Below are positions 1 to 64,000 of a stretch of DNA of 64,000 nt, piece after piece; position 1 is the stretch's first letter, and every line of letters begins with the position of its first letter. The notes under the pieces are model-generated. The model was not told the origin of the DNA. It did not search any database and saw only the letters and a list, made by a program, of their open reading frames with translations. A program made the position numbers and the translations under genes. Origin of the DNA: Adhaeribacter aquaticus DSM 16391 (GTDB taxonomy: Bacteria; Bacteroidota; Bacteroidia; Cytophagales; Hymenobacteraceae); contig NZ_KI421517.1 in assembly GCF_000473365.1 (NCBI RefSeq), positions 1,918,745-1,982,744 of the forward strand. Direction: 5' to 3'.

Positions 1-657
1 CAACGTAGTTTTGGCCTCATCGTTCAGCACCATGTGGTGAGATTTGTCATCTGTTTTCCAGTTCGGGAAGGCAGCAATTACATTTATCCAATTATATCCC
101 TGCGCTTTGCGGTAGCGAACATAATCCTTAAAACCTGCTTTGGGACCAATAGGTCGTTCTTTTTCATCGTTATACCATTTAAACCGGTTGGCTCCCATGG
201 GGTACCAGGTATCGCCAATAGCAAAAAATGGCGTACCGTCGGCATGATTTAAAGCGTGCTGGTTATCGGATGCCTTTATAAAGCCCCGTCTTAATGGATT
301 TTCATTTTTCTCTTTTTCGGTCCATTCAATGGCGGTAAAGGTACCGGTTTTACCAGTCAAGCCCGTATCATTGGTGCTCGATCCGCTCTTCCAACTCCAT
401 TCGCCAGGTTGATTGGCTACTACCCGTACCCGAAACGTCTGGCCGCCATCCCAAAACCCATAAACCCGTTTATTAAATCCAGGACCAGCTAATTCTACCC
501 AAACATCAACATCGGTATAAGCGTTTTTGTAGGAGTTTTTAGCCGTAAAAGTTAGCTCTTTCATCTCCCAGACATGAACCGTTGGAGCAGCTACTGAAGT
601 CACAGAATAAAATATGAAGATTATCCATACTAAAAATAGCATTTTGAGCGATCTCAT
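1..657 (-). CDS. Exported DUF5060/DUF4038-type glycoside hydrolase (partial, N-terminal 219 residues)
   Basis: Translating the minus strand from ATG at 657 gives an open frame to the window edge, so the C-terminal part is missing. Residues 1-23 form a signal peptide (hydrophobic run LFLVWIIFIFYSV, then VAA). Residues about 28-105 look like the beta-sandwich DUF5060 domain that precedes DUF4038-type TIM-barrel glycosidases (key pieces VDVWVELAGPGF, FWDGG, VVANQPGEWSW). The barrel starts near residue 140 with DGTPFFAIGDTWYP and continues through YNWINVIAAFPNW. It shares its strand with the GH78 and GH140-like genes upstream, which suggests a shared pectin-type substrate. The exact activity cannot be decided because the catalytic part is outside the window. 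Confidence 0.8.
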   Translation of the reverse strand, partial: MRSLKMLFLVWIIFIFYSVTSVAAPTVHVWEMKELTFTAKNSYKNAYTDVDVWVELAGPGFNKRVYGFWDGGQTFRVRVVANQPGEWSWKSGSSTNDTGLTGKTGTFTAIEWTEKEKNENPLRRGFIKASDNQHALNHADGTPFFAIGDTWYPMGANRFKWYNDEKERPIGPKAGFKDYVRYRKAQGYNWINVIAAFPNWKTDDKSHHMVLNDEAKTTL

Positions 658-1156
658 GAGCAGATATGGTGAGTTAACAAAGTTTATAAAATTTCAAATT
701 AGGATATTTACAGGTTCCCGACTTTTATTTTGATCTTGCATTGACCTCCAATCAGGTGATTACTGTCATTACCATTTTAAATATATAAAAAATAAAATCG
801 CCCTGCCAGAAATTATGTTAATATGTTTTGTCAAACTTCGTTCCCCCTTCCATAAATGTAAAAGGACAAAAGAGGAAAATAACAATAACTGAAAAATAAT
901 ACCGGGCTGGCAGAAACCGGCTGGTGAATGTAAAATTACTATATACCGGACCGGGGATTACCTAACCGGCTGTAACCTGCCTCCAAACAAACCTGGCTTG
1001 GCATGGTTTTAAATTATTGCCCTTGACCAATAAACACGTTCCCGCGGCTTATTACTGGTTAAAGCACTTTGCGCAACACAGAATCCTAAAGCCCCGGTTT
1101 AGCTACTTAGCGTTACTTCTAAAAAGAATTATGGATAAAGGTGCTGAAAAAACCTT
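658..1156. other. Intergenic region, no gene seen
   Basis: This 499-bp gap lies between the partial glycosidase and the GH78 gene. Neither strand carries a convincing coding frame. The left half is AT-rich and probably holds the promoter of the downstream glycosidase; the right half contains several CCGG-rich words without a clean hairpin. I see no bacteroidete TAnnTTTG box. Confidence 0.5.
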
Positions 1157-3895
1157 CTATTTTATTTCAAACTGGTAGCTACCGGCAACCAAATCAATGG
1201 TCTGCATCAGTTCACGCCCAGACTCCTGTTTATTTTTAGCCGAAGTACCGTTCATTAGTTTTCCATTTTCATAAACTTTTTTACCTGTTTCTGCTGGCAA
1301 ATACAAAGTAGCCGAGGAATTAGCCGGAACCTTAACGGTATAAATAAGCTTATTCCCAGATTTTTTCCAGGAGGACACAATTGTACCATAGGGACTTTGG
1401 TGAGAAGCTTCGAACTGATTGAGACCAGCTACGAAATGCGGCTTCAGGATTACATGCTTAAAACCAGGTTCTGCCGGGTCGGGTTTAATGCCTCCCAGTC
1501 CTTTGTAAATCCAGGCCCCAATTTCCCCAAACATAATATGGTTAAGTGATATATCTTTTTCGGCCTGAATGTTCCAGTTTTCATAAAGCGTAGTGGCCCC
1601 ATTTTTAATCCACCAGCCCCAGGAAGGGTAGGTTTCCTGGGCAGCCACTTTATAGGCAATATCGGCATATCCGTTTTCACTTAAGGCATTCAATAAGGTC
1701 TTGGCCCCTAATAAACCAACATCTAAATGGAAATTATCGGCAGCCACTCTTCTGGCTAAATTAGCTGCGACTTTACTTTTAAGTTCATCCGGCACAATGT
1801 TCCAGTAAAGTGGAAAACTTAGCTCGGTTTGTATGCCTTTGCCATAGATACCTGTTTCTTTATTCAGGTATTTAGCATTGATAGCATTCCGGATTTTGTT
1901 GGCCAGAGCAGCATATTGTTCATAATCGGTCTGCTTGCCCAAAACTTTAGCGGCACTAGCCAAAATGGAAGCATCAACAAAATAATAACCAGAAGAAGTA
2001 AGTTCTACCGGCGATTGGGACTTAACCGGCACCCAATCCCCTAATCCCCAGGAGGTCAAGCCACCGGGGCTACTCTCAGTAATATGATCTACATAACGCT
2101 TCATATTCTGGTAGTTATCCTCCAGAATTTTGACATCACCATAGAACAAGTAAATATTCCAGGGAATAATAGCTATGGTACTGGTCCAATCGGGGCCATT
2201 GGCCCAATCGTAGCCCCACCCGCTGGTTGGAATAATGGCTGGTAAAACACCATTAGGTTGTTGCTCATCCCGGTGGTCGGCCATCCATTTTTCATAAATG
2301 GTTATCCCATCAAAACTATATAAGCCGGTTTCAATAGCTATGTGCCCATCGCCTGTCCAGCCGTTTTTCTCCCGCTGTGGGCAGTCTGTAGGGTAACCAA
2401 ATAAGTTAGCTAAATAAGAATTATTTGTGGCAGCCCAAATTTTATCAAGGGTTGGATTGGAAGATTTAACCTGTCCTACTGGCGGTACATCGCTATGCAT
2501 AAAATAACCGCTCAGGTTCTCCTGGGTTAGAGTTAAAGGCTTATTAAAAGTAACTTCTACGTACTGGTAACCTTTGTAATTAAACCGCGGCATAAACAAA
2601 TCTTCCCCTTTGCCACTTAAAATAAAAATATCTGTCTGAAAGGGATCAGTGTTATCTGTTGGACGGTAATGACCATCAATATTTGATAAATCTACATGAC
2701 CATTTTTGTATAAGCGTTCTCCGTGTTTTAAGCGTAGGACCGTACCGGCTGGGCCCTTTACTTTTATCTGGCTAACCCCCGAAATATTGCGGCCCAAGTC
2801 AAAAACATAAGTAGTATCGTTAAGCTTCTGCATGCTTTTAGCCGGAATGGCTTCAATGTTACGGATGGGATGTAACGCCTGTGCAACAATATTCTGGGAG
2901 GGAGCCGACCGATCAATAGCTCCTTTCCATTTCGAATCATTAAAGTCAACTGTATTCCACCCTGGTTGTTCCAAGCGGGCATCATAATGTTCGGCGGTAT
3001 ATATGCTATTAAATATTACCGGGCTTAATGCTGTTTTCCAATCCCGGCCCGAAGTAACTGTTTCTACGGTGCCATCTTCGTAAGTAATCCGAAGATCCAG
3101 GCAAAAAGCTGGCCGGGCCCGCCATGGTGCCTCATGAAAATACCACACCGCTGTAGACTGGTGATTGAACCACCCATTCCCTAACAATACGCCTATGGCA
3201 TTCTGCCCACTCTTGAGTTGCGAGGTAACATCGTGCGTTACGTACAAGGTGCGACGATCGAAGCGGGTATACATAGGATCCAGGCGGTGATTGCTCACTT
3301 TTTTGCCATTGAGGTATAACTCATACAAACCACCTACAGCTATATAAGCCCGGGCTGATTTTACTTTTTTGGAGGCAGTGAAAGCTTTCCGGAAATAAGG
3401 CGCTGGTTTCAGATTAACATCTCGGGAATCACTAATCCAGGCTCCTTGCCAATTTTGCTTATTCATCAACCCGGTCTCGAAACTGGCCATTTTGCCTAAG
3501 CCTCCTTTTTGCCCCTCCTTGTCCCAAACATCCACCCGCCAGAAATATTTGGTAAAAGGTTGTAGAGCATTGCCTTTATATACCACCAGGTTTGCATCGG
3601 AACTAATCTTGCCACTATCCCAGCTATTGCCTCTTCCCTGACTTACCGCTAAGGAATCAGTACCGACGAATACCTGATAAGCCGTTTGCTTCGCCCCTCT
3701 TCGGGTATCTTCTAAGCGCCAGGCAAGACGAGGATTTGGAGCGTCTATGCCTATTGGATTAATTAAATGTTCGCTTCTTAGGTATGTAGACACACATGGT
3801 GTAGCACCCAAAGATGAAGAAGGTAAAAAATAATTACATAATAAAATGAATAAGAAAATTAAGTACCGATAACTGGTTTTCTTAAGGAGGATCAT
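1157..3895 (-). CDS. Alpha-L-rhamnosidase, glycoside hydrolase family 78
   Basis: This 912-residue exported enzyme is expected to remove terminal alpha-L-rhamnose from plant glycans in the periplasm or at the cell surface. A signal peptide spans about residues 1-30 (hydrophobic YLIFLFILLCNYFL). The family layout is visible in order: an Fn3-like domain at about 35-130, a carbohydrate-binding-like N-domain at about 150-335 (VGGLYELYLNGKKVSNHRLD), a beta domain at about 345-470, an alpha/alpha barrel at about 475-815 and a C-terminal beta domain. The GH78 signature DCPQREKNGWTGD lies near residue 505 and carries the conserved acidic residues. A second acidic site sits in TTLYENW near residue 768, where the family has its general base. 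Length is normal. The rhamnose catabolic genes nearby would use the product. Confidence 0.93.
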   Translation of the reverse strand: MILLKKTSYRYLIFLFILLCNYFLPSSSLGATPCVSTYLRSEHLINPIGIDAPNPRLAWRLEDTRRGAKQTAYQVFVGTDSLAVSQGRGNSWDSGKISSDANLVVYKGNALQPFTKYFWRVDVWDKEGQKGGLGKMASFETGLMNKQNWQGAWISDSRDVNLKPAPYFRKAFTASKKVKSARAYIAVGGLYELYLNGKKVSNHRLDPMYTRFDRRTLYVTHDVTSQLKSGQNAIGVLLGNGWFNHQSTAVWYFHEAPWRARPAFCLDLRITYEDGTVETVTSGRDWKTALSPVIFNSIYTAEHYDARLEQPGWNTVDFNDSKWKGAIDRSAPSQNIVAQALHPIRNIEAIPAKSMQKLNDTTYVFDLGRNISGVSQIKVKGPAGTVLRLKHGERLYKNGHVDLSNIDGHYRPTDNTDPFQTDIFILSGKGEDLFMPRFNYKGYQYVEVTFNKPLTLTQENLSGYFMHSDVPPVGQVKSSNPTLDKIWAATNNSYLANLFGYPTDCPQREKNGWTGDGHIAIETGLYSFDGITIYEKWMADHRDEQQPNGVLPAIIPTSGWGYDWANGPDWTSTIAIIPWNIYLFYGDVKILEDNYQNMKRYVDHITESSPGGLTSWGLGDWVPVKSQSPVELTSSGYYFVDASILASAAKVLGKQTDYEQYAALANKIRNAINAKYLNKETGIYGKGIQTELSFPLYWNIVPDELKSKVAANLARRVAADNFHLDVGLLGAKTLLNALSENGYADIAYKVAAQETYPSWGWWIKNGATTLYENWNIQAEKDISLNHIMFGEIGAWIYKGLGGIKPDPAEPGFKHVILKPHFVAGLNQFEASHQSPYGTIVSSWKKSGNKLIYTVKVPANSSATLYLPAETGKKVYENGKLMNGTSAKNKQESGRELMQTIDLVAGSYQFEIK

Positions 3896-4188
3896 TTGGT
3901 TTATATGTATCTAATTTAGTTACTGCTTTTTGTATTTACCAACTTTTGCCTTGCCAGTTGGGTTTTACTTTTCTCCTTGATTGGGGTAGAAGCCCTATGT
4001 TAGAGAAAATTATGCAAAAGAATCAAGAAAATTCAAATAGAGGCCCCCTACCCCCACTCGCTGGCCGCTCGAACAATAATTCGACATTTTTGCCCCCGTC
4101 ACTGTTGTTCCTTTAACCTCTTTCTTTGGAGCTGTATTAAAAAAGCTCTCCTCTTAGTTTAGGAGGGGCAGGGGCGGTGAAATTTTAT
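3896..4188. other. Intergenic region between GH140-like and GH78 genes
   Basis: This 293-bp gap contains a terminator-like hairpin close to the end of the GH140-like gene and a C-rich stretch near 4043-4065. No open frame is visible. The GH78 promoter should lie in its lower part, but I cannot point to a clear box. Confidence 0.4.
4138..4166 (-). terminator. Candidate terminator of the GH140-like gene
   Basis: On the minus strand, about 25 bases after the stop at 4189, the sequence reads CTCCT, an eight-base loop, AGGAG, then AGCTTTTTT. The stem is short, but the U-run directly follows it. A Rho-independent terminator is likely. Confidence 0.4.
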
Positions 4189-5565
4189 TTATAATATAGG
4201 AAATCTCCTGCAGGCATCATCCAGCACCAGCACCCAATCCTGATCATCGCCTTTTGTAGGTGGCATAAATTTTAGTTTACCGGTATTTTTATGGGCTCCA
4301 GCTTTAGTTGATTTGCCGGTTCTTGGATCGAACCAAAATGCATTTACCTGTTTGCCGGATATTTTGCCCATATTTACCTCAAATGGGTTGCCGGAAGCCG
4401 AATAAATAAAGGCATAGTCTTTTCCCCGGGTGGCTTGTATGCGTTCCTGCTGGTTATCTGGTGAGTTGGTGATTAAGGATTGATCCGGTACGCGGTCTAA
4501 CATAGGCCGGGACTCTATAAGCTTGCGCACATCCGTCATGGCATTGGCGCCGGGCAAGTCTAAAGATTCGTACCAAAATCTAGTAGGGTTAATCGTAGGT
4601 TTTCTGCCGGGAGCATACATTTGCCAGATATTATTGCAGCCGTAAGTAAAGCCATGGGCGCCGGCAAATAAGCTGATGTAAGCCCGGCGGCGGATATCCA
4701 CAACTTGAGCATACCCATTTTTAGTATCGAAGCAAACTGGAATTTCCTCATAAAGCGGTTCTCCGTCCATGGTTGGTTTTACCGGAGTACGGTTATAATC
4801 GCCACCCATTAATTCCCAAACTTTCACATCAGGGCAATGTCCGGTCTGGAACATATTAAAGTCTAACCAATCGTCCTGCTGAAACCAGGTAGAAGAACTT
4901 CCTTCTTTTTGCGGCTGCGGGTGGTAGGTCATCAGGGCATTTTCCTGGCCTCCCACCCCTTCGGTAATGCCTTTGGCTAAGGAGCGCCAAATCTCCACAT
5001 CCTGAGAATTCTCCCGCGGATTTCTATCTCCCCCAATAACCCAGATAATATTCTTTTTATTCTTGTACCGGTTGCCCAGATACTTGCCGTACGTGTAAAT
5101 ATTTTGAGTATTAAAAATTTCCGGACCTACACCCCATTTATTTTTAAATACTTTATCGCCCCAGGTAGGCAGCATAGCAATATACAAACCCAGTTCTTCT
5201 GCTTTATTTACGATAAAATCTACGTGCTCAAAATAAGCTTCATTGGGTTTGGCTGGATCATCATTTATAAGTGGGGTTTGGCCATAAGGATTGGGATCGT
5301 GTAAACCGTCATGTTCTGCTAATACTACGGCCTGGATAGCGGTAAAGCCTTTTTCTGCCCTATTCTTTAAATAAGTAGTAGCTTCTTCCCGATTTAACCG
5401 ATGAAAGAGCTCCCAGGCAGTATCTCCTAAATAAAAGAAGGGTTTACCATTCTTGTAAACCAGATATCGGCCATTATCACTCACCCGCAAATTGGTTTGC
5501 GCACTGGTTAAATTTTGTAAAGCGAAGGTTAGCAGGGTTATTATAAGTAATCTTTTACAATCCAT
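4189..5565 (-). CDS. GH140-like glycoside hydrolase (DUF4038 barrel plus PF12904 C-terminal domain), probable apiosidase
   Basis: This 458-residue exported protein has a signal peptide at 1-22 (LLIITLLTFALQNLTSA followed by QTN). Residues about 26-350 form the DUF4038 TIM barrel (PFFYLGDTAWELFHRLNREE near the start). Residues about 365-452 match the small beta domain named after a putative collagen-binding domain. The same two-domain layout is known for GH140, the family of the Bacteroides apiosidase BT1012 acting on rhamnogalacturonan II. Candidate catalytic acids are the Asp in VIGGDRNP (about 179) and the Glu in MDGEPLYEE (about 267), matching the Asp/Glu arrangement of that family as I recall it. 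It lies upstream of GH78 on the same strand. Family assignment is firm; apiose specificity is inferred. Confidence 0.85.
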   Translation of the reverse strand: MDCKRLLIITLLTFALQNLTSAQTNLRVSDNGRYLVYKNGKPFFYLGDTAWELFHRLNREEATTYLKNRAEKGFTAIQAVVLAEHDGLHDPNPYGQTPLINDDPAKPNEAYFEHVDFIVNKAEELGLYIAMLPTWGDKVFKNKWGVGPEIFNTQNIYTYGKYLGNRYKNKKNIIWVIGGDRNPRENSQDVEIWRSLAKGITEGVGGQENALMTYHPQPQKEGSSSTWFQQDDWLDFNMFQTGHCPDVKVWELMGGDYNRTPVKPTMDGEPLYEEIPVCFDTKNGYAQVVDIRRRAYISLFAGAHGFTYGCNNIWQMYAPGRKPTINPTRFWYESLDLPGANAMTDVRKLIESRPMLDRVPDQSLITNSPDNQQERIQATRGKDYAFIYSASGNPFEVNMGKISGKQVNAFWFDPRTGKSTKAGAHKNTGKLKFMPPTKGDDQDWVLVLDDACRRFPIL

Positions 5566-5603
5566 TTTGGTAAAGTATCGTGGTCTTATTAACTTTTTAT
5601 TCA

Positions 5604-5661
5604 GTCATGGCGAACCTGTCGAGGACTCTATAACTTACCGAAGAAGCGGTAATAGTTATAG
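5604..5661. repeat. Dispersed hairpin repeat, diverged copy
   Basis: The left arm begins GTCATGGCGAACCTGTCGAG, a diverged form of the family consensus. It is followed by an imperfect inverted repeat CTATAACTTACCG / CGGTAATAGTTATAG. The distal closing arm is not recognisable. Confidence 0.55.
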
Positions 5662-5970
5662 CCTTTTCTGATGAGAGCACTTTATAAGCACTAGAATATT
5701 AATTTAAATTTACAAGCTAAGAAAAGTAATAATAAAGTCTTAAGTGTTATGACCTGTTCTGTACCCACCGAAATTTAAACTGAAGCTTATTTCAAGACTT
5801 TTAACAATAAGAATGATTTATGAAATAAATATTACTTTCCTTCCATTCTATAAATGAATTTCCTTTGAATTTTACTTAAGAATTAAAATAACTATGATTT
5901 TTCAAGTGTAAAAAATAATTAGTTATCCTAAGCTTTGGGGATGGAGGCAGTTATTAAAAAGACCCGATTA

Positions 5971-6021
5971 CATTCTGGCTGAGCCGGTAATATTTAGATT
6001 CTTCGGCAGGCTCAGAATGAC
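5971..6021. repeat. Dispersed hairpin repeat, short copy
   Basis: Read on the minus strand it starts GTCATTCTGAGCCTGCCGAA and closes with GGCTCAGCCAGAATG. It is thus an inverted repeat with a shortened loop compared with the other copies in the window. Confidence 0.7.
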
Positions 6022-6069
6022 AAAGTGCATTGGCTTTATTTGGCATATGGCTTTCTGACGTTTCTGTTA

Positions 6070-7101
6070 TTAAAGGGACTTTCTGAGATTCAGGTAAAAC
6101 GGCACTTCTATATGCTCCTTCGATTTATTTAAGATAAGTTCCGCAGCCCGAAGACCCATTTCCTTAAAATCAGTAGAAATAGTGGTAATGCCATTAAGGA
6201 TAAATTTCTTCAGGGCTGTTTCATTATAGGATATTACCCCAACCTGCTTCCCTACTTCGAGCTTTAATGATATAATCTGCTCCAGCAAACAGGTTAAATC
6301 ATCTTCCATCAGGTTTATGTACACATTTCCCTCCTGAATCACTTCACTGGAAATATCGTGAATTACCTGGTAATTAAAAGCGTACTCCTGACAGAAATCA
6401 ATAAACCCTTTTACAATATCCTGGGGATAATAACTGTTTTCGGGAACAATGATATTTAGTGTATGGTACTGACCCAATCTTTCTTTCGCTTGTTCTAATG
6501 CCCCATAAATATCTTTAGAAAAATTTTCAAAAACAGCCCCATATTCGCCCGCAACACCCGGCATTACCTTATCTAACAAAATTAACTTCTCTTTCGGAAT
6601 GGTGTTAATAATGTCGTGGGCATTCTCGCCCCCTTCTGTAAAATGCGGAATAATGACATAATGGGAATATTCTTCCTGTTTTTGCAGGATAAGCTTTTTG
6701 AATAAGTTGAAGTTGTTGTTATAGATGTAAAAGTCAATGGCTACATTTTCACCGAGTGCAGTTACAAAAGCATCATAAATTATTTTTTTATGGGCACTTA
6801 GTTTATTAAACAGCAGGAAAATCTTAAGTACCTGTTTCATTTGGGTACTTTTTACAAAATACCCTTTGCCATGCACCGAACTGATAATCCCTATTTTTTT
6901 TAAATACAAATAACTTTTTACTGCCGTATCCCGCGAAACGTCCAGTTCCAGATTTAACTCATTGATAGATGGCAATACACTATTCTTTTGCAGCTTACCC
7001 ACTTCTATGGCACGTAAAATAGAATTGGTAATTTGCAGGTATTTAGGGGTTGCCGAATATTCATCAATCTGAAATAAACTACGAATTTCCTGATGGGTCA
7101 T
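6070..7101 (-). CDS. GntR-family transcriptional regulator with sugar-binding (LacI/PBP-like) effector domain
   Basis: Residues about 12-80 form a GntR-type winged helix (LQITNSILRAIEVGKL, then LPSINELNLELDVSRDTAVK and GIISSVHGKGYFV). Residues about 90-343 resemble a periplasmic-binding-protein-like effector domain, ending with ISTDFKEMGLRAAELIL as in LacI/AraR-type regulators. This GntR-plus-PBP design is typical of sugar regulators in Bacteroidota. Its position between the glycosidases and the rhamnose genes, on the same strand, suggests it senses L-rhamnose or a rhamnose metabolite and controls both groups. That role is inferred from context; no operator was identified. Confidence 0.85.
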   Translation of the reverse strand: MTHQEIRSLFQIDEYSATPKYLQITNSILRAIEVGKLQKNSVLPSINELNLELDVSRDTAVKSYLYLKKIGIISSVHGKGYFVKSTQMKQVLKIFLLFNKLSAHKKIIYDAFVTALGENVAIDFYIYNNNFNLFKKLILQKQEEYSHYVIIPHFTEGGENAHDIINTIPKEKLILLDKVMPGVAGEYGAVFENFSKDIYGALEQAKERLGQYHTLNIIVPENSYYPQDIVKGFIDFCQEYAFNYQVIHDISSEVIQEGNVYINLMEDDLTCLLEQIISLKLEVGKQVGVISYNETALKKFILNGITTISTDFKEMGLRAAELILNKSKEHIEVPFYLNLRKSL

Positions 7102-7233
7102 TTTGGTTGTAAGAGTTTTCTAGAGAAATATAAGGTGTTTTGTTAAATAAAAAATCTTAGACTTATTCTAAAAAGTAAAGTTTTCCTTGTGCAAGATTGC
7201 ATCTTCTTTTGGTCTCGTGCTAATTGGTTTCTT

Positions 7234-7345
7234 GATCTCTGTTAGCTCATGGCCGCGAGGCGTGGTTTGGTCAATCGGGTAGACTAGTCTTTCTCCAACG
7301 CCAAGATTCTAATAGGCCCTCACCGTTTAAATTATTAAATTCTTT
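7234..7345 (+). repeat. Composite repeat copy A (internally deleted)
   Basis: It shares blocks with 11327-11485 in the same order and orientation: GCTCATGGCCGCG, then GGGTAG, then ATTCTA-AGGCCCT-ACCG. About 50 bases of the middle are missing compared with copy B. Both copies are followed after about 20 bases by a GTCATCCTGAGC hairpin. Confidence 0.7.
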
Positions 7346-7364
7346 TTCAGTATTTCAGCTTTTA

Positions 7365-7445
7365 GTCATCCTGAGCTCGTCGAAGGATCTAACACATACT
7401 ATTATTTGCGGTAAGATTAAAATTTATCGCCAGACTCGAAATGAC
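7365..7445. repeat. Dispersed GTCATCCTGAGC hairpin repeat
   Basis: The left arm starts GTCATCCTGAGCTCGTCGAA at 7365. The right arm ends with GACTCGAAATGAC at 7445. The interior contains the GGTAAG-type core seen in other copies. Confidence 0.75.
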
Positions 7446-7719
7446 TGGCCTGTTCTATCTTGCTAAAAGATTCTATTTTACCTATTTAGTACCAATGACT
7501 ATAAAACATAAATAATATAATGATGGAAAATTAAACCTTAGGTTTATATTCCACTATTATATTAAAAAATCCCTTCCAAATAAGGAGCATAAAGTCTTGC
7601 TAAAAATACCTCAGTTACAGTTCGCTTGTCTCCTGATTAAATTCTTAATCTAAAAGGTTGTTTTTATATAGGTTGAAATAATGACTTGAATAACAAATAA
7701 TAATGGCTACATAATTTGT

Positions 7720-7861
7720 GTCATCCCGAGCGAAGTCGAGGGATCTAAGTAATAAAACCAGGTATTTACAAACGCAGGCAGTAAAGACTTATTAAAGAGC
7801 GGTAAGTAATAGATCCTTCGGCTTCGCTCAGGATGACGTTATTGAGCAAGCTCAGGATGAC
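7720..7861. repeat. Dispersed GTCATCCCGAGC hairpin repeat with extra right arm
   Basis: The left arm GTCATCCCGAGCGAAGTCGA (7720) pairs with TTCGGCTTCGCTCAGGATGAC ending at 7837. A second right-arm fragment, GAGCAAGCTCAGGATGAC, follows and ends at 7861, so the copy carries a partial duplication. Confidence 0.8.
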
Positions 7862-8165
7862 TATTTTGAACAAGCCAAAAAAAATAGATTAAAGGCCAGG
7901 TCTTAAAGAGAAGCAATATATGTCTGGCTGAGAGACCTTTTGCAGAAGTGTCTGCTGAGTTTTTGGTGTTGTGCTTACTAACATTCAGTAGCTAAGCATG
8001 AAAAGGAAAGCCTAGCAGCCCGGACTGACAGACGATGCCTACTGGATGTGAGCAAACTCGAACCTAAACCATACTATTAGTACAACCCGTTAAAAGAAGT
8101 ACTCATTTAAAATAAAACTGGACCCTTAAATCAGCTTTAAATAAAAACCCATAAATAAACTTCTG

Positions 8166-9575
8166 CTATTTCTTCACTTTACTATAAGACCCCAACTTCT
8201 GCCTATTCGCATAATATTTTAACTCAATTAAATCATTCGGCAGCGGCTTTTCATTCCAGCTTTGGTGGATGGCCAAAGCTGCCCCCATGGCTGTGGCTTG
8301 CGCCATTGAAGCTGCAAACACTTCCTTATCCGGAAACAGTTGCGCCAGGGCATTCATGTAAATACTGTTTTTACTAAACCCACCATCTACAAAAATGCGT
8401 TTTACAGGCTTGCCTTTTAACACCAAATTAGTTGCACCTAATTGTAGGGTAGCCAAGTCCAGCACCAGCTGGTGATAGGCTTCTTCATCCGAAGTAAATT
8501 GGGACAAATCACGGTTAGCAAAACTAGATTTTGGCATTAAGTTATCAGATTGTATAGCCTGGATATTTTCCTGTTGATTTTCCAGTTGCTTACTTAATAG
8601 CTCCGGATTATACTCTAAGGTTTTGTATCGGGCCGGACTCTGATGAAAGTGTTCAGCAATACGTTTTACCTGTTGTTCGTGCTCATAACCGGCAAATAAT
8701 CGGGAAGCTTTTACGGGTTTGCCTAAGTAATTCATGTAGCACAAACAATCTTGTTTTAATTCTTCGGCGGTTAAGGGCGAATCGTTAAATGGATTGAGGC
8801 TGATGCACCAGGTACCCGTTGAAATTAAAACAAAAGGCTCATGAAAATTAACCAGGTACGGGGTTAAAGCAGCTGAACTGTCGTGCATGCCAATGCCTAC
8901 TTTAAATTCAAAGCCCGGTATAAAGGCTGGCACTACTGCATCCGCCTGCACTATAGGAGCCAGCTTATCAGCAATTCCCTCCTCTCTAACCCAATCATGG
9001 TACGTATTACGTCTGTAGTCCCACATGCTGGTATGGCAACCCAGGCTGGTTTTATCGGAGAAATAATGGCCCGACAATAAATAAGATAGATATTGAGGCA
9101 AATGCAGGGCTACTTTTATCTTTTCAAATACCTCCGGTTTCTCGTATTTAATCCGGTAGAGCTGCATGCCGGAATTTAAACTACCTAATACCGGGGATGC
9201 CGTTTGAGCTGAGAGTTTTTCTTCGCCACCGTATTTCTGGTAAAACTGTTTTTTGAGCTCTTCCGGGTAAGGTTTCAGGTAATTGTAGAGCGGAGTAACG
9301 GGCTTGCCAGTTTCGCCTAAATACACAAAACTGGCCCCATAGGTTGAGAAGTTTACGGCTTTTACCGTGAAGTCCTGGTTGTGGATTATCTCCTGCAGTG
9401 AATCAAACACCGAACTTTGAAGGCTTTCCAGGTTTTCGCAGGGGTCGCCGTCTTCATCAACGGTTTCATTAAACTTTGCTGATCGTTCAAACACAATTTT
9501 ATAGTGCTGATCGAAAAGCAAAAGCTTTTTATTAGTCTTGCCAACATCAAAGATGGCGATAACAGGAGTAGCCAT
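8166..9575 (-). CDS. rhaB: Rhamnulokinase (FGGY carbohydrate kinase)
   Basis: The enzyme phosphorylates L-rhamnulose to L-rhamnulose-1-phosphate using ATP. The start is placed at ATG 9575 (MATPVIAIFDVGKTNKK), because this puts the FGGY N-terminal phosphate-binding motif near residue 10. A start six codons upstream (9593) is possible and would overlap the isomerase by 17 bases. The chosen start lies one base after the isomerase stop codon. Motifs include DVGKTNKKLLLFD, the adenosine-binding LISTGTWCISLNP in the middle, and RIFVDGGFSKNS in the C-terminal ATPase lobe. About 469 residues is normal for the family. It is the last gene of the rhaM-rhaI-rhaB run and is followed by a long repeat-filled gap. 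Confidence 0.9.
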   Translation of the reverse strand: MATPVIAIFDVGKTNKKLLLFDQHYKIVFERSAKFNETVDEDGDPCENLESLQSSVFDSLQEIIHNQDFTVKAVNFSTYGASFVYLGETGKPVTPLYNYLKPYPEELKKQFYQKYGGEEKLSAQTASPVLGSLNSGMQLYRIKYEKPEVFEKIKVALHLPQYLSYLLSGHYFSDKTSLGCHTSMWDYRRNTYHDWVREEGIADKLAPIVQADAVVPAFIPGFEFKVGIGMHDSSAALTPYLVNFHEPFVLISTGTWCISLNPFNDSPLTAEELKQDCLCYMNYLGKPVKASRLFAGYEHEQQVKRIAEHFHQSPARYKTLEYNPELLSKQLENQQENIQAIQSDNLMPKSSFANRDLSQFTSDEEAYHQLVLDLATLQLGATNLVLKGKPVKRIFVDGGFSKNSIYMNALAQLFPDKEVFAASMAQATAMGAALAIHQSWNEKPLPNDLIELKYYANRQKLGSYSKVKK

Positions 9576-9576
9576 G

Positions 9577-10851
9577 TTACAATCCGGTAGCAACAGTTTT
9601 CAGGCCTCGCTCCTGCACTAAGTTTTCTCTTACTTTCAGCTGCCGATATACTTGTAGCGGTTGTAAAGCAGCACCGGCTCGTAAACGGGCTTCGGCTACC
9701 AGGGGGCGTACATCGGTGCGGAAGGCTTGCTGTAAGATTTCTTGGGCCCGAACCACATCGTTTTTTTGCTGCGCTTCATTCAATGCTTCCCGGTCTACCA
9801 GTAATGCCTGGGCATAAGCCAGCATAATGGCTTCTACTGATTGCAGTAAATCTTCTAATGGATCTTTCACGTTATGCGAAGCATCAATCATCCACCCTAA
9901 GTCGGTGCTGTGGTTCATACCCCGGGCATCCATACCTTCCACTAGTTCATTAAAGATCAGGAATAACTGGTATGGCTTAATGCTGCCTACGGTTAAATCA
10001 TCATCACCGTATTTGGAATCGTTGAAGTGAAAGCCCCCTAGTTTTTCTTCCATTAGCAGCAAAGCTACAATCTGCTCAATGTTAGCATTAGGTAAGTGAT
10101 GACCTAAATCAACCAAGGTAAAAGCTTTGGGTCCCAGTTTGTTGGCGTACAAAAAGGATTGTCCCCAGTCGCCAACGGTAGTCGAGTAAAAATTAGGTTC
10201 AAAGGCTTTGTATTCCACAAACATTTTCCAGTCGTCGGGCAGGGCGGCATATACTTCCTGTAAACCCTCCAGCGTATTCTGAAAGGCTTTACGGAAGTTT
10301 AACTGCCCCGGGAAACAGGAACCATCCGATAACCATACAGTCAAAGATTCAGAACCCAGTTCCACGCCGTACTTAATTACTTCAATATTATGATCAATGG
10401 CTTGCTGACGCACGGCTTTGTCTACGTGCTGCATGGAGCCAAACTTGTAGCTATGCTTCTGGTTAGGCTGGTCCTGAAACGTATTGGAGTTCATGGCATC
10501 AAAGCGGATGCCGTGCTGAGCGGCTAAGGCTTTAATATTAGCCGCATTGGACGGGATATCCCAGGGAATGTGTAGGGAAATAGCCCCACTGGAGTTGTTG
10601 AGTTTATGCAGCAGGCCAATGTCTTCTATTTTTTCTTCCAGGCTGCGAGGTTCGCCGCCGCCGCCAAAACGGCCAAAGCGGGTGCCGCCGGTACCTAAGG
10701 CCCAGCTGGGTATGGCTACCTGAAAATCAATCAGCTTTTGCAGGATACCTTCGGCATTGGAAATTTCAGAAGCAAGGTATTCAAACCGGCGCCTGTGCGC
10801 GGAGAGCCCAGCTTCATTTAGCTCCTGTATTTTATAATTTTCTACTTGCAT
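9577..10851 (-). CDS. rhaI: L-rhamnose isomerase (Pseudomonas/Rhizobium-type sugar isomerase)
   Basis: This 424-residue TIM-barrel enzyme should convert L-rhamnose to L-rhamnulose. It belongs to the RhaI type rather than the enterobacterial RhaA type. Metal-binding residues are visible in the expected order: Glu in FVEYKAFEPNF (about 215), Asp in TLVDLGHHLPN (about 250), His in GGFHFNDSKYGDDD (about 275) and Asp in the same motif. Length fits the family. It starts 34 bases after the mutarotase stop and runs directly into the kinase gene, so the three are probably co-transcribed. Confidence 0.92.
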   Translation of the reverse strand: MQVENYKIQELNEAGLSAHRRRFEYLASEISNAEGILQKLIDFQVAIPSWALGTGGTRFGRFGGGGEPRSLEEKIEDIGLLHKLNNSSGAISLHIPWDIPSNAANIKALAAQHGIRFDAMNSNTFQDQPNQKHSYKFGSMQHVDKAVRQQAIDHNIEVIKYGVELGSESLTVWLSDGSCFPGQLNFRKAFQNTLEGLQEVYAALPDDWKMFVEYKAFEPNFYSTTVGDWGQSFLYANKLGPKAFTLVDLGHHLPNANIEQIVALLLMEEKLGGFHFNDSKYGDDDLTVGSIKPYQLFLIFNELVEGMDARGMNHSTDLGWMIDASHNVKDPLEDLLQSVEAIMLAYAQALLVDREALNEAQQKNDVVRAQEILQQAFRTDVRPLVAEARLRAGAALQPLQVYRQLKVRENLVQERGLKTVATGL

Positions 10852-10885
10852 AAGCGTAATTTGGTGGTTAGGTGGTTCGGGTAGA

Positions 10886-11200
10886 CTAAGGTAAGTAAAA
10901 TACTTCGGGTAAGGGTTTGCTCACTGGTGAATGGTCTGGATTCGTTTCCATAATATCCTGCATGTACGCCCACCACTTTTGCATAATTGGCTGCTCCGGC
11001 AATTTATCCAGAACAGTCGGATTTTCAGCTTGCAGGTAAGCAAACAGGCTATTGGTTTCGAGGTCCAGAAAAATAGCGTATTCACTGATGCCGTTTTCTT
11101 TTAACAGGCTCTGCAGTTCCGGCCAGATTTCGTCGTGCCGCCGTTGGTATTCGGCTTCGTAGCCTTTAAACACCTGCATCTTAAATGCCATTCTTGTCAT
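10886..11200 (-). CDS. rhaM: L-rhamnose mutarotase
   Basis: The 104-residue protein interconverts alpha and beta anomers of L-rhamnose, feeding the isomerase. It matches the RhaM family over its whole length: MAFKMQVFKGYEAEYQRRHDEIWPE-like N-terminal region, ENGISEYAIFLD, SLFAYLQ, and the Trp pair in MQKWWAYM followed by MET near the C-terminus. His22 is the likely catalytic residue. The start at 11200 (MTRMAF) could also be the second Met at codon 4, which aligns better with short family members. It heads the rhaM-rhaI-rhaB run, with a 528-bp repeat-containing gap upstream. Confidence 0.92.
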   Translation of the reverse strand: MTRMAFKMQVFKGYEAEYQRRHDEIWPELQSLLKENGISEYAIFLDLETNSLFAYLQAENPTVLDKLPEQPIMQKWWAYMQDIMETNPDHSPVSKPLPEVFYLP

Positions 11201-11326
11201 ACCTTAAATTTACCTGTTTTCTTCTTTCTTAAAAGGTTTACTAGCTTTTGACTTGCTTTAGATTTTTACCTGGCTATCTTTTGAAAAAGTACCTCTTTCA
11301 GGGTATTGGTTCCAACTGTCTACTTA

Positions 11327-11485
11327 GATCCGTGTTCGCTCATGGCCGCGGGACCTCGTTTGATCACGGGGGTAGGGCCCTCTATAAGGACGGGCTAGCC
11401 TTCTCGTTCCTCATTTCGTCGGAATGCCTGCAGTACCGGAATTCTAGCAGGCCCTTACCGCACAAACTGGAAAATTTTCTTCGTT
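11327..11485 (+). repeat. Composite repeat copy B (longer copy)
   Basis: The copy contains GCTCATGGCCGCGGGACC, a GGGGGTAGGGCCCTC block, and GGAATTCTAGCAGGCCCTT, in the same order as copy A at 7234-7345. GC content is well above the flanking sequence. Like copy A it lies about 20 bases before a GTCATCCTGAGC hairpin. Confidence 0.7.
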
Positions 11486-11504
11486 GCACCCACCTTTGCC
11501 TTTT

Positions 11505-11605
11505 GTCATCCTGAGCTTGTCGAAGGATCTAATCCATACCGCCAAGCAGCGTGTTTCATCAGCATAAAAAGTATTACTTAGATTCCTCGACAAGCTCGGA
11601 ATGAC
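11505..11605. repeat. Dispersed GTCATCCTGAGC hairpin repeat
   Basis: The left arm GTCATCCTGAGCTTGTCGAA begins at 11505. The right arm CTCGACAAGCTCGGAATGAC ends at 11605. The arms pair over about 20 bases with a few mismatches, and the loop is about 50 bases. Confidence 0.8.
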
Positions 11606-11728
11606 TCTTCAGCAACTCCTTAGAAACTACTAACCTCCAGTTAAATTCTCCAACAGAGTCATCCTCAGCAACCCCATAATTGATATTGTTCTTAAACCTT
11701 CTCCTGTTTTTAGAGAATACGAACCTGT

Positions 11729-13858
11729 TTACCTTAAAAATGCTGCAGCAACGCCGCCGTCTACATTCAGGATGTTGCCCGTAGATTTATCTAGTAAACC
11801 ACTGACAAACAGGAAGCAGGCGTTGGCAATATCCTGGGGTAAAATGCTTTCGTTCATGAGGGTCCGCTTGGCATAATAAGCCGGTAATTCTTCTACCGAA
11901 ATACCATAAGCTTTGGCACGACCTTCGGCCCAGCCGCCGGCCCAGATATTGGAGTCGGCAATTACGGCATCAGGATTTACGGAATTTACCCGAATTTTAT
12001 CGACACCTAATTCGGCGGCCAATAAGCGGGTTAAGTGGGCCTGGGCCGCTTTGGCTGAGCCGTAACCCGCATTATTCGGGCCGGCAACTACTGAGTTCTT
12101 GGAAACAATGTTGATAATATCGCCGCCAATATTTTGTTTGCGCATCACTTCTACTGCGGCCTGGGTAACAAGAAACTGGCCTTTCACCAGTACATCGTAA
12201 AGCAAATCCCAATCTTTTTCGGTATGATCCGCGATGGACTTAGAGATAGATAAACCGGCATTGTTCACTACAATATCCATACCCCCGAAAGCTAAGGCGG
12301 CAATATCAAAAGCTTCCTTTATTTGCCCGCTATTGGTTACATCCAAAGTAGCAGTAGTATAAGCATCCTTGCCAAACTGCTTTTTAAATTCCTCTCCTGC
12401 TCCGGCTAAACGTTCCGTGTTCATATCGTTCAGGATTACGACAGCGCCTTCCTCTACAAACTTTTTCGTAATAGCTTTGCCAATTCCCCCGGCACTACCG
12501 GTAATCAAAGCAATTTTACCCGATAAGGCTTTTGGTTTGGGCATGCGTTGCAACTTGGCTTCTTCTAACAGCCAGTACTCAATATTAAAAGCTTCCTGGC
12601 GCGGTAAGGAGGTATATTCCGAAATAGCTTCGGCTCCTTTCATTACGTTAATGGCATTGATGTAAAACTCGGAAGCTACGCGGGTAGTTTGTTTATCTTT
12701 TGAGAACGAAAACATGCCTACACCCGGGTACAGGATAATGACAGGATTAGTATCGCGTATAGCCGGGGAATTAGAGTGCTTACAGGTTTCGTAATAACTG
12801 GTGTACATCTGCCGGTAAGCCTCAAAAGCCGGGACTAATTTTTCCTTCAGGGCCTGTACATCCGACAAGTCTTCGTCCGGCGCTAAATCTAAAACCAACG
12901 GATTGATTTTGGTGCGCAGGAAGTGATCCGGGCAACTGGTACCCATTGGGGCCAAGCGTTCCAGATCGTTGGAATTAATAAATTCCATTACGCTGGGGGC
13001 ATCGGTAAAATGGCCGATCATGGGGTTATTACTGGAGCAAAAGCCACGTAATACAGGTGCTAAAGCAGCAGCTTGTTTCTTACGGGCTTCAGCATCCAGC
13101 TTTTGGACCAATTTTATACCACCAAACACTGGTCCATTTTTACCATAGTTATGTTCTAAATAAGCCGCACAGGTTTCAACTACTTCCAAGGTATTCAGGT
13201 AGCTTTCGTATGCCGTATCACCCCAGGTAAACAACCCGTGCGAACCCAGCATGATACCCCGGATATCCGGATTCAGATCTAAACACGCCCGCAGTTTTAA
13301 GCCCAGATCAAAACCCGGCCGCTGCCAGTCTACCCAGCCAATGGTGCCGCCGAATAACTCTTCAGTAATACGCTTGCCATCTTTGGCGGCGGCAATGGCA
13401 ATAGCTGCATCCGGGTGTAAATGATCAATGTGCTTAAAAGGCAAAAAACCGTGCAAAGGCGTATCAATGGATGGCGCTTTGGAACTCAGGTCAAAGATGC
13501 AGTGGTTAAACAATTCCACCATCTCGTCTTCCAATTCCAGGCCGCGGTATACATTTTTCAAGCTGCGCAACCGATCTACGTACAAAGCCGCCAGGCCGCT
13601 TTTATTTAGAGTGCCAATATCGCCGCCGGAGCCCTTGATCCACATTACCTCGGTTTCCTGGCCAGTAAGCGGGTCCGGGGCCATTACTTTGCAGGACGTA
13701 TTACCACCACCGTAGTTGGTTAAGCGTAAATCAGCGCCTAATAAATTAGACCGGTAAATCAATAAAGCTACTTCGTCGCCGGCCAGCTCGGCCGCTTTCG
13801 CCTCGTCCCACAAATAGCTTACATGTTTAAACGCAGTATTGGTCTCGGTTACAGACAT
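11729..13858 (-). CDS. rhaD: Bifunctional rhamnulose-1-phosphate aldolase / L-lactaldehyde dehydrogenase (class II aldolase + SDR fusion)
   Basis: The 709-residue protein fuses two steps of rhamnose breakdown. Residues about 1-420 form a class II aldolase-like domain (LTNYGGGNTSCK near 50, PLHGFLPFKHIDHLHPDA with the metal His residues, GIMLGSHGLFTWGD). Residues about 445-709 form a Rossmann SDR domain with TGSAGGIG, VVNNAGLS and the catalytic YGSAKAA pair. The fusion matches the family represented by B. subtilis RhaEW/YuxG, where the aldolase makes dihydroxyacetone phosphate and L-lactaldehyde and the second domain acts on the lactaldehyde. It lies 473 bases downstream of rhaT, separated from it by a tandem 169-bp repeat. 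Confidence 0.92.
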   Translation of the reverse strand: MSVTETNTAFKHVSYLWDEAKAAELAGDEVALLIYRSNLLGADLRLTNYGGGNTSCKVMAPDPLTGQETEVMWIKGSGGDIGTLNKSGLAALYVDRLRSLKNVYRGLELEDEMVELFNHCIFDLSSKAPSIDTPLHGFLPFKHIDHLHPDAAIAIAAAKDGKRITEELFGGTIGWVDWQRPGFDLGLKLRACLDLNPDIRGIMLGSHGLFTWGDTAYESYLNTLEVVETCAAYLEHNYGKNGPVFGGIKLVQKLDAEARKKQAAALAPVLRGFCSSNNPMIGHFTDAPSVMEFINSNDLERLAPMGTSCPDHFLRTKINPLVLDLAPDEDLSDVQALKEKLVPAFEAYRQMYTSYYETCKHSNSPAIRDTNPVIILYPGVGMFSFSKDKQTTRVASEFYINAINVMKGAEAISEYTSLPRQEAFNIEYWLLEEAKLQRMPKPKALSGKIALITGSAGGIGKAITKKFVEEGAVVILNDMNTERLAGAGEEFKKQFGKDAYTTATLDVTNSGQIKEAFDIAALAFGGMDIVVNNAGLSISKSIADHTEKDWDLLYDVLVKGQFLVTQAAVEVMRKQNIGGDIINIVSKNSVVAGPNNAGYGSAKAAQAHLTRLLAAELGVDKIRVNSVNPDAVIADSNIWAGGWAEGRAKAYGISVEELPAYYAKRTLMNESILPQDIANACFLFVSGLLDKSTGNILNVDGGVAAAFLR

Positions 13859-13942
13859 AAAATTTTTTAATTTTTAAGTGGTAAAATTTAAATTTTTCAC
13901 TCCTTATTTTCAATAATTTAAATCCATCCTTTTAAAACTGAG

Positions 13943-14111
13943 AAGCAGCAGCGGGTGGAGAAAATGACACTTCACTGTTCGAACGGTCAGCGAGTTTGAA
14001 GGGTCTTGACTTTTTTGCTTCCTTTTTGTGTCAAGACAAAAAGGAAGGCCCAGCCGGCGAGGCGAAAACTAACAAGGTAGAAAAGCCTCTGCTATATTCA
14101 TTAGGCAGACT
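13943..14111. repeat. 169-bp tandem repeat, unit 1
   Basis: The unit runs from AAGCAGCAGCGGGTGG to GGCAGACT. It contains a perfect 12-bp hairpin (CTTCCTTTTTGT at 14018-14029, ACAAAAAGGAAG at 14036-14047, loop GTCAAG). It also contains an overlapping alternative stem GTCTTGAC/GTCAAGAC (14003-14010 and 14030-14037). Unit 2 follows after three bases. Confidence 0.9.
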
Positions 14112-14114
14112 AAA

Positions 14115-14283
14115 AAGCAGTGGCGGGTGGAAAAATTGACACTTCACTGTTCGAGTGGTCAGCGAGTTTGAAGGGTCTTGACTTTTTTGCTTCCTTTTTG
14201 TGTCAAGACAAAAAGGAAGGCCCAGCCGGCGAGGCGGAAACTAATAAGGTAGAAAAGCCTCTGCTATATTCATTAGGCAGACT
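14115..14283. repeat. 169-bp tandem repeat, unit 2
   Basis: It has the same length as unit 1 and differs from it at only a handful of positions (for example TGGCGGG instead of CAGCGGG, and GAGTGGTC instead of GAACGGTC). The 12-bp hairpin and the competing 8-bp stem are both kept. It lies 48 bases after the rhaT stop on the minus strand. Confidence 0.9.
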
Positions 14284-14331
14284 TTTCCTCCCCTTACCCC
14301 TCCAGAGGAACACTTTCATCCAAAATCGCTT

Positions 14332-15390
14332 TCATGCCCCTAACGAATTACCATACCCAACCAGCAACACCGACAAAACAATTACCACAATACCGGTCAG
14401 GATAGTGCCGAACGTTTTCCGGCTCACCCCTTTCCATTCTTTTAACCCAATGCCCCACAAATTCGAAATCAGGATAATAAAGGCCATGTGCAAAATCCAG
14501 GAACTGGAGCCGTTACCCAATTTGCTTTCGCCCATCCCGTAAAAAAAGAACTGCAAAAACCAGATGGTACCGGCTAGCGCCGCAAAGAGAACATTCTTAC
14601 GAATGGGAGTTTGAGTATTGGTGTAGTCGCCGAAGCTTTTGTTGCGAATGTTTAATAATATGCACCAGATAAAATTGGTGGTCAGGCCACCCCAAAGCAC
14701 CACGACAAATATTACATTGTTCTGAAACAAAGGATTCGTGCCCCGGGCTACGGCCATTTCGGACATGGCACTGCCGGCCTCTATTCCAAAATTAAAACAG
14801 GCACTTAATACACCCGAGATAATGGCAACCAGTAATCCTTTCTTAATATCAAATTCATTAATACTGGCTTTCTTCTGGTCATCGGATAATTCGTTTTCTT
14901 TCATTTTCCCGGCCCGGCCACAAATTAAAATACCGGCCAAACACACCAACACGCCAACCAAAACTATCTGCCCGCCACTGGTTTGCAGCATACCCGAAAA
15001 TGTATTCTGGGAGCTGTTGGTAAATAAATCGCGGTAAATGGGTGGCACCAAGGAGCCAAAAGCCGACGTTAAGCCCAGCGCGACTGACATGCCCAGCGAC
15101 AGCCCCAGGTAACGCATGGCCAGGCCAAACGTTAAGCCGCCAATGCCCCAGAGCAGTCCCATAATATAGGTCCAGACTAACACCCGCGCCGGTGTATGGG
15201 TAATAATTTCCATAAAGTCCGGTACCGTCAGGAAAGCGGCCAGAAATGGAATAAACAGCCAGGAGAACAGCCCGCCAACGAGCCAGTAGCTTTCCCAGGC
15301 CCAGCCTTTTACTTTTTTATAAGGAATGTAAAAACTTCCTGAAGCGAACCCGCCCAAGAAATGGAACAAAATGCCCGAAATAACTTGCAT
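14332..15390 (-). CDS. rhaT: L-rhamnose/proton symporter
   Basis: The inner-membrane permease imports L-rhamnose with a proton. The start is placed at ATG 15390 (MQVISGILFHFLGGFAS), because RhaT proteins begin with this hydrophobic helix; an upstream ATG at 15468 would add 26 unconserved residues. About ten membrane segments are visible, and the hallmark sequence FASGSFYIPYKKVKGWAWE lies at residues 15-33. The C-terminus ends in a hydrophobic helix and GYGNSLGA. It is the promoter-proximal gene of the rhamnose series on this strand. Confidence 0.93.
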   Translation of the reverse strand: MQVISGILFHFLGGFASGSFYIPYKKVKGWAWESYWLVGGLFSWLFIPFLAAFLTVPDFMEIITHTPARVLVWTYIMGLLWGIGGLTFGLAMRYLGLSLGMSVALGLTSAFGSLVPPIYRDLFTNSSQNTFSGMLQTSGGQIVLVGVLVCLAGILICGRAGKMKENELSDDQKKASINEFDIKKGLLVAIISGVLSACFNFGIEAGSAMSEMAVARGTNPLFQNNVIFVVVLWGGLTTNFIWCILLNIRNKSFGDYTNTQTPIRKNVLFAALAGTIWFLQFFFYGMGESKLGNGSSSWILHMAFIILISNLWGIGLKEWKGVSRKTFGTILTGIVVIVLSVLLVGYGNSLGA

Positions 15391-15571
15391 ATCAGTGGTG
15401 GTATTTAACAAGTTCGCCAAAAAGAAAACTGTAACCTGATCTTCAGTTACGGTTTCTAAATGTAGCATTTCTACTTAAACCAACTGTCATGCACTGTTAT
15501 GGTTGAGATGTATTTTACAGGCAATTCAAATTCTAATAATTACTAGGAACTTTTAAAATGTTTATAATAAT

Positions 15572-16525
15572 TTATCTCTTAAATACATATTCTCTATGCC
15601 AAGCTAAATTAGTTGCCGCTGGATAATGTATACTTCCAAAGGGAAGATTCAAGGATTTGCCTTCAAGTTTTTTTAACGAATAAGCATTCCCTTCATCTTC
15701 AGCAATGGTAGGAGAAACCTTCACTCTTAATTCTTCATCCACTGTAATCATGCCTCGGTCAAAAGCGCGGTGTAAATTGGGACAAAGTGCCAATCCATTC
15801 GTTACACGGTCATCCTTACTTAAGCTAAATGGAACAATATGACACGCATCAATCAAAGAATAACCGTGTAGAGAACTGAGTCGCATACCTGAGAGACAAC
15901 AAGTAAAATTATATACTTATGGAATAAGCTTTTTAAATAAACCACCGCGCACAAACTGTTCCTCTTCATCGGTGTTTGGAGTTGGCAACAAATAAGTAGC
16001 AGTACTTTCGTTTAGTAGATATTTCTCTAAATTTTGGATATAGCCGCCACTTAGTTTGGATTTTAAATAATCATTTTTACTTTGGGCAAAGTATTTATCT
16101 AATAGGACTGTTTTAAGTATATTACGTGTTTCTTGGTTGAACACCAACAAGAATAAATCTTCAGTAAAATATCCATAATCAGTTACTTCATTTAAAGCTT
16201 TAAAACTGCCTGGATAAGCTGCAATGTTAATTCCAAGTTTAGCATTAATGTGCCAGAAGCCTTCGCCGGATAAATGATAAAAGGGCAAAACAAAGTCAGC
16301 ATTATGACCAGTGTTTACTAAAAGCATAAAATTTTCTTTATAAAGACCCACCAACTCCGGTGAGATAAAAATTTTATTATCCTTTATTTCGCCTTTCTCT
16401 AACAACTCTATAAAGGTTAACAACAAAATAGGCTTATGTGGCGCTTTTCCATATTTTGTAATCCCTTGTCTTAAGTGGCTAAACTTCTTTATGTAAGATT
16501 TAAGTATTTCCTGATTACCGATCAT
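15572..16525 (-). pseudogene. HNH endonuclease gene interrupted by one in-frame stop codon
   Basis: One reading frame runs from ATG 16525 to the stop at 15572 and would encode about 317 codons, but TAA at 15917-15919 splits it into 202 and 104 residues. Translation resumes in the same frame without loss of bases. The sequence reads GGLFKKLIP-stop-VYNFTCCLSGMRLSS, so only one codon seems changed (for example AAA to TAA). The N-terminal part carries RQGITKYGKAPHKPILLL, as in other HNH proteins of this kind. The C-terminal part has the nuclease core: CCLSG, DACHIVPFS and NGLALCPNLHRAFDRG. It is divergent from a second HNH gene. A readthrough product or a sequencing error remain possible. Confidence 0.8.
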
Positions 16526-16574
16526 TTGTTATTGAAATAGGAATTTGTTGTTAATTTATGAAAAATCATTAACT

Positions 16575-17348
16575 ATGGCCCATACTCTTTGGAGCAGAGA
16601 CGAATTAATTCTTGCCCTAAATTTATATTTAAAACTACCCTTTGGAAAGATTAGTCATAGAACTCCTGAAGTTATTCACTTATCTAATTTAATTGGTCGA
16701 ACGGCAAATTCAATTTCAATGCGTCTCAGTAACTTTGCAAGTGTTGATCCTTACCATCAGCAAAGAGGAGTTGGTGGTCTACCAGGAGGTAAGAAGCAAG
16801 TTGAACCTATATGGAACGAGTTCATCACTAGAAAAGAAGATCTGCTTTTTGAAAGCGAACGTATCTTGGCTGAAAAGGAGAATCAAACATTAGAAAACAA
16901 ATTCTCAACCCTTTTAACTGGAACCGAAGTTTTAGAAGGGAAAGTTAAAGTAAGAGAGGTTAAAACTAGAGTAAATCAGTATTTCTTTAGGCAGATGGTA
17001 ATGGCTAATTTCAATTTCACATGTGCAATTACTGGAATTTCCGTGCCCGATTTGTTAATTGCCAGTCATATAGTCCCTTGGTCCAAGAATGAAAAAGAGC
17101 GATTAAATCCGGAGAATGGCCTATGTTTATCCCCTCTGTACGACAAAGCTTTTGATAAAGGATTAATTGGAATTAATACTGATTTTAAAATAAAAATTTC
17201 AAAAGAATTAAAAAAAGCTGAAAAGGCATCATTCTTTAATCAATATTTTGGCATTTTTGAGATGCAGTCTATTCAATTACCTAAAAAGTATTTACCTAAG
17301 AAGGAGTTTTTGGAATATCATTCAGATGTAATTTTTAAACACTCCTAA
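16575..17348 (+). CDS. HNH endonuclease (HNH_2-type)
   Basis: About 257 residues. The start is placed at ATG 16575 (MAHTLWSRDELILALNLYLK), since the family usually begins with this helix; a TTG start at 16545 would add ten residues and overlap nothing. The N-terminal helical part (about 1-75) carries FGKISHRTPEVIHLSNLIGR, probably involved in DNA recognition. The C-terminal half carries the HNH core: CAITG, LLIASHIVPWS and NPENGLCLSPLYDKAFDKG. The usual second His-type position in the last motif is Tyr (PLYDKAFD). Such proteins are often solitary nucleases in defence-type regions. The gene is head to head with the interrupted HNH gene, 49 bases apart, so the two may share a promoter region. 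Confidence 0.82.
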   Translation: MAHTLWSRDELILALNLYLKLPFGKISHRTPEVIHLSNLIGRTANSISMRLSNFASVDPYHQQRGVGGLPGGKKQVEPIWNEFITRKEDLLFESERILAEKENQTLENKFSTLLTGTEVLEGKVKVREVKTRVNQYFFRQMVMANFNFTCAITGISVPDLLIASHIVPWSKNEKERLNPENGLCLSPLYDKAFDKGLIGINTDFKIKISKELKKAEKASFFNQYFGIFEMQSIQLPKKYLPKKEFLEYHSDVIFKHS

Positions 17349-17428
17349 TTATCATTATTAACAAAGACCGGAACTTCCAATTAGCTGAATTTCAAACCTT
17401 AGTTTAAATTGATGCGATAAAAAAACTA

Positions 17429-17690
17429 ATGTTAATTGATAAAATACTTTGGATAGAAACGCAAACTGGTAAGCTACTGAATTCCCGCAACAAAGGACGC
17501 GTAAAATTTTATTTTCCCGGCGGTAAGTACTTAGCTAGCGAAACCGATTTTGAAACAATTTATTTAGAAATATAGAAGAACTAACCGTTTCGCTTACCCC
17601 GGGTACGGAGCAATTTCGGGATATTTTCAGACCTAAGCCGACACGCACCCAGGAGGCATAGAAGTAAAATAACTGGCTACACATACCTGC
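17429..17690 (+). pseudogene. Decayed Nudix hydrolase copy
   Basis: The frame beginning at ATG 17429 reads MLIDKILWIETQTGKLL, then KGRVKFYFPGGK, closely matching the intact Nudix protein at 19453-19863. It is broken by a one-base loss just before GAAGAACTAACCGTTTCGCT, which creates a TAG. Further changes follow, and similarity fades near 17690. The Nudix box is also damaged (the segment after GGK reads YLASE instead of REAGE). It is a non-functional paralogue about 2 kb from the intact gene. Confidence 0.88.
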
Positions 17691-17726
17691 TAATAGGCTA
17701 CCAAAAACACCCTGAAATACATCAAC

Positions 17727-19184
17727 CTATTCCCCAAAATTTGTTTTATAATGAATGATATTCCTGGCCATGCCCTCGAACACAAAAAAATGGAAGGGCA
17801 AAACGGCATACCAATACAAGCGGCCCAGCAGCCCTTTGGGTCTAAAGGTGGCTTGCTGCATTAAATAAAACTTTTCTTCTTTTTCTATAATTCTGAATTC
17901 AAGCCAGGCCTCGCCAGGTAGTTTCATTTCTGCGTAGAGCAATAAACGCTTGTTTTGTTTATCAGCGGCCAAAACCCGCCAAAAGTCAAGGGTATCGCCG
18001 GTGTTAATGGTATGTCTGTTGGTTCGGCCGCGACGCAAACCAACTCCTCCCATTAGTTTATCGAGCAAGCCGCGAATTTGCCAGAGCCAGTTGCCGTAAT
18101 ACCAGCCTCGTTTGCCCCCGATGGACCAGATATTCTCCAGCACCTGGTTTACATTGGTGTGAATTTGTTTTTGACGACAGTCGGTAAAGCAGCCATCTGC
18201 CGGTACGTTTATATGCTCCAGCAACGAATTATTAACGTAACTTGAAACCAGGGAATCTTTCCAGCTTGAAATTACATTATTTTGTTCTATCTTCTGGAAA
18301 GCCATTTTTACAGCTTTTTTATACGAAATGGGTTTAATACCAAGATGTTTTTGAAGGTTATTGTCTTGGGCCTTAACTTCTACCTTCATGCTGTTTACCA
18401 GATTAGTAGCAAGTGTATAGGACGTTGCCGTCACAAAATAAAGCCAGTAAGAAGAAAGTTTTGGCGTCATGACCGGCACCGTGAAAATATACCGTTTTAG
18501 TCCGCGCACCTCGGCAAATTGCAGCAGCATTTCTTTGTACGACAAAATATCCGGTCCACCCACATCATACGATTGGTGCAGGCATTCGGGCTGGGCTAAA
18601 ACACCGGTTAAATATTCCAGCACATTCCGGATGGCAATAGGCTGGGTATTGGTGTTCAGCCATTTGGGGGCTATCATAACCGGTAATTTCTCCACCAGAT
18701 CCCGGATAATCTCGAATGAAGCACTGCCAGATCCAACTATTATACCTGCTTTGATAGCCGTAACCGGAATAGTACTTTGCCTCAGAATCTCTTCAACCAT
18801 TTTTCGCGAAGCTAAATGCCGGGATAGCTTCGCATCGTTGGTAATGCCACCCAGGTAAATAATTTGCTTTACTTTTGTTCTTTGGACAAGCTTAATAAAA
18901 TTATGTGTCGCGAGCGCTTCCAATTTCTGGAAATCGCCGCTGTTATCGCTCATGGAATGGATGAGGTAATAAGCCGCTTCTATATCCTGAGTAACTTCTG
19001 AAAATAAATTATCCTGTAAAAAATCGACCTGTAACAAGGAGATGTTCCCATGTTTGTATATACCTTCGGTTGGGAAACGTTTCTTATCACGGACACAGCA
19101 AACTACCTCATGCCCCTGTTCCAGAAGAACTGGTAACAATCTTTTGCCAATGTAGCCGGTAGCACCCGTTAACAGTATTTTCAT
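17727..19184 (-). CDS. NAD(P)-binding SDR-family protein with C-terminal DUF2867 domain
   Basis: The 485-residue protein starts with a Rossmann fold: MKILLTGATGYIGKRLLPVL carries the TGxxGYIG nucleotide motif. AAYYLIHSM and IYLGGI follow, as in NmrA/extended SDR proteins, and the domain extends to about residue 300. Residues about 320-480 match DUF2867 (GGKRGWYYGNWLWQIRGLLDKLMGG, split here by a Trp-rich loop; LDFWRVL; PGEAWLEF; FRPKGLLGRLYWYAVLPFH). The same two-domain form is common in bacteria, but its substrate is not established. It sits between an intact Nudix gene and its decayed copy, which suggests it lay inside or next to a local duplication. Confidence 0.85.
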   Translation of the reverse strand: MKILLTGATGYIGKRLLPVLLEQGHEVVCCVRDKKRFPTEGIYKHGNISLLQVDFLQDNLFSEVTQDIEAAYYLIHSMSDNSGDFQKLEALATHNFIKLVQRTKVKQIIYLGGITNDAKLSRHLASRKMVEEILRQSTIPVTAIKAGIIVGSGSASFEIIRDLVEKLPVMIAPKWLNTNTQPIAIRNVLEYLTGVLAQPECLHQSYDVGGPDILSYKEMLLQFAEVRGLKRYIFTVPVMTPKLSSYWLYFVTATSYTLATNLVNSMKVEVKAQDNNLQKHLGIKPISYKKAVKMAFQKIEQNNVISSWKDSLVSSYVNNSLLEHINVPADGCFTDCRQKQIHTNVNQVLENIWSIGGKRGWYYGNWLWQIRGLLDKLMGGVGLRRGRTNRHTINTGDTLDFWRVLAADKQNKRLLLYAEMKLPGEAWLEFRIIEKEEKFYLMQQATFRPKGLLGRLYWYAVLPFHFFVFEGMARNIIHYKTNFGE

Positions 19185-19452
19185 AGGTAGTTGCTCTTAT
19201 ATTAACCTTTATGCTGCCGAGGCATTTGTTTTTAAAGAAATTTGCACTCAAGGAAAGTAATTAACGGTTGGTAATTTTAATGCTCCCTTCTGGCGGCCTC
19301 CTCTTATTATGGCAGCAAAGGATGAACAGATCAGGGTGAGGAAAGTTATGGCGGGGGCAGGCAAATTAACTGCCTGGCTCCTTCCTCCATTTCAGCTAGC
19401 AAAAAATACCTTAATTATTTATATATTATAACTAATAGCTGTGTAAGTAAGC

Positions 19453-19863
19453 ATGGATCATAGGAAGCTAATCGACAAAATTGCCTGGATTGAAATTCAG
19501 GATGGAAAACTATTAAGCACTCGCAGCAAGGGGCGGGTAAAGTATTATTTTCCGGGTGGTAAGCGCGAAGCCGGCGAAACCGATTTTGAATCACTTTCCC
19601 GGGAAATTACAGAAGAACTAACCGTTTCGCTTATCCCAGGTACCGAGCAGTTGCTGGGTATTTTTCAGGCCCAAGCCGACGCGCATCCGGAAGGCATTGA
19701 AGTAAAAATGACCTGTTATAGCTGCCAATACGAAGGCCAAATCAAACCCGCGGCCGAAATTGAAGAAGTAGTCTGGCTCACGTACCAGGACCGCGATAAG
19801 GTTTCGCCGGTAGATCAAGTAATCCTGGACTGGCTTTTGGAAACAAACCGGATTCAGAAATAA
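19453..19863 (+). CDS. Nudix hydrolase
   Basis: The 136-residue protein has a Nudix box running from GGKREAGE through LSREITEELTV at residues about 36-59. This follows the pattern G-x5-E-x7-R-E-x2-E-E, with Thr where many members have Gly near the end. The box should bind Mg2+ and position a nucleotide-diphosphate-linked substrate; the precise substrate is unknown. The protein is a single compact domain, with no export signal. It is the intact partner of the pseudogene at 17429-17690, sharing the word GAAGAACTAACCGTTTCGCT exactly. Confidence 0.87.
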   Translation: MDHRKLIDKIAWIEIQDGKLLSTRSKGRVKYYFPGGKREAGETDFESLSREITEELTVSLIPGTEQLLGIFQAQADAHPEGIEVKMTCYSCQYEGQIKPAAEIEEVVWLTYQDRDKVSPVDQVILDWLLETNRIQK

Positions 19864-20269
19864 ATTACTTTGAAAAAGTACCGGGAGAAATCAACTATTT
19901 AACCAGCCAGCTTCAGATGTTGGGAAGTTGGTTAGATAATCTAAAAATGTTATAAGAGAATCGGCACCCTATAATAATCGTCATTTCGAGCCTGTCGAGA
20001 AATCTAAATTATACCGTTTTATCTGATTGACTCTAAACGGTAATAAATAGATGTTTCGACAGGCTCAACATGACCTGAAATATTTCCTGATCCCCTACTT
20101 GCTAATAATATCCTATTGTGATCTAAGGCACAGGTGAATAAGAATTAAGGTTAACTTACCTAAGCTAAAATCCGGCGAGGTGAAGCAATAATCTATTCTT
20201 TAAGAACTAATAATTTATGCATTTACTAGTACAAACGTTGCTATCTGCCTCCTCCTTAACATTATAACC
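19864..20269. other. Intergenic region with one hairpin repeat
   Basis: The 406-bp gap between the convergent Nudix and cupin genes contains the clearest member of the hairpin repeat family (19980-20074). No gene is seen. The repeat may serve as a shared transcription stop. Confidence 0.5.
19980..20074. repeat. Dispersed GTCATTTCGAGC hairpin repeat, best-preserved copy
   Basis: The outer arms GTCATTTCGAGCCTGTCGAG and TTTCGACAGGCTCAACATGAC pair over about 20 bases. Inside, TACCGTTT and AAACGGTA form a second stem. The nested structure shows the whole unit is a long imperfect palindrome of 95 bases. It lies between convergent genes. Confidence 0.85.
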
Positions 20270-21037
20270 TTATTCAAATTGAATAGCAAAATAGGTACTG
20301 GGCTGCTGGCCTTTGTTTTGCAAGGCGTGCGGCACATTTGAACCCAGGTAATAAATGCTGCCATTGTTGCCCTGGTAAAATTGCTTCCCGATTTCCATTT
20401 CAGTATTACCCTCGGTTACCAGCACAATTTCTTCGGCCTCATGGATGTGCGGTTCGTGGCTTTTTAGGCCCGGATTTAAGGTTGTCACGTGTATTTCGAG
20501 GCGCTTGAACATAGCGGTAGGCCGCTCCAGTAAATCGCGCCGGCCGCCTTTGTCGTGCGGTTTAAATACCAGCTCGTTCCAATCCTGCAGCACCGAACCA
20601 CCTGCTGTTTTCGCTCTAGCCAGGTCTTTGGCCTTTTTGCTCCGGTACTTCATAACGTAATAACGGCCCGCTTCCTGATCCGAATTCTGGAGGGTAAACT
20701 TATCGCCGGGCATGAGCAAGGCAATGCTATTAGAACCAAGAGTTTTGGTATTATTATTTACCCTAACGTCCAGTTTTCCGGATTTTATAATAACCAGGTA
20801 TTCTTCATTGGTGGGCACCACGGTGTTAACTTTTCCTTTACCTTTTGGTAAAACATTGGCACTGAGTTGCAGCCAATCCAGGTCGTAGGCCTTGCCCTCG
20901 AACAGGACTGCCGTGGCAATAGATTGTGAACTGGCTTTTGGTTCCTGCCAGTGATAAATACCGGACGCAACGTTGCCTTCCTGCGCCTTACTCAGGTAAG
21001 GCAGCAGAAAGAAAGATAAAAGCAGTATTTTTTTCAT
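20270..21037 (-). CDS. Exported bicupin protein
   Basis: About 255 residues; the start is placed at ATG 21037 (MKKILLLSFFLLPYLSKAQ), giving a clean signal peptide and a 10-base gap after the oxidoreductase stop. A start at 21067 would overlap that gene. The first cupin-like segment (about 55-120) contains NEEYLVIIKSGKLDV and ALLMPGDKFTL but no metal-binding His cluster. The second (about 175-250) has SHEPHIHEAEEIVLVTEGN and NVPHALQN, which supply the HxH, E and H metal ligands. Only the second domain is therefore likely to bind a metal. Co-transcription with the Gfo/Idh/MocA oxidoreductase suggests work on a periplasmic sugar derivative; the reaction is unknown. Confidence 0.78.
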   Translation of the reverse strand: MKKILLLSFFLLPYLSKAQEGNVASGIYHWQEPKASSQSIATAVLFEGKAYDLDWLQLSANVLPKGKGKVNTVVPTNEEYLVIIKSGKLDVRVNNNTKTLGSNSIALLMPGDKFTLQNSDQEAGRYYVMKYRSKKAKDLARAKTAGGSVLQDWNELVFKPHDKGGRRDLLERPTAMFKRLEIHVTTLNPGLKSHEPHIHEAEEIVLVTEGNTEMEIGKQFYQGNNGSIYYLGSNVPHALQNKGQQPSTYFAIQFE

Positions 21038-21047
21038 ACCTGTTCTT

Positions 21048-22448
21048 TTATCTCCGCTTAATGGCATACAGTTCCCGTTCCGGTCGGCTAATCATTTGGT
21101 TCGCTTCCGGATCGTTTTTGAATTTCTCGGTTTTTGGATCCCAGTATACTTTGCGTTTTAACTTCATGGCAATGTGGTGCAGCAAACAGGCCGAGCACGA
21201 CCGGTGCGCTTCTTCTACCGGGGCAATCGGCGTTTGATTATCCCGGATGGCTTCAAGCCAGTTGCCGTGGTGGTCGTTGCTCACCGGTAAATGGAATTCA
21301 TTCTCCCCGATAGTCGAAGTTAGGAGATTGGGATCGCTGGCATCCAGTTTCTTAGCCTTGGTAGTGCCCGTTGCGCCGGGGTCACTGGAGGTAACCTGGT
21401 AATCGCCGCGCGACACAAAAATCCAGCCTTTTGAGCCTTCGAATCTAACGCCATTAGGTATTTCGTTACTCACCACCATTTTCACGCCGTTGTCATACAA
21501 GGCTTCGGTCCGGAAAATACCGTGTACATTCCACAAGCCGGAAGTCGGAAAATCAGCTCTTCCCCAAATTTCTATGGGTCCGCTCCGCTCCATGCCCATC
21601 CCCAAATGCGCCGTATCAATGTGGTGGGCGCCCCAGCCGGTAATCATGCCTGCTCCAAATTGTTCGCAGCGCAACCAACCCGGCCGCCCGTAACCATTCT
21701 GTGGATGCACCCTATCTTCGGTATAATAAACCTTCGGGGTAGAACCAAGCCACATGTCGTAGTTCAGGTTTTTAGGTACTGGCATTTCTTTCGGATCGCC
21801 GCCGGCCGGGTCGCCGGGTAAGCCCACGTATACCGTTTGCAAATCGCCAATGCGACCATTGCGCACTAATTCAGCAGCGTGCCGGAACTGTTCAGTAGAG
21901 CGCTGCTGGCTACCAATCTGAAACTTCACCCCACTCCTACCTATAATGTCGCTCATCATGCGGCCTTCGGCAATGGTTAGCGAAGCCGGCTTTTGCATGT
22001 AAATATGTTTTTTCGCGCGGGCAGCATCCACGCCAATCTTCGCGTGCCAATGGTCGGGGGTACTAATCAGCACCGCATCCACGTCTTTATTTTGCAGCAG
22101 CTCCAGGTAATTATGATACGCCTTCACCCCATCATAAGGCTTGCCGTTTCGCTTGGTATAAAACTCATTTACCAGTTGCTTGCCATCCTCGGCTCTTTTG
22201 GTATCGAGGTCGCAAACTGCCATTACCTGGGCAAAATCGTATTTTAAAACACCCGGTAAATCGTGGATACGCGATATACGGCCGGTACCAATGGCCCCAA
22301 TATTAATGCGGTTGCTGGGGGCATTTTTGCCAAAAACACTGGCCGGTACAATGGTTGGGAAGCCCAACAAAAGGGATGCTCCCACGGCAGCTTTTACCGA
22401 GCTGCCGAGAAACTCGCGGCGACTCTGGGTAGTTTTTTCTTTTTTCAT
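21048..22448 (-). CDS. Gfo/Idh/MocA-family oxidoreductase with Tat signal
   Basis: The 466-residue protein begins with a twin-arginine signal (SRREFLGSSVKAAVGASLLLG), so it is likely exported folded with its cofactor. The NAD(P)-binding domain follows (INIGAIGTGRISRIH, then AVCDLD and DAVLISTPDHWHAKIG). KPASLTIAEGR occupies the conserved EKP-type position with Gln before Lys (MQKP) rather than Glu. The C-terminal domain has GAGMITGWGAHHIDTAHLGMG, with a His pair near the active site. It is first in an operon with the bicupin. A sugar substrate is likely from the family; which one is unknown. Confidence 0.85.
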   Translation of the reverse strand: MKKEKTTQSRREFLGSSVKAAVGASLLLGFPTIVPASVFGKNAPSNRINIGAIGTGRISRIHDLPGVLKYDFAQVMAVCDLDTKRAEDGKQLVNEFYTKRNGKPYDGVKAYHNYLELLQNKDVDAVLISTPDHWHAKIGVDAARAKKHIYMQKPASLTIAEGRMMSDIIGRSGVKFQIGSQQRSTEQFRHAAELVRNGRIGDLQTVYVGLPGDPAGGDPKEMPVPKNLNYDMWLGSTPKVYYTEDRVHPQNGYGRPGWLRCEQFGAGMITGWGAHHIDTAHLGMGMERSGPIEIWGRADFPTSGLWNVHGIFRTEALYDNGVKMVVSNEIPNGVRFEGSKGWIFVSRGDYQVTSSDPGATGTTKAKKLDASDPNLLTSTIGENEFHLPVSNDHHGNWLEAIRDNQTPIAPVEEAHRSCSACLLHHIAMKLKRKVYWDPKTEKFKNDPEANQMISRPERELYAIKRR

Positions 22449-22489
22449 AAATTTAATTATTGTGGTGGTAGATTATGCTTCTGGTAATG

Positions 22490-22620
22490 TCCGGCTTTTT
22501 TGGTTAAACATAGTTATGAATTAAAGGATTTTGATCCTATATAATTGAAGCTTAACCTATTTATTTTGATGTTTCTACTTACATAACTGGCAGAAGGTAA
22601 CAGCAAAACAAAAAGCCGGA
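22490..22620. repeat. Widely spaced inverted repeat upstream of the oxidoreductase
   Basis: TCCGGCTTTTT at 22490-22500 and AAAAAGCCGGA at 22610-22620 are perfect 11-base inverted arms, 109 bases apart. They lie in the gap between the DUF5009 gene end and the oxidoreductase start. They may be two operator half-sites or chance. Confidence 0.35.
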
Positions 22621-22689
22621 TAACTAAAGCTACTTAAAAAGAAGGGAAAAAGTAATAGTTCAGGTTGAATTCTGAATAAATGAAAGCAA

Positions 22690-23916
22690 TTAAATTTTGA
22701 TAAAGATTTTGTTCCGGTACATCCAATACAAAATAAGCCACTCTACGAACATCACAAGTCCGCCACTTACTAGCGTGGCGTAAGGCAAACCGAATACCTG
22801 ATCGTAGTAGGGACCTAAATGAATATAAAACGACCGGGAAATGAATTTGGCAATGGTTTCGGCCATAACATACGCCGCAATAGAATTCATGCCAACGACC
22901 AAGAACGGGAAAGACCAGCTTTTGTATTGGGCCACATCAATAACACCATAAAAGACAGCTAAAAACAAAAAGCACCATCCCCCACTAAACAAAGTCCAGG
23001 CTGGCGTCCAGATCCGTTTCACGATCGGGTTTATCCCGGCCAGGTGCAGCAAAAACCCCAACACCAGTAATCCAAACCCGAATAGCAAAAATCGTTTTAT
23101 TTTGTCTTTGTCAGCTATCGCAGATTTTAAAGTATTACCGGCCAATAAACCTAAAATCATGGTACCCAAGGTTGGAATAAAGCTAAGGGTGACATATCCG
23201 CCATTGTTGTTAGAAAATAAACTTTCCCGGGGAAACAAGTTTAAAAACCATTTATCAAATGCCCAGGCCAGGTTGGTGTTCTTGTTCCAATGCGCCATAA
23301 AACGGCTTAAATTATATTCCCAATCTAAGGTAACGCCAGCGGCAGCATAATCAAAGTCAGGTCCGGGTAATGGATATAAGGCAAAAGCGGCCCAATACCC
23401 CACTAACAATAAAACCAGAGTTACTATTTGTACCCGCTGCGAAGAAAAGCCCAGCAAAAACAAGAACGGATAACCTAAGCCAATCTGAGTCAGAGTGTCT
23501 TCAAACGTAAAATACGTCTGATCCCGGTGCATCGACCGCAGGAATATACCCAGTAAAATCAAGACTACCGACCGTACTACTGCATGGCGGAACAAGGCAC
23601 CAAAGGAAGCGCCTTTGGCCAATCGGCTACCCAACGAATAGGGTAGCGCTACGCCCACCAGGAAAGAAAATGATGGCTGAATTAAATCGTGCAAAGAGCA
23701 TCCCACCCACTCCACGTGTTCCTGGTGAAAGGCCAGGAGATACCAGAAGTTGCTTTCGGGTAAAGCCTTGGCCACTTCAGCCAGTTCTAAAATTTCGGCC
23801 ATCATGAGCAACATTACAAAACCCCGGTACACATCTACTGATGCCAGGCGTTTGCTTACCTGTAAGGAATTTACAATGGGGGCACTCGTAAGAGGAGCAG
23901 AAGTGGTGGTCTGCAT
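22690..23916 (-). CDS. DUF5009 / heparan-alpha-glucosaminide N-acetyltransferase-like membrane protein
   Basis: The 408-residue protein has about ten membrane segments. It begins with RLASVDVYRGFVMLLMM, the typical first helix of the DUF5009/NagX/HGSNAT group. EWVGCSLHDLIQPSFSFLVG, carrying the conserved His-Asp, follows near residue 75. Relatives acetylate glucosamine residues across a membrane (human HGSNAT) or are linked to N-acetylglucosamine use (bacterial NagX). The gene lies upstream of the Tat oxidoreductase on the same strand and is divergent from the kinase/nucleotidyltransferase/GH109 operon. This supports an amino-sugar theme, but its activity here is inferred. Confidence 0.8.
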   Translation of the reverse strand: MQTTTSAPLTSAPIVNSLQVSKRLASVDVYRGFVMLLMMAEILELAEVAKALPESNFWYLLAFHQEHVEWVGCSLHDLIQPSFSFLVGVALPYSLGSRLAKGASFGALFRHAVVRSVVLILLGIFLRSMHRDQTYFTFEDTLTQIGLGYPFLFLLGFSSQRVQIVTLVLLLVGYWAAFALYPLPGPDFDYAAAGVTLDWEYNLSRFMAHWNKNTNLAWAFDKWFLNLFPRESLFSNNNGGYVTLSFIPTLGTMILGLLAGNTLKSAIADKDKIKRFLLFGFGLLVLGFLLHLAGINPIVKRIWTPAWTLFSGGWCFLFLAVFYGVIDVAQYKSWSFPFLVVGMNSIAAYVMAETIAKFISRSFYIHLGPYYDQVFGLPYATLVSGGLVMFVEWLILYWMYRNKIFIKI

Positions 23917-24408
23917 AATCAGCTTTTAATGTCTTTTAACAAAACTTATTATTTAAATCAACTGTAGCACCGTTTGGGAAAGCTTATGCTCATTAAAGAC
24001 TGTAATTAACTTATGATAGATAATAAAATACAAAGTATTTAAAATAGAAAAAAGCACTTCCTGATTTACCTAAATATTATCAAATAAAAAATCAGGTTCC
24101 AAAATGGATTCTGGTTAATAGTTGTAAATCTCCTTAACCGCAACCAGATGATCCTTAACTACAATCAACTAAACTTAACTTACTTCTTTTAACCTCCGGA
24201 TGATTTTACTGGTAATTTAAAATCATCCGGAGGTAAATGCTAAAAAACTTGATTAGCCTTAATATTTTTAGCTCAACCAGTGGATTTCTCCGAAAATATC
24301 TGCTACTTAATGTAAAAGAAATTTAATCTAAAAGATTACTTGGTAGAAAACCTTTTACTAAAATAAATAAGATATTCAGGAAAAAGTGTGTTACAGAAGG
24401 ATAACCCA
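23917..24408. promoter_or_regulatory. Divergent intergenic region with perfect palindrome
   Basis: The 492-bp region between the divergent DUF5009 and GHMP kinase genes must contain both promoters. Besides AT-rich sequence it holds a 16-bp perfect inverted repeat at 24192-24234, described separately. No gene is seen. Confidence 0.5.
24192..24234. promoter_or_regulatory. Perfect 16-bp inverted repeat in the divergent promoter region
   Basis: ACCTCCGGATGATTTT (24192-24207) and AAAATCATCCGGAGGT (24219-24234) are exact inverse complements around an 11-base spacer. No gene ends here on either strand, so a terminator is unlikely. It could be an operator for the divergent genes or a structured leader of the kinase operon. 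Confidence 0.6.
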
Positions 24409-25497
24409 ATGGTAAATGTATCGGCGCCAGGGCGCATTTGTTTATTTGGCGAACACCAGGATTATTTAGGCTTGCCGGTAATTGCGGCGGCCATTTCCCG
24501 GCGGATTTATTTAACCGGGCAACAGCGAGCTGATAAACAAATAATCTTAAACTTACCCGATATCGCTTCAAAAGAAAGTTTTGAACTGGCACCCAAAATA
24601 GAGTACCAAAAAGACCGGGATTACCTGCGGAGCACCCTGAATGTATTGCAACGCCGAGGATTTACTTTTTCCCAGGGTTTAGAAGTTACGGTTCGGGGCA
24701 ATATTCCGATTAATTCCGGGACCTCCAGTTCATCAGCCCTAATCGTGGCCTGGATCAAATTTTTGATTCAATTAACTGATAATCCTAAACAACTTTCCGC
24801 TAAAGAGATTGGCGAATTAGCTAATGCTGCCGAAGTTTTGGAATTTGGCGAACCGGGTGGCATAATGGACCATTACTCTTCGGCTATAGGCCATATTATT
24901 TATTTGGAATCGGATCCGGTTGTTAAAGTGGGAAAGCTTAAGCCCCACCTCGGCACCTTTGTACTGGGCGATTCACAGGAACCAAAAGATACCATTACCA
25001 TTCTTAAACACGTAAAGTTTGGTATGCTGCAAGCTATTCAGAAAATTAAAACACATCATCCTGCTTTTAACCTGCAGCAAGTTACTGCCGCAGAAGCAGA
25101 TTCATTTCGTTCGCTTCTTACACCCGATGAATTCAGTTTATTCCAAAGCAATATTTCTGACCGGGATATTGTGCGCCAAGCAAAAAAAATGTTTTTACAG
25201 GACCAGGTGGACAGCAAACTATTCGGTCAGTTGTTAAACCAACACCAAAATAATTTAAGGGATGCCAAGCGCATATCAACGCCTAAAATAAACGCCATGA
25301 TTAATGCTGCTTTAGAGGCCGGAGCCCTGGGCGCCAAAATAAATGGTTCGGGCGGCGGCGGTTGTATGTTTGCCTATGGTCCGGAAAACCCCGAAATAGT
25401 AGCCGAAGCCATTGAACGGCAAGGCGGAAAAGCCTATATTATCACCGTGGATGAAGGCGTGCGAACAGAAACTGGACCGGAAACAATAAAAGCATAA
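24409..25497 (+). CDS. GHMP-family sugar kinase, galactokinase-like
   Basis: About 362 residues; ATG at 24409 (MVNVSAPGRICLFGEHQDYL) is preferred over a GTG seven codons upstream. The GHMP signatures are present: APGRICLFGEHQDY (galactokinases have GEHTDYN), the phosphate loop GNIPINSGTSSSSAL, the catalytic Asp in EPGGIMDHYSSAIGH, and the C-terminal GAKINGSGGGGCMFAY. The protein should phosphorylate a sugar at C1. It lies two bases before a nucleotidyltransferase gene, so the pair would turn a free sugar into a nucleotide sugar. With a GH109 N-acetylgalactosaminidase third in the operon, GalNAc is a reasonable substrate guess; galactose, fucose or another hexose are alternatives. Confidence 0.85.
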   Translation: MVNVSAPGRICLFGEHQDYLGLPVIAAAISRRIYLTGQQRADKQIILNLPDIASKESFELAPKIEYQKDRDYLRSTLNVLQRRGFTFSQGLEVTVRGNIPINSGTSSSSALIVAWIKFLIQLTDNPKQLSAKEIGELANAAEVLEFGEPGGIMDHYSSAIGHIIYLESDPVVKVGKLKPHLGTFVLGDSQEPKDTITILKHVKFGMLQAIQKIKTHHPAFNLQQVTAAEADSFRSLLTPDEFSLFQSNISDRDIVRQAKKMFLQDQVDSKLFGQLLNQHQNNLRDAKRISTPKINAMINAALEAGALGAKINGSGGGGCMFAYGPENPEIVAEAIERQGGKAYIITVDEGVRTETGPETIKA

Positions 25498-25499
25498 CT

Positions 25500-26363
25500 A
25501 TGACGAGAAGATTATTGGTATTAGCCGGCGGAACGGCTTCCCGAATGAAGGAACGTCGGGGAAACCTGACTGGCCTTCAGGATAACCTGGTTTCCCAGGC
25601 AGACTCCCTTACCAAGGGTATGATTGGCGTGGGTCCTTCAGGTCGCCCTCTAATGGACTATTTACTGTATAATGCTCATAAAGCTGGTTGCACCGAAGTG
25701 TTATTACTTTTAAATCCTGTAGATACTTATACCCAAACCTATTATGAAAGTAAAATGGCGGAAAACCTGGTCTGGGGATTGCACCTATTTTTTGCCCGGC
25801 AGCATATTTCCCCCAGCCGAACTAAACCAGCGGGAACTGCGGATGCCGTTTTACAAGCTCTAGAACAACACCCAACCTGGCAGCATGGGCAATTTGTGGT
25901 TTGCAACAGCGATAATTTGTATTCCGAAAATGCATTCCAGTTGCTTTGGCATACCTCCTATCCGCATGCCCTTATTAGTTATAATTCCGAAGGGTTGGGC
26001 TTTACTGAAGAACGTATCCGGGCTTTTGCCGCCATTAAAACCGATGCTGAAGGTTTTGTGCAGGGTATTCTGGAAAAACCAACTAACGCAGAAATGGCCG
26101 CAATAGAACAGCAGGGGCCGGTAGGCGTGAGTATGAATATATTTTTATTTGAGGCTGCAGCATTGCTGCCGCACCTCCAAAAAACACCGTTCAACCCCAC
26201 CCGGAATGAACAGGAATTACCAACTACCGTTAATCTACTGGTGCAGGATTACCCCAAATCAATGCTTGCTATTCCGCTTACTGAAAGGGTTCCTGACTTG
26301 ACAAGCAAAAACGACCTGCTGAAAATGCAGACTTATTTAACAACTTATTTTCCCGAACTATAA
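25500..26363 (+). CDS. Sugar-1-phosphate nucleotidyltransferase-like protein
   Basis: The 287-residue GT-A-like protein begins RRLLVLAGGTASRMKER, a form of the LAGGxGxRM nucleotide-binding signature with a short insertion before the substrate loop. Other recognisable pieces are PAGTADAVLQAL, VCNSDNLYS (the Asp that binds metal) and GILEKPTNAE, all in the order seen in NDP-sugar pyrophosphorylases. Length is typical of the short class. The gene begins two bases after the kinase stop, which implies tight co-expression and a kinase-then-activation sequence. The nucleotide and sugar cannot be read from the sequence. It does not look like the UDP-glucose or RmlA types. Confidence 0.82.
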   Translation: MTRRLLVLAGGTASRMKERRGNLTGLQDNLVSQADSLTKGMIGVGPSGRPLMDYLLYNAHKAGCTEVLLLLNPVDTYTQTYYESKMAENLVWGLHLFFARQHISPSRTKPAGTADAVLQALEQHPTWQHGQFVVCNSDNLYSENAFQLLWHTSYPHALISYNSEGLGFTEERIRAFAAIKTDAEGFVQGILEKPTNAEMAAIEQQGPVGVSMNIFLFEAAALLPHLQKTPFNPTRNEQELPTTVNLLVQDYPKSMLAIPLTERVPDLTSKNDLLKMQTYLTTYFPEL

Positions 26364-26374
26364 TTTGCTCCATT

Positions 26375-27724
26375 ATGCTTACCCCTATCCACCGCCGCAA
26401 TTTTATTAAAAAAAGTTCTACAGCCGTAGCCGCGATTGCCCTGCTACCCTCCATGGTTTTGGGTTTACCAAAAGAAAAAAAAGCCCGGCTTGGCTTTATT
26501 GGCGTAGGGCTCCGGGGACGAAACCACGTAACCAATACGTTGTTATTTCCAGATGCTGAAATTATAGCTATTTGCGATATTGATCCGAATGCCATAATGG
26601 AAACTCAAAACCTGTTAAAGAAAGCAGGTCGAAAAGCGGCTGCGGTTTATGGAAAAAACGAGCAGGATTTTGAGAACCTGGTAAAACGCCAGGACCTGGA
26701 TGGGGTGGTAATTTCTACTCCCTGGGAGTGGCATGTTCCCATGGCCATAGCTGCCATGAATGCCGGCAAATATGCAGGCATAGAAGTTTCGGCAACCGTA
26801 AAATTGGAAGAATCGTGGCAGCTGGTAGATACCTTTGAACGAACGGGTTCGCACTGTATGATCCTGGAAAATGTGTGTTACCGCCGGGATGTAATGGCTG
26901 TACTGAATATGGTTCGGCAAGGCTTATTTGGTGACATATCCCACCTGCAATGTGGTTACCAACACGATTTACGGCACGTAAAGTTTAATAATGGGCAACA
27001 GCCCTACGGGGGAGGAGTGGAATTTGGGGAGAAAGGTTTTAGTGAAGCCCGCTGGCGCACCCAACACTCCATCGATCGCAACGGGGACTTATACCCCACG
27101 CATGGCCTAGGTCCGGTAGCCCAGATGATTAACATTAACCGGGGCAACCAATTTTTGTACCTGACATCCATGGCCACGAAAAGTGCAGGCTTGCATAAAT
27201 ATATTGTTGATAATGGCGGCGAAAATCATCCGAATGCAAAAGTAAATTTTAAGTTAGGTGATATTGTACAAACCATGATTAAATGCGCCAACGGCGAAAC
27301 TATCTTAATCACCCATGATACTAATTTACCCCGCCCCTATTCGTTAGGCTTCCGGGTACAAGGCACCAATGGTTTGTGGCAGGACGATGGTGATAAGATT
27401 TACCTGGAAAAAATAAGCAAAACGCCCCATGAATGGGAGCCGGATACCGAATACCTTAAAAAATACGATCATAAATATTGGAGAGAATCTGAGCAAGTAG
27501 CCCAAGGTTCCGGCCACGGTGGTATGGATTACTTTGTGATCCGGGATTTTATTCAAGCTGTAAAAAACCGCACAGCCCCACCAATAGATGTGTACGATGC
27601 TGCAGCCTGGTCGGCCATTAGTCCTTTATCTGAAGAATCTATTGTTAAAGGCTCAGCTCCTATTCCTATACCAGACTTTACCCGCGGCAAATGGAAGAAT
27701 GCAAAACCGGTATTTGCATTGTAA
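26375..27724 (+). CDS. GH109-type alpha-N-acetylgalactosaminidase (NAD-dependent, Gfo/Idh/MocA fold), Tat-exported
   Basis: The 449-residue protein starts with a twin-arginine-type signal (HRRNFIKKSSTAVAAIALL). The NAD domain follows (ARLGFIGVGLRGRNH, then AICDIDP). Segments strongly recall Elizabethkingia alpha-N-acetylgalactosaminidase: ILENVCYRRD, RNGDLYPTHGLGPVAQM, GLHKYIVDNGGENHPNAKV, ETILITHDT and PYSLGFRVQGTNGLW. The Tyr and His of YPTHG correspond to substrate-contacting residues in that family. GH109 enzymes cleave alpha-GalNAc by an NAD-dependent oxidation-elimination route. It is the third gene of the operon, 11 bases after the nucleotidyltransferase. The family call is strong; the natural glycan is unknown. 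Confidence 0.86.
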   Translation: MLTPIHRRNFIKKSSTAVAAIALLPSMVLGLPKEKKARLGFIGVGLRGRNHVTNTLLFPDAEIIAICDIDPNAIMETQNLLKKAGRKAAAVYGKNEQDFENLVKRQDLDGVVISTPWEWHVPMAIAAMNAGKYAGIEVSATVKLEESWQLVDTFERTGSHCMILENVCYRRDVMAVLNMVRQGLFGDISHLQCGYQHDLRHVKFNNGQQPYGGGVEFGEKGFSEARWRTQHSIDRNGDLYPTHGLGPVAQMININRGNQFLYLTSMATKSAGLHKYIVDNGGENHPNAKVNFKLGDIVQTMIKCANGETILITHDTNLPRPYSLGFRVQGTNGLWQDDGDKIYLEKISKTPHEWEPDTEYLKKYDHKYWRESEQVAQGSGHGGMDYFVIRDFIQAVKNRTAPPIDVYDAAAWSAISPLSEESIVKGSAPIPIPDFTRGKWKNAKPVFAL

Positions 27725-27761
27725 GGCAATCAAGCCGCTCCATTTAATCCACAAACTTGTA

Positions 27762-27786
27762 AACAGCCTGATAAGAGCAGGCTTGT
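27762..27786. terminator. Candidate bidirectional terminator
   Basis: AGCCTG (27765-27770) and CAGGCT (27778-27783) form a six-base stem with a seven-base loop. It lies in the 69-bp gap between the convergent GH109 and acyltransferase genes. No strong U-run follows. Confidence 0.4.
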
Positions 27787-27793
27787 ATATAAA

Positions 27794-28993
27794 TTAGCTT
27801 TGCTTCATAAAAGGACGTTCTGCAACAAGATAGAACAGATAACTACCTAAAGTAACCAAAGGGGTGGCAACAAAAATAAATAGTAGTGCAGAATGGAGGG
27901 TACCGGTATGTAAGGGATTGATTACATACTGAGAAAAAACCTGCAATAGCGGCGCATGAATAAGGTATAAGCTATAAGCAAAGGTACCAACAAAAACGAC
28001 TGGCTTCCAGGATAAAAATTTATTAAGAACGTTTACTTTACCAGAGGCTATTGCAATTAATAAGGAAGCCGCAAAAAGGCCCATGATTAAATCAATTAGT
28101 ACCACCGACCCATGAAAATAGGTAGCCATGCCGTATTTGTTAATTCCCAGAATAGCCACCGGCGCTAAAAATAAAAGTACTTTCAAAGGCAGCTTTTCCC
28201 TGATCCGGATTAGGTTAGTTTGTTCGGTAAACGCAAAATCTGCCGCTAAAGCTCCTAAAGTAAAAAGTCCTAAATAATTAGCACTTATGGTAATTGGACT
28301 TAATCCCACCGCCTGAAGCGGAACAAGCGCGAAATACAATAAAATTGAAGAAATTACCGCTAAGGCAGATGTGGAAATACCGCCAATCTTTCGCCAAAAA
28401 TAAACTATAACTGGAAACAAAAAATAGATGCGCCACTCCACCGAAATAGACCAGAAAGCGTGATTTATTTTAAGGGAGGTCTCTGAAAATATGTCTTGTA
28501 ATAAAAGGATATGGGTTAGCACGTCCATCTTTGATACCGGAATACTCACATCCCAGTGGGTGCCGGTTTCTGCGCCAATAATGGTAATAATCAAAAATAA
28601 AGACAATCCCATTGCCAGAAAATAAGGCGGTAAAATTCGTCGGGCCCTTTTAAAATAAAATTCAGATACGCTTGTTTTTAGTTTTCCATTAAACCGAGTA
28701 ACCGGCAGCATTAAGCAGAAGCCCGAAATTACTATGAATAAATCTACTGCTAATCGTCCATGCCGGAACATAAAGGCAAGTAACTTCACCAGGGTTGGCT
28801 CCCCATCTGCATTTTCCACTATTGACTGCCCTGATGCCCCATTGATTTGTAATAAGGCATGGTGTAAAACAACATAAAGCGCAGCTAGCCCCCGCAAACC
28901 GTCTAAATATGCTAAATGAACTTTTGCTTTTTTTATCTGAGGCTGCTCGAACGTTGTTAACGTTTTTGTTTTAGTAAACCCTTTATTCTCCAA
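27794..28993 (-). CDS. Acyltransferase family 3 membrane protein
   Basis: The 399-residue protein has about ten membrane segments. The family signature near the start, YLDGLRGLAALYVVLHHALLQ, includes the expected His. A conserved Arg follows in RRILPPYF and a Trp-Ser-Ile-Ser-Val-Glu motif in HAFWSISVEWRIYF. OafA/YrhL-type proteins move acyl groups onto surface glycans or other lipophilic acceptors across the inner membrane. It is convergent with the GH109 operon and has no close co-directional partner, so its acceptor is unknown. Confidence 0.85.
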   Translation of the reverse strand: MENKGFTKTKTLTTFEQPQIKKAKVHLAYLDGLRGLAALYVVLHHALLQINGASGQSIVENADGEPTLVKLLAFMFRHGRLAVDLFIVISGFCLMLPVTRFNGKLKTSVSEFYFKRARRILPPYFLAMGLSLFLIITIIGAETGTHWDVSIPVSKMDVLTHILLLQDIFSETSLKINHAFWSISVEWRIYFLFPVIVYFWRKIGGISTSALAVISSILLYFALVPLQAVGLSPITISANYLGLFTLGALAADFAFTEQTNLIRIREKLPLKVLLFLAPVAILGINKYGMATYFHGSVVLIDLIMGLFAASLLIAIASGKVNVLNKFLSWKPVVFVGTFAYSLYLIHAPLLQVFSQYVINPLHTGTLHSALLFIFVATPLVTLGSYLFYLVAERPFMKQS

Positions 28994-29458
28994 AATTCTT
29001 ACACTTATTCATTGTTTCTGAAACAATAATTAACTAAAGTAAGGGAAACTTTTTAATTTTAATAATATAATTTTTTAATTACAGCCCGCACTCATTTTAA
29101 TCACAGAATATTGCTTTATTTCTATTTTTAGTAAACCTGTTCCTGCTGCATATTTATTACATTAATTTGAGATGCTAAAAAGGATTTTTATTATTTATTA
29201 TTTTACTTACAATTAGAATGAAACCAATTGAAACAATAGAAGCAAACACTTTTGAAGGAGCTTTATCTATTTGAGAAAGTAAGAAAATATATACAGAAGT
29301 ATTAGATAAAAGTATTGTCCCTAAAAGATTCCTGAATTGATAGGCAATTATTAATCAATTAGAGTTTAAGCAATTAGGTTCTAAAACTGTTCTTCTATTT
29401 TACAAATGGGCACAAAAAAAAGATCTAGGCTTTGGGCGAGGCTAATCTAATAATTAAC
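28994..29458. other. Intergenic region with a possible decayed coding remnant
   Basis: The 465-bp gap is AT-rich. From 29217 the plus strand reads MKPIETIEANTFEGALSI and is then interrupted by stops, with codon-like stretches continuing to about 29450. I cannot assign it to a family; it may be the remnant of a small gene. Nothing else is visible. Confidence 0.35.
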
Positions 29459-30487
29459 TCATTTCTTTTTACCCTTGCTATTGGCAGCAGATCTACCCGG
29501 CTGCATCATCAGGTTTTCTATTTCCTCAGTAACTTTTACAAACGGCATGGCCTCGGTTAAATAAATATGCGGACCAGTAAGATCGTCTTGCCACGTATTA
29601 CTCCCGTCTGTTCTGTTAACAACGATATGTCCGCGTTTAGATCCAAAATAAGGCGCAACACCCCGTATTCCAACCAAAACGGCAGTTTGGTCCCAACTTT
29701 GCCGCCCATTTCGGTCTTTTTCACTTCTAGCCATGCACCAGGTAAATACATCTTTTACCGGGCCTTGTAGTTTCTCATTGGCAATAACCCGTAAGCCGGT
29801 TCTTACCTGACTACCTATTTCGTAACCACTTAAAGTTATGGAGGTTGGCCAGGCTTCAAATACCTTAGCCGCCGACAAGGTGTCCATGTACACATTATAC
29901 TCCCGGCCCTGGGGGAAAGCCCCTGCCATGGAAACTAAATTTTTCACCTTTTGCCGTACCAATTCTGTACCCGTTAACTTTGAATTCTCATCCGGGCTAG
30001 ACTCCAACAAATCGGCCAGGTTGGTTAAAAACCCTATGGTTATAATAGTCACACTTTTATCTGGTTGGCTAGCTAATACTTTACGGTACGTCTGTACGGC
30101 ATCGGGTGCTGCAGCCGTAGTGGTAAATTTATGCGGGTATTTTTGCACCAGCATTTCCGGCCATTTTTGGCCTGCACCGGCATTCACTGCTTTCCCTTTA
30201 GGAGCACCCGTAGGCAAATTGGGACGGCCAAAACAAGTGTTAAGAATATCAATAGTTGGCACCACCAATTCATGCTTATTACAAGATATGACCGCCAATG
30301 GCTTAACTTCTCCCTGATCGGCCAAGGCATGAAAAACAGCCATAGCACCTGCATCATCATAATCTGGTCCAATATCAGTATCCAGAATTACCGGAACCGG
30401 TACTTTTGCTTTTTGTCCGACTACCGGAATTATAGCCGCCCAGAATAAACCCAACAACATCAAAAGCTCAAAGTTCTTGTATTTCAT
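29459..30487 (-). CDS. Exported nucleoside hydrolase-like protein
   Basis: The 342-residue protein has an N-terminal signal peptide (LLMLLGLFWAAIIPVVG). The family metal-binding motif follows in VILDTDIGPDYDDAGAM, in which the spaced Asp residues bind Ca2+. ITIGFLTNLADLL, the conserved segment lining the active site, and an Asp in SWDQTAVLVGIRG near the C-terminus complete the pattern. Family members hydrolyse the N-glycosidic bond of nucleosides, releasing a base and ribose. Export suggests scavenging in the periplasm. Substrate preference cannot be told. The basic C-terminal tail (SKGKKK) is unusual but short. Confidence 0.85.
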   Translation of the reverse strand: MKYKNFELLMLLGLFWAAIIPVVGQKAKVPVPVILDTDIGPDYDDAGAMAVFHALADQGEVKPLAVISCNKHELVVPTIDILNTCFGRPNLPTGAPKGKAVNAGAGQKWPEMLVQKYPHKFTTTAAAPDAVQTYRKVLASQPDKSVTIITIGFLTNLADLLESSPDENSKLTGTELVRQKVKNLVSMAGAFPQGREYNVYMDTLSAAKVFEAWPTSITLSGYEIGSQVRTGLRVIANEKLQGPVKDVFTWCMARSEKDRNGRQSWDQTAVLVGIRGVAPYFGSKRGHIVVNRTDGSNTWQDDLTGPHIYLTEAMPFVKVTEEIENLMMQPGRSAANSKGKKK

Positions 30488-30610
30488 ATATAATTTGTGG
30501 TTATCAATACTTATTTGTTTTAAGCCTTTCCAGGTTCAAGTACCTGGTTATAACATGTGAATCTGCAAGCTATCCGAGCATTTCTAATTATTTATTAAGT
30601 GGTAATCTTA

Positions 30611-31522
30611 TTAGATCCCAGTGTTTTCCTGTACCTTTTGAATAAAAATATCATTTATGCTAGGCACTTTCTCCTGAAAATAATGAATTTCTACCGAGGC
30701 TATTAAATAACGTAACAAATCGTTTGGCTTTGTTTCATTTTGTAATTGAATGGATGCCCTGAAAAAGCCATTACTTTCGGTTTGTTCCAACACTTTAAAA
30801 TCTGGCGAAAGCACCATTAATTTACCTGCTCCTTCTACCAGATAGGTACTGGTTTTATAAATATCTTTAATTGCTTTTACTGATCCATCCAGTACTTTAC
30901 GGGACCGGTTTATCAAAGCAATATTATCACACAGTTCTTCTACGGACTCCATGCGGTGGGTAGAAAAAATAATGGTACTACCTTTATCCCGCAATTCTAA
31001 TATTTCATCCTTAATTAAATTAGCATTTATGGGGTCGAAACCTGAAAAGGGCTCATCCAGAATAATTAATTCTGGTTCATGCAGCACCGTAGCCATAAAC
31101 TGTACCTTTTGCTGCATACCTTTAGAAAGGTCCTCAATGTTTTTATTCATCCAGGAGCCAATATCAAACTTAGCTATCCAGGTTTTTATTTTTTGGCCCG
31201 CTTCCTGCCGCGTCAAGCCTTTTAGTTGGGCCAGGTACATAAGCTGCTCCCCTACCTTCATCTTTTTATAAAGGCCGCGTTCTTCCGGCAGATAGCCCAT
31301 ATTTTTGATATGGTCGGGTTTTAATGGTTCCCCTTTAAAGTAAATTTCACCGGTATCGGCCCCGGTAATTTGCGTTATAATTCTAATAAGGGAAGTTTTG
31401 CCAGCGCCATTAGGTCCTAACAAGCCAAAAATACTTTTCTCTGGAACTTCAAAATTAATATCCTGCAGGGCTACATGGTCGGCGTATTGCTTAGATACTC
31501 CGGCTATTTTTAAAATACTCAA
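30611..31522 (-). CDS. ABC transporter ATP-binding protein (DUF4162-type C-terminus), without adjacent permease
   Basis: The 303-residue ATPase has Walker A GLLGPNGAGKTSLIR, signature LSKGMQQKVQ, Walker B ELIILDEPFSGFDP and the switch His in IIFSTHRMES. The C-terminal 80 residues resemble DUF4162, found in NatA-like exporters. Such ATPases normally pair with an ABC-2 permease encoded next to them. Here the downstream neighbour is the nucleoside hydrolase and the upstream one is dnaJ, so the partner must be elsewhere. The transported substrate is unknown. Confidence 0.88.
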   Translation of the reverse strand: MSILKIAGVSKQYADHVALQDINFEVPEKSIFGLLGPNGAGKTSLIRIITQITGADTGEIYFKGEPLKPDHIKNMGYLPEERGLYKKMKVGEQLMYLAQLKGLTRQEAGQKIKTWIAKFDIGSWMNKNIEDLSKGMQQKVQFMATVLHEPELIILDEPFSGFDPINANLIKDEILELRDKGSTIIFSTHRMESVEELCDNIALINRSRKVLDGSVKAIKDIYKTSTYLVEGAGKLMVLSPDFKVLEQTESNGFFRASIQLQNETKPNDLLRYLIASVEIHYFQEKVPSINDIFIQKVQENTGI

Positions 31523-31644
31523 GGCAGTGGTTTTTCACCAAAGTTAATAGATATTCTTTCATCTCCAAGAAGCAGAACAATAGCACCATCTATATTAGCC
31601 GTAATAATCAGCCTGTATATAAATCCATAAACTTATGTACTTAT

Positions 31645-31686
31645 AAAACAAAAGAGGCGCTGAAAATTCAGCGCCTCTTTTGTTTG
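31645..31686. terminator. Strong hairpin terminator after dnaJ
   Basis: ACAAAAGAGGCGCTGAA and TTCAGCGCCTCTTTTGT form a long perfect stem with a minimal loop, flanked by A and T runs on either side. It lies 15 bases after the dnaJ stop on the minus strand and should stop transcription in both directions. Confidence 0.85.
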
Positions 31687-31700
31687 TTATAATTTATTTC

Positions 31701-32846
31701 TTATTGAAAATACTCTTTCATTTTCTCAAAGAAACCTTTTTCGTGTTTACCCGGATGGGGAATAAAATTGTCGGAAGTGCGCAGCCTCTCCAGTATCTGG
31801 CGCTCTTCATTGGTTACATTCTTCGGCGTCCAGACATTGATATGAATCAGCTGATCGCCTTTGCCATACCCATTCAAGTCTTTGATACCTTTACCACGTA
31901 ACCGCAATATTTTACCGCCTTGTGTTCCCGGATCTATCTTGATTTTTACTTTACCTTCAATAGTTGGTACTTCTACCGTAGACCCCAGAGTAGCATCCAC
32001 GAAGCTGATATATTGATCGTAGACAATATTGTTACCATCGCGCTTTAACACCGGATGCGGTTCTTCTTCAATCTGGATTAACAAATCGCCGGCAACACCA
32101 CCTCTTTCTGGTACGTTACCTTTGCCGCTCATCGATAACTGCATGCCATCAGCCACACCAGCCGGCACATTTATGGCAATCACTTCTTCGCGTAACTCAC
32201 GACCTTCGCCATGGCAGGTATCGCATTTTTGCGTAACACGTCTCCCTTCGCCATCGCAAGTCGGACACGTAGAAGTAGATACCATTTGTCCTAACATGGT
32301 ATTCACCACCTTTTTCACCTGACCGGAACCCTGGCAGCTGGAACAGGTTTGCAAAGAAGCACCATTTTTAGAGCCGTTACCACCACAAGTATTACAAGCT
32401 ATATAGCGTTTTACTTTAATTTTTTTCTCAACACCATTGGCTACTTCTTCCAGGTCAAGCTTCAGTTTAATCCGAAGGTTAGAACCTTTCCGTACCCGGC
32501 GACCACCTGAACGACCACCACCAAAGAAGCTTTCAAATGGACTGCCGCCCCCACCGAAGATATCTCCGAACTGGGAGAAAATATCGTCCATGTTCATATG
32601 GCCGGCGCCACCGCCTGCACCATTCACTCCCTGGTGGCCGAAACGGTCGTAACGGGCCCGTTTATCCGGATCACTCAGGATTTCATAGGCTTCTGCTGCT
32701 TCTTTAAATTTATCTTCCGCAGTCGGATCATCCGGGTTTTTATCCGGATGGTATTTAATGGCTATCTTACGATACGCCTTTTTAATTTCATCAGCAGAGG
32801 CATTTTTGCTAATTTCTAAAACCTCGTAATAATCTCTTTTAGCCAT
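31701..32846 (-). CDS. dnaJ: Chaperone protein DnaJ
   Basis: The 381-residue co-chaperone stimulates DnaK ATPase activity and delivers unfolded clients. The J domain occupies residues 1-70 with the HPD motif in [11 protein letters not shown] Gly/Phe-rich linker follows ([14 protein letters not shown]). The zinc-finger domain has four CxxCxGxG-type repeats: [24 protein letters not shown] and CDTCHGEG. The C-terminal client-binding domains end in a normal DnaJ tail. The start is three bases after the grpE stop, giving a grpE-dnaJ operon. Confidence 0.97.
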
Positions 32847-32849
32847 GGC

Positions 32850-33416
32850 CTATGCTCCAATAACAACTTTAGCAAACCGGATAACCTTATCATTCAGGTA
32901 ATATCCTTTTTCAACTTCATCAATCACTTTCCCCTTCAGGTTTTCGTCCGGGGCCGGAATCTGGGTAATTGCCTCGTGTATTTCTGCATCAAAAGCACTG
33001 CCTTGTGCATCCATAGGTTTTAAGCCTTTTTGTTGCAGAATATTAGTCAATTTGTTAAAAATCAATTCAACACCTTCTTTCACAGATTCTACATCCTGAA
33101 CATTTTGCATGGATTGGCGAGCCCGCTCAAAATCATCCACCACTGGCAGTAAAGCCACTACCATTTCCTGATTAGCGGTTTTAAGCAATTCCATCCGTTC
33201 CTTAGATGTCCGGCGCTTATAATTATCAAATTCGGAATACAGCCGCAAGTATTTATCTTTCATTTCTGCTAACTCCGCTTCGGTTTTGTTTTGCCCAGAA
33301 GTTTCAGCAGTATCTTCCGCAGCTGCTTCATCAGTTGCCTGAACCTGATCTTGCTCGGTAATATTATTTATGTCTTGTTCTTCTTGTTCTGGTGTATTAT
33401 TGATATCTGCTGACAT
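32850..33416 (-). CDS. grpE: Nucleotide exchange factor GrpE
   Basis: The 188-residue protein releases ADP from DnaK. A low-complexity acidic N-terminus (about 1-50) is followed by a long coiled coil (AELAEMKDKYLRLYSEFDNY). The conserved beta-domain contains FDAEIHEAITQIP and DEVEKGYYLNDKVIRFAKV. Length is usual. It is the first gene of the grpE-dnaJ operon. Heat control is expected for this pair, but no CIRCE-type repeat is visible upstream. Confidence 0.96.
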   Translation of the reverse strand: MSADINNTPEQEEQDINNITEQDQVQATDEAAAEDTAETSGQNKTEAELAEMKDKYLRLYSEFDNYKRRTSKERMELLKTANQEMVVALLPVVDDFERARQSMQNVQDVESVKEGVELIFNKLTNILQQKGLKPMDAQGSAFDAEIHEAITQIPAPDENLKGKVIDEVEKGYYLNDKVIRFAKVVIGA

Positions 33417-33499
33417 AATTTATAATTTCTTCGGTTTTATTCTTGCCAATATGTATTTACAATTAATCTGCCAAACCCATGAAAGTGACAAACTGGCAT

Positions 33500-34330
33500 T
33501 TACTTAACTATTAATTCTTTTGTATTAAATTCCTCAATTAAATTGTTATCCTTGATTCCTTGATAAGAATGAAACAATTTATATCCCTTCCGCCACAGAA
33601 TTTGAACAAAATAAAAGATAAGAACCAGCAACATAAAGTGCATAACTGGGCTTCTGGTAACATATCCAGTGACAACATGAAATAAACGTGCATTCTCCGC
33701 AGGAAATTCATTAATCGCCCCTATCTGCTGCTTTGAAAATATTCTTTTTACTTCTACGGGCGTTAAACTTTTAGAATATGCTTTAGTTAGATAACCATTT
33801 TCTAAATAAATATTCAATGAATCGTGCAGGAAACCAGAATAAATCGGCTCCTTGTCAGGATCAAATACGTGCCAAGTTTTGTCATAAAAGGTTTCCAGAA
33901 CAAAATGTCCACTAAGTCCTAATTTCCTTACCTGATATCCTCTTTTTCGCAAGACCTCCATCATCACTATCGACTGTTGACTACAGGCAGCCATTGGATG
34001 TTTGACTAAATCATTTGGAATAACAATAGCTGATAAATGATCCCAGATAACTTTCCCAGCAAGACAGGCCAACCAATTATCTTGTATAGAATAATGAGAA
34101 AAACCATGGTAAAATTTTTTTTCAATCACCTGATTGACCAAAAAGGCATCGTCCTTTGATGGTGCTGAAATATTACCTGCTAATCCACAACTATCTATAT
34201 AAGCATTAAGTTTTTCAATGGTATTTAATTTTATTAATGATTTATCAAAAGCCTCACCTTCTTTAAAAAACTGCCCTTTTACTTCAAAAAACGCAAACAA
34301 TAAAAGAAAAAACCAAACAAATTTCTGCAT
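33500..34330 (-). CDS. Membrane-anchored transglutaminase-like protein of unknown role
   Basis: About 276 residues; ATG at 34330 (MQKFVWFFLLLFAFF) gives a compact signal peptide, with an alternative start three codons upstream. The middle carries a transglutaminase-like triad in the right order: Cys in PMAACSQQS (about 115), His in LGLSGHFVLETFY (about 145) and Asp in WHVFDPDKEP (about 160). A single membrane helix near residue 230 (VMHFMLLVLIFYFVQIL) is followed by a basic cytoplasmic tail. It would therefore display a cysteine-protease-type domain in the periplasm. I do not recognise a named family. Its neighbours are grpE and obgE; context gives no clue to function. Confidence 0.7.
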   Translation of the reverse strand: MQKFVWFFLLLFAFFEVKGQFFKEGEAFDKSLIKLNTIEKLNAYIDSCGLAGNISAPSKDDAFLVNQVIEKKFYHGFSHYSIQDNWLACLAGKVIWDHLSAIVIPNDLVKHPMAACSQQSIVMMEVLRKRGYQVRKLGLSGHFVLETFYDKTWHVFDPDKEPIYSGFLHDSLNIYLENGYLTKAYSKSLTPVEVKRIFSKQQIGAINEFPAENARLFHVVTGYVTRSPVMHFMLLVLIFYFVQILWRKGYKLFHSYQGIKDNNLIEEFNTKELIVK

Positions 34331-34368
34331 TTTAATCAAATCCTTTAATTTATTGCAAATTAAAGCAA

Positions 34369-35364
34369 TTAATCAGAATTTAGTGTTTTCCAGATTAAAT
34401 CTTTTAATTGGGTTATTCCTTTTTGTGTAAGACTGGAAATAAACACAACCGGTAAATCCTGAGGTAAGGTTGTTTTTATTTCCCTTTCCAGTTCATCATC
34501 GATTAAATCGGTTTTCGTGATGGCTAACATTCGTTTCTTCTCTAAGAGTTCCGGGTTAAAAGTTTTTAGCTCATTTATTAAAACCTTGTACTCTTCAGCT
34601 ATACTGGCACTTTCTACAGAAATCATAAAAAGCAATATAGAATTTCGTTCAATATGTTTTAAAAACCGGATTCCTAGCCCTCTCCCTTCTGAAGCCCCTT
34701 CAATAATACCTGGGATATCGGCCATTACAAACGATTTATAATCCCGGTAACTCACAACGCCTAAATTTGGAACCAGCGTAGTAAAAGGATAATTAGCAAT
34801 TTTAGGTTTTGCGGCTGATACGACAGAAAGCAACGTAGATTTACCTGCATTAGGAAACCCTACCAAGCCCACATCCGCTAAGAGTTTCAACTCCAGAATT
34901 ACCCATTCCTCTAAACCAGGTTCACCGGGTTGAGCATATCGGGGAGTTTGGTTTGTAGGCGATTTATAATGTGCATTACCCTGCCCTCCCCGACCACCAG
35001 GTGTCAGGATTTCTATTTGTCCGTCTTCAATAATTTCAGCTTTGATTTCACCGGTTTCGGCATCTCGGGCAATTGTTCCAATAGGTACTTCCAAAATTAC
35101 ATCTTCGCCATTAGCTCCGGTTGAATGGCTGGACCCGCCACTCTCACCAGGCTTGGCTATCACGTGTTTCATGTACTGCAAATGCAGTAACGTCCAGAGT
35201 TGCTTGTTCCCTTTTAAGATTATATGGCCTCCTCTGCCGCCATCACCGCCATCCGGGCCACCTTTAGCATTCTTTTTATCGCGGTGCAAATGAGCCGATC
35301 CTGCCCCTCCATGTCCGGACCGGCAGCAAATTTTTACGTAATCAATGAAACTAGATGATGCCAC
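34369..35364 (-). CDS. obgE: GTPase ObgE/CgtA
   Basis: The 331-residue ribosome-associated GTPase has the glycine-rich Obg fold at residues 1-158 ([25 protein letters not shown]). The G domain follows: G1 [12 protein letters not shown]3 [12 protein letters not shown] and NKxD-type TKTDLI. It lacks the C-terminal OCT extension of longer orthologues, as is usual in Bacteroidota. The role is in large-subunit assembly and stress response. It is downstream of adk, with a long hairpin between the two. Confidence 0.96.
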
Positions 35365-35400
35365 AGGAAATATGTTTTAAATTGGGTATAGCTATAAAAA

Positions 35401-35445
35401 CATTAGTCGTACTTCTTTATATAAAATAAAGTTGTACGACTAATG
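35401..35445. terminator. Hairpin between adk and obgE
   Basis: CATTAGTCGTAC (35401-35412) and GTACGACTAATG (35434-35445) form a perfect 12-base stem, with further A/T pairing inside. It starts 16 bases after the adk stop on the minus strand. A terminator or attenuator between adk and obgE is likely. Confidence 0.7.
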
Positions 35446-35460
35446 CCGAGCTTAATAAAA

Positions 35461-36054
35461 TTAACCTACTTGAGGTTGTGAGAGATATTTATCAATAATG
35501 TTACAGGTATTGTCAAAGATTTCATCTATTTCTCCGATACCATTAATACCATAGAATTTGCCTTGTTCAGCATAATAGCCGGCTACCGGCGCAGTTTTAG
35601 TATTATATTCCTGAACCCGCTTCCGCACTAATGCTTCATCCTGATCGTCGGGCCGGCCAGAAGTTTGACCTCTTAATAATAGTCGACGGGTTAATTCTTC
35701 CTCATTTACCTCTAAGGCAATCATGCAAGCAATAGCCGTGTTGTTTTCTGCCAATAAAGCATCCAAAGCCACCGCTTGAGGCACTGTGCGAGGAAAACCA
35801 TCAAAAATAAAACCAGCAGCGGCTTTATTCTCTTTTAGTTTACTATCAATCATCCCAATAACAACTTCATCCGGAACCAGAATCCCCTGATCCATCAGCG
35901 TTTTAGCTCGCAAGCCTAATTCTGTTCCTTTGGCTATTTCAGAACGTAGAATATCGCCGGTTGAAAGATGGATAAGATTATATTTATCGATTAATTTTTG
36001 GCTTTGTGTGCCTTTGCCCGCACCCGGAGGACCAAACAATACAAGGTTTAGCAT
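35461..36054 (-). CDS. adk: Adenylate kinase
   Basis: The 197-residue enzyme interconverts AMP, ADP and ATP. Signatures are the P-loop GPPGAGKGTQSQ at residues 7-18, LSTGDILRSEI, and FIFDGFPRTVPQA in the NMP-binding/lid region. It is the short form without a zinc-type LID insert (RGQTSGRPDDQDE marks the short lid). Hpt lies upstream on the same strand, so the two nucleotide-metabolism genes may be co-transcribed. Confidence 0.97.
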   Translation of the reverse strand: MLNLVLFGPPGAGKGTQSQKLIDKYNLIHLSTGDILRSEIAKGTELGLRAKTLMDQGILVPDEVVIGMIDSKLKENKAAAGFIFDGFPRTVPQAVALDALLAENNTAIACMIALEVNEEELTRRLLLRGQTSGRPDDQDEALVRKRVQEYNTKTAPVAGYYAEQGKFYGINGIGEIDEIFDNTCNIIDKYLSQPQVG

Positions 36055-36153
36055 ACGTATTTTTTGAAATAGGCCACAAAAATACAGATTATGCTTAATT
36101 TTCTACTATAGCTTTTAATAAATTTAATTCAACAGCCAGATTTATTTAAATAT

Positions 36154-36699
36154 CTATAAATCTGTTACTTTATATAAATCGCGCAAATTTCGTCCTAAAC
36201 CATTATAATCTAGCCCATATCCTACCACAAAATCATTGGGAATAGAGCGTCCGGTATATTTTACCTGGAGAGGGTGCTGCAAGGCATCTGGCTTTACCAA
36301 TAATGCGGCAATTTCTACCGAAGCCGGATACATATCCGCTAATGTGTTCTGCAAACCATACAACGTCCGTCCGCTATCTACGATATCCTCCAAAATAATT
36401 ACATGCCGTTGACTAATATCTTCTTTCAAACCTATTACCTCCGTTACATGCCCCGTACTGCCCATATCTTCATAAGAAGAAAGTTTAACAAAAGATATTT
36501 CACAATTTATACTAACCTCCTTCAACAAATCAGACGCAAACATGAAAGCCCCATTTAATACCGCAAGAAAGAGGGGCCTCTTGTGTTTGTAATCATGGCT
36601 TATGCGGGCTGCCAGAACTTCTACGGTTTGCAATATTTGTCTTTCAGAAATATATATTTGAAAAGTTTTGTCATGTATTTTTACGTGATGTTGACTCAT
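36154..36699 (-). CDS. hpt: Hypoxanthine phosphoribosyltransferase
   Basis: The 181-residue purine salvage enzyme makes IMP or GMP from hypoxanthine or guanine and PRPP. The PRPP-binding motif appears in HVIILEDIVDSGRTLYGL (about residues 95-112). LAVLNGAFMFASDLL forms the first loop and DFVVGYGLDYNGLGRNL is the C-terminal signature. Length is normal. It lies 99 bases upstream of adk on the same strand. Confidence 0.95.
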   Translation of the reverse strand: MSQHHVKIHDKTFQIYISERQILQTVEVLAARISHDYKHKRPLFLAVLNGAFMFASDLLKEVSINCEISFVKLSSYEDMGSTGHVTEVIGLKEDISQRHVIILEDIVDSGRTLYGLQNTLADMYPASVEIAALLVKPDALQHPLQVKYTGRSIPNDFVVGYGLDYNGLGRNLRDLYKVTDL

Positions 36700-36820
36700 T
36701 CTTTTAAATAATTTTAAGTTATTCGAAATAAAGTTACTTTTTTTACAATATAAAGCCTACTTTTAAAAAGAATGGCTCTTTTAAAAGCCAAAATAGAAAA
36801 TAATCCTTGGAATATAATCA

Positions 36821-36857
36821 AACGGACCTCCTGTACTTGAAGGTCTGTTTTTTTATG
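36821..36857 (+). terminator. Terminator-like hairpin in the leader of the acyltransferase gene
   Basis: AACGGACCT (36821-36829) pairs with AGGTCTGTT (36841-36849) with one G-U pair and an 11-base loop; a run of T follows on the plus strand. The structure ends about 25 bases before the ATG at 36880. No plus-strand gene ends upstream, so it looks like an attenuator or a leftover terminator. Confidence 0.55.
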
Positions 36858-36879
36858 TTCTTTAATAATTTTCTTTTTC

Positions 36880-37926
36880 ATGAACACAAATAGACGATTA
36901 CAAGAATTAGATGCTTTACGAGGAATTGCTGCGGTGGCTGTAGTTTTCTTTCATTTTACGATGAATAGAAACCAAGCTTTGCTTGGTTTTAATATTGGAT
37001 GTATGGGAGTGGACTTATTCTTCATCATAAGTGGGTTCGTCATATTTATGTCTATCCAGAATAATAAAGATTACCTGCATTTTATCCGGGGACGGTTTAT
37101 CAGGCTATTTCCTGCTTATTGGGTTGCTGTTACTTTTACTACCCTATTGATTATAATAAAAAATAGAACCTTCTATTTCGACATGCATCACGTTGAACGT
37201 GTTAATTTTCTTTCAAATAAGTACCTGTTTAATATGAGCATGTTGAACCATTTCTTTGAAATTGCTTATATAGATGGCCCCTTCTGGACATTAACTGTTG
37301 AATTAATATTTTATTTATTTATTGTTTTACTTATGGCAATAAATGGGATAAAACATTTTAATTCAATAGGATTAGTCATTTTATTCTTTTGCGCAATCCC
37401 TCCGCTTTTTAATAATAATTTAATTAAAGATATTTTTGATAGGCTTCCACTTTTAAGCTACTTCCCCTTATTTTTTGCCGGTATAATTTTTTATAAAATG
37501 AAATTCGATAAAATAACATTTAGTCGGGTTTTAATTATAGTTCTTACTTTAGTAGTGCAAATTTCTTTATTTCATTTCTCCTATAGAAATGCTAATTACC
37601 TAAAGCTTCACGAATACATTTTTACTTTAATCGGTATTTACCTTGTTTTTTTATTATTAATATTAGACAGATTAACATTTATCGTTAATCCATTAACTAT
37701 TAATTTAGGCAGGCTGTCTTATAGTCTTTACCTTATACACCAGTATTTATCTATAACTGTCCTTATACCTTTATTTCAAAAATATACAAGTTTCTGGCCA
37801 TCGGCAATGGCATCTTTCATAGTGGTATTATTATTAGCTGAACTTATAAACCGAACGATTGAACGGCCGGCTATGGTTGTGCTAAAAAATCGAGTGTTTA
37901 AAAGCAGAAGGTTTGAAACAGCTTAA
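36880..37926 (+). CDS. Acyltransferase family 3 membrane protein
   Basis: The 348-residue protein has about ten membrane segments and the family signature ELDALRGIAAVAVVFFHFTM near the start. GVDLFFIISGFVIFMS and FIRGRFIRLFPAYW with the conserved Arg follow. DGPFWTLTVELIFYLF is the Glu-containing motif. Such enzymes O-acylate sugars of lipopolysaccharide, capsule or peptidoglycan from the inner membrane. It is a different branch from the 399-residue relative at 27794. AT content is higher than in the flanking housekeeping genes, which is common for surface-modification genes. Confidence 0.87.
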   Translation: MNTNRRLQELDALRGIAAVAVVFFHFTMNRNQALLGFNIGCMGVDLFFIISGFVIFMSIQNNKDYLHFIRGRFIRLFPAYWVAVTFTTLLIIIKNRTFYFDMHHVERVNFLSNKYLFNMSMLNHFFEIAYIDGPFWTLTVELIFYLFIVLLMAINGIKHFNSIGLVILFFCAIPPLFNNNLIKDIFDRLPLLSYFPLFFAGIIFYKMKFDKITFSRVLIIVLTLVVQISLFHFSYRNANYLKLHEYIFTLIGIYLVFLLLILDRLTFIVNPLTINLGRLSYSLYLIHQYLSITVLIPLFQKYTSFWPSAMASFIVVLLLAELINRTIERPAMVVLKNRVFKSRRFETA

Positions 37927-37934
37927 GTAAGCTG

Positions 37935-37977
37935 CCAAGCTTTACCTAAAAGAATAACACTGTTAGGTAAAACTTGG
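37935..37977. terminator. Bidirectional terminator between acyltransferase and hppA
   Basis: CCAAGCTTTACCTAA (37935-37949) and TTAGGTAAAACTTGG (37963-37977) pair over 15 bases with one G-U pair and a 13-base loop. The hairpin starts nine bases after the acyltransferase stop and lies in the gap shared with the convergent hppA gene. Confidence 0.8.
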
Positions 37978-38038
37978 AAGGCTATTTATAACTAAATATT
38001 AGGTATAATGATATAAACTGTTAAATACGTTAGGATTA

Positions 38039-40216
38039 TTATTTTAAAGTATTTTTTATTGTAGGCATCTCCATTGATTTAGCTATAACAGTTTCTTTAT
38101 TTTTATTTGCCATACCAGTTGGCGTTTGCACAGCTATATGCGGCGCAATAACTAACGAAACAATTGACATTAATTTAATTAATATATTCATGGATGGGCC
38201 AGAAGTATCTTTAAAAGGGTCACCAACAGTATCACCGGTTACAGAGGCTTTGTGAGCGTCAGAACCTTTGTATTCCATTTTCCCATTAATTTCCACCCCT
38301 TTTTCAAAAGACTTTTTAGCATTATCCCAGGCTCCACCGGCATTTGATTGAAACATAGCCATTAATACACCTGAAACGGTAACTCCTGCCAATAGGCCAC
38401 CTAACACTTCCGGACCAAATACAAAGCCGATAATTACCGGAACAATCAAAGCAATAGCACCTGGCAACATCATCTCCCGAATAGCGGCCTTTGTGGAGAT
38501 AGCTACACACTTATCATATTCAGGCTTTCCAGTACCTTCCATAATACCTGGAATTTCCCGGAACTGCCGCCGAACCTCTTCTACCATTGCCATGGCTGCC
38601 CGGCCAACTGCTGAAATAGCTAAAGCCGAAAAGATAAAAGGAATCATGCCTCCTATGAATAAACCAGCTAAAACCCTAGCATTACTAATATCGATTCGGG
38701 TAATGTTAGCGGTCCCCATAAAGGCCGCAAATAAAGCCAGTGAAGTTAAGGCCGCCGAAGCAATAGCAAACCCTTTTCCAGTAGCCGCAGTAGTATTACC
38801 GACGGCATCTAAAATATCGGTTCTTTCGCGCACCTCTTTTGGCAACTCACTCATCTCGGCAATCCCACCAGCATTATCGGCAATAGGGCCAAACGCATCT
38901 ATAGCTAATTGCATGGCCGTAGTGGCCATCATACCGGCCGCTGCAATAGCTACGCCATATAAGCCTGCAAACTCATAAGAAAATACAATACCTGCCGCCA
39001 GAACAATAATTGGAAGAACTGTAGATTCCATGCCTACGGCTAAGCCTCCAATAACAGTGGTAGCATGACCGGTACTGCTCTGACGCACAATGCTTAAAAC
39101 AGGTCTTTTGCCCATAGCCGTATAGTATTCAGTAATAATACTCATTAGCGTACCCACTATTAAGCCCACTATTACGGCATAAAACACTCCCATTTTGGTA
39201 AAATCAAAATTACGTAGCGTCAACGTTTCGGGAAGCATCCAGTTTATTAAGAAATAGGAGGCAATAGCGGTTAAAGCAACCGAAGCCCAGTTTCCTAAGT
39301 TTAATGCTGCCTGTACATTTCCACCTTCCTTCACTTTCACAAAAAGAGTACCTATCATAGAAAATATAATACCCAGTCCGGCAATAACCATTGGTAGTAA
39401 TATGGGAGCTATTCCGCCAAAATTATCATCAGAGGTAATTTCGCGACCTAATACCATAGTTGCCAGAATTGTAGCCACATAAGATCCAAACAAATCGGCA
39501 CCCATACCGGCCACATCACCCACATTATCCCCTACGTTATCAGCAATAGTGGCCGGATTACGAGGATCATCTTCCGGGATTCCGGCTTCTACCTTACCTA
39601 CTAAATCAGCCCCTACGTCAGCAGCCTTGGTATAAATACCGCCTCCTACCCGGGCAAATAAAGCAATACTTTCGGCTCCCAAAGAAAATCCTGTTAGTAC
39701 CTCCAGCGCAACTTCCATTTCTTCCGCATTATAGGTATCTCCTACAAAAATGGCTTTAAATACAATGAATAACCCGCCCAATCCTAAAACAGCTAAACCG
39801 GCTACGCCCATTCCCATTACGGAGCCTCCGGTAAAGGATACATCCAGGGCTTTAGATAAACTGGTACGGGCAGCCTGCGCGGTACGCACATTCGCTTTGG
39901 TGGCAATGCGCATACCAATAAAACCAGCCATAGCCGAGAAGAAGGCACCAATAACAAAAGAAGCTACAATTAAAGGATGAGAATTTTCGCCGGTATAACC
40001 CAGGTAAGCCAAGAACAAACCAGCGATAATGACAAAATAAGTAAGAACTTTATACTCTGCTTTTAAAAATGCCATAGCCCCTTCGGCAATGTACCTGGCA
40101 ATCATCGACATCTTTTCATTACCAGCATCCTGCCTGCTTACCCAGGCAGATTTAATGGCCGTGTACAACAAAGCAAGGACTCCAAAGGCGGGAATTGCGT
40201 AAATAATGTTTTCCAT
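38039..40216 (-). CDS. hppA: Membrane-bound ion-pumping pyrophosphatase, K+-dependent type
   Basis: The 725-residue protein with about 16 membrane helices couples hydrolysis of pyrophosphate to export of H+ or Na+. The substrate site is visible in [20 protein letters not shown] and [20 protein letters not shown], with a third acidic site in [19 protein letters not shown] near the C-terminus. [10 protein letters not shown] has Ala where K+-independent enzymes carry Lys, which marks the K+-dependent class. Choice of H+ or Na+ cannot be made from these motifs alone. It is a single gene between a terminator hairpin and an AT-rich promoter region. Confidence 0.95.
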
Positions 40217-40582
40217 TTAATCCTGTTTAAAGTTGACTGATATACCTATATTAATTTGTGTAACATACAAATAATATTATAATAAAATCAACTCTAAACC
40301 CTTGAAAAATAAACAGTTTACGCCAATACAATAAATCTATATTAGTAAAAATCAATATATAATTTAGGTTAAATATCTTTTTAACAACCTTTATAAAAAT
40401 CTATTGCTTTTTTATTAGTAAATGAGATATTTATCTAAATAAAATTTAATTTATATAACGCCATTAAAATTAAATTTAACGGCCCTTAAATTAAGGCTAA
40501 ATCGTAATATTTATAATTATTTTACGAAAACATGTTTAAATGCTAAAATCAGCCTTAGAATTAAGACAAATAATTTCGTTTC
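40217..40582. other. AT-rich intergenic region
   Basis: The 366-bp gap between hppA and the M42 peptidase is extremely AT-rich and has no coding frame. The hppA promoter should lie near 40240-40300, where the minus strand has TTG and TATTTG words at roughly suitable spacing, but the match to the bacteroidete consensus is weak. Confidence 0.4.
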
Positions 40583-41497
40583 CTATAATTCCTCCATTAA
40601 TAGCTTATATAACGCTACCATATTTACTATATCATTTTTGTGCACGATTTCATCCGGCGAATGCACATTATCTTCGGGAGCTCCTATAAAACACCAATCC
40701 CACGGAATGCTACTATGTTGCAGCTCCTTTGCATCGCTGCCACCGGCACTTTCTATTTCTATTTGAAAAGGAATATTCGCATTCTCTGCAATCTGAATTA
40801 TCTTTTTCACAAAGCTGCGACGGGGAATAAGGCTATCTCGCAAGGAAACGGCTGGCCCTAATCCCGGATGAACACCCTCCGTAACCCAGGTGATATCAGA
40901 AATTAAAGCCTGATTGACTCCAAATTTCTCGTAAATATATTTTGCTAGATAAGCCACAGAACCACCGCCATGCTCTTCCCAGCAACTAAAAGCAATTATT
41001 CCATTTTCTAAGGACTCAGCTACTTGAAGGGCATTCCAAACACCTAACCGATTATCTAAATAACAGGACTGAACGTAATCATCTGTTTCACGAAAATTAC
41101 ACTTGAATACCAATTCCGTACCTCGTTCAATTTCGCGCTCAAAATCATAGAGTAGCTCATCATTTTCTTCATCAATTTCTAAGGTACATTCTATAGTGCC
41201 TTTGGAATCATGACCGACTAAAATATAACCAGATTCTGTCCTCGGCCCACCAATTCTAATCAGCTGCTTTCCATATCTTACCATAAAACCAATAGAATCC
41301 ATGTGAGCAAAAATAGCCGTTCTGGGCTTTCCAAATACCAACAGGATACAATCCTGAAATTCCCTACCAACTATAATTTCTGGTTGAGTTTTCCAACTAT
41401 TCTTATTCCCTTCAATGTATTGTAATAAAAAATGCTGCATTTTTATTTCATTACCAGAAGGAGCATGAATCTCACACAGTTGCTTTAGTAATTCCAT
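40583..41497 (-). CDS. M42-family metallopeptidase-like protein
   Basis: The 304-residue protein shows the dinuclear metal pattern of M42/M20-type aminopeptidases in order: HxD in IFAHMDSIGF, Asp in CYLDNRLGVW, the catalytic Glu pair in CWEEHGGGSVA, Asp in ISDITWV and the final His in DNVHSPDEI. At 304 residues it is shorter than typical M42 enzymes (about 350), with a compact inserted domain. It lacks a signal peptide and is probably a cytoplasmic aminopeptidase. It stands alone, divergent from the TPR gene. Confidence 0.82.
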   Translation of the reverse strand: MELLKQLCEIHAPSGNEIKMQHFLLQYIEGNKNSWKTQPEIIVGREFQDCILLVFGKPRTAIFAHMDSIGFMVRYGKQLIRIGGPRTESGYILVGHDSKGTIECTLEIDEENDELLYDFEREIERGTELVFKCNFRETDDYVQSCYLDNRLGVWNALQVAESLENGIIAFSCWEEHGGGSVAYLAKYIYEKFGVNQALISDITWVTEGVHPGLGPAVSLRDSLIPRRSFVKKIIQIAENANIPFQIEIESAGGSDAKELQHSSIPWDWCFIGAPEDNVHSPDEIVHKNDIVNMVALYKLLMEEL

Positions 41498-41792
41498 TTG
41501 TATATATAAGCTTTTAATATTTTAGATTAAGTTCTTTAAAGAGTAATTATAATTGATTAGTGACAAGTAAAGCCGATAAGGGCAAACATGCACCATAGCA
41601 CTGTTTTCCTAGTTCCTCATTCAATCAGTCTTTTGAACTTAAAAACTAATCTCTCATGTTCTTTAGACGCTCCATAATATATTATATTTGGGTCTTAATG
41701 AGGTTTTAATTTAGCACTAACTTAAATAATTCATTTTAAATTGTTTTAGTTGATTAGAAAAAACACAACCTTTGAATTGGCTAATTAGCATT

Positions 41793-43046
41793 ATGAAAAA
41801 ATATTTTCTAATCCTTTTTATAAATATACTACTGTTTACCTATGCTAAAGCTCAGGTTACGGATCCCCGGCAGCAGGCTTTTCAGGATTCTCTGACAAAC
41901 TATATGTTGCCAGACTCACTTGAAATAGTTCCTCAGGCAATCAGTACGGATGGATGGTTATTAATGGACGAAAGCATTAAAAATGAGCTAACCGGGGCCG
42001 TAGCAAATTTATATAACTTTAAATTTGATCGGGCTGAAAAACAATTTCGGTCTCTGCGTCGGCGGTATCCGAAGCACCCCATGCCTTATTTTTTAATGGG
42101 GTTAAGCCAGTGGTGGAAAATTATGCCCTCTAACATTACCACTAAGCAATACGATAATTCCTTTCTAGCCTATATGGATACCACCATAACCTACGGAGAG
42201 CAGTTACTCGATAAAAATAAAAAGAATTATGAAGCTGCTTTTTTCCTAGCTGCTGCTAATGGCTTTGCGGCGCGTTTACATTCAGAGAGGAGTAACTGGC
42301 GGAAAGCTACGGTTTATAGTAGACGTTCCTTAGAAAATCTACAATTAGCTAAAGAAGCAAATGGTCTAAGCCCGGAATTTTTATTTGGGGAAGGGTTATA
42401 TAATTATTATGCCATTTGGATAGCGGAACACTACCCGCTCTTACGACCAGTTATTTGGTTTTTCCCAAATGGGAACAAAAAGTTAGGACTGCAACAATTA
42501 AAGCGGGCTGCCAATTACGGGTTCTATACCGGCACTGAGGCTAAATTCTTTCTGATGCGAATTTTAGCAAATGATGAGAATAACGCGTTTGAGGCTTATA
42601 ACCTGTCTCGTTACTTAGCCACCAACTATCCTGATAATCCCTATTTCCAACGCTCCTATGCACGCTTAGCTTTTACGGTAGGAAACTTAACTGAAACAGA
42701 ACAAATATCTCTGAACATTTTGAATAAATTAAATCAAAAGCTTCCAGGGTATGAGCCAATTAGTGGAAGGTATGCGGCCTATTTTCTGGGCTATATTTAT
42801 CAAAGTAAAAAAGACCTGACAAAAGCCAAAAATTACTATGGTCAATGTGTAGCATTTGCCAATCAAACTAATGAAAAGAAGTCGGGTTATGCAGTACATT
42901 CTTATTTAAACTTAGCGCGTATAAGTCACCAGGAAAAAAATATAAAACAAGCAAAAACTTATTATTCTATTGTAAAAGATTTAGTTAATGATAAAGCAGT
43001 AGAAAAGGAAGCGAAAGATTATTTAAAAAAGTATCGTAAGGGATAG
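41793..43046 (+). CDS. Exported TPR-repeat protein
   Basis: About 417 residues; ATG 41793 (MKKYFLILFINILLFTYAKAQ) gives a clear signal peptide, so it is preferred over the start seven codons upstream. The mature part is helical with tetratricopeptide-like pairs, for example FDRAEKQFRSLRRRYPKHPM near residue 75 and AYFLGYIYQSKKDLTKAKNY and YLNLARISHQEKNIKQAKTYY near the C-terminus. Such proteins usually act as scaffolds in the periplasm or outer membrane. No catalytic motif is visible. It lies 93 bases before the polytopic membrane protein on the same strand and could be co-transcribed with it. Confidence 0.75.
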   Translation: MKKYFLILFINILLFTYAKAQVTDPRQQAFQDSLTNYMLPDSLEIVPQAISTDGWLLMDESIKNELTGAVANLYNFKFDRAEKQFRSLRRRYPKHPMPYFLMGLSQWWKIMPSNITTKQYDNSFLAYMDTTITYGEQLLDKNKKNYEAAFFLAAANGFAARLHSERSNWRKATVYSRRSLENLQLAKEANGLSPEFLFGEGLYNYYAIWIAEHYPLLRPVIWFFPNGNKKLGLQQLKRAANYGFYTGTEAKFFLMRILANDENNAFEAYNLSRYLATNYPDNPYFQRSYARLAFTVGNLTETEQISLNILNKLNQKLPGYEPISGRYAAYFLGYIYQSKKDLTKAKNYYGQCVAFANQTNEKKSGYAVHSYLNLARISHQEKNIKQAKTYYSIVKDLVNDKAVEKEAKDYLKKYRKG

Positions 43047-43139
43047 CTACTTCCAGCAATTAATGAATATTTTATTTTTCATTCTACTAATTATTTAAAA
43101 ACCGGAACTCACAAGTAGTAATGAAGTTAACCATTTAAA

Positions 43140-44492
43140 ATGGAACTCAAAGACCTATTTTTAACACCTATTTACTTAATAATTCTTTATGGAGTAGCAT
43201 ATTGGCTTAGACCAAAGTGTACCGATAAGGTAACGAAAAAGTATTTTATACCTGCTTTAACAGTTAAATTTATAGGGGCCATTGCCTTAGGTGTAATCTA
43301 CCAATTTTATTATGGTAAAGGTACTCCTACAGGAGACACCTTTAATTATTTCAATCATATTAAGGTTGTTTTTTCTGCGTTCTTGGATTCACCTGTTATC
43401 GGAGTAAAACTATTGCTTTCATCCGGAGAATTTGATAGCGTAACTGCTAAGTACGCTTCAAAAATGGAATGGTATCGCTCCTCAACAGAATTCTTTGTTA
43501 TTAAAATTGGTTCTTTTTTTAGCTTAATCTCATTCAATACTTATACTGTTATCGCTCTTTTCTTTGCTCTACTAAGCTTCTCTGGTATTTGGGCAATGTT
43601 TATGACTTTTTATAAACTTTACCCAACAATCCACAAGAACTTAGCATATGCTAACTTTTTCTTACCTTCTGTTTTTTTTTGGGGCTCCGGCTTAATGAAA
43701 GATTCCATTACAATTGGAGCGCTGGGATGGCTTTTCTTTGGCTTTTATCAAGGGCTAATCCAAAAGAAGAATATAATCTCTTCTTTAATTATTATTGCAA
43801 TATCTTTTTATATCATATACTCTGTAAAAGTATATGTTATTTTATCATTTCTTCCGCCTGCGTTATTTTGGGTATTTAATGAGAATAGTGCAAAAATTAA
43901 AAATTCCTTTTTAAGAGCTGTTGCAAAGCCAATCTTCCTGACAGTTGGTGGTGCTGTTGCAACTATAGGAGCCTTAAACCTGACCGAAGGTGATGAAAGA
44001 TATGATGTTGATAAAATTGGTGAAAGAACAAAGATCAATAGTGAGTACTTAAGCGGTTATGAAAAGAATAATTCGGCTTATAATATTGGAGAGTTTGATG
44101 GCTCAATCAGCAGCATGCTTAAAGTTGCTCCTCAAGCTATAAATGTGGCCATATTTAGACCATATTTATGGGAAGTACGAAATCCGGTTATGCTATTATC
44201 TGCTATAGAGTCTTTCATCTTCATTTTTCTCACCTTGAAGCTGTTCATGAAGGCAGGGTTCTTCCAAACAATCAAGAGGATCATAGCCTTACCAATTGTA
44301 AACTTCTCTATTCTCTTTACAATCATTTTAGCGTTCGCGGTAGGCACTAATAGCGGAAATTTCGGAACTTTAGTACGGTATAAAATTCCATTTATGCCTT
44401 TCTACCTGTCGGCGCTCTATATCATGCAGACGAGCTATAAGAAGGCAAAGCCACCCGTCAAAGTTCTAAGAAGGAAATATTCTCATACTTAA
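43140..44492 (+). CDS. Polytopic membrane protein, possibly polysaccharide polymerase-like
   Basis: The 450-residue protein has about ten membrane segments, clustered in residues 5-245 and 340-435, and a central polar loop at about 275-330. PTGDTFNYFNHIK lies in the first long loop, and FFLPSVFFWGSGLMKDSITIG around residue 175-195 recalls Bacteroidota membrane proteins placed near polysaccharide genes. No family signature of Wzy, WaaL or GT-C enzymes is firm. Its position at the edge of the polysaccharide locus makes a Wzy-like polymerase one option, although it lies on the opposite strand from the rest. Confidence 0.55.
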   Translation: MELKDLFLTPIYLIILYGVAYWLRPKCTDKVTKKYFIPALTVKFIGAIALGVIYQFYYGKGTPTGDTFNYFNHIKVVFSAFLDSPVIGVKLLLSSGEFDSVTAKYASKMEWYRSSTEFFVIKIGSFFSLISFNTYTVIALFFALLSFSGIWAMFMTFYKLYPTIHKNLAYANFFLPSVFFWGSGLMKDSITIGALGWLFFGFYQGLIQKKNIISSLIIIAISFYIIYSVKVYVILSFLPPALFWVFNENSAKIKNSFLRAVAKPIFLTVGGAVATIGALNLTEGDERYDVDKIGERTKINSEYLSGYEKNNSAYNIGEFDGSISSMLKVAPQAINVAIFRPYLWEVRNPVMLLSAIESFIFIFLTLKLFMKAGFFQTIKRIIALPIVNFSILFTIILAFAVGTNSGNFGTLVRYKIPFMPFYLSALYIMQTSYKKAKPPVKVLRRKYSHT

Positions 44493-44508
44493 GCCTCCCG
44501 GCACTTGA

Positions 44509-45282
44509 TCAGGAAACTCTTCTTTCAACTCCTTTTTCTTTGATAAAAAAGGCTATCCAGAAGATCAAGTAATACACGTTGATGAACACAGGAATAAATG
44601 AATCAACTAAAACTGATAACAGAGCACTTACTCCCCCCAGTAAAAGATAATAATTAACTTTGAAGGAAGCCTCCTTGCGGGTAGGTAAATTCAACAGCCC
44701 CTTGCTGTCCATGTATGTGAGGGTCCGATAAAACACATAACAGAGAAGAACAGAGGGTACAATAAGCAACAAGTGTTCATTTGAGAGGAAAATGAATACT
44801 GGAGCAAGGAACCGGGTAAAAGCTAGGTTTATGAAAGTAAAAGTTTTTAACTCTTTCTGTTTGATAACATTATGCAGATAAAAGAATACCACAATTACAG
44901 CATAGAAAATCCACCACTCATAATTTCCCCATACCTTTAAATAGTCAGTTATTACAAAAAATACCGCCACCCGGAACAGAACCCAAACCATTAATTGAAA
45001 ATTAGTTGGGTTGAAATTCTTAATCCTTAGTCTTGGGTCCGTTTCGTTTCTGACGCTATAGACATCATTGCCTAAATATCCAATTTCATAAATGGAGATA
45101 AAGGCAAGATAAGCAAGAAGGAAATTATGAACACTTAACCAGAATTCATTTCCAGAGAAATAGAACAGCAATACAAAGGCTAACAACCACTCATAGTATA
45201 AATGGAATACAATATCTGTAACGGCCTGTAAACGGCTGCGAAAGAAGTAAGTGAATGGAAATAAAAACTTCAGAATATTCAT
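44509..45282 (-). CDS. UbiA-like polytopic membrane protein
   Basis: The 257-residue protein has about seven to nine membrane segments. YEIGYLGNDVYSVRNETDPR near residue 70 resembles the first Asp-rich motif of UbiA prenyltransferases (NDxxDxxxD), but the second Asp is replaced by Ser. RIKNFNP after it also recalls the family. A second Asp occurs in LTYMDSKG near residue 190. It overlaps the stop of the HAD phosphatase by one base. UbiA-type phosphoribosyl transferases fused or linked to HAD domains are known from other bacteria, so the pair may act on a polyprenyl-phosphate sugar. The call is tentative. Confidence 0.55.
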   Translation of the reverse strand: MNILKFLFPFTYFFRSRLQAVTDIVFHLYYEWLLAFVLLFYFSGNEFWLSVHNFLLAYLAFISIYEIGYLGNDVYSVRNETDPRLRIKNFNPTNFQLMVWVLFRVAVFFVITDYLKVWGNYEWWIFYAVIVVFFYLHNVIKQKELKTFTFINLAFTRFLAPVFIFLSNEHLLLIVPSVLLCYVFYRTLTYMDSKGLLNLPTRKEASFKVNYYLLLGGVSALLSVLVDSFIPVFINVYYLIFWIAFFIKEKGVERRVS

Positions 45283-45980
45283 TAAGATGATAATTTTATA
45301 AACTCTGCATCCACTCCCTGCCAGAATTTTAGTGCTCTGTCATTATATACTACCACATACCGTTGGCAAGCTGCTTCTACTAAACTTCGATCTGAAAAAT
45401 TGTCTGTGGCAACGGCAAATGGAGCATCATGATGAGACAGCATTTGCCGTAGCTCCACCAACTTTTGTCCTGTCATCTCACGCCTTAGATTACCAGTAAA
45501 CCTATTATGTGCATCATACTCCAATTCTGAACAGCGACAATCAACCTGAAGCTTGGAAGCAATTGCTGCTACAACCGGATCAATGCTAGCAGAAAGCAAT
45601 ACTATCGTTTTACCGGCTCCTTTTAAACGATCAAGCATCTGGTGCGTCTCTTCTATCATTTTAGTAGCCAGAAACTGTTTTTCAAAAGATTGTCCAAAAA
45701 GATGTAACTCACTTTTAGATAATCCTTTCAGCAGCCCTAAACATAACTTTTTAGGCCAATCTACCTTGGTCATTTTCTGCAAGAAGTAGAGCGCCACAAA
45801 AAATGGTGACTTTTTTTGGGTATAGAGATGGAATAAACGCTCCTTACCTACCCATCCTTTTTCCTTTAGTACAAATTTGATATAATCAAAAGTAGTATTG
45901 GAGTAAAAAAGAGTATCACAGATATCAAACACATACAGCTCAGGCTCCGGAATACTCTTTAAATAAGATGCCTCTCTCAT
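45282..45980 (-). CDS. HAD-family phosphatase (HAD-IB-like)
   Basis: The 232-residue protein has the HAD motifs in order: DxD-like LYVFDICDTLFYSN at residues 12-25, motif II Ser in TIVLLSASIDPVVA, and motif III/IV region FAVATDNFSDRSLVEAA. The first motif is DICDT, the normal DxxDT form. A small helical cap lies between motifs I and II. It overlaps the GT4 gene by four bases (ATGA) and the UbiA-like gene by one base, so the three are translationally coupled. The substrate is probably a phosphorylated sugar or lipid intermediate of the polysaccharide pathway, judged only by context. Confidence 0.8.
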   Translation of the reverse strand: MREASYLKSIPEPELYVFDICDTLFYSNTTFDYIKFVLKEKGWVGKERLFHLYTQKKSPFFVALYFLQKMTKVDWPKKLCLGLLKGLSKSELHLFGQSFEKQFLATKMIEETHQMLDRLKGAGKTIVLLSASIDPVVAAIASKLQVDCRCSELEYDAHNRFTGNLRREMTGQKLVELRQMLSHHDAPFAVATDNFSDRSLVEAACQRYVVVYNDRALKFWQGVDAEFIKLSS

Positions 45981-47212
45981 TTTAGTACTTTTTTGTAGAG
46001 CTGGTAGTACTTCTCAATAGCATTGTCTAGTTGGTAATACTCAGTTGCATTTTGACGGATAGTAGCTGGATCCTTCTTGAGCAGCTCCGGAATATAATCC
46101 ACTATCCTTTGATAACTTTCTTCATCAAACTCATCTATAGCAATTCCAGAATCTGTGAATTCAACAATCTCTTTTACATCACCTACTTTAGAGTTACAGA
46201 TAACAGGTATTCCTAAAGCTAATATTTCACCAAGTTTAGTAGGTGAACTGGCTATTTTAGAATAACTCTGCTTAATAAAAAACAAGTTGATATCAGAAGC
46301 TGCCGCAAATACCGGTACTTCATTGCGCTTAGCAAATTTTATAACAAATTCGTCTTCACCTAACCCATACTTCCGGGCTTGTTCATACACCATTTCAGGA
46401 GGTTCAGGGGTGATAAACAAGAATTTGACGTTAGGGTATTTCTTTTTGATCAAAGCATATGCTTGTAGCATTTCATCAAGCATATACCAGGTTCCAATAG
46501 AACCTAAATAGCTTATAACCAAAGTATCTTTTGAAAACCCGAACAATTTTCGGGCAGCTGCTTTCCGTTCGGCATCTACCAAAGAAAACAATTGAAAGTC
46601 AGCACTGCACGGAATCACTCCAATAGGTGCCTGCTGATAAGATTCCCATTGCTGAATTTCATGTTTCCCCGCTTCTGTAAGGCTCACAATCATGTCAGCA
46701 TTGGCTATATAGCCTCCCTCCTTCTTCTTATAGTACTTATAAGCAAAGTTAAAAAATGGATTCTTGCGGTCCCACATGCCTCCATCTACCCTTTCATCAA
46801 CCCAGAAGCCACGCATGTCAAAAAAGTACTTAACTCCAAAACGCTTCTTCAACTTCTCTCCAATGGCGGCACTAATGTAACTACGGCAATGAGTCATGGC
46901 AAAGTTCTTCTTCCTGTGAAGTTCCACCGCCTTTTGCTCCATCATATAAATATCATAGTATTTGGCAAGAATTGGGGGCTTGGTACTAAATGGAATGGGT
47001 TGCCAATCAATATTATGTTCTTTGCAAATAGCTTCTATGATGGCCCTGTTTTTTTCAAACCGTTCCTTTTTTTCACAAGAAATAAGGGTGAATTTATAGC
47101 CTTTCCCACTTAAGCCAACAATGTATGGCAATACCTGTGACTGACCCAGAGGATCAGTCATACCATCATAGGACAAGTATAGGATATTCTTATTTTCGTA
47201 GTCCACTTTCAA
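45977..47212 (-). CDS. Glycosyltransferase family 4
   Basis: The 411-residue GT-B enzyme begins with ILYLSYDGMTDPLGQSQVLP, the N-terminal donor/acceptor loop seen in many Bacteroidota GT4 enzymes. The C-terminal nucleotide-sugar domain carries VISYLGSIGTWYMLDEML and SSPTKLGEILALGIPVIC, where the family Glu residue sits in KLGEIL. It is cytoplasmic and should add a sugar to the lipid-linked repeat unit. It starts 106 bases after asnB and overlaps the HAD gene. Confidence 0.88.
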   Translation of the reverse strand: MKVDYENKNILYLSYDGMTDPLGQSQVLPYIVGLSGKGYKFTLISCEKKERFEKNRAIIEAICKEHNIDWQPIPFSTKPPILAKYYDIYMMEQKAVELHRKKNFAMTHCRSYISAAIGEKLKKRFGVKYFFDMRGFWVDERVDGGMWDRKNPFFNFAYKYYKKKEGGYIANADMIVSLTEAGKHEIQQWESYQQAPIGVIPCSADFQLFSLVDAERKAAARKLFGFSKDTLVISYLGSIGTWYMLDEMLQAYALIKKKYPNVKFLFITPEPPEMVYEQARKYGLGEDEFVIKFAKRNEVPVFAAASDINLFFIKQSYSKIASSPTKLGEILALGIPVICNSKVGDVKEIVEFTDSGIAIDEFDEESYQRIVDYIPELLKKDPATIRQNATEYYQLDNAIEKYYQLYKKVLK

Positions 47213-47318
47213 TAATTTATTGCAGAATACAATTCCTGCTTAAAACAACTAACTTTTTATGTTTCCTACTTTTAGAGAAAATACTTTATCTCTTTTGTAG
47301 CTAATATTTACTAACCTA

Positions 47319-49166
47319 TCACTTTCTAAAGTCCTCTAGCCACTTGTGTAACATAATCAATAGCCACAACCGATTGTATAGGTAATCTTTACCATCAAAA
47401 AATTCTTTTTTCAGTTTATGAACCAGGCTATACTGCACCACTCCATGATGGCCAATTACCTTTTCGTTAAGATAATCTTCAATAAGATAACGCAAATCTG
47501 TTTTCAGCCAATTTCCTAATGGAATAGCAAAACCCCATTTTGGTCTGTCAAATAATTCACGTGGCACAAAATCATAAAGAACTTCTTTTAAAAGATGTTT
47601 ACTAACACCATTGTGCCTCTTTAGCTCAGGTGCTACGTTCAAGGCAAAGGAAACAATACGATAATCTAGTAAAGGCACACGTGTTTCCAAAGAGTGCTTC
47701 ATACTAGCCCTATCTACTTTTACCAGCAAATCTTCCTGTAGATACTGCTTCATGTCAAAAAAAGCTTGCTTTTCAACTGGGGTAAGATTTCGGGAAGCTA
47801 TTTCCCAATCCTCTTGAATAGTGGGCTCTTCAAAAAATTCAGGAGTGAGTAAAGCAGCAATCTCAGACTCAGAGAACATATATTGTTCCTGAGAGAAGAT
47901 GTGGCTTTTCAATTTGCTGGCACTTGGGTATTGAAATAAATAGGCAGCTCTTTGTGAGCGATTCCCCATTCTGGACAAGATACTTCCAATTGGCTTCCGG
48001 AATGCTTTCACCAATGGGTGTTGCATTCGTTCTGCCCAATTGTACATTCCGTATCCCAAAAAACACTCGTCTCCACCATCACCTGAGAGTGTCATCGTTA
48101 CCTCACGACGCGCCATTTGGGACACCAACAAGGTTGGGATTGCAGAAGAATCTGCATAAGGTTCATCATAAATAGCAGGGATTTGCCCCGCCAGTTCCAT
48201 TGCTTCCTTATGAGTGGCTGTTAACTCATGGTGCTGGGTGCCCAAATGTTGTGCAACTTCGCGGGCAAATTTTGCCTCATTGAATTTTGCTTCTTCAAAA
48301 GCAATAGAAAAAGTCTTTACCGGCTTTGGTGAGTTTGCTTGCGCGGCTGCGGTTACTAAACTTGAATCTATGCCTCCGCTCAGGAACGTTCCAAAAGGAA
48401 CATCACTTATCATCCTGTATTTCACAGAGCTAAGAACCAGAGCTTTCAACTCCTTCTTAGCTTCTGCAAAATCAGTTATCACCTCAGGCTTCACCTGGTC
48501 TTCTAACTGCCAATAGGGTTTTAAACTAAAATTATTTTTCGTAACAAGAGCATATGAACCGGAATCCATCTTTTGGATTTCGTTATAAATACTGTTAGGA
48601 CGGGGAATATAGCCTACGTATAAAAATTGACTAATAGCTTGCTTGTTAAGTGTAAGTTTCCCCTGTAAGAAAGCCATCTTAGTCAAAGACTTCAGTTCAG
48701 AAGCAAAGGCAAAATCATTCCCTTTTTGATAGAAGTAAATGGGTTTGATTCCCATCCGGTCACGGTAAATGTGTAGCTCATGTTCTCTTAAGTCATAAAT
48801 GGCAATGGCAAACATACCATTTAACTCATGCACAAAGTCAGGACCCCATTCGACAAAAGCTTCTAATATAACCTCCGTATCGGAAGTTGTTTTCATAGGT
48901 ACCTCTAACTTCTTTGCTACCTCTTGGAAATTATACACCTCCCCATTATAAACCATTACGTACCTACCATTGGCGGAGTAGAAGGGCTGATTTGCGGCTT
49001 CAGAAAGATCTAGGATACTTAGCCTTCTATGACCCAAGCCACAGATACCATCAAAAAAATATCCTGCGGAATCAGGGCCGCGGTGAGCAATACAATCCGT
49101 CATGGATTGAAGATCTTTTTCCGTTAGTCTTTTATCATATGAAACAAAACCTGAAAAACCACACAT
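47319..49166 (-). CDS. asnB: Asparagine synthase (glutamine-hydrolysing)-like amidotransferase
   Basis: The 615-residue protein has both halves of the AsnB family. The class II glutaminase domain (1-190) begins MCGFSGFVSY with Cys2 as nucleophile and includes HRGPDSAGYF, and YNGEVYNF. The ATP-dependent synthetase domain (about 220-600) has the PP-loop FLSGGIDSSLVTAA and LSGDGGDECFLGYG. A position inside a polysaccharide locus suggests that it amidates a uronic acid or other sugar carboxylate, as WbpS-type proteins do, rather than making free asparagine. That substrate is inferred. A 13-base spaced inverted repeat lies just before its start. Confidence 0.9.
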   Translation of the reverse strand: MCGFSGFVSYDKRLTEKDLQSMTDCIAHRGPDSAGYFFDGICGLGHRRLSILDLSEAANQPFYSANGRYVMVYNGEVYNFQEVAKKLEVPMKTTSDTEVILEAFVEWGPDFVHELNGMFAIAIYDLREHELHIYRDRMGIKPIYFYQKGNDFAFASELKSLTKMAFLQGKLTLNKQAISQFLYVGYIPRPNSIYNEIQKMDSGSYALVTKNNFSLKPYWQLEDQVKPEVITDFAEAKKELKALVLSSVKYRMISDVPFGTFLSGGIDSSLVTAAAQANSPKPVKTFSIAFEEAKFNEAKFAREVAQHLGTQHHELTATHKEAMELAGQIPAIYDEPYADSSAIPTLLVSQMARREVTMTLSGDGGDECFLGYGMYNWAERMQHPLVKAFRKPIGSILSRMGNRSQRAAYLFQYPSASKLKSHIFSQEQYMFSESEIAALLTPEFFEEPTIQEDWEIASRNLTPVEKQAFFDMKQYLQEDLLVKVDRASMKHSLETRVPLLDYRIVSFALNVAPELKRHNGVSKHLLKEVLYDFVPRELFDRPKWGFAIPLGNWLKTDLRYLIEDYLNEKVIGHHGVVQYSLVHKLKKEFFDGKDYLYNRLWLLIMLHKWLEDFRK

Positions 49167-49838
49167 ATATTAGTTTAATAAATAATTCTTCTTGTATGGT
49201 AAGCAATTAGACAGCACTTACCATTTAAACATACACTTGAAAAGTTTTTATAGATATTCCTAAAGAAACTATTCTTCACAATAATATATTATTTTTAATA
49301 CCACCACAAAAGTAATTTAAACAAACATGAACTGCTGTTAATGACATTCATAATCTAGCAAGCCAAAAGGATGCAGTAATCTTAATTTTAGGAAGCCTAG
49401 CTTACTAAAGATAACAGCCAAAATATAGACCAAATTAGAAAGATACCAACGTTATCCTTATTGTTTATTCTTTAAACAGTGGGAAATTCTTTACAACTAT
49501 CACTTCATACAGATACATTACACATCGAGAAAACGGCATAGACAATATCATCATATTGTCTGATAAGTATTTAAGGGGATAGGATTATAATTATCTGAAT
49601 ACTGTGATAATAAAAACGTTCTTACTAATGTAACTCAAGCCATAATCACCAAAACAGACCAATCCATTTAGATTTAACCAGAAGTATAATACTGATTTCA
49701 TAAATTTTAGTTGCTTTGTTATTTATATAAGCTTCAAGTTTAAACTTGAAAAACGATAATTCAATTAATCGATTTAATTGTTGATTGAAAGAATATTTTC
49801 ATCAAAAAGCTTGATTAACTGGAAAATCTTAAAATTTT
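49167..49838. promoter_or_regulatory. Long AT-rich region upstream of asnB
   Basis: The 672-bp gap between asnB and the Wzx gene has no coding frame. On the minus strand TACTTTTG at 49307-49314 matches the bacteroidete -7 consensus TAnnTTTG, but no TTG lies at the proper distance upstream, so it is only a weak promoter candidate. An inverted repeat at 49196-49224 lies between it and the asnB start. Confidence 0.4.
49196..49224. promoter_or_regulatory. Inverted repeat in the asnB leader
   Basis: ATGGTAAG (49196-49203) and CTTACCAT (49217-49224) are perfect eight-base inverted arms with a 13-base spacer, 30 bases upstream of the asnB start codon. It could be an operator or a leader hairpin. 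Confidence 0.45.
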
Positions 49839-51266
49839 TTAATTTCGTACTAGTTTTAATGATTTACGATTTATATATATAACTAAGCTAAATATAAGAA
49901 TTGCTTCTAAAAAATTTAATATAAAGCGTTCAGAAGGATGTATAATTTTGTAAAGAAATACATAATTTAATATTATCAATCCTATACTAATTATAATCAT
50001 CCAGGATCCACTAAATATTGGGAAAGAGTTATATTTTAATTTCTTATCTATAATAAAAACAATTGAATTTTGAATTAATTTAGATAAGACAAAAGCAATA
50101 ATAATACCCCAAATATTAAAGTAGGGTACTAATATATAACTAAAACAAATACTTGCCGCTAAAGCAGCAATATTAGCTATTGGAAGAAACTTGGTTTTCT
50201 TTTCAAATGAAATTGAAAAAGTATAAATATTATAATAGGCTCTTCCTAAAGTTCCAATGCATAACCCCGGAACATAATAAGCTGCAAGCGAAAAATCACC
50301 CTTGGTTACAAATTTTATTGTTGGTTCAATTACCATTATCAAACCCCACAAAGCTAAAATATTTATTACTATTAACATTTTAAAATAGGGTTTCAAAGCA
50401 TCTTTACTTTCTCCTTTTGAAAGCGATTCATACATTACAGGAGTAACAGAATTCCAGTAAGATTGTAAAAGTATACCAATGGGACTAATAACGACCGAGG
50501 CAAAGGTGTAAATACCTAAGGTTTTTAAATCAAATAATTGATTTAATATGATTTTATCAACTGAATCACTTAGCTGAGTAATCAACAAAACTAAAAAAAA
50601 TGGAAAGCCATAAGAAAAAATCTGCTTTATTATGGTCTTGTCAAAAGAAAAACCCACCTTCCAAAATATGACCATCTGAATTGCTAGAGATCCTATAATC
50701 GTCCCCAAGGCTTTACCCGCTACACTTCCCAGAGCCCCAAGTTCTAAATACACAATTCCGACAAGTCCCCCAATTATATTAAAAATAAAAGGTACCAGTA
50801 CAATAAACATTACGTTTTTCAGCTCTCCTCTAATTCTATAGTACTGAAATAATACCTGATTAAGGGAAAGGAATATCACATTACTAAAAATATACCAACC
50901 ATATTGGTTAAAGTGGAGCCTGTTATTAAACAACCAACCAAAAATGGGTTCAGCTGCAAAAAATAAAAAGATAAAGCATATAAGGGAAACCAAAACGATG
51001 GATGATAAGGTAACACTTAGTAATTTATTTGCCCCTCCATCTACTTTAATATAGTCATAATAGTAGATCATAAAAGAATGGTTCAGACCAAATAAAATAA
51101 AAATGTATAGAAAGCTTTCCACCATGGTAGCCAAAGATACTATCCCATAATCAGCCGGGCTTAAGAAGCGAGTATATATTGGTAATAATATAAATGAGGA
51201 AATTAAGGGAATAAAACCTAAAATAGTATAAACCCCCGTTGCCTTTAAAGTTTTTATGTCGAACAT
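49839..51266 (-). CDS. Polysaccharide flippase, Wzx/MATE-like
   Basis: The 475-residue protein has about 12-14 membrane helices and belongs to the MVF/Wzx group that moves undecaprenyl-linked repeat units across the inner membrane. The start has the typical ATGVYTILGFIPLISSFILL helix and IYTRFLSPADYGIVSLA, the well-conserved first loop of these flippases. QLSDSVDKIILNQLFDLKTLG is the mid-protein equivalent, split between helices 7 and 8. Its presence suggests a Wzy-dependent route, although an ABC-type flippase also lies in the locus. A gap with a strong hairpin separates it from the upstream GT4 gene. Confidence 0.88.
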   Translation of the reverse strand: MFDIKTLKATGVYTILGFIPLISSFILLPIYTRFLSPADYGIVSLATMVESFLYIFILFGLNHSFMIYYYDYIKVDGGANKLLSVTLSSIVLVSLICFIFLFFAAEPIFGWLFNNRLHFNQYGWYIFSNVIFLSLNQVLFQYYRIRGELKNVMFIVLVPFIFNIIGGLVGIVYLELGALGSVAGKALGTIIGSLAIQMVIFWKVGFSFDKTIIKQIFSYGFPFFLVLLITQLSDSVDKIILNQLFDLKTLGIYTFASVVISPIGILLQSYWNSVTPVMYESLSKGESKDALKPYFKMLIVINILALWGLIMVIEPTIKFVTKGDFSLAAYYVPGLCIGTLGRAYYNIYTFSISFEKKTKFLPIANIAALAASICFSYILVPYFNIWGIIIAFVLSKLIQNSIVFIIDKKLKYNSFPIFSGSWMIIISIGLIILNYVFLYKIIHPSERFILNFLEAILIFSLVIYINRKSLKLVRN

Positions 51267-51460
51267 TAAATTCCCATATTAAACCAATTACACTAAAAAT
51301 AATAAACTATCTTTAGGTACACTACTTAGCTAATAACAGCAAAGTATTAATTTAACTACTAGCAGAAACATGCAGGAAAAAATTTCTTGAAATGTATATA
51401 AAAATTATATTATACACTTCACATTTCATGCACCCTTCCCATTAACTGCATTTTATTTAT

Positions 51461-51501
51461 TTTAGAGCTTTATAAAATAATATATTTTATAAAGCCCTAA
51501 A
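51461..51501. terminator. Strong AT-rich hairpin inside the polysaccharide locus
   Basis: TTTAGAGCTTTATAAAATA (51461-51479) and TATTTTATAAAGCCCTAAA (51483-51501) pair over 19 bases with one G-U pair and a three-base loop. It lies 62 bases after the stop of the GT4 gene and about 195 bases before the Wzx start on the minus strand. It probably ends one transcript before the next begins. Confidence 0.7.
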
Positions 51502-51562
51502 TGTTCCACAGAAAAAAAATATTGTCTACTCATACTTCTAAAGTAACTTAACCCAGGGAGGT

Positions 51563-52627
51563 TTAAGATTTATAATAAATCTTAAAAAGCTGATTTAAAT
51601 AAGATTCTGCGGAATAAGTTTTAGCTCTTGTTAATGCATTTTCGGAAAGACGATTTAAAATTAATTTTCCTTCCTGAATGTTAACCAGATTATTTATAAG
51701 GTCATCTAAATCATCATATTTATAATATAAGGCACTATCACCTGCAGTTTCCCGGAGCATTGGTAGATCATTTAATAAAGCAGGCAATCCTGTTTGCATA
51801 GCTTCTAATAAAGAAATGGGCATACCTTCGTGGTGGGAGGTCATCAAAAACAAATCATATTGAGCTAATAATTCAGATGACATAGCTTGCCCCCCTTTTA
51901 ACACTACTTTAGATCCTGTTTGATTTATTAAGTTTTCAAGTTCTATCCGTAAAATGCCCTCCCCATAAATATCTATGGAGATTGGTTTATCAACTAAACT
52001 ATGTAAGGCCTGAATTGCAATTTTATGATTTTTTACAGGATTTAAGTTTCCAACCATTATTACTTTAAGACAACTTTCCTGTTTAAATTTGTACTTAGGA
52101 CAAAAAGCAGGAGAAGCAAAATTCACTAATGTTTTATAATTATTATTTATTCCTACTGCTTTTCTAATGTTATTTTGTACTGCATCTGAAACAAAAATTG
52201 AAAAGTACTTAGGTTTATAAGTAAGTTTATCAAATATTAATTCCTTTTTGGCATAATCAACTAAACTCGGATCATAAAATACACTGTGGTATGTTGAAAC
52301 TAACCTTGTTTTTTTGGGTAGAGCAATTCTACTAATTAACGTAGAATGTAATAAATGACTATGCACAACATCTACCTGAAGGTTCTTAAGCAACCTTCTG
52401 AGTTTAAAATAAACTGTTATAATATTATACTTATTTAATCCTAAGTTATAGTATTTTACAAAAGGCGCTACTTTGGGTAGTAAAGTTCCTCCTCTATATA
52501 AGGTTACCAAATATTGCTCGCAATTAGGATATTTTTTTTTAATAGTCTCTATAGTATTTACCAATAGCGTTTCGGCACCTCCTCTTTCAACTGAATCTAT
52601 TATATGTAATAGGCGGTATTTAATCAT
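51563..52627 (-). CDS. Glycosyltransferase family 4
   Basis: The 354-residue GT-B enzyme starts LLHIIDSVERGGAETLLVNT, the glycine-rich N-terminal loop typical of GT4. The nucleotide-sugar domain contains KVIMVGNLNPVKNHKIAIQAL and the Glu-containing SHHEGMPISLLEAMQTGLPA. It overlaps the upstream GT4 gene by eight bases, showing tight coupling. The bond it makes cannot be predicted. It is the last gene before the hairpin at 51461-51501. Confidence 0.9.
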   Translation of the reverse strand: MIKYRLLHIIDSVERGGAETLLVNTIETIKKKYPNCEQYLVTLYRGGTLLPKVAPFVKYYNLGLNKYNIITVYFKLRRLLKNLQVDVVHSHLLHSTLISRIALPKKTRLVSTYHSVFYDPSLVDYAKKELIFDKLTYKPKYFSIFVSDAVQNNIRKAVGINNNYKTLVNFASPAFCPKYKFKQESCLKVIMVGNLNPVKNHKIAIQALHSLVDKPISIDIYGEGILRIELENLINQTGSKVVLKGGQAMSSELLAQYDLFLMTSHHEGMPISLLEAMQTGLPALLNDLPMLRETAGDSALYYKYDDLDDLINNLVNIQEGKLILNRLSENALTRAKTYSAESYLNQLFKIYYKS

Positions 52628-53771
52628 CTTTTTTACTGAAAGCCTTGCTCAACTTATTAATCATTATATCTTTAGAAAATCTTGCTTGAATATCTCTTTG
52701 TGCATTAGTGGTTAATAGCGGAATAAGCTCTGGATATTGTATTAACTTTTTAACTCCCTGATAAATACCCCCTGCATCCTTGTAGTTAACAACAATAGCA
52801 TTTTCCCCATCTTTTATATATTCATTTGCAACTCCTGATAACGTACAAACCATAGGTACAGAAGCAGCCATAGCTTCTATGTAAACCTGACCATAAGCTT
52901 CTATTTCATGGTCAATAGGCACATGAACAAAAACAGTAAACGTTTTTAACAAGGCAAAAACATCATTTTCATATTTTATTTCACAGTAAGATTTATCCGG
53001 CAATTCTGACAACAAATCTTTGATAACATTATACCGAACACCTCCAGCATTTGCTAAAACTAAAAAAGCATTTGGGAAATCCCGGAGTAAGTTTTTAAAT
53101 CCTTCTACAATATATTCGACTCCTTTCCATTCGTCAAAACGAGAGATGGCTCCAATTACAGGAACACCATCAGGAATCCCATACTTTCTCCTTATACTTT
53201 CAATTCGGGAAAGACTAATATTCTGAAATTTAGTAAAATCAAAACCGTGATGAATCTTGATTATTTTGGTAGCAGGAACATGTTCTATATATTGCAGCAC
53301 AGACTCTACAACATCAGAAATAGCTATTATATGAGTAGATATTTTATTGAAAAGTTTATTTACATTAACCTTATGAGATTCGAACCGGTAATGCTGTGTA
53401 GTAGTATGTCGAGTATATATCCGTTTACGAACCCCAGCCATTTTACCTGCTAATAAGCCTACCAGGTTTGCATCAACGTAATGGGTGTTTATCACATCAG
53501 CTTTAAACTTTCTAAGTTCCCGGTAAACTTTAAGAATAACTTTTAGAGTTTCTGCCTTACTTCGACCTTCATACTGTACTTTTTTATACTGCACTCCTTC
53601 TAATTTACTCATGTAATCTTCAAACGCAGAAGGTTGTCCATTATCAATATTAAGGACTAATACTTGAAAACCCAGCTCCCGAAGCCCTGTAGCAATCCAT
53701 TCAAAGGCAATGGTTCTACCTTTTAAACAACTTGTAATTACGGCTACCCGAGATGTTGTAATATTATTCAT
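52620..53771 (-). CDS. Glycosyltransferase family 4
   Basis: The 383-residue GT-B enzyme has VINTHYVDANLVGLLAGKMAG in its N-terminal domain and IGAISRFDEWKGVEYIVEGF plus AYGQVYIEAMAASVPMVC in the C-terminal domain. The latter supplies the donor-binding Glu. It overlaps both neighbours by eight bases. Together with the following GT4 and the preceding GT2 it forms a coupled run of sugar transferases that builds the repeat unit. Confidence 0.88.
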   Translation of the reverse strand: MNNITTSRVAVITSCLKGRTIAFEWIATGLRELGFQVLVLNIDNGQPSAFEDYMSKLEGVQYKKVQYEGRSKAETLKVILKVYRELRKFKADVINTHYVDANLVGLLAGKMAGVRKRIYTRHTTTQHYRFESHKVNVNKLFNKISTHIIAISDVVESVLQYIEHVPATKIIKIHHGFDFTKFQNISLSRIESIRRKYGIPDGVPVIGAISRFDEWKGVEYIVEGFKNLLRDFPNAFLVLANAGGVRYNVIKDLLSELPDKSYCEIKYENDVFALLKTFTVFVHVPIDHEIEAYGQVYIEAMAASVPMVCTLSGVANEYIKDGENAIVVNYKDAGGIYQGVKKLIQYPELIPLLTTNAQRDIQARFSKDIMINKLSKAFSKKDD

Positions 53772-54705
53772 GTAAATGAGGTTTTAAAATATCCCGAAAT
53801 CCCCGATATAAATTGATTATATATAAAGTATCAACAATTCTAAAATAAAGTAAATCAAAATACTTTGTATTTGGGATCATTTTTAATATACCTAGTAAAA
53901 GGTTTTCTAATTCTTCTAGTAGAGGCAGTATAAAACTTTTGAAAGGAGAATATGGCCAATCAATATTATTACCAATACTAACTTGCCATTGAAGAGAAGT
54001 TTTTTTGCCAATATATTGCCTATATAACCAACTTTTAATTTCTGTTTTATCCTCTTCGTTATGATAGACGGTACAGAAAGGATTGATGAAGACTCTTGCA
54101 TTAAATTGTTTTAATTTATTTAATAAATCTTCATCTTCGCCAGCAAAGATACAACTCTGATCATACCCTCCTGTTTGCTTAAATAACTGTTTTTTGATTG
54201 CCAAAAACCCACTCCCTAATCCTCCAGGGTTCTCAAACAATTCTGTTTCTTTCCAATGAGCACTCCATGTATCTTTAGTTGCTGTAACGCCTTTAGCAAT
54301 TAAATACCTACCAAATTGTGTTTTCTTTATCTTGTTATATAGCTCAGGTGGATACTGGTTTGGAAAATTAAAACAATCATTTGGAAACGTTCCCAATGAT
54401 TTTAATACCTCCTTTAAACATGATGCATTTATAATAAAATCATCATCCATGAAAAGTAAATTGGGAGCAGAGGCCAGTTTTTCTCCAAAGTTACGGGCTG
54501 AAGCAGGCCCTTGTAATGGGTTATTAACCAATATAGTTTTTACAAACTTTTCTGAAAAAACCGGTGTATTTATTTTAGAATCATTAACAACAATTATTTC
54601 AGCATCTAAATCCTCAATAGCCTTATTGGCTGCTAAAAGAGTCTTGTGTAAAATTTTTTCCCGGTTATAAGTAGGTATTATGATAGATAATATAGGCATA
54701 AACAA
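53764..54705 (-). CDS. Glycosyltransferase family 2 (GT-A)
   Basis: The 313-residue enzyme begins LSIIIPTYNREKILHKTLLA, the GT2 N-terminus. VVNDSKINTPVF takes the position of the nucleotide-binding Asp, and LLFMDDDFIIN supplies the metal-binding DxD. GLGSGFLAIKK and IFAGEDEDLL follow with the catalytic acidic residues (ED). It overlaps the GT4 gene by eight bases and starts 19 bases after the GT-A-like gene. Confidence 0.88.
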   Translation of the reverse strand: MFMPILSIIIPTYNREKILHKTLLAANKAIEDLDAEIIVVNDSKINTPVFSEKFVKTILVNNPLQGPASARNFGEKLASAPNLLFMDDDFIINASCLKEVLKSLGTFPNDCFNFPNQYPPELYNKIKKTQFGRYLIAKGVTATKDTWSAHWKETELFENPGGLGSGFLAIKKQLFKQTGGYDQSCIFAGEDEDLLNKLKQFNARVFINPFCTVYHNEEDKTEIKSWLYRQYIGKKTSLQWQVSIGNNIDWPYSPFKSFILPLLEELENLLLGILKMIPNTKYFDLLYFRIVDTLYIINLYRGFRDILKPHLHE

Positions 54706-54724
54706 TTTTATAAACGCAAGTGGT

Positions 54725-55639
54725 TTATAAGGACCCCTTCAGAGCCACTGTTTTAATTAGAGATAACCTTAGTTTTATTTTATCTAAAAGGTTTGGTTGT
54801 ATCCGGGGTAATTCTGCTTTAATCTGAGATACCTCAAAAGCCCGTGCGGCTAATTGCGTTAAATTTAAAAGTTCATTCTTTTCGAGAAAATCCTTTATAA
54901 GGTGGTTATACGCAATCTTTAAATCTTCCGGCCAATAATGAAAAATAAAATCTTCTGCAGGCTTAATTTCAGTTATTTGTTGAAGGTTATACCCAATTGC
55001 CAGTTGTTCTATATTAAAAATGTTTGAGACACGCAGAAAAGCATCAATAAGGTTAATTGTATCAGAAATACTATCTCGGTTTTTATAATCTATCCCTAAT
55101 ACCCCTGCATTCCACATAACAGTGGAATAAGGAATCTTTAATTCCTTATTGCTTATTTTAAAAGTATTTTCTCTTACAAGTTTTCTAATTTTTAACCAGT
55201 TTACTCCTTCAAAATCTCCTCCCTCCTCCAGTGTAAATTCACATGTGTGCATTATACTAGTATTCTCACTTATTTGCAGCACTAAACTTTCTGGCGATTT
55301 TAGAAAAAAAGTATCGCCATCAACATATAGTATATTAGATTTAAATTGTTTAAAACAATCCTGGATTAAAAAATGACGAATTCGGTGAAAATATTTATGC
55401 GGACCCGCGAATTCTACTAAAGTTTGTGGCTGCACCTGAATAATGGTCACTAAATTACTTGGGAAATACTTTTCTAGCTTAGAAACATTATCAGTATAAA
55501 TTACAGGATGAATTTTAGAAAAATCTCCTTCTAAATGATACAGAAGAGTTAATATAGAAAAAACAACCTGGTTAAAGGCCTCTGGGATTTTAAAGGCCTG
55601 GTACATTACAATTGTTTTATTATTAATTTCTTTTTGCAT
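54725..55639 (-). CDS. GT-A-fold glycosyltransferase-like protein of unclear family
   Basis: The 304-residue protein lacks a standard GT2 start but has NILYVDGDTFFLKSPE near residue 100, where DGD can serve as the DxD metal site. PYSTVMWNAGVLGIDYKNRD near residue 170 has the WNAG motif seen in GT8/GT32-like and other nucleotide-sugar enzymes. FHYW near residue 230 gives a conserved His. It most likely transfers a sugar in the repeat unit. It may instead belong to a family with no characterised member. It lies between two GT2 genes in the same direction. Confidence 0.65.
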   Translation of the reverse strand: MQKEINNKTIVMYQAFKIPEAFNQVVFSILTLLYHLEGDFSKIHPVIYTDNVSKLEKYFPSNLVTIIQVQPQTLVEFAGPHKYFHRIRHFLIQDCFKQFKSNILYVDGDTFFLKSPESLVLQISENTSIMHTCEFTLEEGGDFEGVNWLKIRKLVRENTFKISNKELKIPYSTVMWNAGVLGIDYKNRDSISDTINLIDAFLRVSNIFNIEQLAIGYNLQQITEIKPAEDFIFHYWPEDLKIAYNHLIKDFLEKNELLNLTQLAARAFEVSQIKAELPRIQPNLLDKIKLRLSLIKTVALKGSL

Positions 55640-55663
55640 TGTATACCTGAGTAAAAGATAAAT

Positions 55664-56752
55664 TTAGCGTTGCCTTAATAACTTTAATAAGTATGCAGGA
55701 ATAATGCTATTGCGTAGTTGTAGCTTTTTTAGAAGCTTCCTATCTTCTGGCAAAATAGAATCTGGATTAACAGCTTTAAAAGCCATTTTAGCCTTTTTCT
55801 TCTCTAACATAGCATAATACTGCTCCCCTCTCATCAATAAATAATAATCCAAAACTTTTTCTATAGTTTCCCCATTTACAGCCGGGGGCAAGTTAAACTC
55901 AAAATCCTTATTGATTTTACCTAATTGCTCCAATACGTTCATTTTATTATGCAGCCCATACTGCTTGGCTAAAGAATAATAAATAGAAACAGCTTCTGGA
56001 GTAAAAGATTCAGAAGCAGCAACCGTTTTAGATGAATTGTGTAGGCGGAACATTACCAATACTTCCGAAATTTGCTTTATATCTTTAATCCCAAAAGTTA
56101 ACAAAAATTTCAACCACCACTCCACATCCATACAGTAGCTGAGTTTCTCATTTAAGAGACCTATTTGAGCATGGACTTGTGTGCTGAAAAACATAGCAGG
56201 TTGGGATATATAGCTATAGCCAGCCGTTTTCTCCTGCGACACAAACTTTGGCATTTGAGAAACATAATTTTTATCTCCTCCAAAAAATTGTATTTCACCA
56301 ATAACACATTTTAGGGAGGTATTTTGTGCAAATTCTTTTCCTATTGTTAATAATGCATTTGGATTATAAAAATCATCACTATTTAACCAATTCACTACCT
56401 CCCCTGAGCATTTTCTTAAACCTTTGTTTATAGCATGGCTTTGCCCATTGTCTTTCTCACTTTCCCAATATGTAATCCAGCGGTCATACTTTTTTATAAC
56501 TTCTGTGGTATCATCTTTACTTCCTCCATCCATTATTATATATTCTAGGTTAGGATACCCCTGTAATAAAATGGAACGAATAGTTTCCTCAATAAAATGC
56601 CCCTGATTATAAGAAGGAGTAATAATTGAAATTTTTGGCCAGCTTCTTATATTTTGATATTCCACAGCAAAAGGCGGTGTTTCTTCAGTCCAGGGCCAAC
56701 CTCTTTTACCTATAGGTGGGAGGGGTAATTCACTCAAATGCGGGCACCTCAT
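55664..56752 (-). CDS. Glycosyltransferase family 2
   Basis: The 362-residue enzyme has a short N-terminal extension rich in Pro and Trp (PPIGKRGWPWTEETPP) before the catalytic domain. KISIITPSYNQGHFIEETIR opens the GT2 fold, followed by IIMDGGSKDDTTEVI and VNWLNSDDFYNP with the DD metal site. The N-terminal extension is common in GT2 proteins that cluster with capsule genes. A 369-bp gap separates it from the upstream GT2 gene, so it may have its own promoter. Confidence 0.88.
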   Translation of the reverse strand: MRCPHLSELPLPPIGKRGWPWTEETPPFAVEYQNIRSWPKISIITPSYNQGHFIEETIRSILLQGYPNLEYIIMDGGSKDDTTEVIKKYDRWITYWESEKDNGQSHAINKGLRKCSGEVVNWLNSDDFYNPNALLTIGKEFAQNTSLKCVIGEIQFFGGDKNYVSQMPKFVSQEKTAGYSYISQPAMFFSTQVHAQIGLLNEKLSYCMDVEWWLKFLLTFGIKDIKQISEVLVMFRLHNSSKTVAASESFTPEAVSIYYSLAKQYGLHNKMNVLEQLGKINKDFEFNLPPAVNGETIEKVLDYYLLMRGEQYYAMLEKKKAKMAFKAVNPDSILPEDRKLLKKLQLRNSIIPAYLLKLLRQR

Positions 56753-57121
56753 TTTATTGATTATATTTAGATTAACTTTGTTGTGAAACTTGAAACAATT
56801 CTGGATTTTATACTACATTGTATTTTTATAATTTGAATGAGCTCCATTCACAATAGATTTTATCAAATCAATTACATTACTAATACACTTCATAAAACTG
56901 AGAGAACAAAGATTTTTAAAATTATCCTTTCTTACGAACTCTATATTTTGGCACTCACAAAAAAGGCAAAACATTTTTTTACACTATGTGTTTTAAATAC
57001 TATTAATTAGTTATTCACTTCATAAAAAGCAACATTAGTATTCTTATTTTTTAACATATACCACTTTAGTATCCCTATAAAAAGTCCTCCTAATTGTTAT
57101 ATAAATCATGACGTTATAACA
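56753..57121. other. AT-rich gap between two GT2 genes
   Basis: The 369-bp gap is very AT-rich with no coding frame and no clear hairpin. It is one of the few breaks in an otherwise tightly packed run and probably holds a promoter for the downstream glycosyltransferase genes. Confidence 0.4.
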
Positions 57122-58063
57122 TTACTTAATAAAATTTTTGAATTTTGGTGTTTGATTGAAAAGCCTTTCTAAAATTTTAAGTCCTATCCACCTGTTTATC
57201 GGCAATTTATCCATCATTAATAAACATCTTAAAAACTTAGATTCTATATTCGCTGCTTCTAATAACTGCAGTGATTCCTTGTCATTCCAACGATAACTGT
57301 CTCGGGCAATTTTGAGTATTTGTATTAATGCAATTTGGCTATGAGCTATATGCTTCAGATAAATTTTAATTGAGGTTGGGTTCCAATTTTTTATTGTTAC
57401 CACCAGACTATCCCGGCGCATTCTATATTTTACCGAAATATAATCCGAATATACAAATTTATAATCTTTGGCTAATCTTAGCCACATATCATAATCTTCA
57501 AAAGCTAAACTTTCATCAAATAGACCAACTTTATTAAGATGTTCCATTTTTATTAATGGAGCCATTGCTGGCAGGAAATTACCTTCTAATAAAATTTGAT
57601 AGATATCGCCATTAGGCAACTCTTGAAGATGCCTATACATCTGGATATAAAGACCGTATCTGGGGCTACTATCCTCTTTTATAAGATAAGCATCCGAATA
57701 AACAGCACATACATCTGCCACTGACTTTTCTAAAATCTCAACCTGAAACTTTATTTTATCAGGTAACATAATATCATCGGTTGCTATTAGATTATAATAC
57801 TTGCCATGTGCATTTTTTAAAGTGCTGTTACAAGTTTTACATACTCCATAGTTTTTCTCGTGAATAACGAGTTTATGTGGTTTATCATAATCCTGTAGCC
57901 ATTCATTAATTAATTCCACACTATTATCTGTAGAGCAATCATCCACAATAACTAATTCTAAGTTAGAGTAGGTTTGGGCTTTTATACTTTCGAGGGTTTC
58001 AATAAGGTATTTAGCATTATTGTAATTAATAGCCCCAATAGTAACAAGTGGCAGATTATCCAT
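57122..58063 (-). CDS. Glycosyltransferase family 2
   Basis: The 313-residue enzyme opens VTIGAINYNNAKYLIETLES and continues LVIVDDCSTDNSVELI and YNLIATDDIMLPDKI, which are the nucleotide-binding Asp and the DxD-like DD site. LAFEDYDMWLRLAKDYKFVY carries the catalytic ED pair and a Trp. It overlaps the aminotransferase gene by eight bases. Coupling to the amino-sugar genes suggests it may use the 3-acetamido sugar they make. Confidence 0.88.
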   Translation of the reverse strand: MDNLPLVTIGAINYNNAKYLIETLESIKAQTYSNLELVIVDDCSTDNSVELINEWLQDYDKPHKLVIHEKNYGVCKTCNSTLKNAHGKYYNLIATDDIMLPDKIKFQVEILEKSVADVCAVYSDAYLIKEDSSPRYGLYIQMYRHLQELPNGDIYQILLEGNFLPAMAPLIKMEHLNKVGLFDESLAFEDYDMWLRLAKDYKFVYSDYISVKYRMRRDSLVVTIKNWNPTSIKIYLKHIAHSQIALIQILKIARDSYRWNDKESLQLLEAANIESKFLRCLLMMDKLPINRWIGLKILERLFNQTPKFKNFIK

Positions 58064-59162
58064 GAAAATAATTTTTTATTACATTAGCAACCTGCTCAGT
58101 TTCAGCAAAAGACATACCAGGCCACAAGGGCAAGCTTAAACAAGTGTTGGCAATTTCTTCTGCCACCGGGAATGAACCCAATTTGTGTCCTAAATGTACA
58201 TAAGCATTTTGTAAATGTGGTGGTATAGGATAATGAATCAAAGAACCAATGTTATACTCTCTCAAGTATTGTTGTAAAGCATCACGTCTTTTAGTACGAA
58301 TAATGTAAAGATGGTAAACATGAGTGGCTCCAACTGCAACTTCAGGTAAAATTAGATCGCCAACATCACGTAACATTAAATTATACCAGCCTGCAATCTT
58401 CTGCCGTTCGGTTGTCCATTCATGAAGGTATTGAAGTTTTATACTTAAAAAAGCAGCTTGACATTCATCTAAGCGCATATTGTAACCTATTTCATCGTTC
58501 TGATACTTTTTTTCAGAACCATAATTTCGCAGTATCTTTACTTTATTAGCCAAATAAGCATCGTTGGTTGTAATTGCACCAGCATCGCCAAATGCTCCCA
58601 AATTTTTACCAGGGTAAAAGCTTGTACCATTTATAGTACCAAAACTTCCTGTGAGCTTACCTGTATAAGTCGCACCTTGGGCTTGAGCATTATCTTCCAC
58701 CACCCAAATATTTCTTTTATTCGCAATGGTCATAATTTCCTGCATTTCACAGGCCTGACCATAAAGATGGACTGGCATGATTGCTTTAGTTTTGGAAGTA
58801 ATAGAAGCTTCTAACAAATTTGGATCAATATTGTAAGTTCCTTTTTTCGGTTCTACAAAAACTGGAGTAGCTCCGACATAAGAAACTGCCAAAGCTGTTG
58901 CTATAAATGTATTAGATGGTACTATTACCTCATCCCCTGGGCCTATACTTAAAACTTTTAAAGCTAAATGTAAAGCATCTAATCCATTGCTAACTCCAAC
59001 ACAATGACTGGTATGATTAAATTCAGCATAATCTTTTTCAAATTTTATTAATCTTTCTCCTAAAACATACCAACCTTCATCAAAAAAATTTTCGAAAGCA
59101 GCGATTATTTGAGGTTTAATTTTCTGGTTGACTTCTTTAAATGATAAAAAGGGAATATGCAT
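58056..59162 (-). CDS. DegT/DnrJ/EryC1/StrS-family aminotransferase (FdtB/QdtB-like)
   Basis: The 368-residue PLP enzyme should add an amino group to a keto-sugar nucleotide. The N-terminal WYVLGERLIKFEKDYAEFN and CVGVSNGLDALHLALK bind the cofactor phosphate. GDEVIVPSNTFIATALAV and VEDNAQAQGATY follow, the latter with the pyridine-binding Asp. The Schiff-base Lys is in FYPGKNLGAFGDAGA. With the neighbouring FdtA-like isomerases and acetyltransferase it fits the dTDP-3-amino-3,6-dideoxyhexose pathway of Aneurinibacillus FdtABC or Thermoanaerobacterium QdtABC. A decayed paralogue lies at the right edge of the window. Confidence 0.88.
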   Translation of the reverse strand: MHIPFLSFKEVNQKIKPQIIAAFENFFDEGWYVLGERLIKFEKDYAEFNHTSHCVGVSNGLDALHLALKVLSIGPGDEVIVPSNTFIATALAVSYVGATPVFVEPKKGTYNIDPNLLEASITSKTKAIMPVHLYGQACEMQEIMTIANKRNIWVVEDNAQAQGATYTGKLTGSFGTINGTSFYPGKNLGAFGDAGAITTNDAYLANKVKILRNYGSEKKYQNDEIGYNMRLDECQAAFLSIKLQYLHEWTTERQKIAGWYNLMLRDVGDLILPEVAVGATHVYHLYIIRTKRRDALQQYLREYNIGSLIHYPIPPHLQNAYVHLGHKLGSFPVAEEIANTCLSLPLWPGMSFAETEQVANVIKNYFHG

Positions 59163-59227
59163 AATTTATGAAATATCTTCTGATGAAGTTAATTTTAGGA
59201 ATCTATAAGATTAAAATGTATTTTTCC

Positions 59228-59710
59228 TTAAGTATTTATTTTATTACCTTCTGTATCTACCCATCCCACTACTTTTGCTGGATTACCTCTGACTAATGCA
59301 TAAGGCGGAACATCTTTTGTTACTACACTACCAGCACCAATAATTGCGAATTCTCCAATAGTAACTCCCCCTAATATTGTAGCATTCGCTCCTAATGAAC
59401 ACCCTTCTTTAAGAATAGTTTTTTGAAAGGAACTAGGATATTTTTTTGATCTAGGATATTTATCATTAGTAAAGGTTGCATTAGGTCCAATAAAAACATT
59501 ATTTTCTACCTCTATACCATTCCATAAATAAACACCAGACTTTATAGTAACATTATCTCCAAGAACCACCTCATTCTCCAGAAAAGTATGGCAGTTTATA
59601 TTACAATTTTTACCTATTACTGCACCTTGTAATATTACTGCAAATTGCCAAACAATACTTCCTTCACCAATTTGGTCTGTTTGTACCTCAGCTCGTGGAT
59701 GAATCTTCAT
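59228..59710 (-). CDS. Left-handed beta-helix sugar N-acetyltransferase (FdtC/QdtC/WlbB-like)
   Basis: The 160-residue protein is built of hexapeptide repeats ([13 protein letters not shown], then [20 protein letters not shown] and [18 protein letters not shown]). [11 protein letters not shown] is typical of dTDP-sugar 3-N-acetyltransferases. [22 protein letters not shown] is the C-terminal coil region. It would acetylate the new 3-amino group using acetyl-CoA. Its start overlaps the upstream isomerase stop by four bases (ATGA), showing coupling. Confidence 0.85.
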
Positions 59711-60132
59711 AACATTTCTTTATAAGACTTAAATTCGTCATATTCTTTTATATAGTCGTTAATATCATATAATTCAGAGGCCAATACTAAACAAATAGCT
59801 CCAGAAGAAAAATTAGAAATATCACGCCACATACCAGGTAAAACATGGAGTCCTAAATATGGTCGATTAAGCTGAACTGTTTTTTTATTTTTACCATCAT
59901 CTAAAGTCACGTCAAAACTTCCACTAGCAGCTATAATGAGTTGTTCTAAATTTTTGTGTCCATGTGCTCCTCTTGATTCGCCTCCGGGTATATCGTATAA
60001 GTAATAAATTCGTTTTATTTCAAACGGTATATCAATATTATTTTGAAGTGGTGTGATATTACCAGCCCTGTTATGAATTTTTGAAAAGTGAATAACCTGA
60101 CAATCAAAAATAGAAAACTGTTTACTGTTCAT
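59707..60132 (-). CDS. Cupin ketoisomerase, FdtA/QdtA-like, copy with HxH
   Basis: The 141-residue protein is one cupin domain of the sugar 3,4-ketoisomerase (WxcM/FdtA) family, which moves the keto group of dTDP-4-keto-6-deoxyglucose from C4 to C3. [17 protein letters not shown] leads into [11 protein letters not shown] with both His residues of the HxH active-site pair. [11 protein letters not shown] and [18 protein letters not shown] follow. It overlaps the acetyltransferase start by four bases and the second isomerase copy by 11 bases. It is the better candidate for the active enzyme of the pair. Confidence 0.85.
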
Positions 60133-60532
60133 TAGCTAGCTTTTTAAATAAATCAAATTCACGAATATATTGATCAGCATCAAATAAAGAATCTGTTGCA
60201 ATAAAGGCTAAGGAATTAGTTGAAAAATTTTCCATATGACGCCAAACCCTTTGGGGAACATACAAGCCATAGTAAGAACGGTTTAATGAGAAGACTTTTT
60301 TTTCATTCCCATCCTGTAAAACAACATCAAAACTACCAGACAAGGCAATAATTACTTCTTGTAAATCCTTATAAGCATGCCCTCCCCTTTGTTCCCCTCC
60401 GGGCACATCATAAATCCAATAAACACGTTTTATATTGAAAGGGATCTGATCACAATTTTGAAAAAATGATAGATTACCCCTATCATCTAAAAACTTAGGA
60501 AGTTCAATGATTCTAACGTTTTCTAATCCCAT
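60122..60532 (-). CDS. Cupin ketoisomerase, FdtA/QdtA-like, copy with HxY
   Basis: The 136-residue protein is paralogous to its downstream neighbour over its full length (IKRVYWIYDVPGGEQRGGH, then SGSFDVVLQDG and YYGLYVPQRVWRHMENFS). The active-site segment reads RGGHAYKDLQE, so the second His of the HxH pair is Tyr. This change may alter the stereochemistry of the product or abolish catalysis. The two proteins may act in sequence, as different isomerases, or as a heterodimer. The region upstream (60533-60705) is AT-rich and may hold a promoter. Confidence 0.83.
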   Translation of the reverse strand: MGLENVRIIELPKFLDDRGNLSFFQNCDQIPFNIKRVYWIYDVPGGEQRGGHAYKDLQEVIIALSGSFDVVLQDGNEKKVFSLNRSYYGLYVPQRVWRHMENFSTNSLAFIATDSLFDADQYIREFDLFKKLANEQ

Positions 60533-60705
60533 GAATGAAATATTTAAAAATAAATAATTTTATAACTTAGAATATTTTATTATTAAGTATGAAGCTAAAG
60601 CTGTTCATAATCGTTTAATTTTAATAATGATAAAGAGTTATTTTGTATTAAGAAACATTCATAAAGATTAAAAAATCAAATAGATTCACCTTGGACCTAA
60701 AACTT

Positions 60706-62472
60706 CTAAATCACTTCTTTTACTAATTCTTCATAAGACTTTTCAGATATAATTTCACCATTTTTTAATTCATAGATTTTATTACATTCTCTTAATGTAG
60801 TAATTCTATGAGCTATAATTAAAATAGTTATATCTGTTTCAGAAAGCTTATTAATTGCTTCATTTACTTCTTTTTCCGTTTCATTATCCAAAGCACTGGT
60901 TGCTTCATCAAGAATAATTAATTCGGTCTTTTTATATAAGGCACGGGCTATTCCAATTCGCTGCCTTTGCCCTCCTGATAACTTTGACCCTCTTTCTCCA
61001 ATAAAGGTATCTACTCCATGCGGAAGGTCCTCCACAAATTGTTTTAGCGAAGCCTGCTCAACTGCATAATCAAGCCTACTGTAATCAACATTTAAATCAC
61101 CTAAGGTTATATTATCTTTTATTGATGCCTCCATCAAAAAAGTATCCTGCTTCACGTAGCCTATGATTTTATGCCAAGCCTCTAAGTTAGTATCATCTAA
61201 TCGAACACCATCAACAAAGACCGCACCTTGTTGTTCTGTATAAAAACGTAATAAAAGATTCATTAAGCTTGTTTTACCAGATCCGGAGGTTCCTACAAAG
61301 CCTATTCTTTCTCCTTTTGCAATGGAAATATTAATTTTATTTAAAGTAGGTCTCTTTGCTTTAGGGAATGTAAAAGACACATTATCTAATTTTATTTCTC
61401 TTGAAAATGAAAGACCTTTTTGAGGCGTAATATCAGCATTTCTTCTAAATTGAGAATATAACTTTAAGGTATCGATTGTGTATTGGTTTTTTTTTATATC
61501 AACTAAAGCAACTAATAAACGATTTACGGAAGGCATTAACCGATAAGCTGCAGCAGCAAATAACCCAACAATAGTAATTAATTCTTTAGGATCATCACTA
61601 AACAGTAAGGAGTACAAAAATATAGTTACAACCCCAAGAATTGCCACTAATTCTATTATTTTAAGAGGCAATAGAGAATATAAGTAAGACCTTGCCTCTA
61701 AATCTTGTAACTCCCGTTGATTTTCAATTATTTTTCTTTTAAAATCGTTTTGCTTACCAGCCAATTTTATTTCAACAAATCCTAAAAAGGAATCAGTACC
61801 TATACTATATGCTATTGGTTTTAATTCATTAATACGATTTCCAATTTGATGGGATTTATTTTTAATTGCTCGATAAGTAAGGTAAGTAGAAGGGGCTAAA
61901 ACCAATCCTAGAATAAAAATTAAGATTGGTTTAAATAAAAATATTCCTATAACAATTACTACAACTATGATAACTTCAGAAAAAAATATAAACAAAGGCC
62001 GCATGATTCCGGCGGTAAAAGCATTTGGAATATTTAAAATTGCATTTAAAATATTAGAGGATCCAACATTACTAAACTCCCAAAAAGGCAAGCTTACATA
62101 TTTATTATATTGATCCTGAACAATATTTACTATAACATCAGCAGTAAACCTAACTTGTTTATAATTAATCCAAGTAGTGAAAAGGTTTTTTAATAAAAAG
62201 AATAGAAAAATAGAAATAATTAAAAAAATCAAAAATGATTTCTCACTATTAAAATTTAAAACTATAAAAGCTTGATTTAGTATCTCATTTCGGAACACAT
62301 AGCCTGGCTCAGAGGCAGCCATAATTACAGGTATCAAGGATGCTAAACCAAATACATCCAAAAGTGAAGAAATAAGCAAAAGAAAAAACATTAAAATTCC
62401 TTCTTTCTTTTGTGCACTGTTTAAATAAAAGCTAATACTTTTAAGAGATTCTACTAAAATTCCTGTATTCAT
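60706..62472 (-). CDS. ABC exporter, fused permease-ATPase, PglK/MsbA-like
   Basis: The 588-residue half-transporter has six membrane helices in residues about 25-320 (starting ILMFFLLLISSLLDVFGLAS, as in PglK-type lipid-linked oligosaccharide flippases). The ATPase follows at about 345-585: Walker A GFVGTSGSGKTSLMN, signature LSGGQRQRIGIARAL, Walker B ELIILDEATSALDN and the switch His in ILIIAHRITTL. PglK flips undecaprenyl-linked glycans, so this gives the locus a second flippase besides Wzx. It lies upstream of the amino-sugar genes on the same strand. Confidence 0.88.
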   Translation of the reverse strand: MNTGILVESLKSISFYLNSAQKKEGILMFFLLLISSLLDVFGLASLIPVIMAASEPGYVFRNEILNQAFIVLNFNSEKSFLIFLIISIFLFFLLKNLFTTWINYKQVRFTADVIVNIVQDQYNKYVSLPFWEFSNVGSSNILNAILNIPNAFTAGIMRPLFIFFSEVIIVVVIVIGIFLFKPILIFILGLVLAPSTYLTYRAIKNKSHQIGNRINELKPIAYSIGTDSFLGFVEIKLAGKQNDFKRKIIENQRELQDLEARSYLYSLLPLKIIELVAILGVVTIFLYSLLFSDDPKELITIVGLFAAAAYRLMPSVNRLLVALVDIKKNQYTIDTLKLYSQFRRNADITPQKGLSFSREIKLDNVSFTFPKAKRPTLNKINISIAKGERIGFVGTSGSGKTSLMNLLLRFYTEQQGAVFVDGVRLDDTNLEAWHKIIGYVKQDTFLMEASIKDNITLGDLNVDYSRLDYAVEQASLKQFVEDLPHGVDTFIGERGSKLSGGQRQRIGIARALYKKTELIILDEATSALDNETEKEVNEAINKLSETDITILIIAHRITTLRECNKIYELKNGEIISEKSYEELVKEVI

Positions 62473-62909
62473 AAAAAAGGTAAAATTTTTAAAGTCTTAT
62501 GCTGCTCCGGATAGTTTTTAATTAACTAAATGGATATCATTCTATTTGTTATTTGATCTTATTCATGGCAAAAGTCAAAACTAGAGAATAAGTTTTCATA
62601 TTTCAGCAATAGACTGTTTATAGAAATTACAATTTCCATTTTATTCCACAATATGTGGTTAAAGCTTCCTTAATCTATATCAGAAATGGATAGAAATTGT
62701 TAATAACGACTAATATATATAAATGCCTTAAGGGTATGAGATAAACCTCAAATCCTTTTAGTTGTTGTTAAAATTTCCTAATACGAAATTCTTCATTTTT
62801 ATGACCATTAATTTTATTTAAATGTAAAATTAAAAATGTAAAGGTGTCATTATAAATAGATTTAATAACAACTTCAAATCAAATAGTAGTTGACTTTAAA
62901 ATCCCATAT
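62473..62909. other. AT-rich intergenic region
   Basis: The 437-bp gap between the ABC exporter and the aminotransferase pseudogene has no coding frame. On the minus strand TAGTTTTG at 62576-62583 matches the TAnnTTTG -7 consensus about 105 bases before the exporter start. A TTG lies 23 bases further upstream, slightly too far. It is a weak promoter candidate. Confidence 0.35.
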
Positions 62910-64000
62910 CTAGTTTTGAAAGAATCCATTGATAGATTTACATACCCTACTTACCTCTTCCTCCATCATTCCTGGCCAAAGAGGCAAACTTAAACAAGTA
63001 TCATCTATTTCTTCAATTAACGAAAAATCTACTTTTTCAAATTGTAAATTTAGAAAAGCAGTTTGCAAATGAGGAGGTACCGGATAATGAATAGCTGTTC
63101 CAATACCATGAAATAGTAAATAATGTTGAAGAGCGTCTCTCTTTTTGGATCTTATAACATAAAGATGAAAAACATGATTTGAATCCCCTGCAATTTTTGG
63201 CAAAATTAAATCGTCAAGATCTTGAAGGAAATAGTTGTACCAAGTGGCCATTTTTATTCTTCCTTCCGTCCACGATTCTAAATATGTTAATTTTACATTT
63301 AAAATTGCTGCCTGTATTTCATCAAGTCAGGAGTTCATCCCTATAACTTCATTTAAATATTTTTGCTCTGATCCATAATTCCGGTAGAGCCGAACCTTCT
63401 GGGTTAATTCATCACTGTTTGTGGTTATGGCACCGGCATCACCTAATGCGCCCAAATTCTTGGTTGGGTAAAAGCTAGTTGCATTTATATCTCCAAAACT
63501 TCCCGTTAATTGTCCCTTATACTTTGCTCCATGTGCCGGAGCATTATCTTCTACTACAAATAAATTATGCTTTTTTGCTATTGCTAAAATTGAGGTCATT
63601 TCACATGCTTGCCCATACATATGAACGGTTATAATGGCCTTTGTTCTTGTTGTTATTGCTTTTTCTAAAAGTAGAGGATTAAATTATAGATAATTATATT
63701 TGGCTCTAAAGGAACAATAGTAGCACCACAGAGGCTACGGCTAACTAGGTAGCAAGTAAGTATGAGCAGGCACAATAACTTCATCTCTTGGTCCTATTCC
63801 TAACACTTTTAAAGATACCTGTAATGCCCCTAAACCATTTGCAACACCTACACAATGTTTGACTTGGTTATAAGCATTAAAATTCTCTTCAAAATTTTTC
63901 AGATATTTTCCTAATACATACCAGTGAGAGTCATAAACTTCTTTCATTACCTCCAGCACTTGGTCCCAATTAAGTGTATGCTGGTAGTCAAAAGAATAAA
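62910..64000 (-). pseudogene. Decayed DegT/DnrJ/EryC1/StrS aminotransferase paralogue, running off the right edge
   Basis: Fragments in one overall frame match the intact aminotransferase at 58056-59162: SFDYQHTLNWDQVLEVM at the edge, WYVLGKYLKNFEENF, DEVIVPAHTY, then MYGQACEM, FYPTKNLGALGDAGA with the Lys, YLNEVIGMNS and LPLWPGMMEEE at the end. Damage comprises several one-base losses and stops between about 63650 and 63770, and an in-frame TGA near 63330 where Arg is expected (NS-stop-LDEIQAA). Only the first few codons lie beyond the window. It cannot make a full-length enzyme. Confidence 0.88.

Follow-up and report, generated by a model that had tools for sequence, protein, structure and literature searches.

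A GHMP-type kinase and a nucleotidyltransferase next to GH109 in Adhaeribacter aquaticus: a predicted GalNAc salvage cassette

The human salvage route for N-acetylgalactosamine (GalNAc) uses the kinase GALK2 and UAP1, forming GalNAc-1-P and then UDP-GalNAc. In the lacto-N-biose/galacto-N-biose pathway of Bifidobacterium longum, sugars are released by phosphorylase, NahK acts as an anomeric HexNAc kinase, and nucleotide activation by an other-type uridylyltransferase follows the kinase step. The aga pathway (AgaPTS, AgaA, AgaS, tagatose-6-P) also utilizes GalNAc, but through a 6-phosphate route. In Bacteroides thetaiotaomicron, the PUL BT4240-50 holds a GalNAc kinase (BT4240), a GH2 enzyme (BT4241), an MFS gene (BT4242), and a GH109 enzyme (BT4243) in one locus (PMC11992087). 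BT4240, a kinase of the APH family (PF01636), was assayed as a GalNAc 1-kinase with a preference for GalNAc and is required for growth on this sugar (PMC11992087). Its product is passed to "downstream metabolism" with no steps specified, and the main text of that paper does not contain the terms nucleotidyltransferase, uridylyltransferase, pyrophosphorylase, epimerase, or UDP-GalNAc (PMC11992087). A gut-genome survey reports the known GalNAc pathway in 76 genomes, all of which belong to Actinobacteria, Firmicutes, or Proteobacteria (PMC5583593). The open-licence literature that we searched yielded no bacterial GHMP-type GalNAc kinase.

We analyzed a 64-kb stretch of the A. aquaticus DSM 16391 genome (the window), in which three plus-strand genes encode a GHMP kinase (P0001; 24409..25497, 362 aa from its ATG), a nucleotidyltransferase (NTase; 25500..26363, 287 aa), and a GH109 α-N-acetylgalactosaminidase (26375..27724, 449 aa). 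The gaps of 2 and 11 bases given in the original prediction, made from the sequence alone, were reproduced from the open reading frames; an alternative kinase start, GTG, lies at 24388. As in BT4240-50, a kinase is linked to GH109, with the GalNAc action of the window kinase being predicted. The original prediction had cited no described pathway with this exact gene set; a GalNAc kinase and GH109 sharing a locus were already published with an APH-type kinase, and the GHMP-type kinase would be the new variant. The GH109 protein matched PF21252 (309 bits, cut-off 27) and the GFO_IDH_MocA NAD domain PF01408 (37.4 bits, cut-off 24), and its residues 33–449 aligned to the α-N-acetylgalactosaminidase 2ixa (PDB, E 2e-160). 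Together with the Tat-like RRNFIKK read directly at its N-terminus, these matches bear out the Tat-exported GH109 proposed earlier and strongly predict the release of α-linked GalNAc outside the cytoplasm. It is the sole PF21252 match of its genome, which is 99% complete.

P0001 matched PF00288 (GHMP_N), PF08544 (GHMP_C), and PF10509 (GalKase_gal_bdg), carries an EHxDY-type motif, and has a galactokinase fold (AlphaFold2 pLDDT 90.9; Foldseek TM 0.84 to galactokinase 2cz9, and query TM 0.80–0.85 to galactokinases overall), in agreement with its first description as a galactokinase-like GHMP kinase. It scored under every curated NCBIfam family cut-off; membership was rejected both for galactokinase (116.8 bits vs 226.65, TIGR00131) and for mevalonate kinase (134.4 vs 163.05, TIGR00549; 138.1 vs 403, NF003036). 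These two families are nonetheless its nearest neighbors in sequence and fold. GALK2 shares the GHMP fold, but it is a longer protein and does not stand out as the nearest match of P0001, so likeness to GALK2 was discarded as proof of GalNAc specificity. P0001 gave no PF01636 match at 1e-3 and is thus not a member of the NahK/BT4240-type family: B. longum NahK belongs to an unrelated kinase family, and BT4240, compared here by description rather than by sequence, is an APH-family enzyme. We infer that P0001 works like these kinases without belonging to their family, with GalNAc as its predicted substrate. The genome also encodes a second GHMP kinase (293 bits), above the TIGR00131 cut-off of 226.65 and hence a separate galactokinase, as well as a GalT match. 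The latter is flagged with one internal TGA, a flag that also arises when a match runs into a terminal stop; the NTase of the window is such a case.

The NTase matched PF00483 (44.7 bits, cut-off 21.2), and its AlphaFold2 model (pLDDT 92.1) had RmlA and UDP-glucose pyrophosphorylases as top Foldseek matches. Its nearest profiles were mixed (GlgC, GlmU-like, RmlA, and GalU), and it fell under the curated NCBIfam cut-offs for glmU-like and glgC proteins. The earlier call of an NDP-sugar pyrophosphorylase-like protein held, but not its description as short, 287 aa being usual for the RmlA/GalU fold. The protein is probably a UDP-HexNAc pyrophosphorylase, with a predicted specificity for UTP and GalNAc-1-P. 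By alignment we distinguished two NTase types, A2 (the window type) and A4 (3pnn-type). In the phylum sample, A2 lay within 3 kb of the kinase in 16 of 18 GHMP-kinase genomes, and the remaining two carried A4 elsewhere. Within the order, NTases were counted in 41 of the 60 kinase genomes plus one genome without the kinase, the congener G578: 33 had A4 only, six A2 only, three both, and none neither. Of the kinase genomes in which both types were looked for, none lacked both. G578, to which the A4 frequency for kinase-less order genomes refers, holds two A4 copies. In another congener (G461), the NTase is missing exactly between kinase and GH109, with A4 present elsewhere. A2 NTases also occur without a kinase (G013, G034, G131, and G047), and in loci L022–L026 a related NTase is followed by a GALK2-like kinase, whose next PDB match is galactokinase.

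The strongest support for the GalNAc reading came from the genus g13, perhaps Flavobacterium-like, taken together with the assayed B. thetaiotaomicron kinase beside GH109. Three of its genomes (G025, G170, and G222) share the order f7439, LacI, GHMP kinase–NTase pair, MFS, NagB, and two others (G174 and G206) have another NTase plus a NahK-like APH kinase (NT4-NahK) at the same place; in G285, which has the GHMP pair, f7439 and LacI lie ~18 kb away. The MFS proteins of the swapped loci are 76% identical and the NagB proteins 92–94%; in one g13 locus, the former was NagP-like (464 bits, cut-off 625) and the latter a NagB-like enzyme (1072 bits, cut-off 384). GH109 is found 10–29 kb off, and the side of the pair on which it lies differs between the two kinds of locus. 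The best PDB matches of the NahK-like profile are N-acetylhexosamine 1-kinases (E 7e-85). Because relatives carry an unrelated, characterized kinase at the same place, evolution appears to have swapped one enzyme for another with the same job, which suggests that the GHMP kinase and its A2 NTase have replaced, as a non-homologous pair, the NahK-like/A4 pair of other Bacteroidota.

At E 1e-30, GHMP kinases were found in 18 and NahK-like kinases in 45 of 296 genomes, with no genome having both, a non-overlap that is weak alone (P 0.05, Fisher 0.09, relatedness ignored). Among the 84 genomes with GH109, 14 had the GHMP and 44 the NahK-like kinase, again without overlap (P 7e-6, relatedness ignored), and 26 had neither; GH109 occurred in 58 of the 63 genomes that had one kinase or the other vs 26 of the 233 that had neither. 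These co-occurrence and distance sets were compiled by hand from search tables; one NTase search covered 294 genomes rather than the 296 taken as the total, and G082, whose kinase is cut by a contig end, was scored as kinase-negative. Linkage distances omit the GH109 of G055 and extra copies in G108, G126, G162, G171, and G203, none of them on the contig of a NahK that was entered.

Kinase and GH109 lay within 10 kb of each other in five of the 14 phylum-sample genomes having both, and within 30 kb in eight. This linkage exceeds chance (rough binomial 7e-9 for the 10-kb count, using rough genome sizes and ignoring relatedness). GH109 was missing from four of the 18 kinase genomes, and six of the 14 with GH109 had matches of a weaker class only (≤152 bits). 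Loss of GH109 from the kinase neighborhoods of relatives had been named as evidence against a shared pathway, and such a loss was not borne out: of the 40 order loci fetched, 23 carried GH109 and 17 did not. These loci represent 34 of the 60 kinase genomes (six with two loci) and were a non-random choice, in which the best matches and a single representative of each genus took priority. Conservation of the set thus holds for the kinase–GH109 linkage but not for the contiguous trio, which is rare (the window, L073, and L077); in L020, GalE separates NTase and GH109. Among near neighbors of the pair, to which our tally is limited, GH109 was the most frequent linked hydrolase. Others were GH20 downstream of the NTase (L035), a GH123 catalytic domain at a distance of 4 kb (L027), and a protein matching PF19543 (GH123_N) at 1507 bits but not the GH123 catalytic model (L032). 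Many relatives encode a NagP-like MFS carrier beside the kinase, and some have a GalE or NagB-like gene directly next to the pair. Many neighbor names were read by eye, with a subset checked by Pfam or NCBIfam, and 29 of the 135 near neighbors stood outside the scan: every NTase, the members of loci L034 and L038, an overlapping reading frame, and three long ones.

The flanking genes named in the original prediction are present, but their membership in a conserved unit was not upheld. The divergent DUF5009/HGSNAT-like gene (22690..23916, minus strand) encodes a NagX-like membrane protein that is only possibly related to the cassette (NCBIfam NagX, E 4.5e-40, 138 bits, cut-off 480; zero Pfam matches at 1e-3), with a 29% homologue near the kinase in a congener locus (L072). 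Gfo/Idh and cupin genes stand beside the window cassette and were not found with it in the other loci examined. By tblastn, relatives of the bicupin and acyltransferase were absent from these loci, and those of the oxidoreductase gave weak matches only, largely to GH109-like genes; on this basis all four flanking genes were dropped as unit members. Queries for MFS, NagB, GalE, or epimerase gave zero matches in the 64-kb window.

We consider it probable that the cassette serves GalNAc salvage or catabolism, with the GHMP/A2 pair as a non-homologous replacement; substrate, phosphate position, and nucleotide are predicted. The salvage route originally proposed is supported by GH109 linkage, GH20/GH123-type neighbors, and the g13 kinase swap. 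GH109 would free α-linked GalNAc outside the cytoplasm, and the sugar would then enter, in many relatives perhaps through the NagP-like carrier. The kinase would phosphorylate the anomeric hydroxyl to give GalNAc-1-phosphate, which the NTase would convert with UTP to UDP-GalNAc. A 4-epimerase could then form UDP-GlcNAc for the cell wall; alternatively, UDP-GlcNAc could pass via GlcNAc-P and NagB to central metabolism.

The kinase may instead be a broad HexNAc enzyme for which GlcNAc is as good a substrate as GalNAc or a better one; its role would then be to supply UDP-HexNAc to envelope polysaccharides, not to take part in GalNAc catabolism. NagP-like and NagB-like neighbors fit this, as do the f16 loci, where the pair lies near epimerase and aminotransferase-like genes in a setting more like nucleotide-sugar biosynthesis, and the similar activity of the B. 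longum enzyme on both sugars (PMC11992087). We regard it as unlikely, since the commonest linked hydrolase belongs to a GalNAc family and BT4240 favors GalNAc ~275-fold (PMC11992087). Distinctly unlikely is a galactose route (galactose to Gal-1-P, UDP-Gal, and UDP-Glc) in which P0001 is a galactokinase, the NTase substitutes for GalT, and GH109 is a passenger. The fold and EHxDY-type motif of P0001, GH2 or GH35 genes near some pairs, and the intervening GalE of L020 agree with it; the PF00483 protein GalY is predicted to replace GalT (PMC5583593), and the pair could serve galactose in seven of 18 kinase genomes because those genomes lack GalT (PF02744). Against this stand the separate galactokinase and GalT match of A. 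aquaticus, the sub-threshold galactokinase score of P0001, the exchange with NahK-like kinases in g13, and the genomic association with GH109 and, less often, with GH20 and GH123-type genes. A chance-neighbor reading, in which one transcription unit joins the pair and GH109 but no pathway does, has the rarity of the exact order and the kinase-less G578 in its favor and is scarcely credible given the 10-kb linkage and the order loci retaining GH109.

Extending the GalNAc reading, we hypothesize, with the odds about evenly balanced, that Bacteroidota GalNAc metabolism is mainly Leloir-type (1-kinase, UDP-HexNAc pyrophosphorylase, and 4-epimerase) and built from interchangeable non-homologous modules. 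These would be an APH kinase with a 3pnn-type NTase, a GHMP kinase with an A2-type NTase, and, in Ignavibacteria-type genomes, a GALK2-like kinase with an A2-type NTase; the window would hold the second, swapped inside an otherwise unchanged locus. The g13 locus offers a clean case of non-homologous gene-pair replacement at one locus within one genus. Bacteroides genomes encode up to 17 GalNAc-releasing enzymes each (PMC5583593), and one Bacteroides GalNAc kinase was described in 2025, its product going to a metabolism that was not specified further (PMC11992087). From the cassette we predict another GalNAc 1-kinase family, unrelated to the first, together with the enzyme likely to act next, and the fate of GalNAc-1-P is therefore directly testable with two purified proteins.

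The three plus-strand reading frames lie where the original prediction placed them and with the spacing it gave: a GHMP kinase (24409–25497), a nucleotidyltransferase (NTase, 25500–26363), and a Tat-type GH109 enzyme (26375–27724). Pfam and PDB searches bore out its family calls: the first protein is a GHMP kinase that carries the signature domain of galactokinases, the second belongs to the PF00483 nucleotidyltransferases, and the third is a GH109. AlphaFold2 models were confident for the kinase (pLDDT 90.9) and the NTase (pLDDT 92.1); in Foldseek searches the former grouped with galactokinases (TM 0.80–0.85), and the latter had RmlA and UDP-glucose pyrophosphorylases as its top hits (TM about 0.64–0.72). 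The kinase fell below the curated cut-off in all 13 NCBIfam families it matched, including mevalonate kinase (134.4, cut-off 163.05) and galactokinase (116.8, cut-off 226.65). In a tree of 65 rows, its family separated from the genome's own galactokinase and from GALK2-like kinases (support 100/99); the grouping of window and congener kinases reached only 85/92, and the smallest well-supported set holding the window kinase comprised 18 rows. The window genome also carries a GalT match and a separate true galactokinase. GalT was absent from 7/18 kinase genomes, so a galactose role is possible in those seven; the predicted GalT replacement GalY is likewise a PF00483 protein, according to PMC5583593. 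Divergent from the kinase gene lies a minus-strand membrane protein (22690–23916) with no Pfam match; it resembles the glucosamine N-acetyltransferase NagX (138 bits, below the cut-off of 480) and could acetylate a hexosamine. Also on the minus strand, the product of 29459–30487 resembles nucleoside hydrolases (PF01156, 68.6 bits), and its N-terminus looks, by eye, like a signal.

Relatives of the kinase (E 1e-30) occurred in 18/296 genomes and 14/140 genera of the phylum sample and in 60/341 genomes and 14/121 genera of the order sample, where two of three genomes of the window's genus carried it and none elsewhere in its family did. In the phylum sample, GH109 was encoded by 14/18 kinase genomes (absent from four) versus 70/278 kinase-free genomes; the two genes lay ≤10 kb apart in 5 and ≤30 kb apart in 8 of these 14, six of which had only weaker GH109 matches (≤152 bits). 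Matches to PF21252 (GH109) fall into two score classes; those of G025, G170, G174, G206, G222, G245, G285, and G190 span only profile positions 2–3 to about 167 and perhaps represent another subfamily. Among 40 order loci of 20 kb, hand-picked from 34 of the 60 kinase genomes, GH109 was near the kinase in 23 and a window-type NTase in 5. The contiguous kinase-NTase-GH109 order recurred in L073 and L077, followed in both by a NagB-like gene, and in L020 GalE is inserted between NTase and GH109. An MFS gene separated kinase and GH109 in 8/40 loci; the representatives of this kind that were scored, from L028 and L041, were NagP-like. GH109 was also the commonest family among 106 neighbours within 3 kb in 25 loci (raw, uncontrolled counts: GH109, 9; CarbopepD_reg_2, 7; LacI, MFS, TonB plug, and Peripla_BP_4, 6 each; NagB/PIG-L, 4; SSF and epimerase, 3 each).

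Other glycosidases were found nearby: GH20 adjoining the NTase (L035), a GH123 catalytic domain 4 kb from the kinase (L027), and GH2, GH29, GH35, and GH38. G604 has two kinase-NTase copies, one with GH109 and the other on a contig that also carries two GH123 catalytic domains, 13–18 kb away from it. Strong GH123 catalytic matches occurred in 3/56 kinase genomes searched; in L032 the kinase adjoins a protein that matches GH123_N (PF19543) but not the catalytic model. In six of the 40 loci SusD-like (by eye) and DUF3472 clusters adjoin the kinase, with a SusC-like one in five. In L086, L093, L099, L105, L109, and L110 the kinase is terminal in a PUL-looking run with SusC/SusD-like (by eye) and DUF3472 cluster genes, and GH109 is present in all except the L110 stretch.

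The NTase searches covered the window-type family (A2) and a 3pnn-type family (A4). A2 was absent from 33/42 order genomes searched (32 kinase-positive, plus kinase-free G578), all 33 of which had A4; the six genomes without A4 all carried A2, and none lacked both. In congener G461, the NTase is missing precisely between kinase and GH109, and A4 is present in the genome. All 18 kinase genomes of the phylum sample had an NTase, A2 in 16 (always ≤3 kb from the kinase) and A4 in two. If a pyrophosphorylase step is required, every kinase genome should have A2 or A4, as all those searched do, but the A4 type may just be widespread in family f3, with or without the kinase. A2 also occurs without the kinase (G013, G034, G131, and G047, partly by eye), in G047 among epimerase and aminotransferase-like genes. 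In family f16, A2 adjoins an epimerase (L031, L033, L144, L145), with a DegT-like aminotransferase (by eye) near the first three, a setting that looks like nucleotide-sugar biosynthesis. Divergent A2-type NTases (L141 9477–10316, L142 9545–10390, L143 8246–9088) adjoin SDR and RuvA-like genes (by eye), with no kinase-query match nearby.

Genomes without the GHMP kinase revealed a counterpart. Twenty of their GH109 loci were fetched and the GH109 ORF obtained in 19; Pfam confirmed an APH-family kinase (L114, L115, L117, L122, L125) and/or a PF00483 NTase (L122, L125, L126, L129) within 3 kb in seven. Against PDB, the kinase profile matched N-acetylhexosamine 1-kinases (E 7e-85) and the NTase profile (A4) matched 3pnn (E 8e-113). 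In the phylum sample, 45 genomes had the APH kinase, 18 the GHMP kinase, and none both. With relatedness ignored, this non-overlap is weak alone over all 296 genomes (P 0.05) and strong within the 84 GH109 genomes (14 GHMP, 44 APH, 26 neither; P 7e-6). GH109 accompanied the APH kinase in 44/45 genomes, as did A4, which was present in 7 of the other 251; the kinase lay ≤5 kb from GH109 in 17/44 and from A4 in 22/44. One site in genus g13 holds either pair: LacI, GHMP kinase, A2, MFS, NagB (G025, G170, G222) or LacI, A4, APH kinase, MFS, NagB (G174, G206). G285 keeps pair, MFS, and NagB, with LacI about 18 kb off. The g13 GH109 proteins belong to the weaker class (141–146 bits) and lie on opposite sides for the two pair types; the six compared share 33–36% identity with the window GH109. 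In L022–L026, an A2-type NTase directly precedes a kinase (the two genes together span, e.g., L022 3832–6218); by eye, a Gfo/Idh gene and a symporter of the SSS type accompany them. The one kinase tested, from L022, best matched GALK2 N-acetylgalactosamine kinase in PDB (E 4e-78), and these are possibly a third kinase type in the same role.

As described in PMC11992087, BT4240 is an APH-family GalNAc kinase, is required for growth on GalNAc, and lies in a locus that includes GH109 and MFS genes. It favours GalNAc over GlcNAc about 275-fold, and its product with GlcNAc as test sugar is a 1-phosphate. A broad kinase of GlcNAc and GalNAc feeding UDP-HexNAc pools is an unlikely reading of the window gene. 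According to PMC5583593, 76 gut genomes have the GalNAc pathway; they belong to three phyla, Bacteroidetes not among them. No bacterial GalNAc kinase of GHMP type was found in the open-licence literature searched. Our confidence in GalNAc salvage is slightly lowered by the weak overall kinase non-overlap, the L032 neighbour without a GH123 catalytic match, and the uncertain background frequency of A4 in the order. The analysis establishes the gene set with its families and folds, the conserved linkage, the non-overlap of the two kinases, and their replacement at one site; from these we infer that the substrate is GalNAc, phosphorylated at O1, that the nucleotide comes from UTP, and that an epimerase and the proposed fate follow downstream. 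The GalNAc-salvage interpretation of the original prediction is supported, with a correction: GalNAc kinase and GH109 were already known together, and the window cassette is a variant of that arrangement rather than an entirely new pathway. It probably serves GalNAc salvage.
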